Part shown: positions 1-26,052 of the stretch, piece after piece | Numbering within the stretch: the first letter of the stretch is position 1 | Layout of the letters: each line of letters begins with the position of its first letter | IMG/VR virus record: IMGVR_UViG_3300032326_001587 | Coordinates: 1-26,052 of that record | Source: a virus | Length of the DNA stretch: 26,052 nucleotides | Strand: one strand, 5' to 3' | Made by a program: the position numbers and the translations under genes | Notes under the pieces: generated by a model | The model's database searches: none | What the model was told of the DNA's origin: nothing | What the model saw: the letters and a program-made list of their open reading frames with translations, nothing else

Positions 1-585
1 GAGCGTGCCGTCCTGCGCCTTCGTGAGCACCTGACCCGCCGTCGCCGCCGACGAACCCGTGAGGGCCGCGATGGCCGCGTCGGCGGTCGTCTCGCCCGTG
101 CCGCCCTTGTTGATGGGGACGACGCTCGGGATGCCCGCGTCGGCCCACGCCACCGACCCGTCCTCCTCGATGGACAGGACCTGACCCGGCAAAGCGAGTG
201 CCGCACCGGTCAGCGCGGAGATGGCGGCCTGCGCCGTCTCCGCGCCCGTGCCGCCCTTGTTGATGGCGATGGGGTAGGTCACATCCCCACCCGTCGCGGC
301 GGCCCACACCGCGTTGCCGCTACCGTTGCGGGTCAGGACGTACCCCGTCGTCCCGGCGGGCGCGTTGGTGAGGGCGTTGATGGCCCCCTGCTGGCTCGTA
401 GACCCCGTGCCGCCCTGTGCGAGGGGCACGGGGATCTGGATGTCAGTGCCGGAGCGGAGGACCTTCTCCTCCCCAGACTCGCCCTTCAGAACGACGTTCC
501 CGTCCGTGCGGACGTACATCGAGACCTGTCCGGCGTCGGGTGCGGGAACTTCCGTGGAGGTCTTGGTGAAGATGAGCTTGCTCAT
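1..585 (-). CDS. Tail-fibre-like structural protein, C-terminus cut by window edge
   Basis: The frame is open from the ATG at 585 to the window edge, so the 195 visible residues are the N-terminal part of a longer protein. Three copies of a phage fibre repeat of the form (K/Q)GGTG-x-(T/E)-T/S-x-x-A-x-x-A-(I/L) lie at about residues 57-73, 108-124 and 158-174, spaced about 50 residues apart. Such repeats are typical of tail-fibre shafts and related host-contact proteins. The N-terminus (MSKLIFTKTS) closely resembles that of the next gene (MSKLILSEND), so the two are paralogues that probably share an attachment domain. The Shine-Dalgarno sequence is weak (AGG about 8 nt before the start). A class-minus promoter motif lies upstream at 630-645. 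The exact virion position is inferred. Confidence 0.85.
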   Translation of the reverse strand, partial: MSKLIFTKTSTEVPAPDAGQVSMYVRTDGNVVLKGESGEEKVLRSGTDIQIPVPLAQGGTGSTSQQGAINALTNAPAGTTGYVLTRNGSGNAVWAAATGGDVTYPIAINKGGTGAETAQAAISALTGAALALPGQVLSIEEDGSVAWADAGIPSVVPINKGGTGETTADAAIAALTGSSAATAGQVLTKAQDGTL

Positions 586-629
586 GTGGGGCCTGCCGTC
601 CGTAAAAAGGTGGTCCGTGAAGCGGGGGG

Positions 630-645
630 TATCGGGCGGGTACCG
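630..645 (-). promoter_or_regulatory. Minus-strand phage promoter motif, site 1
   Basis: On the minus strand this reads CGGT-ACCCGCCC-GATA. It lies in the 60-nt gap between the two fibre genes, about 45 nt before the ATG at 585. It matches the family CGGT-N8-(T/G/C)AT(C/A/T) found before almost every minus-strand transcription unit here. The promoter role is inferred from recurrence, fixed spacing and position. Confidence 0.65.
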
Positions 646-2169
646 CTACCCCTGGTACTCGACGACGTACGACGCGAGGGTGAATGCCGCCTGCGCGTCG
701 TTCGGGTTGTGCGCCACCGCGAGCTTGATGCCCGCGTTCGGGAGGGTTGCGACGGAGTTCGAGTTGAACACCGCCGTGAACGTCCCGTCGACCGAGCCCG
801 TCGCGGTCGCGTCGAGGAGGAAGTTGCCGCCGTCCGAGTGAACCTGGACCACCACGTCGAGGGCGACGACGTTCGACGTCGGGGCGTTCGTGCCGGGGAG
901 GTTCACCGCCACGATGGGGTTGGGGACGCCCGCGCACAGCACCACCAACTGGAACGCCGACTGGTTCGCGCCACGGGTGCCCGTGATCTTCATTCGGATG
1001 GTGCGACCCGCCTTCAGGAAGCCCGCGCCGAACGGGGCGAGCCCGTCCGCGACGTCGACCATGCCCGTGCCGTTCGGCAGAGTGGTGGTCGTGCGTGCGG
1101 TGAGCACCTTCAGCGTGCCGCCGATGCCGGCGGAGGAGATGCCGGCGGTCGTCAGCACCGCGTCGCCCTTCAGCTTGACCATGTACGTCCCGTTGACGGG
1201 TTCGACGGACACGGACGCCGATGCGTTGCCGAACAGCCCACCCCATTCGACGCCGGGGTTCGCGGTGAGATCCTTCGTGACCTTCAGGATGACGGCCTGC
1301 GAGTTGTTCCCCTGGGCCACGTTGCCGACGACGACGGTGGAGTCCTCGAGGCCCTCGACCCCGTACGTCCCCTCGACGAACATCCCGACGTCGGATGGCC
1401 CGCGCAGGGTGTACTTCGACTCGGTGGTCGCGCCGTCCTCGCGTGCCCCCTCCAGGATGGCCTGGATGTCTTCGACGTGAATCTCGTACATCGAATTCGT
1501 ATTGGTCGCCGTCTGTTCGACGTCGAAGGTGTGGTACAGGTAGTCGGACAGAAGCAGTGCCGAACTGCTGTACGTCTTGACGGTGTTGACCCCTTCCGCG
1601 TCGAGGATGTTCTTGAGGTCGTTCGTGATCGTGAACTTCGCGAACGGGGACGGCTTGTCCACCGTGTTGACGTACGGGTCGATGACGACCGTCCCACCGC
1701 TGAACGGGGACTGGATGGCCGTGTCGGGGTCGGTGTACGTCCCGGTCGTCGACAGGGCCTGAACCGCAGCACCGTAGGCGGTCGTGGGGGAGATGGCGGT
1801 GCGGTTCTCCGTGCCGCTGTAGTCGGGCACGGTGTACGACCCCGACCCGTTGGTCACGCCGGGAACCACGACGGCACCGAACACGGCGTTGCCTGCCGGG
1901 TTCTTCTTCAGCACCCAGTGTGTCTCGACGCCGGGGTTCGCCACGGCCGTGAGCCCGTCGATCGCCGCCTGACGCGTCTCCTGTCCCGTGCCGCCCTTGT
2001 CGACGGTGATGGGGTAGGTCACGTCCGACCCCCCGCCGCCGAGCGGGTGCTCGACCCCGTCGGACGCCTTGTAGTACAGGGAACTGTTGTCCCGCGCGTA
2101 GACGGCGACCTTGCCGGCCGCCGGGGTCTCCGGGGAAACGTCGTTCTCCGACAGGATGAGCTTGCTCAT
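646..2169 (-). CDS. Tail-fibre-like virion protein
   Basis: A 507-aa protein starting at ATG 2169. The N-terminal 30 residues are paralogous to the neighbouring fibre gene, and one KGGTGQETRQAAID fibre repeat sits at residues 58-71. The remainder is rich in Gly, Thr, Val, Ser and Asn with alternating hydrophobic residues, as expected of a beta-rich shaft or receptor-binding protein. I see no enzymatic motif. No convincing Shine-Dalgarno sequence precedes the start, but the match of the MSKLI start to the paralogue supports it. A class-minus promoter motif lies about 42 nt upstream. The two genes are each preceded by their own motif, so they can be transcribed separately. The virion assignment rests on the repeat and on context; the specific role (fibre, whisker or baseplate decoration) is unknown. 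Confidence 0.82.
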   Translation of the reverse strand: MSKLILSENDVSPETPAAGKVAVYARDNSSLYYKASDGVEHPLGGGGSDVTYPITVDKGGTGQETRQAAIDGLTAVANPGVETHWVLKKNPAGNAVFGAVVVPGVTNGSGSYTVPDYSGTENRTAISPTTAYGAAVQALSTTGTYTDPDTAIQSPFSGGTVVIDPYVNTVDKPSPFAKFTITNDLKNILDAEGVNTVKTYSSSALLLSDYLYHTFDVEQTATNTNSMYEIHVEDIQAILEGAREDGATTESKYTLRGPSDVGMFVEGTYGVEGLEDSTVVVGNVAQGNNSQAVILKVTKDLTANPGVEWGGLFGNASASVSVEPVNGTYMVKLKGDAVLTTAGISSAGIGGTLKVLTARTTTTLPNGTGMVDVADGLAPFGAGFLKAGRTIRMKITGTRGANQSAFQLVVLCAGVPNPIVAVNLPGTNAPTSNVVALDVVVQVHSDGGNFLLDATATGSVDGTFTAVFNSNSVATLPNAGIKLAVAHNPNDAQAAFTLASYVVEYQG

Positions 2170-2210
2170 GGTGGGGCGTCCGTGGATGGAAGGTCCGAAC
2201 CCACCGCCCC

Positions 2211-2226
2211 TATCGACCCCCTACCG
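2211..2226 (-). promoter_or_regulatory. Minus-strand phage promoter motif, site 2
   Basis: On the minus strand this reads CGGT-AGGGGGTC-GATA, about 42 nt before the ATG at 2169. It fills the short gap between the dCMP deaminase and the fibre gene, so the fibre can be expressed apart from the enzyme operon. It is a member of the CGGT-N8-NAT family. Confidence 0.65.
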
Positions 2227-2228
2227 CA

Positions 2229-2720
2229 TCAGGTCATCTCGTAGATGCCGCTGGACCGAGGGTCGCGGGGGCCGTCACGGTACACGACCTGGACGCCGAC
2301 GCGCTCGAGGTACTCGACCCCCGCGCTGCCGCCCGCGTACCCGCCCCTCACGACGACGACGCACACCACGCCGGCGTGGTGCATCAGCTTCGCGCACATC
2401 GGGCACGGTTCCCCCGTGACGATCATCCACGACCCGTGCGTGGGCACCCCGTTCGCCGCCGCGTTCGCGATGACGTTCGACTCGGCGTGGTGGCACCCGA
2501 GTTCCATCATCGTGCCCGACTTGACCCCGTCACGCTCGCACCACGTCCCGCGGCACAGGGAACCTTCCTGTCCGCGCGGGCCGCCGTTGTACCCGTCGGC
2601 GAGGACGACGTTGCGCTCGGGGTCGACAAGTACCGCGCCGAACCTGCGGCGCGGGCAACCCGACGCCTCGGCGAGGATGAGGCACTGACGAATGCGGATG
2701 TCGAGGTGCTTGTCCTTCAT
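2229..2720 (-). CDS. Deoxycytidylate (dCMP) deaminase
   Basis: A 163-aa zinc-dependent deaminase that would convert dCMP to dUMP, feeding thymidylate synthesis during phage DNA replication. The family signature is complete: H78-A-E80, where H78 binds zinc and E80 shuttles the proton, and P105-C-P-M-C109, giving the two Cys ligands. A G-Y-N-G motif near residue 45 is typical of dCMP deaminases, as is the inserted Cys/His-rich stretch around residues 56-78. The frame runs further upstream, but the ATG at 2720 is chosen. It has a GGAGG ribosome binding site, and the 4-bp ATGA overlap with the RNA ligase gene implies translational coupling. It is the last gene of an operon whose other members look like RNA-repair enzymes. 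Substrate preference (dCMP rather than cytidine) follows from the family and was not tested. Confidence 0.93.
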   Translation of the reverse strand: MKDKHLDIRIRQCLILAEASGCPRRRFGAVLVDPERNVVLADGYNGGPRGQEGSLCRGTWCERDGVKSGTMMELGCHHAESNVIANAAANGVPTHGSWMIVTGEPCPMCAKLMHHAGVVCVVVVRGGYAGGSAGVEYLERVGVQVVYRDGPRDPRSSGIYEMT

Positions 2721-3457
2721 CGGCGACCCTCCATGAAACGCTGTGCCACCCGTGCCGCCGAGGCGTACCGACGGATGTTCTTCACCGCCCGCTGCATCGG
2801 GTGGATGCCGCCCTGCAGTGCCTCGTCCGTGATGCGCTGCTGGAACTCGAGGTTGATGAACTTCCCGAACACGCCCGTGCGGTAGTTCTTCAGCACGATG
2901 CCCTCGGCCTTCGACGCCCCGCTGAACGACGAGATGCGGTCGGCGAGCGCGGGGAGGTTCGTGGGGGACACCTTGCCCTGCCACACGAGGGGGACGACGG
3001 GTGCCCCGACCATCTCGCACACCGTCTCCTTCTCGGATCGGTCGAGCCAGGGCATCCGCGCCCCCGTCCCGACGCGGTACGGGGGCTCGAACTCCCCGTC
3101 GAGCACGTCGTACACCACGGTCATGTCGGGCCAGCCCTCGAACGAGTACGGCACGTTCTCGTAGGACACCGAGTGCTGGATCGTGAGCTGCTCGCAGAAG
3201 AACGTGTAGCCCCCGTGGAGGATGATGACCGGGTGGCCGTCCACCTTCTCCTCGACGACCAGCGGGGAACCGTCGAACAGCCGGTCCATGGTCGCATCGT
3301 CCATGTAGGGCTTGCCCTTGATGCGGGCACCCGCGCGGTCGATGGCGTCGTTGCCGACCACGACCGACTCGACGCCACCCTTCCCGACGACGCGGGCGAT
3401 GGGGATGCGTCGGATGCCGGACAGGTCCTTGTAGCCGGCGTTGTCGATGACCTTCAT
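2717..3457 (-). CDS. RNA ligase, nucleotidyltransferase superfamily
   Basis: A 246-aa ATP-type RNA ligase. The covalent nucleotidyltransferase motifs appear in order. Motif I is EEKVDGHP, with K71 the predicted AMP-accepting lysine. Motif III is YDVLDGEF (about 116-123), motif IV is EGIVLK (185-190), and motif V is GKFINLEF (198-205). The protein is shorter than T4 Rnl1 or Rnl2, so little beyond the catalytic module is present, except a basic C-terminal tail (residues 225-246) that could bind RNA. The ATG at 3457 has an AGGAG site. The gene overlaps both neighbours by ATGA, so it is coupled to the 2H/ART fusion upstream and the dCMP deaminase downstream. It would seal 3'-OH/5'-phosphate RNA ends, possibly host tRNAs or rRNA cut by defence nucleases. 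DNA ligation is less likely because no OB-fold or DNA-binding accessory domain is visible. Confidence 0.88.
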   Translation of the reverse strand: MKVIDNAGYKDLSGIRRIPIARVVGKGGVESVVVGNDAIDRAGARIKGKPYMDDATMDRLFDGSPLVVEEKVDGHPVIILHGGYTFFCEQLTIQHSVSYENVPYSFEGWPDMTVVYDVLDGEFEPPYRVGTGARMPWLDRSEKETVCEMVGAPVVPLVWQGKVSPTNLPALADRISSFSGASKAEGIVLKNYRTGVFGKFINLEFQQRITDEALQGGIHPMQRAVKNIRRYASAARVAQRFMEGRR

Positions 3458-5007
3458 CGTAGGCTCCTCGAGGCGACGTGCCTAACCATGCGTTCCTGGG
3501 TCTCTTGGCGGATGCGCTGGTACTCGTCGAACTTCAGTCGGTCCTCGGTGGGGTACTTCACCCTGGGGTACGACCGGTACATCTCGACCCACGACGCGGG
3601 GATGTTGCCCGCGTAGGTCACCAGGCCCGACCGCAGGCTGTCCTTCAGGTACTTCTTCGGGTCGTGGACGTCGGCGACAAGGGCACGGAAGTCCTCGGTG
3701 TCCGCGTACGCCCCCGACATCATCCGGCGGAACAGGGTGCCCGCGTGGATCTCCCCCTTCAGGACGTAGGTCTCCCCCGTGCGTAGACCGTTGAACTGTT
3801 TTGGGTCGGCGACCGTCAGCACGTACTCCCGTTTCAGGGGAACCCACCCCGTCGCCATGTCCTCGTCGAACACGACGTTCCCGAGTTCGTCGGGCGGGAT
3901 GGTCACCCGCAGGACCGCCGCGTTCGACTTGTCGAAGATGGCCTGGCGGGTCGCGTAGTTCTCCGCGTCCTCGGGGTTCACCGTGAGGTACACGTTGCGG
4001 TTGGTGTACCCCGGCACCTGGTCGGCGTACTCGAACCGCTGCTGACCGGGCACGAACCCCTCCTTGAGGATGGTCTTCGCCCGCATCGTCGAGGTGCCGT
4101 GGAACACGACCAACGGGGTCGGCATACCGGCCCGCCCGCGCCCCGTCATGGCGACGTCCACGTCGCGCGGGTCGCCCGCCACATCCCCCACGGTGCGGCC
4201 GTGGTACCGCTCCGAGTTCACGATGCGGAAGTCGGGGGTGACACGGGGGTCCGCCTTCATCAGGTGGCCCAGGAGTTTGACCGTCTGCGTGTTCGACATC
4301 CCACGGAACGCCGTGTCGCCGGACGGGATGACGTAGGTCTGCTGCGGACTACGGTGGTTCTTGGGCAACCCCTGTCGCCGACTCATGACCCCGTTCCACG
4401 ACATGTCGAAGTCGACCGTGCCGCGTGTGGTGTCCACCTTGACGACCTGGGTGCCCCACCCTTTGCCACGGGTCAGTTCGTTCGGGTTGCCCGCCGTGTA
4501 CGTCACGTTCGGACCCATGACCCCCGCGTAGTAGACGGGGGCGGCCGGCACGGGGTCGGCGTTCTTCAACGCGACGCGGACGGACGCCGTGCGACCCAGG
4601 TCGACCAACTCGTACCACTCCCGACCGGCGGCGAAGAACCCGACCCGTCCGGTCAGGATCGGGCCGTTGACGGGGGTCACTGGCCCACGCGCCAACAGTT
4701 CGTTCGCCTTCACGGCTGGCGTGACGCCGTCCGTGGCCACGGTGACGTGCGGGATGCGGTTCTTCGAGCTGACGCCGTGCGGGCGGACGACGACCGCCTG
4801 GATCTCGACGTCACCCGCGTACCCGACGACCTCGAGGGTCACGGGCTCGCCGAGGGGCAACTCGGCCACGTCGTCGACCGACGGGCCGAACTGGATGGTC
4901 ATGTGGTGCGAGACGCGCTTCGGCAGCAGTCCCCCGACGTGCGATTCCCACCACCGAAGGAGTACCTTCGGGTCGTCGAGCATCACCCCAGCGTAGATGG
5001 GCTTCAT
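3454..5007 (-). CDS. Fusion of a 2H phosphoesterase-like domain and an ADP-ribosyltransferase-like domain
   Basis: A 517-aa protein with two recognisable ends. The N-terminal part (about 1-110) has the paired H-x-T motifs of 2H phosphoesterases: H35-M-T37 in a HHMTIQF strand and H87-V-T89 in IPHVTVA. Members of this superfamily open 2',3'-cyclic phosphates or ligate 2',5' ends. The C-terminal part (about 298-425) has the layout of an ADP-ribosyltransferase fold: FHGTST (H303), then a helix and KEGF, then NVYLTVNPEDAENYA (Y340), and a possible third catalytic residue at E419 (KGEI). Tpt1/KptA 2'-phosphotransferases and PARP/toxin-like enzymes share this fold. The Tyr after the Leu-Thr strand is more PARP-like than Tpt1-like, so the reaction is unresolved. 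The middle (150-295) is not recognised. ATG 5007 overlaps the upstream stop (TGATG), and the 3' end overlaps the RNA ligase start. Confidence 0.78.
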   Translation of the reverse strand: MKPIYAGVMLDDPKVLLRWWESHVGGLLPKRVSHHMTIQFGPSVDDVAELPLGEPVTLEVVGYAGDVEIQAVVVRPHGVSSKNRIPHVTVATDGVTPAVKANELLARGPVTPVNGPILTGRVGFFAAGREWYELVDLGRTASVRVALKNADPVPAAPVYYAGVMGPNVTYTAGNPNELTRGKGWGTQVVKVDTTRGTVDFDMSWNGVMSRRQGLPKNHRSPQQTYVIPSGDTAFRGMSNTQTVKLLGHLMKADPRVTPDFRIVNSERYHGRTVGDVAGDPRDVDVAMTGRGRAGMPTPLVVFHGTSTMRAKTILKEGFVPGQQRFEYADQVPGYTNRNVYLTVNPEDAENYATRQAIFDKSNAAVLRVTIPPDELGNVVFDEDMATGWVPLKREYVLTVADPKQFNGLRTGETYVLKGEIHAGTLFRRMMSGAYADTEDFRALVADVHDPKKYLKDSLRSGLVTYAGNIPASWVEMYRSYPRVKYPTEDRLKFDEYQRIRQETQERMVRHVASRSLR

Positions 5008-5420
5008 CAGTCGAACCGAAGCCACCGGCGGCCGAAGTCGTCCGTGACGCCGAGGGCATCGAGCACCATCCCGTTCAGGGTGTGCGACGCGACGTAGGTG
5101 GGCTCGGAATCCGCCGCCCCGTACGCCGCGTACTTGTTGAGGACGGGCGAGATGTGCGTGCGGAAGGCGGTGAAGTATGCCCGCCGCAGCACCGACCACT
5201 CAGGGGACTTTTCCATGCGGTGACGGTCAATGTCGCCCCAGGAGTCCTTACCCGCCTTCTTCGCGGCCTTGATGGCGGCGCGGAGGGCGGGGTCGGCGGC
5301 GGCGGCGCGGACACCGTCGTTCAACGCCTTCACGACGGACCGGATGGCCACGCGCTCCGCCGGGGTCTCGGGGGAGAAGATCTGCCAGGCGTCGGCGGAT
5401 GAGGGGAGGGTCGTGGGCAT
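5007..5420 (-). CDS. Unrecognised protein, first gene of the RNA-repair-like operon
   Basis: A 137-aa protein I do not recognise. It is mostly helical in appearance, with an Ala/Lys-rich helix (RAAIKAAKKAGKDSWGDID, about 66-84) and an aromatic- and Arg-rich second half ending in RRWLRFD. The frame is open further upstream, but the ATG at 5420 has a GGAG site about 9 nt away and lies about 63 nt downstream of a class-minus promoter motif. Its stop overlaps the start of the 2H/ART gene (TGATG), so the products are likely made together. It may be a partner or regulator of the RNA enzymes; this is inference from gene order only. Confidence 0.7.
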   Translation of the reverse strand: MPTTLPSSADAWQIFSPETPAERVAIRSVVKALNDGVRAAAADPALRAAIKAAKKAGKDSWGDIDRHRMEKSPEWSVLRRAYFTAFRTHISPVLNKYAAYGAADSEPTYVASHTLNGMVLDALGVTDDFGRRWLRFD

Positions 5421-5483
5421 CGCGGGGACTCCGTGGGGGACAACGAGTACACCGTGGCACGACGCTGTCGGACCAACCGCGTT

Positions 5484-5499
5484 GATAGGAACGCCACCG
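5484..5499 (-). promoter_or_regulatory. Minus-strand phage promoter motif, site 3 (RNA-repair-like operon)
   Basis: On the minus strand this reads CGGT-GGCGTTCC-TATC, a full match to the family, about 63 nt before ATG 5420. Only 2 nt separate it from the plus-strand motif at 5502-5527, giving back-to-back divergent promoters between the RNA ligase operon and the phosphatase. Confidence 0.68.
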
Positions 5500-5501
5500 T
5501 A

Positions 5502-5527
5502 GGTCCGACTTCGTCCGCGACGGTGTA
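5502..5527 (+). promoter_or_regulatory. Plus-strand phage promoter motif, site A
   Basis: GGTCCGAC, 12 nt, GGTGTA, 27 nt before the ATG at 5554. The whole 26-nt block is identical to the one at 7029-7054 although the flanks differ, so it is a conserved element rather than a gene duplication remnant. Divergent copies precede most other plus-strand genes. Confidence 0.7.
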
Positions 5528-5553
5528 TCAGGGACGAACCCCCCGGAGACCAC

Positions 5554-6327
5554 ATGGCCCGCACCATCATCATCGGCGACGTCCACGGGATGCGCCAGGA
5601 ACTCGAGGACCTCCTCGCCCGCGCCGACGTCGCCCGCGACGACCACGTCGTCAGCGTCGGCGACCTCATGGACAAGGGTCCGGACTGCGCGGGCGCGGTG
5701 CGCGTCCTGCGCGAACTCCGCGAGGCGGGCATCCGCGTCACCCTCGTGCGAGGCAACCACGAGGAACGCCACGAGCGGTTCCGCCGCAACGAGGCGGAGG
5801 CCGCCCGCACGGGTCGCCCGAACCCCATGGCGCGGCTCGAGGAACTGCACGCCGCCGCCGACGGACTGACGGACGCCGACATCGCCTTCCTCGAGACGGC
5901 GGTCCCGGTCGCCCACCTCCCCGAACACGGCGCGGTGGTCATCCACGCGGGCATCCTCCCGACCCACGCGGCGCTGCCCTCCAGCACGGAGGGCCTGTCG
6001 GGGCGCGAGCGGAAGTCCCTCGAACTGGTCTACCGCGTGCGGTACGTCAACCCCGAGGGGAAGATGGTCGTCATGGGCGCGGAGACGGACGCCGACCGCT
6101 ACTGGGCCGACGTCTACGACGGTCGCTTCGGGCACGCCTACTTCGGGCACCAGCCGTTCCACGACCGCTCGGAGCCCGTCGAGTTCCCCCACGCCACGGG
6201 CCTGGACCTCGGCGCGGTGTACGGGAACGTCCTCGCCGCCGCCGTCCTCGTCGGGACGGAGCGGGCGCGGTTCGTCACCGTCCCCGCCCACGGTCGGTTC
6301 GCCGAGCCCCACAACGACGCCGAGTAG
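5554..6327 (+). CDS. Calcineurin-like (PPP family) metallophosphatase
   Basis: A 257-aa two-metal phosphoesterase. All PPP motifs are present in order: GDVHG (D9, H11), GDLMDKGPD (D37, D40), RGNHE (N68, H69), IHAG (H131) and YFGHQPF (H199), followed by GLDLGAVYG, typical of the C-terminal core of this family. Relatives include phage lambda protein phosphatase, ApaH-like enzymes and the central phosphatase domain of bacterial Pnkp, which removes 2'/3' phosphates from RNA ends. The substrate cannot be read from sequence. It lies divergent from an RNA ligase operon, so RNA 3'-end healing is a reasonable hypothesis, with protein dephosphorylation the main alternative. The ATG at 5554 has a GGAG site. 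A strong hairpin ends the unit. Confidence 0.92.
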   Translation: MARTIIIGDVHGMRQELEDLLARADVARDDHVVSVGDLMDKGPDCAGAVRVLRELREAGIRVTLVRGNHEERHERFRRNEAEAARTGRPNPMARLEELHAAADGLTDADIAFLETAVPVAHLPEHGAVVIHAGILPTHAALPSSTEGLSGRERKSLELVYRVRYVNPEGKMVVMGAETDADRYWADVYDGRFGHAYFGHQPFHDRSEPVEFPHATGLDLGAVYGNVLAAAVLVGTERARFVTVPAHGRFAEPHNDAE

Positions 6328-6340
6328 TCTCTTGGGGTGG

Positions 6341-6373
6341 GTCGCCCCCCGTGTCGATTGCACGGGGGGCGAC
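6341..6373 (+). terminator. Strong hairpin terminator after the phosphatase gene
   Basis: A perfect 13-bp GC-rich stem (GTCGCCCCCCGTG with its complement) encloses a 7-nt loop. It lies between the convergent ends of the phosphatase gene and the Pro-rich membrane protein gene. The T-containing flank (GTGCGTTTC) is on the plus-strand side, but it may act in both directions. Confidence 0.8.
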
Positions 6374-6380
6374 GTGCGTT

Positions 6381-6968
6381 TCAGTCCTTCTTCTTGGGGG
6401 CGCGCGGCTTCGGCTTCGGCACGGGCGCGGCGGGCTTGACCGACAGCACCGCCACGGCCTCGCGGAGGACGCGTACCTCATCGAGGGCGGTGTTCGCGTC
6501 CTTCAGTGCCTTGGCGAGGGCCTCCCCGTCCAGCTTCGACTTGTCCGCGGACGTCAGCAGGGACTCCACCTTGCCCTCGTGGCGGCCGATGCGACGGGTC
6601 ACGGTGCGCCACAGGACCAGGAGCAGCACGGCCAGGACCGCGTCCACGCCGTGCCCCGCATCCTGGTGTTCCGTGACGATGACGGTCGGCTCGGGGCCGA
6701 CGGGGATGTCCGAACCCAGGGAGTCGGGGTGGGTATCCGCTGCCAGGATGTCGTCGGTGTGCTTGTCGGGTGCATCCACGACGGGTGCATCCACGACGGG
6801 GGCGGGTGCCGCGACAGGAACGGGGGCGACGGGAAGGGGTGCGGGGGGGAGGACGCGAACCGGAACTGGAACGGGTGCCGGGGTAACGACGACGGGGGTC
6901 GCTGCGGGCACGGGAGCGGGGGGCGTGACGACGGGGGCGACGGTGTCGGTCGTTGCGGGGACAGGCAT
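6381..6968 (-). CDS. Pro/Ala/Val-rich single-pass membrane protein
   Basis: A 195-aa protein. Residues 1-65 are a low-complexity stretch of Pro, Ala and Val (repeats such as VVDAPVVDAP and APVPVPV). An acidic linker follows, then one hydrophobic segment (AVLAVLLLVLW, near 110-120). A basic, coiled-coil-prone segment comes next (RHEGKVESLLTSADKSKLDGEALAKALKDANTALDEV would be one long helix, roughly 128-165). The tail is Pro/Lys-rich and ends APKKKD. No N-terminal signal sequence is present, so the membrane topology is uncertain. The ATG at 6968 has an ideal AAGGAG site. Promoter motif site 4 lies 45 nt upstream. A spanin-, holin- or envelope-modifying role is conceivable given the lipoprotein nearby, but nothing specific supports it. 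Confidence 0.78.
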   Translation of the reverse strand: MPVPATTDTVAPVVTPPAPVPAATPVVVTPAPVPVPVRVLPPAPLPVAPVPVAAPAPVVDAPVVDAPDKHTDDILAADTHPDSLGSDIPVGPEPTVIVTEHQDAGHGVDAVLAVLLLVLWRTVTRRIGRHEGKVESLLTSADKSKLDGEALAKALKDANTALDEVRVLREAVAVLSVKPAAPVPKPKPRAPKKKD

Positions 6969-7012
6969 GTTCTCCTTGTGGGTCCGGGGTTGTCCGGACC
7001 TACGACCCTCGA

Positions 7013-7028
7013 GATAAACGAACCACCC
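7013..7028 (-). promoter_or_regulatory. Minus-strand phage promoter motif, site 4
   Basis: On the minus strand this reads GGGT-GGTTCGTT-TATC, one mismatch from the CGGT-N8-TATC family, 45 nt before ATG 6968. It directly abuts the plus-strand motif at 7029-7054. Confidence 0.55.
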
Positions 7029-7054
7029 GGTCCGACTTCGTCCGCGACGGTGTA
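7029..7054 (+). promoter_or_regulatory. Plus-strand phage promoter motif, site B
   Basis: GGTCCGAC, 12 nt, GGTGTA, identical over 26 nt to site A and also 27 nt before its start codon (7081). Confidence 0.7.
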
Positions 7055-7080
7055 CCACCCCCAGTCAGGAGAACACGCAC

Positions 7081-7518
7081 ATGGACCGCACCGCCGCCCG
7101 CACCCTGTTCGACAACATCATCCGTGCGTCGATGGACTTCCGGCTCCAGCACGGGGAGATCCCGATGTCGTTCATCCTCGTCATGCCCGACGACCGACTC
7201 GTCCAGGTCCCGGCCCTGCCCGGCGTCGACGCGGGCGGAATGGCCTACGCCGTCCGCAGCCTGTCCGAGACGGTCGGGGCACGGTACGTCGTGTCCACGG
7301 GTGAGGCGTGGGTGGCGACGCGCGACACCGTCGAAGGACCCGCCCCGTCAGAGGATCCCGACCGTGTGGAGACCATCCTGATCACCATCGACGGCCCAGA
7401 CCTGCAACTCCTCGGGATGGTGGAGATCCGGCCCGACGGGACGCTGGGGGAGCCCCGCATCGAAGAAACCATCGAGGGTCGGTTCACCAACCTGTCGGGG
7501 ATGGTCGGCATCAACTGA
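7081..7518 (+). CDS. Unrecognised 145-aa protein
   Basis: I do not recognise the family. The start at 7081 has an AGGAG site and a conserved promoter motif, and a hairpin follows the stop, so it is a well-defined single-gene unit. The sequence is soluble and acidic. An N-terminal helix (about 1-25) is followed by alternating strands (SFILVMPDDRLVQVPALP, about 31-48) and by a C-terminal half with ILITIDGPDLQLLGMVEIRP, ending in MVGIN. There are no Cys or His clusters, signal peptide or membrane segment. By its promoter class it may be expressed with other small plus-strand genes, perhaps early, which fits a host-interaction role. This is inference. Confidence 0.72.
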   Translation: MDRTAARTLFDNIIRASMDFRLQHGEIPMSFILVMPDDRLVQVPALPGVDAGGMAYAVRSLSETVGARYVVSTGEAWVATRDTVEGPAPSEDPDRVETILITIDGPDLQLLGMVEIRPDGTLGEPRIEETIEGRFTNLSGMVGIN

Positions 7519-7557
7519 AACGGGGCCGGCACCTCGCGGCACCGACCCCGTCCAGGT

Positions 7558-7576
7558 GTGACCGTCAGACGGTCAC
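7558..7576 (+). terminator. Hairpin terminator between convergent genes
   Basis: GTGACCGTC-A-GACGGTCAC is a perfect 9-bp inverted repeat followed by TTCTTCT on the plus strand. A weaker hairpin (ACGGGG...CCCCGT) lies just before it, at about 7520-7551. The stop codon of the minus-strand lipoprotein gene (7573-7575) lies inside the right arm. Confidence 0.7.
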
Positions 7577-7950
7577 TTCTTCTCGGGCTCCGCGGCGGGC
7601 GCGGGGGCAGCCTCGGCGGCGGGGGCGGCGGCAGCCTCGGCGGCCTTGGCGGCCTCCTCAGCGGCCTTGGCCTCCTCGGCCTTCTTGGCCTCCTCGGCGG
7701 CGCACGCCTCGAACAGCGGCTTCACCTTCTCGTCGGCCGCCTTCACGCGGGCCTCGACGGGGCTGCCCGCCTCGAGGGCCTTGAGGGCCTCGGCGGCGTG
7801 GGCGGCGTCGGACGCCGCCTTGAGGGCGGCGCAGTCGCCGGCCTTGGCCTCGGCGGCGAACTTCTCGAGGGCGACGACGGCCTCCTCGACCTTGGGGTCG
7901 ACGGAGGGGCTGCAGGCCGCCAGGAGGGCGGCGATTGCGACGAAGCGCAT
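7573..7950 (-). CDS. Small lipoprotein with Ala/Glu/Lys-rich helical body
   Basis: A 125-aa protein with a short signal sequence and lipobox: MRFVAIAALLAAC, so Cys13 would be lipidated after cleavage by signal peptidase II. The mature part carries three more Cys residues, in GDCAALK, FEACAAEE and the lipobox region, and a long Ala/Glu/Lys-rich helix that ends in a Pro/Ala linker (AAEAAPAPAAEPEKK). The ATG at 7950 has an AAGGAG site. Such secreted lipoproteins in phages can be outer-membrane spanins or superinfection-exclusion proteins. Without a recognisable partner neither can be chosen. The gene has its own promoter motif about 70 nt upstream and ends in a hairpin. Confidence 0.82.
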   Translation of the reverse strand: MRFVAIAALLAACSPSVDPKVEEAVVALEKFAAEAKAGDCAALKAASDAAHAAEALKALEAGSPVEARVKAADEKVKPLFEACAAEEAKKAEEAKAAEEAAKAAEAAAAPAAEAAPAPAAEPEKK

Positions 7951-8021
7951 GGGATACTCCTTGTGGGGAACGGACGCCGGACGGGCGGGATGCCTACGTC
8001 CGACGCCGTGATGGCCCTTCG

Positions 8022-8037
8022 GATAGGGCGGGTACCG
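8022..8037 (-). promoter_or_regulatory. Minus-strand phage promoter motif, site 5
   Basis: On the minus strand this reads CGGT-ACCCGCCC-TATC. The first 12 nt are identical to site 1. It lies about 70 nt before the lipoprotein ATG and directly downstream of the tail-collar gene. Confidence 0.68.
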
Positions 8038-8040
8038 GGG

Positions 8041-8793
8041 TCAGGTCTTGATGATGAAGTTCAGGGCGAGCCACGGCTGCATGTTCGCGTGCGGGAGACC
8101 GCCGCCCGTGTCGTTGATCGTGAGGGCGTGCGGGAGATCCCACACCTTGAGCTCGCCCGCGCTGGGGTCGACCGCCGTCGCCGTGTTGGTGCCGTCCGCG
8201 AGGACGAGGCCGAGGTTGCCCTGGCCGCCGGGGGCGTTGCTCGTGTGCGTGTGACTCGGCATCATCGTGGTGTCGAGCGTGACCGTCTCGGCACCGCCCG
8301 TCGCCGCCAGGGCGTGCGGGGTGAGGCCCACGCCAGCTCCCGCGCCGACAGGGGTACGGCCACGGAGGTCGGGGACGTTGAACGTCGTCGCGCCGTCGCC
8401 GACGCCGTAGGTCGTGCCGATGACCGCGAACAGGTCAGCGTAGGTGGCGCGGCTGACCGCACCGCCGTCGCACAGGAGGTACCCGAGCGGCGAGGAGGCC
8501 GCCGCGTACATCTGGATGGAACCCGTCGGGACGAACGGAACCACCTCGGTGCCGCCGAACACCAGGGTCGTGATGTACCCCTGGTCCACGAACCCGCGGA
8601 TGGTGCCCGACTCGTGCGACGCGGCGACCTCGCCCGTGTAGGTGAGGACGATCTCGCCGCCCACCGGGACGTACACGGGGCCGGCACGGCGGTACGCCGT
8701 GTGGCCGTCCGTCGTCGGGTAGATGTCGCTCAGTAGCAGGGGCGAGGAGTGCGTGCCCGTGCTGACGACCTTGACGTAGATTCCGTAGGACAT
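8041..8793 (-). CDS. Tail-collar domain protein (short-fibre type)
   Basis: A 250-aa protein. Residues about 87-160 form a phage tail-collar domain: GSIQMYAAASSPLGYLLCDG, then TYADLFAVIGTTYG, then TFNVPDLRGRTPVG. This module is found in T4 gp12-like short fibres and many receptor-binding proteins. The C-terminal part has MPSHTHT and ends LPHANMQPWLALNFIIKT. The PHANMQP-W-x-x-x-N-(F/Y)-I-I motif is typical of collar-domain C-termini. The N-terminal 85 residues are a different beta-rich domain, perhaps for attachment. It is a virion tip or adhesion protein. The ATG at 8793 has a GAGGG site and a promoter motif about 70 nt upstream. The gene stands alone, away from the fibre pair at 1-2169. Confidence 0.93.
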   Translation of the reverse strand: MSYGIYVKVVSTGTHSSPLLLSDIYPTTDGHTAYRRAGPVYVPVGGEIVLTYTGEVAASHESGTIRGFVDQGYITTLVFGGTEVVPFVPTGSIQMYAAASSPLGYLLCDGGAVSRATYADLFAVIGTTYGVGDGATTFNVPDLRGRTPVGAGAGVGLTPHALAATGGAETVTLDTTMMPSHTHTSNAPGGQGNLGLVLADGTNTATAVDPSAGELKVWDLPHALTINDTGGGLPHANMQPWLALNFIIKT

Positions 8794-8861
8794 GGGACGA
8801 CCCTCGAGTGGATGGTGTAGGTGCCTGGGGGACACCACAGGCCAGTCGCCTGTCCGCGTCG

Positions 8862-8877
8862 GATAGGACGAACACCG
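8862..8877 (-). promoter_or_regulatory. Minus-strand phage promoter motif, site 6
   Basis: On the minus strand this reads CGGT-GTTCGTCC-TATC, about 69 nt before the collar-gene ATG. The leader contains a small hairpin (ACAGGC...GCCTGT, 8837-8853). The plus-strand motif at 8889 is only 11 nt away, in divergent orientation. Confidence 0.68.
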
Positions 8878-8888
8878 ACCCCCCGGTA

Positions 8889-8914
8889 GGTCCAACCTTG
8901 CACCGACCGGTGTA
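8889..8914 (+). promoter_or_regulatory. Plus-strand phage promoter motif, site C
   Basis: GGTCCAAC, 12 nt, GGTGTA, 28 nt before the ATG at 8942. The spacer differs from sites A and B while both boxes and the spacing are kept, which supports function. Confidence 0.68.
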
Positions 8915-8941
8915 CCACAGGTGAACCCGACGGAGGTCTGG

Positions 8942-9136
8942 ATGACGAAGGCAGAGGCGGTGGCGGAACTCGCGGCGGTCGAGGCAGCCTTCGAGAACCT
9001 GTATATGGAGGCCGACCGCAACGGTGGTGGGTGCTGGTGGTGCTGCGGGGGCGGGGACGAGTGGCGCGAGGAACTCCTCGAGCGTCAGGCGGCGGTCTAC
9101 GCCGCCCACCCCGACCTCGCCCCCGTGGCCGAGTGA
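8942..9136 (+). CDS. Unrecognised 64-aa protein with a Cys/Trp cluster
   Basis: First gene of a three-gene overlapping operon. ATG 8942 is preferred over an in-frame GTG at 8921 because GGAGG sits just upstream. An N-terminal acidic helix (MTKAEAVAELAAVEAAFENLY) is followed by GGGCWWCCGGG, whose three cysteines could bind metal, and by a second helix. The stop overlaps the next start (TGATG). Function unknown. Confidence 0.7.
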   Translation: MTKAEAVAELAAVEAAFENLYMEADRNGGGCWWCCGGGDEWREELLERQAAVYAAHPDLAPVAE

Positions 9137-9432
9137 TGGGGCGGCCGAAACGGCACGTCAACTGGTACGTCACGGCCGCACCGTTCGATGCATACGCGTG
9201 GGATGGGTGGTGGTGGGTGCCGTCCCTGCGACGGTGGCACCGCATGGACGACGAGTCCGTGAGTCACCTGGCGCGGAGCAGCCACGCGCACGCCCTGACC
9301 GCGAAGGCCGCGTTCCGCATCGCGCACCGGTGCCCCGCCGACGTTGTCCACGTCGTCGCCCGCATCCACCGCAAGTCCCGCAAGTGGCCCAACGGCTACG
9401 ATAAGGAATGGGTCGTCAGGAGGGAACCGTGA
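9136..9432 (+). CDS. Unrecognised basic 98-aa protein
   Basis: Begins at ATG 9136, which overlaps the previous stop, and ends overlapping the next start (GTGA). It is basic and rich in Trp, His and Arg (for example WDGWWWVPSLRRWHRM near 22-37 and RIHRKSRKWPNGYDKEW near the C-terminus), suggesting nucleic-acid binding, though no named domain is recognised. The overlapping starts imply coupled translation of the trio. Confidence 0.68.
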   Translation: MGRPKRHVNWYVTAAPFDAYAWDGWWWVPSLRRWHRMDDESVSHLARSSHAHALTAKAAFRIAHRCPADVVHVVARIHRKSRKWPNGYDKEWVVRREP

Positions 9433-9635
9433 ACCACCCGCACACGCGACAGGAACGGATCGAGGCCATCCGCGAGATCGCCGACAACCTCGACATCTCG
9501 TTCTGCGAGGCCGCACGCATCTACAACGGTGCCGTCGTGACCCTGGCAGACGGCGTGTCCGCACAGTCCGTCGAACACGGACGTACTACCTACGACGACA
9601 GCCCGTTCACCATCATCGACATCAACCTGGAATAG
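9429..9635 (+). CDS. Unrecognised acidic 68-aa protein
   Basis: The start is GTG 9429, supported by AGGAGG just upstream and the GTGA overlap with the previous stop. An N-terminal helical region (RQERIEAIREIADNLDISFC, about 7-26) has some resemblance to a helix-turn-helix (EIADNLDISFCEAARIYNG), which would suit a small DNA-binding regulator, but the match is weak. Its last 14 nt overlap the convergent endonuclease gene. Confidence 0.68.
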   Translation: MNHPHTRQERIEAIREIADNLDISFCEAARIYNGAVVTLADGVSAQSVEHGRTTYDDSPFTIIDINLE

Positions 9636-11118
9636 CCTGCCGTAGCCCGTACAGCCGACCCGCCAGGTACGACGCGTCCGTGAAGGGTTCGTCGTACCTG
9701 ATGACCAACACCCGGTACCCCAACCGCTCCGCCGCCTCGACCTTGTGCGCGTCCAACGCCACCCGCTCGTCGAACTCCGACTCCGTGCGGTGCCACCCCG
9801 GCGTGTACCGGTAGTGCTGCTCCCCGTGTGCCTCCACGATGAGGCCGTGCGACGGGAACATCCCGTCGTAGTAGAGCCGGTACCCCGTGCGAGGGTTCCG
9901 AACCTCGTCGTGCGACCACTCCCACGCGTAGCCTGCACCCCCGAGCACCTCCGACACCGCGTCGAGCACCCGCTTCTGGAACGCCAGTCGGTTGCGTGTC
10001 GGGAGGTTCAGGCGGCGGCACGCACGCAGGACGGTCAACCACGAACACGACATCCCGTGCGCCGCCTTCGCGACCTCCACCCTCCCCTGGGTGTCCATGA
10101 ACGGAACCAGGTCGTCGCGGGTGATGTCCAACTTGTTCGATGCCACCCGCTGGGACGCGCCCTGCGCCATGACCAATGCCCCAGGGAACCGGGACGTGTA
10201 CCCGCCGACCAGGTGGGGGTGCGCGTTCTGGATGTGCGACGTCAGGTTCTCCGCACGGTAGACCCCGCACGCCCTACATGTCACGTAGTCCGACGGCTCC
10301 GACATCCCCTCCCACCGGGCGGCATCCTCCGCGATGTCCCCCAATGCACGGCACACCGCACACCGCAGGTCGTGGACCGTGACGGCCAACGACTTCGGGG
10401 CGTCCCACGCGGCGTCGCACTCGGGGCACAACACCACCTTCGTCCCCGCGTGCCGGCCGTCCGCGTGAGCCCGACGCGCAGCCACCCGAATGGACTCCCG
10501 CTCCGCCGACGAGCGCAGCACCAGGTCGGCACCGTGACGGGCACGGTACTCATCCACCGTCAGACCATGCACCCTGACGTGCCCAGACAGGTTCGACGAC
10601 CGCAGGCCGCACTCACGGCACACGACGTAGTCCAACCCCTCCACCTGGCCCTCGAACGCGGAGTCCTCCAGCTCGCGCTCGTACGCGATGTGCGCCACGT
10701 CCCCCGCCTCACGGCGATGTCGTAGGTGCGTCGACATCCCGCGTTCCCCATCCACACGCAGGCTGCACACGGGACAGTCACGGTCGCCGCGACACCCGTC
10801 GCACACGAACGCCGCACGGTCCATGTGGGCCACACGGTTCGCCTTCACCGGGACGACGACCCCACACGCGGAACACGGCACGTCCACGTCGCGGTACGTC
10901 CGGTTCGGGGCCAACGACCGCGCCACCGCAGACGCGGCGGCAGCCTGTAGCCGCCGACCGCGTTCCGCAAACGCATCCTCGCCGTACATCCCCTTCCACC
11001 GGTCACGCAGCGTGTTCGGGGACATCCCCAACCGCGACGCTGCCGCCTTGAACGGCTCGCCCGACTCCCACGCCGTCACCAGGTCCGCGTCCGTTGCCTT
11101 CGATGCGGGTCGACCCAT
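9622..11118 (-). CDS. Putative homing endonuclease: multi-zinc-finger protein with PD-(D/E)xK/Vsr-like nuclease domain
   Basis: A 498-aa protein. Residues 1-45 form a helix-turn-helix (FKAAASRLGMSPNTLRDRWKG). The middle holds repeated Cys pairs: CSAC, CDGC, CPVC, CRECG with H-x3-H (LSGHVRVHG), CPEC, CAVC, and CRACG with HIQNAHP. The two CRECG/CRACG units resemble MucR/Ros-type zinc fingers. The C-terminal part (about 425-480) resembles the Vsr/DUF559 nuclease fold: YYDGMFPSHGLIVEAHGEQHY, where D and E could bind metal, then an aligned helix DAHKVEAAERLGYRVLVIRYDE. This layout fits a free-standing site-specific endonuclease that copies itself between phage genomes. It sits between a strong hairpin after the sheath gene and an unrelated operon, as a mobile insertion would. 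Its start lies in an unusual inverted repeat. The exact nuclease family is uncertain. Confidence 0.78.
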   Translation of the reverse strand: MGRPASKATDADLVTAWESGEPFKAAASRLGMSPNTLRDRWKGMYGEDAFAERGRRLQAAAASAVARSLAPNRTYRDVDVPCSACGVVVPVKANRVAHMDRAAFVCDGCRGDRDCPVCSLRVDGERGMSTHLRHRREAGDVAHIAYERELEDSAFEGQVEGLDYVVCRECGLRSSNLSGHVRVHGLTVDEYRARHGADLVLRSSAERESIRVAARRAHADGRHAGTKVVLCPECDAAWDAPKSLAVTVHDLRCAVCRALGDIAEDAARWEGMSEPSDYVTCRACGVYRAENLTSHIQNAHPHLVGGYTSRFPGALVMAQGASQRVASNKLDITRDDLVPFMDTQGRVEVAKAAHGMSCSWLTVLRACRRLNLPTRNRLAFQKRVLDAVSEVLGGAGYAWEWSHDEVRNPRTGYRLYYDGMFPSHGLIVEAHGEQHYRYTPGWHRTESEFDERVALDAHKVEAAERLGYRVLVIRYDEPFTDASYLAGRLYGLRQAIPG

Positions 11119-11159
11119 TCGGAACTCCTACCGTGTTCCCGGTAGTTTAGTTCCGAATG
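11116..11159 (-). promoter_or_regulatory. Hairpin enclosing the ribosome binding site and start codon of the endonuclease gene
   Basis: An 11-bp perfect outer repeat (CATTCGGAACT at 11116-11126, complement at 11149-11159) surrounds an inner 6-bp repeat (CTACCG/CGGTAG, 11128-11133 and 11140-11145). In the minus-strand mRNA the right-hand end of the stem contains the AUG at 11118, and AGGAG lies at the inner stem/bulge. Folding would hide both. It could also be a DNA operator. Confidence 0.65.
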
Positions 11160-11164
11160 TGGTC

Positions 11165-11180
11165 GATGTCAAACGAACCG
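11165..11180 (-). promoter_or_regulatory. Candidate minus-strand promoter motif for the endonuclease gene (weak)
   Basis: On the minus strand this reads CGGT-TCGTTTGA-CATC, with the standard 8-nt gap and one base off the TATC form, 47 nt before the ATG. Transcription from here would start close to the outer end of the hairpin at 11116-11159. Confidence 0.4.
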
Positions 11181-11199
11181 ATGTTCGTTGCCCCGACGG

Positions 11200-11242
11200 G
11201 GTTCTACCGACACTTCGTGTTTAGGAAAGTGTCGGTAGAACC
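11200..11242. terminator. Strong hairpin between the sheath and endonuclease genes
   Basis: A perfect 16-bp stem (arms 11200-11215 and 11227-11242, core CTACCGACACTT) with an 11-nt loop, starting 7 nt beyond the sheath stop codon. TACGTTTTACC follows it on the plus strand, while the minus-strand side lacks a T run. It may stop plus-strand readthrough, or protect and terminate the sheath mRNA. Confidence 0.72.
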
Positions 11243-11248
11243 TACGTT

Positions 11249-14200
11249 TTACCGGGCCGCCAAACTGGAACGGAGGTTGAACGTGACCACAATGTAGAGG
11301 AGGGGGAACACGGGCTGGATGTAAGCCTCCACCTCCGCAGTCGTGGGATCGTCGGACGACACGTTGGCCGAGACGCCGGTGTAGGCGGCGAGGATCTGCG
11401 CGTCGACGAGGCCACGGAGGGTTGCGGTGAGCTGACCCTCGATCTGCGAGAGGATGCCGGGGAGGAACTTCGTACCGATGTACCGCTCGAGGGTGGTGCG
11501 GGACTGACGCTGGGTCTCGTCGACGATCTGGATGATCGTCGGGAGCTTGGTCAGGATGGTGGACATGTCCGTCGTGAGGCCCTGGCGGACGCGGAGGACG
11601 GGGTTGCGGTCCTCGAGGACGGTGACGCCCTTGACGGCGACCTGGTTCTGCTCGACGGCGTCCAGGGTGCGCGCGAGGCGGGTGGCACCGACGAGACGCT
11701 TCCCGGTCCACGGGGTTGCGACGTCCGTGTTCGTGGACACGACCGAGCCGGCGAGCATGGCCGCCATGTACGTCCCGTCCACCACCGTCTGCTCGTCGGG
11801 GGCACCGCCGGGCTGCGGGATGGGGACGATCATCACGTCGGGGTACACGAGGCGGAACCGGGTGCGGCCGATGGCCGAGGCCCAGTTGCCCGCCGTGGTG
11901 AGGCTGGTGCCCGACCCGAAGCCGCACAGGGCGGTACGCTCGGCGCGGTGGCGGATGTCCGACTGGATGTCGCAGTGGCGGGAGAGGTACTGGAACAGGT
12001 CGAGGCTGTCACCCTTGAGCGGGATCATGATGTCCGGCAGCGTGCCGCCGGGCAGCGCGCCCTCGAGGTCGTCGATGGCGTTGCGGAACGCGGCGGTGGA
12101 CGCCTTGGTGCCGTTGTCCTCGTCCTTCTGGACCTGCTTGATGCCGACCAGGACCGCGCCGTTGAGGATGGCGAGGTACGACGCGAGGGTCACGGGGTTG
12201 TCGGTCGAGAGCGCGCCGTAGGTCGCCTCGATGGCCGAGAACTTCGTGAACAACTGCGTCTGGTAGTCCTGCTTCCGGTACTGGTACGAGACGTAGTACA
12301 GGTCGCCGACCGCGGGCTCCTCGCCGGAGCGCGCCATCGTGTCCACCGTCGCCGAGTCGCCGACCGTCACGTTGATGGTGTTGGTCACCAGCAGTTCGAC
12401 GCCGGGGATGGCGTTGGTCGGGAGGTTGGAGTCGGTGACGGCGGCCTTCCGCACCCTGAAGGTGAAGTACTCCGTCGCCGGGTACAGGCTGCCGCCCGTG
12501 CGGGGGAGCACGGTGAACGTGAGGCCCGTGACGAGGTCGCGGTACGTCTGCCCGACCACGCCGTCCTGGCCCACGCCGCCGTTGAACACCGAGGTGTTCG
12601 CGGAGCCGGAGCCGTTCGGGTCGGTCGAGGTGACGTAGAACCCGGACACGCCCGCCTCGCCCACGGCACCGTCACCCGACACGGCACCGAGGCCCGTGCC
12701 CTGGCGCAGTGCGTCGTTGGACGATGCGTTGCGGAGGGCGACGGACGACGAGGTGCCGAGGCCGGAGTTGGCCTGCGACTGGACGGTGAGGTACTTCGCG
12801 CCGCCGGCGTCCGTCGTGACGAAGGCGAGGGCCTCCGCCGCGAAGTAGGTCGCCGAGGGGCTGTCCCACGACAGGATGGACGTGGCGACGGTGGACGCCG
12901 CGTGGCCCATGAGGGCGGACGCGAGGTTCTGCGCCGACGGGAGGACGCGCGACGCGACGTCGCCCGCCGAGAACCCGAGGACGTCGTTCGCGCTGCCGTC
13001 GCCGATGGACACCGCCGAGGACGCCGTGTCGAGGAGGCTGACGATGCGGAACGCCGCACCCTCCTGGATGCAGCGGCTCGACACGGAGCCGAGACCGGCG
13101 GCCGTCATGGCCGCGCGGATCTGCCCGATGACGGAGTTCGCGCTGCCGCCGGGGCCGACCGGGACGTCGGCGGAGCCACCCGACGGGATGGTCGTGCCCG
13201 TGTCGTCCGTGAAGACCACGGTGACGGGGACGCCGTCGACCGTGAACTTGAACACGTTGTTCTGGTCGTTGGTGCCGCCCGCCGCGTAGAAGGTGACGAC
13301 CGGCTGGCCGTCGGCGTTCGCCACCACACCGGCGGAGTACTGACCGCTCGACCACCCGACGTACCCGGCGATGGACGCGGGGAGGACCGACGCGCGCTGC
13401 GCGGCGGGGACGGTGGTGTTCGGGGTGAGGCCGACGTTCTCCGACCCGTTGCCGCCCAGGAACGTGATGCCGAGGCCCGTGCCGAGGGACAGCGGGTGCA
13501 GCGTGCCGAAGCCGGGGACGACGCGGTTGCGGAGGATGATGCGGTCGTGGGACAGGGCACCCGTGTTGTCACCCGCGATGGTGTACCGACGGGCGATGGG
13601 GCCGTCCAGGACCTTCGTCTGGGACGCGCCCACGGCACCCGTGTCGATGCCCGCCACGATGGCGAGGTCACGGGCGGGGGTGCCGCCCGTGACGAACTCG
13701 AGGTAACCGGCGTTGTCGCCGACGGCCTTCGTGAGCGAGAACACCATGCGGCCGCTCGAGTCGGCGGTCACGGCGACCGTGAGGCCCGCGAACCCGCCGC
13801 CGAGGGTGCCGATCTGACCCGCCACCTGGCTGTCGATCTCGGCGGCGAGGGCGGCAGCGTTGGAGTAGGTACCCGGGGTCAGCGTCGCCGTGAGCGTGCC
13901 CGAGGCACCCGAGATGTCGCCCGTGTAGTGGAACGACAGGCGGTCGTACTCACCCACGTTGACGATGAACGCGCCGAGGAACCGACCCGCCGACGTGAGC
14001 TTCGCCGCGAAGGACGAGGCCGCCAGGTTGATGGCCGTGACGTAGTCGTTGAGGGTCGAACCCGAACCCGACGCCGCCGTCGCAGCGATGACCACGCCGT
14101 CCACCGTGAAGTTCAGGGTGTCGTTCGTGGCGTCGATGTCGTAGGTCGTCCCGCCCGACGAGGGGAGGTACTCGACCTCGGACCCGACCATCGCCGCCGT

Positions 14201-16222
14201 GAACCCGAGGTTCGGGGCCGCGGCGTCGGGGCACGGGGTCGTCAGGTCGATGCCCGCCGCACCGTTGGCGAGGGCCGCACCGTCCACCAGGAGGCGGAGC
14301 TTGTCGGACGCGGCGTTGACCGTCAAGTAGTCGCCCGCGAACGGGAACGTGTAGACGGCGGGGGTGGAGTCGGTCGCCGCGAAGGTGACCGACACGTCCT
14401 CCTCGACGGGGGCCGAGTAGGACGACGTGACGAACGGCGTCTCGAACCGCGCGTCGGGCTTGCGCTCCGAGCCGGAGGGGAAGTTGACCGTGACCGTGGC
14501 GAGGCCCGAGGACTTCAGCCCGAAGGTCGGGGTGTAGAGGTACGACCCGTTCTCGTTCTGGACGGTGTACGCACCGGTGCCCGACTGCCCCGCCGTGGTG
14601 ACGACGAGCGAGTAGACCTGGTCCTGGATGGTGTTGTAGTAGAAGGTCGCGTAGACCGTCGCGCCGGCGGGGACGGGGTCCTTCAGCGTGACGGTGTTCG
14701 TCGCGCTGTCCACCTTGAGGACGGTGACGCGACCGCGGTCGAGCGCGTCCTGCGGGCCGTAGCCCCAGTAAGCGAACACGAGGTCGGGGCGGTCGGTCGG
14801 GAGGTCGATGCGCCCGTTGCTGACCGTCTGGAACAGGGAGGAGCCGAGCGGGCTGCCGCGGCCGTTGCCCGTCGTCGGGGTGAGCGGGAGGACGAACTTC
14901 GTGCGGGACTCGACCGCCGGGTTCGCCGTCGTGTCCACGGAAGCGGAGCACGGCTCGAGGTAGGTGCGGGTGTCGACCAGCGTCGCCGTCACCTGGGACG
15001 AGTTGAAGAACTCGGAACCGGTGGTGTGCGTGCCGGACTCGACGATGACCGCCGTGCCCCACACGATCTTGTCGTCCTGCAGGGAGAAGTCGACCCCGTC
15101 GGTGTAGTCGAACCGACCCGGGGCGATGCCGCACTGGGTGATGTCCAGCACGTCGACGTGCGCGAGGTAGTCGAACGTGTCCTGCCAGGTGTTGAAGTAG
15201 TACTGAACCGTGACCGTGGAACCCGGCGCGGGGGCGAACCCGAGGGTGACCGCGCGGCTCGAGCCGTCGACGGACACGGGGATGACCTGCACGCCGTCGA
15301 CCTTCACGGTCACGTCCGCCGGGTCGGTCGTCGTGACGCCGCCGTTGGACCCGTCCACGATGGGGCCGTTGAACGTGTAGAAGGTACGGGTGCGCGCCGT
15401 GTCGGTGCCCGCGACGAACCCGAGGGTCGCGTTCGCGTTGCCGTTGCCGACGACGATGCCACGGTCGGCGACGAGCTTGACGCTCGTGCCACCGTAGTTG
15501 TTGACGAAGGTCGACGCCACGAGGCTCGTGGTGCTGGCCTGCGCGTTCACGAACGCCGCGATCTGGCCCGCCGACCACGGCGTCGCACCGGAGTCGGGCA
15601 GGGTGATCGTCACCGAGGCACCGTCCACCGTGAGGGACAGCGTGTCGTTGTCGCCCGTCGAGATCTCGAAGGTCTCGCTGCCGAGGCCGTAGACGGTCGC
15701 GGACTCGACGGTGACCTGGGAGGACAGGTCGTCGGTGACGAGCGTGTCCGTGCGCTTGAAGAAGTAGGTGATGCGGACGTTGTCGCCGGCGTCGGGGCCG
15801 TAGGCGAGCTCGACGATGCCGTTGGCACCGTCGAGGTAGGTGACGACCACGGGCTCCCCATTCACCGTGACCGACACGCTCGACGCCTTCGTAGCCGTTG
15901 TCCCCGTGCCGTTGCCGTTGACGATGGGGTAGTGCCGGACCTGGACGCGGCGACGCTCGCCGTCGAACGCGCCGAGGGTCACCGCACCGGACTGGCTGAC
16001 CGAGACGACCGCGCGGTTCGCCAGGTCCTCGAGCACGATCCGCTGGTCGACCGTCGAGGAGGAACCGCGCACGACCTCGAGGTCGCTCTGGACGAGGATC
16101 TCGGAACCGGTGCCGATGAGGACCGGGATGCGGAGTCCAGCCAGGACGCCCTGGACGGGGCTCTCGAACAGGGTGCGCGTGTAGACGCCCGGCGGAGCGT
16201 AGATCGAACCAGGGAAGGCCAT
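11249..16222 (-). CDS. Giant tail sheath protein with internal beta-domain insertions
   Basis: A 1657-aa protein, while phage sheaths are usually about 400-700 aa. The N-terminus (YAPPGVYTRTLFESP) matches the PGVY start of sheath proteins. The last 340 residues or so look like a sheath core and C-terminal domain: LFTKFSAIEATYGALSTDN, a run with RFRLVYPDVMIVP, ARTLDAVEQNQVAVKGV, and a helical end with RYIGTKFLPGILSQIEGQL and LLYIVVTFNLRSSLAAR. Between lies a very long Gly/Thr/Ser/Val-rich region with recurring units of two kinds. One is V-T-V-K-V-D-G...V-T-V-x-Y-(Y/F)-F (about 112-158, 300-350, 495-540). The other is (L/F)xFTVDGxxVxxT (about 190, 700, 990). The insertions should decorate the outside of the tail. 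The ATG at 16222 has an AAGAGG site and promoter motif site 7, with a strong hairpin after the stop. Confidence 0.88.
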   Translation of the reverse strand: MAFPGSIYAPPGVYTRTLFESPVQGVLAGLRIPVLIGTGSEILVQSDLEVVRGSSSTVDQRIVLEDLANRAVVSVSQSGAVTLGAFDGERRRVQVRHYPIVNGNGTGTTATKASSVSVTVNGEPVVVTYLDGANGIVELAYGPDAGDNVRITYFFKRTDTLVTDDLSSQVTVESATVYGLGSETFEISTGDNDTLSLTVDGASVTITLPDSGATPWSAGQIAAFVNAQASTTSLVASTFVNNYGGTSVKLVADRGIVVGNGNANATLGFVAGTDTARTRTFYTFNGPIVDGSNGGVTTTDPADVTVKVDGVQVIPVSVDGSSRAVTLGFAPAPGSTVTVQYYFNTWQDTFDYLAHVDVLDITQCGIAPGRFDYTDGVDFSLQDDKIVWGTAVIVESGTHTTGSEFFNSSQVTATLVDTRTYLEPCSASVDTTANPAVESRTKFVLPLTPTTGNGRGSPLGSSLFQTVSNGRIDLPTDRPDLVFAYWGYGPQDALDRGRVTVLKVDSATNTVTLKDPVPAGATVYATFYYNTIQDQVYSLVVTTAGQSGTGAYTVQNENGSYLYTPTFGLKSSGLATVTVNFPSGSERKPDARFETPFVTSSYSAPVEEDVSVTFAATDSTPAVYTFPFAGDYLTVNAASDKLRLLVDGAALANGAAGIDLTTPCPDAAAPNLGFTAAMVGSEVEYLPSSGGTTYDIDATNDTLNFTVDGVVIAATAASGSGSTLNDYVTAINLAASSFAAKLTSAGRFLGAFIVNVGEYDRLSFHYTGDISGASGTLTATLTPGTYSNAAALAAEIDSQVAGQIGTLGGGFAGLTVAVTADSSGRMVFSLTKAVGDNAGYLEFVTGGTPARDLAIVAGIDTGAVGASQTKVLDGPIARRYTIAGDNTGALSHDRIILRNRVVPGFGTLHPLSLGTGLGITFLGGNGSENVGLTPNTTVPAAQRASVLPASIAGYVGWSSGQYSAGVVANADGQPVVTFYAAGGTNDQNNVFKFTVDGVPVTVVFTDDTGTTIPSGGSADVPVGPGGSANSVIGQIRAAMTAAGLGSVSSRCIQEGAAFRIVSLLDTASSAVSIGDGSANDVLGFSAGDVASRVLPSAQNLASALMGHAASTVATSILSWDSPSATYFAAEALAFVTTDAGGAKYLTVQSQANSGLGTSSSVALRNASSNDALRQGTGLGAVSGDGAVGEAGVSGFYVTSTDPNGSGSANTSVFNGGVGQDGVVGQTYRDLVTGLTFTVLPRTGGSLYPATEYFTFRVRKAAVTDSNLPTNAIPGVELLVTNTINVTVGDSATVDTMARSGEEPAVGDLYYVSYQYRKQDYQTQLFTKFSAIEATYGALSTDNPVTLASYLAILNGAVLVGIKQVQKDEDNGTKASTAAFRNAIDDLEGALPGGTLPDIMIPLKGDSLDLFQYLSRHCDIQSDIRHRAERTALCGFGSGTSLTTAGNWASAIGRTRFRLVYPDVMIVPIPQPGGAPDEQTVVDGTYMAAMLAGSVVSTNTDVATPWTGKRLVGATRLARTLDAVEQNQVAVKGVTVLEDRNPVLRVRQGLTTDMSTILTKLPTIIQIVDETQRQSRTTLERYIGTKFLPGILSQIEGQLTATLRGLVDAQILAAYTGVSANVSSDDPTTAEVEAYIQPVFPLLYIVVTFNLRSSLAAR

Positions 16223-16291
16223 CGGGAACCTCTTGGGGAGATGGTATGGGTCGCCGACCCAGTGTGGGGGTCCGCTTCATCCCGCCGACCT

Positions 16292-16307
16292 TATGCACGG
16301 GCTACCG
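16292..16307 (-). promoter_or_regulatory. Minus-strand phage promoter motif, site 7 (sheath gene)
   Basis: On the minus strand this reads CGGT-AGCCCGTG-CATA, 70 nt before the sheath ATG, just past the end of the zinc-ribbon gene. The spacing to the start equals that of the lipoprotein and collar genes. The leader contains a short palindrome (GGGTCGCCGACCC, 16247-16259). Confidence 0.62.
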
Positions 16308-16318
16308 AGCCTCGGTCG

Positions 16319-16777
16319 TCATCCCCCGTCCTTCTTCTCCGCCTGGATGACCTTCTGCACCTCGGCCCCGATTGCACGCCCCGCCTCGGACGCGGCGCGC
16401 TCGGCGGGTTGCATCACGCGGTACGATCCGTCGGGGTTGCGGGAGAGGTCGTACCCGCTGGACCCGGGGTTCTCCGCGATGACCTGGCGCTTGCGGTCCA
16501 TCCGCTGACCGATGTGCTCCCACCGCTTGGCCGCGTCACGTCCGATGGTCTTGTCGTAGTTCCAGTCGTCCGACGTCCCCGTGCTCGGCGGGGCCATCCC
16601 CCGCGTCTGACTCGCGGGGTGGTTGAAGGTGAACGCCGCCGCCGTGACCTGCCGGGTGGCTTGTTCGCCACAATCCGTGCAGGACGTCGCGGGAAGTTCC
16701 TCTGCGGAGGATGCTCTGGGGAACAACTTGTCGAACCGAAGCCCGCATCCGTGGCACTGGAAAACGTAGATGGGCAA
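16319..16777 (-). CDS. FmdB-type zinc-ribbon protein
   Basis: A 152-aa protein. The N-terminal 45 residues are an FmdB-like zinc ribbon: MPIYVFQCHGCGLRFDKLFP (C8, C11) and CTDCGEQATRQV (C33, C36). The rest is a charged helical tail without a recognised domain (WEHIGQRMDRKRQVIAENPG, ending AEVQKVIQAEKKDGG). Zinc-ribbon proteins of this sort occur in phages in structural and regulatory contexts, and the role here is unknown. The start is TTG at 16777, as no ATG or GTG fits the ribbon. A GGAG site lies inside the last codons of the upstream GIY-YIG gene, only 3 nt of sequence separating the two genes. Translation therefore depends on sequence now shared with the endonuclease gene. Confidence 0.85.
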   Translation of the reverse strand: MPIYVFQCHGCGLRFDKLFPRASSAEELPATSCTDCGEQATRQVTAAAFTFNHPASQTRGMAPPSTGTSDDWNYDKTIGRDAAKRWEHIGQRMDRKRQVIAENPGSSGYDLSRNPDGSYRVMQPAERAASEAGRAIGAEVQKVIQAEKKDGG

Positions 16778-16780
16778 AGT

Positions 16781-17407
16781 TCACTCCACCTTATCGACAC
16801 GACGAAAGGTCCAACCAGACCTTACCCGGTGAGTGTGCCCCAGCAAGACGTTCCGCACGCTTTCCCGGCTTATGCCGAGACCCCTGGCTGCGGCTGCGGG
16901 ATGACTGAAGCGCAGTACCTGTCCGTTCAGGTGTTCAGCCATAATCTCATGGTCGTACTTCCTCAGTCTCGACTCGACAATCTTGTCCGTCCAGGTGTTC
17001 TCGCCACCTTTGTTCCACGACGGTCGACCCTTGTTCGCCGCACTTATGAGCGTCCGAGCCTCTTGTGTCTGTTTCTTGCCCAACATCCCATAACGACCCG
17101 CACCCCGACCAGCCACAAGGGCGATGTTGTATAAAGAACCCTGGTCGTAAGAATCAATTCGAGCCTGTTCCCGCGCATATTGTTCCGTGAGGACACAAAC
17201 TTCGACCAGGTCGAGCGAGAAAGCCGCTTCCCCATACTTCAGCCACGCACGTTGAAGGTGCCGATTCGGGTGCTTGCCAGAACGAAGCTGTATGCGGTGG
17301 TTCGTAAGTCGTCGGTGGACATCCTCAGACGAACCCACATACACCCGCCCGCTTACCGCGCAGCGAATCTCATACACACCACATGTGGCGATGGATTTAG
17401 TCGGCAT
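16781..17407 (-). CDS. GIY-YIG homing endonuclease
   Basis: A 208-aa protein from ATG 17407; an in-frame ATG at 17425 is the alternative, but an AGG precedes only 17407. The N-terminal nuclease shows GVYEI, then RVYVGSSEDVHRRLTNH, then KYGEAAFSLDLVEVC, which matches the GIY, YIG, Arg and later Glu elements of phage Seg/I-TevI enzymes. A NUMOD-like segment (NKGRPSWNKGGENTW) and a C-terminal DNA-binding helix region (HPAAAARGLGISRESVRNVL, resembling intron-encoded nuclease repeat motifs) follow. The coding sequence is visibly less GC-rich than its neighbours and uses more A/T at third positions, so it is probably a recent arrival. It sits between a divergent promoter region and the zinc-ribbon gene, directly upstream of that gene's TTG start. 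Confidence 0.92.
   Translation of the reverse strand: MPTKSIATCGVYEIRCAVSGRVYVGSSEDVHRRLTNHRIQLRSGKHPNRHLQRAWLKYGEAAFSLDLVEVCVLTEQYAREQARIDSYDQGSLYNIALVAGRGAGRYGMLGKKQTQEARTLISAANKGRPSWNKGGENTWTDKIVESRLRKYDHEIMAEHLNGQVLRFSHPAAAARGLGISRESVRNVLLGHTHRVRSGWTFRRVDKVE
16808..16833 (+). promoter_or_regulatory. Plus-strand promoter-like motif inside the GIY-YIG gene (possibly a relic)
   Basis: GGTCCAAC, 12 nt, GGTGAG: box one is exact, spacing exact, box two matches four of six. It lies antisense within the 3' end of the GIY-YIG gene and has no plus-strand gene directly after it. Chance or the boundary of an insertion are both possible. Confidence 0.35.
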
Positions 17408-17422
17408 CGACCTATCGCGGGG

Positions 17423-17438
17423 CATAGGGTGTTCATCG
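17423..17438 (-). promoter_or_regulatory. Candidate minus-strand promoter motif for the GIY-YIG/zinc-ribbon genes (weak)
   Basis: On the minus strand this reads CGAT-GAACACCC-TATG, with the correct 8-nt gap and a mismatch in the first box. If used, transcription would begin very near the ATG at 17407 and downstream of the one at 17425. Confidence 0.38.
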
Positions 17439-17498
17439 AAATGCTGAGGTCAAGAACACCTTTGCGGTTGGGATCCTCCGCACGCGACCCTACCGCGA

Positions 17499-17524
17499 GG
17501 TCCGACCCAACGTCCGACGGGGTA
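17499..17524 (+). promoter_or_regulatory. Plus-strand phage promoter motif, site D
   Basis: GGTCCGAC, 12 nt, GGGGTA, 25 nt before ATG 17549. It has one mismatch in the second box. The remainder of the 17408-17548 gap holds a short TGCGG...CCGCA hairpin and nothing else recognised. Confidence 0.6.
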
Positions 17525-17548
17525 CCTCGGACGAACAAGGAGACCCGC

Positions 17549-17749
17549 ATGTCTGGAGGAATGGACACGATGAGGGCCGTCGGAATCGCCGAGGGCTGGC
17601 TCGGGGCCGAGGACGAGGCCGAGGTGATCGCCGCGTGGCAGCACCTCATCGACACGGGTCTGGCCTGGACCCTGCAGGGGTGGTTCGGTCGCCGCGCCGC
17701 AGAACTCATCGCGGAAGGCATCTGCACCGCATCTTCGGGGTCCGACTGA
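17549..17749 (+). CDS. Unrecognised 66-aa protein
   Basis: ATG 17549 follows AAGGAG. The longer upstream frame runs antisense through the GIY-YIG gene and is rejected as a start. The protein is acidic and helical (EDEAEVIAAWQHLIDTGLAWTL near 25-46) and ends ICTASSGSD. Its compact helical make-up suits a small phage effector, but I recognise no family. The next promoter motif begins inside its last codons. Confidence 0.68.
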   Translation: MSGGMDTMRAVGIAEGWLGAEDEAEVIAAWQHLIDTGLAWTLQGWFGRRAAELIAEGICTASSGSD

Positions 17750-17765
17750 CCCCGCCATCGGTGTA
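17739..17765 (+). promoter_or_regulatory. Plus-strand phage promoter motif, site E
   Basis: GGTCCGAC, 13 nt (one longer than the others), GGTGTA, 22 nt before ATG 17787. The first box lies within the end of the preceding gene, allowing the 200-aa gene to be transcribed separately. Confidence 0.6.
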
Positions 17766-17786
17766 CCCGTCCCGTAGGAGAGTCAC

Positions 17787-18389
17787 ATGCTCGTCGTAGC
17801 CTTCGACCCAAACCGTGACCCCATCGGTCAGGTCATCGCCTGCGCGCCCTGCGTGGCGAACATGACGGTCGGCAAGGCCGCCGTCCTGACCCCCGCCGGT
17901 GAGGTCATCGAGGTCCTGGGGCACCACATCGGCGTCTACGCCGTCCCCGACGGCATCACCTACGCGGAGTGGGAGCCGCACCAGTTCGCGTACCGCGTCC
18001 TGTGCGCGGCAGGTCTGCAGGTCGGACACCCCGCCGACTACTGGCGTGCCCTCGCCACGAGCGGGATGCCGCCCGTGCGGCTGTGGGCCACCGCCCGCAT
18101 GGTCGAGTACACGGGTCGGTCGAACTTCTGGATGTCGCTCCGCGACCAGATCCTGAAGTGGCTGTCCACCCCGCCGGCGCAGCGGCAGTTCAGCACCCCC
18201 CTGTCGAAGCGGCAGTGGGAGGCCGCCCTGAACGACCCGAGTCACCTGTCGAAGGGCAAGCAGTTGTCCGACGACATCGCCGCGGGGAAGGACCTGACGA
18301 CCCTGACGGACGCCATGATGGGTCCGTTAGGAGATGCCCTCGTAGGTGCCGCCGGGGCCGACGAAGAACGGGTCCTCAACGGCGCGTAG
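17787..18389 (+). CDS. Unrecognised 200-aa protein
   Basis: ATG 17787 has an AGGAG site and promoter motif E. The protein appears globular, with beta-rich segments near the N-terminus (LVVAFDPNRDPIGQVIACAP and KAAVLTPAGEVIEVLGHHIG) and a helical C-terminal half with WMSLRDQILKWL and an Ala/Gly-rich end. Two close cysteines (C19 and C22 in ACAPC) could bind a metal. I do not recognise the family. Its last 63 nt overlap the convergent virion gene on the other strand, which is unusual even for a compact phage genome. Confidence 0.72.
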   Translation: MLVVAFDPNRDPIGQVIACAPCVANMTVGKAAVLTPAGEVIEVLGHHIGVYAVPDGITYAEWEPHQFAYRVLCAAGLQVGHPADYWRALATSGMPPVRLWATARMVEYTGRSNFWMSLRDQILKWLSTPPAQRQFSTPLSKRQWEAALNDPSHLSKGKQLSDDIAAGKDLTTLTDAMMGPLGDALVGAAGADEERVLNGA

Positions 18390-19556
18390 CCCGAGGTCCG
18401 CGAGGACGCGGATGGACGTCGCCGCGTTTCCGAGCGCGGCGAGTTCCTCGTCGGACAAGGCTGCCGTCGTCTTGATCTGAGCGTCCGTCTGCGGGAGGGC
18501 ACGGCGGATGGTCGCGGCGAGGGGGACGTGGATGGACCAGTCCGCCTGGAGCTGCACGCTGATGGAGGCGTTGTAGTAGTAGTCGTCGGCGTTCTCGTCG
18601 TACGCCTCCTCCGACTCGCCGCCCATGCCGACAGTGGAGATCTCGATGCCCTCCGTCGAGAGGCGGCTGCGGGCGATGCCCCACAGGTACATGACCGTCA
18701 AGTCGACGATCTCCTGTTGGGCGTACACGTCGCGGGCGACCACGTCGAAGTCGAGGCTGAGGTCCCACCGACCGCCGTACTCGAGGGCCGTCGGGCCGCG
18801 ACGCGCGGTGACCACGACCGCCATCTTGTCGCCCGCCTGGACCCGGCGACCGAACGCGAGGACGGTGCCGGGGATGGCCGTGTGGTTCGCCTGCATCTGC
18901 ACGATGGGGTGCGGGCCGGTCGTCGGGGCGACGTACCGATAGTCCGCGGACAGGGAGCCGTTGCGCGGCAGCGGCTCCGTCAGTGTCACGGTGCCGTTGG
19001 CCGGGTCGAGGGTGTAGTTGGTCCCCTCGAGGAGTTGGATCGCGCCCGGCATCTCGTACAGGCGCATCGACCCCGCGAGGACGGGGTTCTGCGTCTGGTA
19101 CGTCAGGTCGTTCACCTTCACGAGCGTCTCGTCGTTCACGTCGATGAGGGGATCGACGTAGAACTGGAAGGTGTCTTCCTTGTTGTACGGGGGGATGGGC
19201 GACGGGGTCTTCTCGACCTCGATGTAGTAGATGCCGGGGGAGGTCGGGAACGACCCCCCGTTGCGCCGGATGGCGAGCTCGTCCTCCCGCACCCACTCGA
19301 TGGACAAACCGGGGGAGTCCCCGACCCGCGCGAGCATGACGTGGGACTGGACGGTGCCGACGTAGTTGTCGGCGGACAGAGCCACCTGGTTCGCCGACGA
19401 CGTCTTCAGGATGATGGCGTACTGTGGCCGCTCACGGAACGAGTACTTGCCCTGGATGTGGTCGACCAGGTCGGGGTACTGCGGCTGCACCGACCAGAAG
19501 TCCCGAAGGGTCTGGATCATCCGCCGCTTCACCTGTTCCGTCATGCGGAAGTACAT
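18327..19556 (-). CDS. Virion structural protein, neck/tail-terminator region (putative)
   Basis: A 409-aa protein and the last gene of the virion operon. It is beta-rich with repeated NGTVTLTEPLPRNGSLSADYRY-like strands (split near 190-215). The C-terminal part (about 265-360) has DLTVMYLWGIARSRL, a GMGGESEEAY acidic stretch, and YYYNASISVQLQADW, a pattern I associate with neck or tail-joining proteins of myoviruses, although I cannot name a family. ATG 19556 has a distant GAGG; ATG 19544 is an alternative start. The position directly after a small acidic gene and the actin homologue, and upstream of the sheath on the same strand, supports a virion role. Confidence 0.7.
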   Translation of the reverse strand: MYFRMTEQVKRRMIQTLRDFWSVQPQYPDLVDHIQGKYSFRERPQYAIILKTSSANQVALSADNYVGTVQSHVMLARVGDSPGLSIEWVREDELAIRRNGGSFPTSPGIYYIEVEKTPSPIPPYNKEDTFQFYVDPLIDVNDETLVKVNDLTYQTQNPVLAGSMRLYEMPGAIQLLEGTNYTLDPANGTVTLTEPLPRNGSLSADYRYVAPTTGPHPIVQMQANHTAIPGTVLAFGRRVQAGDKMAVVVTARRGPTALEYGGRWDLSLDFDVVARDVYAQQEIVDLTVMYLWGIARSRLSTEGIEISTVGMGGESEEAYDENADDYYYNASISVQLQADWSIHVPLAATIRRALPQTDAQIKTTAALSDEELAALGNAATSIRVLADLGLRAVEDPFFVGPGGTYEGIS

Positions 19557-19560
19557 TGGG

Positions 19561-19839
19561 TCAGGCCTCGTGTGCGGTCGGTTGAACCGCCTTGTGTTCG
19601 ATCGCGCGGTCGATCACCCGACGGAGCTCGATGAGGTCGTTGATGGACGCCGCACCGAGTCGGTCTACGATGTCGTGCTCCGTCAGGATGATGGAGCACT
19701 CGCGCGGCATCGCCTCCAGGACGGCGTCGCGGATGTTCTCGGCGTCCTCGACGTCGGTGTTGGGGCCGAGGCGCACCCACAGGACGTCGCCCGGCTGCAT
19801 CCGGACGATCTGGGCCATGACCGTGTCGCGTAGGCTCAC
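19561..19839 (-). CDS. Small acidic protein in virion operon
   Basis: A 92-aa protein starting at GTG 19839, with AGGAG five nt upstream and a GTGA overlap with the stop of the actin-like gene. This pairing implies that it is translated together with the actin homologue. It has a beta strand (DVLWVRLGPN) followed by helices (EDAENIRDAVLEAMP, INDLIELRRVIDRAI). No family is recognised. It could be a partner of the actin-like protein or a small virion component. Confidence 0.7.
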   Translation of the reverse strand: MSLRDTVMAQIVRMQPGDVLWVRLGPNTDVEDAENIRDAVLEAMPRECSIILTEHDIVDRLGAASINDLIELRRVIDRAIEHKAVQPTAHEA

Positions 19840-20849
19840 TCGTACTCCTGGATGGCCTGGAGCAGGAGGCCCTGCGCGATGGCACCGAGGGGGTCCTTCG
19901 CGTGGCGGACCTCGGACACCTCGAACGGGAGCTTCTTGCGGCGGGTCTCGAGAACCTGCTGGAAGAACTCCGTGAACCCGCCGGCCATGCTCGTGCCGCC
20001 CGCGATGACGATGGGGATGGGGCGGGGCACGGCGAACTGGCCGCGGACGCGGGCGAACTGCGCCGTGATGTTGTCGAGGGTGTACTCGATCAGGCTCTTG
20101 TAGTAGACCGCGAGGGCCTCCTGCTCACGACCCACAGGGGCCGTGAGGTCGAGGCCGCCCTCCTTCAGGGAGCACATGCGGGCCTGCGTCGAACCCACGG
20201 CCTTCGCCGCACCCGCGTCGATCCAGTCGCCGCCGCGGGCGACGGAGAACGACATCCCCTCGATGGTGTTCACGGCCAGGGCGACGTTCGACATGCCGGA
20301 CCCGAACGAGATGCCGACGCCGCTGAAGCCGTCTTTGGCCGTCTCGTTGAACACGACCGCCATCGCCTCGTTCGACGGGACGGCGCGGAACCCGCACTCC
20401 GTCACGATGCGACCGAGGACGCCCTGGTGGTAGATGATGTCGCGGTCGGGCGCGTCCACGGGGGCGGCGGGAACCGAGTAGTAGCAAGCCTCGTTCGGCT
20501 CGGCGGGTTCGCCGAGCACCTGACGGATGAGGAGGCCGAGCACCTCGAGGGCGTCGAGCTCGCCGGCGGCGAGGAGGCCCTGCGACAGGGGGCGGCGGGC
20601 CTCCTTGCCGAACACGTTGGCGATCTCGAGGGCCTTGTCGCCGACGATGAGGAGTTCGCCGCCGCGCTCGAAGAAGTCCACGCCCGACAGCTTCAACATC
20701 CGCTTCGCCGAGGGGTCGAGGTCCAGGAAGGCGTCGCGGACGCGGCGCGTCTCGACGCCCTTCTCACTACGGCGAGCGGAGACGATGTTCATTGTCCCGA
20801 TGTCGACGGAAACTCCGCGGAACTGGGTGGGGGCAGCGGTCTTACTCAT
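19836..20849 (-). CDS. Bacterial-actin homologue (ParM/MreB/HSP70-type ATPase fold)
   Basis: A 337-aa protein with the actin-superfamily nucleotide motifs in order: phosphate-1 VSVDIGTMNIV (13-23), connect-1 NEAMAVVF (160-167), phosphate-2 GISFGSGMSNVALAV (179-193) and adenosine motif VIAGGTSMAGGF (281-292). The length is typical of prokaryotic actins. Phosphate-1 contains Asp16, and the connect-1 region holds Glu161, consistent with ATP hydrolysis. Known phage actins of ParM type segregate plasmid-prophages, and others organise replication. This one lies in the middle of virion genes and is coupled to a small acidic protein by GTGA. It could move or anchor capsids or DNA, or act in assembly; this is inference. 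ATG 20849 has a GGAG site 18 nt after the previous stop. Confidence 0.88.
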   Translation of the reverse strand: MSKTAAPTQFRGVSVDIGTMNIVSARRSEKGVETRRVRDAFLDLDPSAKRMLKLSGVDFFERGGELLIVGDKALEIANVFGKEARRPLSQGLLAAGELDALEVLGLLIRQVLGEPAEPNEACYYSVPAAPVDAPDRDIIYHQGVLGRIVTECGFRAVPSNEAMAVVFNETAKDGFSGVGISFGSGMSNVALAVNTIEGMSFSVARGGDWIDAGAAKAVGSTQARMCSLKEGGLDLTAPVGREQEALAVYYKSLIEYTLDNITAQFARVRGQFAVPRPIPIVIAGGTSMAGGFTEFFQQVLETRRKKLPFEVSEVRHAKDPLGAIAQGLLLQAIQEYE

Positions 20850-20867
20850 GTGCGATGACTCCGAGGG

Positions 20868-21470
20868 TCAGGTAGTGGACTTGCGCTTGCGGGTGGCCTT
20901 CAGGGCCGCTGCCGCCTCGTCGAGGTCGGCACCCCCCGACGAGGTCTGCGCGACCGTGATGGTCGTCGCGTCGCCGGTGGGGACGATGTTGCTGGGGATG
21001 TAGACCGGGGCATCGGACGAAACGACGGGCGCGGCCGTGCCGATGACCACGGTCGGGGACGAACCGCGACCGCCGGGAACCAGGGCACCCGACAGGATCA
21101 GTCCCTCGATGGCCTTCGTGACCCCGCGCGCGATGGCCGCCTCGATGGCTCCCGCATCGACGTTTGCCTGCGGGGGAGCCTGGTCGGGCCTCTCCGGTGT
21201 GGGTTGAGGTTCGGACGACAGGGTGCGCGCGATGAACCCCGACCGCTGTGCGCGGTTCAAGCGTACATTCGGTGGAGAGGGGGAACGACTCACGGAACAC
21301 CTCCGGGCGTACACTACCGACACCGCACCGGAACGCACGGCGAGCAAGAGCTCCTCGGACGACCGTGCGGCCTCCTCGGACACCCACACCGACTCCCCCC
21401 GACGGAACCGGATGCCCATGTCGGTGATGTGGTACTCGGGGCACAGGCACTCGATACGGGCTTCCTTCAC
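20868..21470 (-). CDS. Virion-operon protein of unknown function
   Basis: A 200-aa protein starting at GTG 21470, which overlaps the previous stop by GTGA. The N-terminal 60 residues form a compact domain (IECLCPEYHITDMGIRF then WVSEEAARSSEELLLAVRSG). The middle is Pro/Gln-rich linker, and a helical stretch (IEAAIARGVTKAIEGLILSGA) is followed by a Ser/Thr/Val-rich strand and a basic end (KATRKRKSTT). No family is recognised. Its place in the operon suggests a virion or assembly protein. Confidence 0.72.
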   Translation of the reverse strand: MKEARIECLCPEYHITDMGIRFRRGESVWVSEEAARSSEELLLAVRSGAVSVVYARRCSVSRSPSPPNVRLNRAQRSGFIARTLSSEPQPTPERPDQAPPQANVDAGAIEAAIARGVTKAIEGLILSGALVPGGRGSSPTVVIGTAAPVVSSDAPVYIPSNIVPTGDATTITVAQTSSGGADLDEAAAALKATRKRKSTT

Positions 21471-22033
21471 TTCTTCACCAGTTCCGCGATGTGGTTGAGG
21501 GCGGCGTTCCCGAGTGCATCGGCGGCAACGTCGGCGATCCGTGCCCGTGCCCGCTTGGCGGCGACTTCCAGGAACTTGTGCTTCAGGAAGCCGGGGTGGA
21601 CCCAGGGCCGGTCCCCGGGTCCCGGGGTAGCGCGCAGGACCACCGTACCGTCGGCACGCTCGACGGGGACGACGGGAACCCCGGCGGCGCGGGTCACCCA
21701 CGTCATGGGGTACGGATCGCGGCCCTCGGTGAGGGCCTTGATGAACGGGTATGTGCAGATCACCTCGACCGTCTTCCTGCCGCGGACCCGCGTCTTGAAC
21801 GAGTTGAAGAACGACTCGGTGTTCGGCAGGGTGAGGGGTTGTCCGCTGCCCTTCGTCCGGGGGGTGGCTTCTTCGCGTGCGGCGCGTTGGACCTCCTCCT
21901 GGAGGATGACCGCCATCCGTCGCACGATCTCCTGGGTGGCCTCTTCCCCGACGTCTCGCGCCCACGCACCGATGTACGAACCACGGACGCGGAACTGAGT
22001 GACCTGTTCTGGTTTGGTAGGCTTGAACCTCAC
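21467..22033 (-). CDS. HK97 gp10-like tail-completion/neck protein (putative)
   Basis: A 188-aa protein starting at GTG 22033, overlapping the previous stop by GTGA. An N-terminal helical half (EEATQEIVRRMAVILQEEVQ) is followed by SGQPLTLPNTESFFNSFKT and EVICTYPFIKALTEGRDP, then WVHPGFLKHKFLEVAAKRA. The sequence order of helix, TLP/S-rich turn, Y-containing strand and final P-G-F helix recalls HK97 gp10-like head-tail joining proteins. The resemblance is by pattern and not certain. Position between the repeat protein and other virion genes is consistent with a neck or tail-completion role. Confidence 0.7.
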   Translation of the reverse strand: MRFKPTKPEQVTQFRVRGSYIGAWARDVGEEATQEIVRRMAVILQEEVQRAAREEATPRTKGSGQPLTLPNTESFFNSFKTRVRGRKTVEVICTYPFIKALTEGRDPYPMTWVTRAAGVPVVPVERADGTVVLRATPGPGDRPWVHPGFLKHKFLEVAAKRARARIADVAADALGNAALNHIAELVKK

Positions 22034-24156
22034 GACCCACCGCCCTTGCCGCCGTACGTTGTGTTCGCCCACACCGGGGTGCGGCCGCGGATCTCACGCC
22101 CGTCGGGGATCTTCGGAACCTCGGAGCCCATCGGGGACGCCTGGTAGTCGAACCCGACCGGGTACGGGTCGGCCTCGACGCAGGCCGACTTCTCGGGGTT
22201 CGTGTACCGGGTCTCGGGCCACGGCAGGTCGTCCGTGCCGGTCACGGGGATGCGGTACCGGATGTCCTGCTCGTCGAGGTACTGGATGTTGAAGTGCTGC
22301 TGGAGCGGCAGCCCCCGGACGGAGGGCCGACGCACCGCGCCGATGCTGTACCGCTCCCCCGTCTGCTTCACGATGAAGTCCCGCTGCGTGACGGACGGGT
22401 TCTCCGTCGTCCACACCTCGTACCCGTGCTCGAGGCGGCGTCCGTTCGGGGTCTGCGTGACCCGCCGCTCCGCGTCGTCTGGGGCGACGATGATGTCCGT
22501 CGGCCCGTCGTACCCGCCGACGTACCCGGTGCCGAAGCACGTCGGGCACCGCGCCGACGGCTGCTGCCCGTACTCGCGGGTCTCAGGGTCGATGTAGCAG
22601 GGACACGGGAGGCCCGACACCTTGCGCTTGAACAGCTTGACCCGCTCCCCGCCCTGCTCGAGGATCCACAGGTTGCGCCGCTTCGCCTCACGCCAGATCC
22701 AGTCGACCGTCTCGACCTCGGCCAGGCCGACGGGCGGGCAGTACCCGAGCGGAGTCTCGACGAGGCCCGACGGGGACGTTCCCGTCGGGTCGATGGCGAC
22801 CGTCGTCAGGCGGTAGAACACCTGGTTCGTGCGGTCGAGGTCGGTGGGGATGAGGTTCGCGTTGTACCGGTAGGTCACCGTGACGGCGGAGTACTCGGAC
22901 GGCAGCACGGGCGGAACCCACCGCTCGCGGGCAAGGTCCCACGACGGCTGGTTGATGAGGGTCACGTCCCCGGTCGGGCCGAACACCGCCTGCACGGGCA
23001 CGACGACCCCGTTGATCTTCAGGGTGACGTCGGCGGGGGCGTTCGCCGCGACCGCCTGGCCGTAGGCCTTGACGACGGGGGTGAACTTGGCGCGGAAGAT
23101 CCAGTCGGCGTTGTTGGGGTCGGTTCCCCTGGACAGCCAGTCCCCGTCCCACCGGACGACCTCCTCCTCGATGAGGGTGTTGTCCACGTGGTCGCGGTAC
23201 GCCAACGACCCGATGGGGACGCGGTTCACTCGGACGTACGGGCCGCGCTGTCCGTTGTCCGAGCGGTAGATGTTCACCCCGACGATGGTCCATGCCGTGT
23301 TGTTCACGCCCTGGCACGCCGTGCTCCCCGACCCACCCGACAGGCGGTCGTCGGACAGCACGAGCACGTCGGGGTCGTCGGTCGCGATGGACACGGCGTT
23401 GCCGTCCGCCCCCACGGGGACGGCCGTCAGGGTGACCTTCCCGTACAGGGACGTCGCCGTGGCGAGGCTCGACCACCCGTTCGACGGGTCGTTGATGGCG
23501 GCGGCGAGGGAGTCGGCCACGTCGAAGGTGTTGCCGTCCGCCGAGAAGTCCTGACCCCCAGGGGTGCGGGGGCCAAACACGGCGGTGAGGGTGCGGACGC
23601 CGCCCACCGTGATGGTGGTGGGGTCGGAGCCGCCCGTCAGCTCCGTGCCCGACGGGACGATGCCGCCAGTCGTAGACCCGAGGGTGATGTAGTTGCCCTC
23701 GAACCCCGGCGTCCCTGCGGTGACCGTGACGACGTTCCCCAACGCCGACGCGACGACGAACCCGTCGAGGGAGTTCGCCGCGTCGTTGATGGCGTTGCCC
23801 AGGTCGGCGGCGACGGCGTTCGCCGTGGGGAGGGAACAGTCGAAGTCGTCGTGACCCGGCGTGCGGGGTCCGGCGACGGCGGTGAACGGCACGGACGCGA
23901 CGATGACCACATCCCCCGGCGAGATGACCCCCGACAGCGTCAGCGTCCCCGTCGCGGTGGAGAGGACGGACGGCATGGCGGACACCACGACGGTCGCCGT
24001 CGCCTGGACGAGGGCAACGGCGTCGCCGGTCATGATGGTCGAGGGGTCGTCCCACCGAAGGTCGACGTACCCCACGCGGAACGCGGAGAACACCTGGAGG
24101 TTCCTCGGCGGCCACGGGAACGACCCCGGCAGGGTGTCCCAACCGGCGGTACTCAC
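22030..24156 (-). CDS. Virion protein with tandem ~100-aa repeats and a zinc-binding C-terminal region
   Basis: A 708-aa protein from GTG 24156, which overlaps the previous stop (GTGA). Two tandem repeats of about 100 aa are seen near residues 77-176 and 177-275. Each contains (T)AV(A/F)GPRTPG...DF, then a helix ending AINDxxN, a (K/N)VTxTA strand and a terminal LxGGS. The middle is fibronectin-like. The C-terminal third has CPCY (about 515) and CPTCFGTGY (about 534), four cysteines likely to bind zinc, then TQRDFIVKQTGERY and LPLQQHFNIQYL. The last phrase recalls neck/connector proteins in large myophages. It is probably a neck, collar or baseplate component. A GTG start without a strong Shine-Dalgarno site suggests coupling to the upstream gene. 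Confidence 0.78.
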   Translation of the reverse strand: MSTAGWDTLPGSFPWPPRNLQVFSAFRVGYVDLRWDDPSTIMTGDAVALVQATATVVVSAMPSVLSTATGTLTLSGVISPGDVVIVASVPFTAVAGPRTPGHDDFDCSLPTANAVAADLGNAINDAANSLDGFVVASALGNVVTVTAGTPGFEGNYITLGSTTGGIVPSGTELTGGSDPTTITVGGVRTLTAVFGPRTPGGQDFSADGNTFDVADSLAAAINDPSNGWSSLATATSLYGKVTLTAVPVGADGNAVSIATDDPDVLVLSDDRLSGGSGSTACQGVNNTAWTIVGVNIYRSDNGQRGPYVRVNRVPIGSLAYRDHVDNTLIEEEVVRWDGDWLSRGTDPNNADWIFRAKFTPVVKAYGQAVAANAPADVTLKINGVVVPVQAVFGPTGDVTLINQPSWDLARERWVPPVLPSEYSAVTVTYRYNANLIPTDLDRTNQVFYRLTTVAIDPTGTSPSGLVETPLGYCPPVGLAEVETVDWIWREAKRRNLWILEQGGERVKLFKRKVSGLPCPCYIDPETREYGQQPSARCPTCFGTGYVGGYDGPTDIIVAPDDAERRVTQTPNGRRLEHGYEVWTTENPSVTQRDFIVKQTGERYSIGAVRRPSVRGLPLQQHFNIQYLDEQDIRYRIPVTGTDDLPWPETRYTNPEKSACVEADPYPVGFDYQASPMGSEVPKIPDGREIRGRTPVWANTTYGGKGGGS

Positions 24157-24410
24157 GAACCCACCGTGCGGACGGTTCCGTCGCGGTCGACTGCCCACCC
24201 GGTGTCTGCGGGGATGTTGAGCCGGGTCGCGATGGTCTCGAGGACGCGGGTGGACTCGACCTCGATGGCGCTCACGGACGCGACGAGGCGGTGACGCTCG
24301 ACCTCGAGCTCCCCGATGCGGCGCAGGGTGGCGTCCATGCGGGCCTGCACATCCTCGAGTGCCCGCACCTCGGACACGGTCAGGTCACCGATGACTCGGG
24401 TGTCGGTCAC
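24153..24410 (-). CDS. Small coiled-coil protein, first gene of the virion operon
   Basis: An 85-aa protein from GTG 24410 (VTDTRVIGDLTVSEVRALED), with AGGAGG just upstream. The earlier frame, which would start at 24482 and run through the promoter region, is rejected. Residues about 18-65 form a heptad-like coiled coil (LEDVQARMDATLRRIGELEV, then further Ile/Val-spaced helix). The transcript leader would be only about 25 nt. The function is unknown; possibly a scaffold or assembly factor. Confidence 0.75.
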   Translation of the reverse strand: MTDTRVIGDLTVSEVRALEDVQARMDATLRRIGELEVERHRLVASVSAIEVESTRVLETIATRLNIPADTGWAVDRDGTVRTVGS

Positions 24411-24434
24411 GCCTTCCTCCTGTCCACCGTACCG

Positions 24435-24450
24435 AATAGGTCCGGGACCG
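24435..24450 (-). promoter_or_regulatory. Minus-strand phage promoter motif, site 8 (virion operon)
   Basis: On the minus strand this reads CGGT-CCCGGACC-TATT, 25 nt before GTG 24410. It overlaps the plus-strand motif at 24439-24464, so only one could be bound at a time. Confidence 0.65.
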
Positions 24451-24464
24451 CGCCCCACCGCGTA
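24439..24464 (+). promoter_or_regulatory. Plus-strand phage promoter motif, site F (degenerate)
   Basis: GGTCCGGG, 12 nt, CGCGTA, 21 nt before ATG 24485. Both boxes carry two mismatches or fewer. It overlaps minus-strand site 8. Confidence 0.45.
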
Positions 24465-24484
24465 TCGTGTCGTCGGAGGCACAC

Positions 24485-24721
24485 ATGGCCGAGAAGATGA
24501 CCGAGTCGGAACTGGACTTCGTGGAGGAGCGGGCGCGGGAACTGCTCGTGGGGTGGGCCGACCACCAGGTGAGGTTCGGTTCGCTCAATGCGACGACCCC
24601 CCTGCTCGTCGAGCCGTACCTCGCCGCTGCGGTCGCGAAGGGGTGGGTGTCCGTGAAGGGGGAGCACCCGAAGGTGCTGGCCAAGGGGTTCGCGGCGGCG
24701 GCGGCCTACCTGCGTCGGTGA
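24485..24721 (+). CDS. Unrecognised 78-aa helical protein
   Basis: ATG 24485 follows GGAGG. The protein is helical and amphipathic (MTESELDFVEERARELLVGW near 5-24, then VEPYLAAAVAKGWVSVKGEH), ending in an Ala-rich, Arg-tailed helix. No family is recognised. The stop overlaps the 3' end of the convergent membrane-protein gene by 16 nt. Confidence 0.68.
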   Translation: MAEKMTESELDFVEERARELLVGWADHQVRFGSLNATTPLLVEPYLAAAVAKGWVSVKGEHPKVLAKGFAAAAAYLRR

Positions 24722-25086
24722 CCCCGAGCCGCACGCACATCCTGGAGAAGTGTGTCGAGCTGTTCGTTCATCGTGTCCACGTCCGCCTCCTTGCTGAGGA
24801 CGCGGCCGCACAGGGACTCACCCTCGGGCGAACCGAAGTCCTGACGGTGGCCGGTGTCGATGTAGAGGGATGAGTCGGATGTGAACGCACTGTCCTCGAC
24901 CACCGCCGCCTCGACGAGGGACACCTCGACCGAAGTCGGCGAATGGGCACCCGCCGTGTCCGACGGTAGGTCCTCACGGAAAAATGCGTGGCCGCTGAAC
25001 AGGGCAGTGGCCGCAGCGACAATGGCCGTCAGACCACCGGCGATAGGTACGAGGACGCTATCGTCCAAGGAGTGAACGAATCTCAT
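24706..25086 (-). CDS. Small membrane protein with acidic C-terminal domain
   Basis: A 126-aa protein from ATG 25086, chosen over ATG 25110 because GGGAGG lies just upstream. Residues about 10-32 (VLVPIAGGLTAIVAAATALF) are a transmembrane or signal segment. The rest is acidic and polar (SVEVSLVEAAVVEDSAF, SLYIDTGHRQDFGS) with one Cys. The helical end (ADVDTMNEQLDTLLQDVRAA) may form a coiled coil. It overlaps the upstream membrane-protein gene by 29 nt. With that gene it may form a lysis or membrane-modifying pair; no endolysin is seen nearby. Confidence 0.72.
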   Translation of the reverse strand: MRFVHSLDDSVLVPIAGGLTAIVAAATALFSGHAFFREDLPSDTAGAHSPTSVEVSLVEAAVVEDSAFTSDSSLYIDTGHRQDFGSPEGESLCGRVLSKEADVDTMNEQLDTLLQDVRAARGHRRR

Positions 25087-25369
25087 CGAGCCTCCCGTTA
25101 GCCATATCAATCTTTCCTTCCAGCCGTGCCATGTGGACGGCGGCCTCTTGGACGTCCTTCTTGACGGCCTCGAGTTCCTTGGACTGCTCCTTCAGGGTGT
25201 CGATCTGAACCTGCATCTGACCGATGCGTTCGTCCTGCAGGGCGTTGTTCACCTGAAGGTTGATTGCCCACCCAAGCAACGGGATGACCGCAAGGGCCAA
25301 CAGGTCCTTGGCGATGCCCCACAGCCGGGAGTTACCCTGGTCGGGAGGGGTGGGTGCGGCGGGAGCCAT
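25058..25369 (-). CDS. Membrane-anchored coiled-coil protein (holin/XhlA- or spanin-like)
   Basis: A 103-aa protein. A short polar N-terminus is followed by one hydrophobic segment (DLLALAVIPLLGWAINL, about 22-38) and then a long coiled coil (QMQVQIDTLKEQSKELEAV and ARLEGKIDMANGRLDEI). This layout is shared by inner-membrane spanin subunits and XhlA-type haemolysis proteins, but no specific family is certain. ATG 25369 has GGGGA about 8 nt upstream and lies 3 nt after the stop of the small 98-aa gene, so they are co-transcribed. Confidence 0.73.
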   Translation of the reverse strand: MAPAAPTPPDQGNSRLWGIAKDLLALAVIPLLGWAINLQVNNALQDERIGQMQVQIDTLKEQSKELEAVKKDVQEAAVHMARLEGKIDMANGRLDEIRSLLGR

Positions 25370-25372
25370 CGG

Positions 25373-25669
25373 TCATTCCCCCCGGTACTTCATGTACCCG
25401 TGGAGGTCGCGCACCGTGCCGGCGGCCTGCGCGACCTTCGCCTCGAACCAGTCGGGGAGGGGGGTGCCCGCCGGGATGGCCGCGGCGAGTTCGCCGGCCT
25501 GGTCCGCGATCTGACGGAGGTACTGCGCCGTCATGTAGTAGCCGTCGGAGCCGGCCGTGGCCTCGGACTCCGTGCCGGGGGCGGACGCAACGAGAGGGAG
25601 GAGGTGCGGGCGCAGGTCAGGTTGCGCGTGCGCGAGACGGATCAGGCGGTTGCGGAGCGTGTGGGACAT
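25373..25669 (-). CDS. Small conserved-looking phage protein, possibly virion-associated
   Basis: A 98-aa protein from ATG 25669 with GAGGTG upstream. The N-terminus (LRNRLIRLAHAQPDLRPHLL) and the C-terminus (DWFEAKVAQAAGTVRDLHGY then MKYRGE) follow patterns that recur in small proteins of large phages, often in capsid-linked genes; this is recalled, not checked. The frame is open upstream to 25729, but the promoter motif and Shine-Dalgarno site favour 25669. It leads a three-gene cassette that also encodes two membrane proteins. Confidence 0.7.
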   Translation of the reverse strand: MSHTLRNRLIRLAHAQPDLRPHLLPLVASAPGTESEATAGSDGYYMTAQYLRQIADQAGELAAAIPAGTPLPDWFEAKVAQAAGTVRDLHGYMKYRGE

Positions 25670-25694
25670 GGGCGGCACCTCGACCTGCTTCGGG

Positions 25695-25710
25695 TATAGG
25701 GAACGCACCG
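25695..25710 (-). promoter_or_regulatory. Minus-strand phage promoter motif, site 9
   Basis: On the minus strand this reads CGGT-GCGTTCCC-TATA, 26 nt before ATG 25669, giving a leader of about the same length as for the virion operon (site 8). Confidence 0.68.
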
Positions 25711-25727
25711 AGGCACACGGGGACGGC

Positions 25728-26042
25728 ATGGCAGGACAGCACCTCTACATCATCCAGTCGAGAGTGACGGGGGCCGTGAAGATCGGTCGGTCGGACGACC
25801 CCGACCGACGACTGCGCCAGCTTCAGACGGGTTGCCCGTACGCGCTGAAGATCATCCTGGTGATGCGGGACGGTGGGGTGCTCGAGGGCATGGTCCACCG
25901 CAACATGCACCGACACCGAACGAGGCACACCGTCGGTGGTGAGTGGTTCGCCGAGTCGGGTCTGGGTGACGTACCCGACCAGGTGTGGGCGCACGCACAG
26001 TCTTGGTACATGGAAGACCCCGACTGGTGGAAACGACAATAG
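25728..26042 (+). CDS. T5orf172/Mug113-type GIY-YIG-related protein
   Basis: A 104-aa protein from ATG 25728, with GGGGA upstream. The full length fits the T5orf172 domain: LYIIQSRVTGAVKIGRSDDP, DRRLRQLQTGCPY and a following strand KIILVMRDG, then E54-G-M-V-H58 and the final GGEWF. KIGRS, R-x-L-x-x-L-Q and H-x-x-x-x-x-x-x-x-R resemble a GIY-YIG nuclease core without further domains. Such proteins are common in phages and plasmids; most are uncharacterised, and some may cut DNA. No clear plus-type promoter motif precedes it; minus-strand site 9 lies 17 nt upstream in the opposite direction. Confidence 0.85.
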   Translation: MAGQHLYIIQSRVTGAVKIGRSDDPDRRLRQLQTGCPYALKIILVMRDGGVLEGMVHRNMHRHRTRHTVGGEWFAESGLGDVPDQVWAHAQSWYMEDPDWWKRQ

Positions 26043-26044
26043 TT

Positions 26045-26052
26045 GGTCCAAC
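26045..26052 (+). promoter_or_regulatory. Plus-strand promoter motif cut by the window edge
   Basis: GGTCCAAC at the very end of the window matches the first box of the plus-strand promoter family and starts 3 nt after the stop of the T5orf172-like gene. A second box GGTGTA is predicted 12 nt beyond the window edge, followed by a plus-strand gene. Confidence 0.45.

Follow-up and report, generated by a model that had tools for sequence, protein, structure and literature searches.

The window, by which we mean the whole stretch of DNA analysed (26,052 nucleotides), is a 26-kb IMG/VR fragment with a neck/tail virion module on its minus strand, and an actin gene lies inside this module. All features of the window described below are on the minus strand unless marked otherwise. 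In the direction of transcription, the module encodes a 722-aa protein, a 201-aa protein, an adaptor, the actin, a 92-aa open reading frame (ORF), a tail terminator, a Zn-ribbon protein, and a giant sheath protein. The 201-aa and adaptor genes overlap at a GTGA, 18 bases separate the adaptor and actin genes, and the actin gene in turn overlaps the 92-aa ORF at a GTGA, the coupling noted in the first-pass annotation. A scan for sigma-70 promoters returned matches at chance level only.

We examined the genes around the actin for indications of their function. The giant protein of 1657 aa (11249..16222) is firmly assigned to the tail sheath by its match to phrog_2839 (1.2e-27), and a sheath was detected in 20 of 25 related records. 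The sheath domain makes up the C-terminal quarter of the protein. Long open frames occur in most relatives (about 1400-1900 aa, one of 2509 aa), and thus the giant sheath is a trait of the lineage; the sheath frame of one contig (L066; G019:C1:29566-30615) has one in-frame TAG, reflecting either recoding or error. The 409-aa protein (18327..19556) is predicted to have a tail terminator fold, as its AlphaFold2 model (pLDDT 83.6) resembles the neck of phage 812 (Z 13.9) and lambda gpU (Z 12.2, rmsd 3.0 over 125 aa). The model also has an additional beta domain, inserted at about 138-209. Assignments are weaker for the two proteins encoded at the start of the module. The 722-aa virion structural protein (22030..24198) is placed by synteny and weak matches to phrog_1004 and phrog_2806 (best 4e-6), whereas the 201-aa protein (21467..22072) is a probable Neck1 or tail completion protein, based on synteny and on one of 28 family members matching phrog_5 (“tail completion or Neck1”) at 3.4e-6. 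A sequence search of solved structures gave no match for the 722-aa and 409-aa proteins. A Zn-ribbon protein of 152 aa (16319..16777) in the virion block was recognized by PF09723 (1.4e-9) and synteny. Between the terminator and Zn-ribbon genes is a gene for a GIY-YIG/NUMOD3 homing endonuclease (16781-17425), and homing endonuclease-like genes occupy the matching site in L005, L006, L043, and L063. Elsewhere in the window, genes for an RNA-ligase-like protein (2717-3457) and a metallophosphatase (5554-6327, plus strand) are perhaps an RNA-repair set.

The actin gene (19836..20849) starts with ATG, has a GC3 of 0.93, and encodes 337 aa. Its product matches the Volactin family (PF25216) with an E-value of 8e-75 (252.7 bits; Pfam cut-off 35), and the match extends over residues 14-332 and over positions 4-321 of the 321 in the profile, i.e., the whole domain. 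No other Pfam model, including those of ParM type, matched at E-values up to 1. An AlphaFold2 model built from 74 homologues is confident (pLDDT 93.8, pTM 0.90). When compared with VIA-align, the best match is the MamK filament (Z 28.0, rmsd 3.0 over 295 residues), followed by BeeR (Z 26.7) and MreB (Z about 26), all of them filament-forming actins. Given this profile match, this model, and the virion genes on either side, the earlier claim of an actin homologue inside the neck/tail operon holds far beyond chance. It had also been placed apart from segregation genes, and profile searches of the window recognized no partition genes beside it. An HSP70-like substrate-binding domain, which the first-pass annotation named as evidence against an actin, was looked for and not found in the 337-aa protein, which has an actin fold to its C-terminus and no HSP70 Pfam match at E-values up to 1. 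In BFVD, the matches are limited to remote HSP70/actin folds and to entries with no name.

Kinship had been left open among ParM, MreB, and HSP70, and phylogeny places the protein in the volactin family, away from MreB and MamK. With these two as the outgroup, the volactin family splits off with support of 99/99, and the viral clade (lineage A) falls inside it with support of 100/99. The 337-aa protein is a complete volactin-family actin, and not a ParM, MreB, MamK, or HSP70. It shares the actin fold with MamK and MreB (Z 25-28) and has a MamK profile match of 6.8e-10, but it matches neither Pfam MreB_Mbl nor, at E-values up to 0.1, the NCBIfam MamK model (cut-off 400 bits). Relatives from Omnitrophota and Magnetococcales also match Volactin and not MamK; an identification of these proteins as Mad28 was considered and dropped. 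In Omnitrophota genomes (L085-L097), volactin-family genes occur in tandem pairs, and in L088 genes for a ParA-like ATPase and a coiled-coil protein are located just upstream. The name “bacterial actin” given at first was right as to the actin and loose as to the label, as the family is named from haloarchaea and has both archaeal and bacterial members. Volactin itself (VolA, HVO_2015, from Haloferax volcanii) belongs over its full length to the same Pfam family and forms dynamic filaments in vivo (PMC10869688). It is a cellular protein acting on host shape (PMC10869688), whereas the viral clade is separate and has its own operon and adaptor.

The first-pass annotation stated that all actin motifs are present, which is correct for all but one of them. 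The phosphate-1 loop (residues 14-21, 20787..20810) carries the motif D16-x-G-T-x-N, E161 (20367..20369) occupies the position of the catalytic Glu and aligns with a Glu of MamK, and the adenosine loop (residues 282-287, 19989..20006) includes G284, G285, and T286 in the homologue alignment. In the phosphate-2 loop (residues 179-188, 20286..20315), the alignment and comparison with MamK reveal Ser181 where an Asp is usual (S181-F-G-S-G here versus D-I-G-A-G in MamK), a departure from the actin-superfamily catalytic pattern. Invariant in all 82 first-collected viral homologues are D16, G18, T19, N21, E161, S181, G183, G185, and N188, as well as G207, D208, D211, G284, and G285. Because the Ser is present throughout the viral relatives (82/82 in this first set and 79/79 lineage-B proteins) and in nearly all cellular ones, it is a trait of the family. 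The DxGTMN phosphate-1 motif and the Ser-containing GISFGxG phosphate-2 motif of the viral actin are also those of its haloarchaeal relatives. The replacement may alter ATP turnover. The actin is under strong purifying selection, with dN/dS values of 0.06-0.08 against two close relatives that are, with those of the tail terminator (0.06-0.15), the lowest of the block. One actin gene (L233:7637-9763, plus strand) is interrupted in frame by a large insertion whose ends look intein-like (GR/CLAGD...MIVHN/CGDWID, junctions marked by slashes), directly before the invariant GDWID motif.

We then evaluated the distribution of the actin. A search of 50,697 phage records returned only two matches, both from uncultured huge phages: one of 485 kb with 64% identity, the other of 595 kb with 32% identity. 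In IMG/VR, the pattern of three phage actins recovered 255 loci, of which 80 were kept, on contigs of up to 485 kb; a record found later reaches 619 kb. The order of the block is largely kept in dozens of contigs of up to about 620 kb. Among 59 actin loci with enough sequence, the 722-aa gene is found upstream in 55 and the 201-aa gene in 47. The terminator is no more than 3 kb from the actin at 49 of 70 loci, and at about 20 actin loci the terminator/sheath part is not downstream of the actin. To avoid selecting on actin, we also searched by terminator family, and 37 of the 45 loci with 9 kb of upstream sequence encode the actin. The eight actin-less records, searched in full (up to 536 kb; contigs, some of them perhaps incomplete), contain no volactin anywhere. 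Since 8 of 45 relatives live without it, the actin is dispensable in the lineage. Terminase PF03237 was not found in lineage A. A contig in an Actinomycetota MAG bin (L084) is phage sequence within the bin and carries the same block with a 97% identical actin, a possible hint of the host only, and L017 and L019 are two volactin-family genes on one 297-kb contig.

Upstream of the actin is the gene for the adaptor (200 aa, 20868..21470), whose GTG start overlaps the stop of the preceding gene. An ORF at 20842-21450, considered as the upstream gene, is in the wrong frame. The adaptor consists of a small N-terminal domain, a low-complexity linker, and a conserved C-terminal tail, the FIP tail (49 aa, 20871..21017; SDAPVYIPSNIV...DLDEAAAALKATRKRKSTT), which is basic at its end. 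A protein with this FIPxxIV...ALKALRKK tail is encoded upstream of the actin at 73 of 73 testable loci, and at 58 of them it overlaps the actin or sits within 50 bases of it. In the terminator-chosen set, the tail is present in 54/54 cases with actin and in 0/9 without it (Fisher 4e-11, overstated because of kinship). On the terminator tree, the tail and the actin each change seven times. The independent pairs number four on supported branches, all of them in step (sign test, p 0.125), and seven on all branches. Four actin-less phages retain the adaptor body without the FIP-tail block. As the tail model derives from actin-bearing loci, we also read the C-termini of these four adaptors directly and searched all three frames behind their bodies, and no FIP tail was found. 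The tail was likewise not found in lineage B. The co-occurrence of tail and actin is the strongest functional clue, and the adaptor is the conserved partner of the actin. That part had first been given to the 92-aa ORF (19561..19839), with no mention of the adaptor. This accessory protein is acidic, as described, if mildly (17 D+E, 10 K+R), but it is sporadic among relatives and was rejected as a conserved partner: tblastn found homologues only in the window, L084, L004, L005, and L006, to which a profile added L028 and L030.

A second lineage (lineage B), of which the 595-kb phage is a member, comprises at least 108 IMG/VR loci encoding another volactin-family actin, and the same neighbours recur in most of 80 loci. 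In the 595-kb phage the actin region includes baseplate wedge and tail genes, with a terminase about 12 kb away. The two genes preceding the actin of lineage B (595-kb phage; L003:16475-19752) encode, judged by eye, putative glycan-related enzymes. Placing lineages A and B in one clade was rejected (p-AU 0.017). Thus, two acquisitions are suggested, and the two lineages may have obtained their volactin-family actins separately; the evidence is moderate, with lineage B on a long branch. Profile comparison identified no convincing neighbours common to both lineages besides the actin.

Because it is set among neck/tail genes and the partner tail is present only with it, a probable role of the actin is to help build or place virus particles. 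We give roughly even chances to a mechanism in which this volactin actin ATPase forms filaments that are hooked by the adaptor and dock on neck/tail parts or particles for placing or assembly. The ATPase would be a product of the late virion operon, made together with neck and tail proteins, and, as its family and fold suggest, would form dynamic ATP-driven filaments like haloarchaeal volactin. The adaptor would have two parts, an N-terminal body that is part of the neck/tail gene set and in some cases persists in the absence of actin, and a C-terminal tail that would bind the actin. Via this tail, filaments would attach to intermediates of the neck and tail or to completed particles, and would place or move them during particle assembly. 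The position in the operon points to this cargo and timing. ParR couples ParM to DNA. With its body on the neck side and its tail on the actin side, the adaptor would be comparable to ParR with ParM and to AlpA, which links AlpC to DNA (PMC4446434). In prophage CGP3, AlpC and AlpA are a phage actin and a co-transcribed adaptor, as at the viral locus; however, binding of AlpA to phage DNA and early induction of alpAC (PMC4446434) set that system apart from the viral adaptor, which is in a neck operon.

A filament acting in capsid movement, packaging, or virion assembly, as envisaged in the first-pass annotation, is compatible with this evidence. Phage cytoskeletons known so far are chiefly PhuZ tubulins and DNA-positioning actins. 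PhuZ of phiKZ-like phages moves capsids (PMC9067925) and, like the viral actin, is a cytoskeletal NTPase encoded near virion genes; in phiKZ, the sheath gene is about 9.5 kb away. PhuZ has a tubulin fold, whereas the viral protein has an actin fold. No tubulin was detected in 25 records of the actin lineages, which are incomplete contigs, making the absence weak evidence; the same tubulin model found PhuZ of phiKZ (E-value 2.6e-8). We favour a particle-handling filament because of this lack of tubulin and the proximity of the PhuZ and sheath genes in phiKZ. Our broader proposal, that huge phages have an actin system in which volactin filaments would hold neck/tail components by a dedicated adaptor tail, for placing tails, joining heads and tails, or storing finished particles, as a counterpart of the PhuZ tubulin, from a family taken up separately by two lineages, is tentative and somewhat short of an even chance.

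The main rival is a non-polymerizing actin-fold ATPase that serves as a neck/tail assembly factor or chaperone and grips the tail peptide of the adaptor, as PilM grips PilN. The gene order, with actin between neck and tail genes, the strict tie to a single short peptide tail, and the altered phosphate-2 Asp are all consistent with such a role. We consider it unlikely, as the top fold matches are filament actins, the named member of the family polymerizes in vivo (PMC10869688), and cellular members share the Ser. DNA positioning or partition, with the late-operon location being incidental, has precedents in the actin AlpC and the tubulin PhuZ, which position phage DNA (PMC4446434, PMC4244570). 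The basic end of the adaptor tail would suit this function, and PhuZ of phiKZ, too, sits within 10 kb of a sheath gene. However, the adaptor body goes with neck genes even in actin-less phages and partition genes were not recognized nearby, so that a ParM-, AlpC-, or PhuZ-like role in DNA positioning seems quite improbable.

The location inside a virion operon and the strong purifying selection could also indicate a structural component of the virion, either a neck or an ejected protein. This is very doubtful, as 8 of 45 relatives have the same genes for neck and sheath but no actin, and the particle can therefore form in its absence. Host remodelling, with the actin controlling curvature or shape, would parallel Volactin, which influences cell shape (PMC10869688), and Mad28, which tracks curvature (PMC12713370); it leaves the position among neck genes and the link to the adaptor tail unexplained and strikes us as scarcely plausible.

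The actin fold, the volactin family, and phage actins are already known. No actin is reported in the huge- and jumbo-phage literature that we searched (PMC7162821, PMC12619734, PMC7824862), with subscription journals mostly outside its scope. As far as searched, the new findings are volactin-family actins in phages, the location of these actins in a huge-phage neck/tail operon and, in a second huge-phage lineage, in the virion region, and an adaptor tail gained and lost together with the actin. Here, we provide an annotation for hundreds of huge-phage contigs so far unannotated. An actin family of archaeal cell shape is a widespread gene of the huge-phage neck/tail module, and it recurs in a second huge-phage lineage. 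In lineage A, a named partner segment is gained and lost with the actin, which gives a direct and cheap test. If filaments form, actin-driven virion assembly in prokaryotic cells becomes testable.
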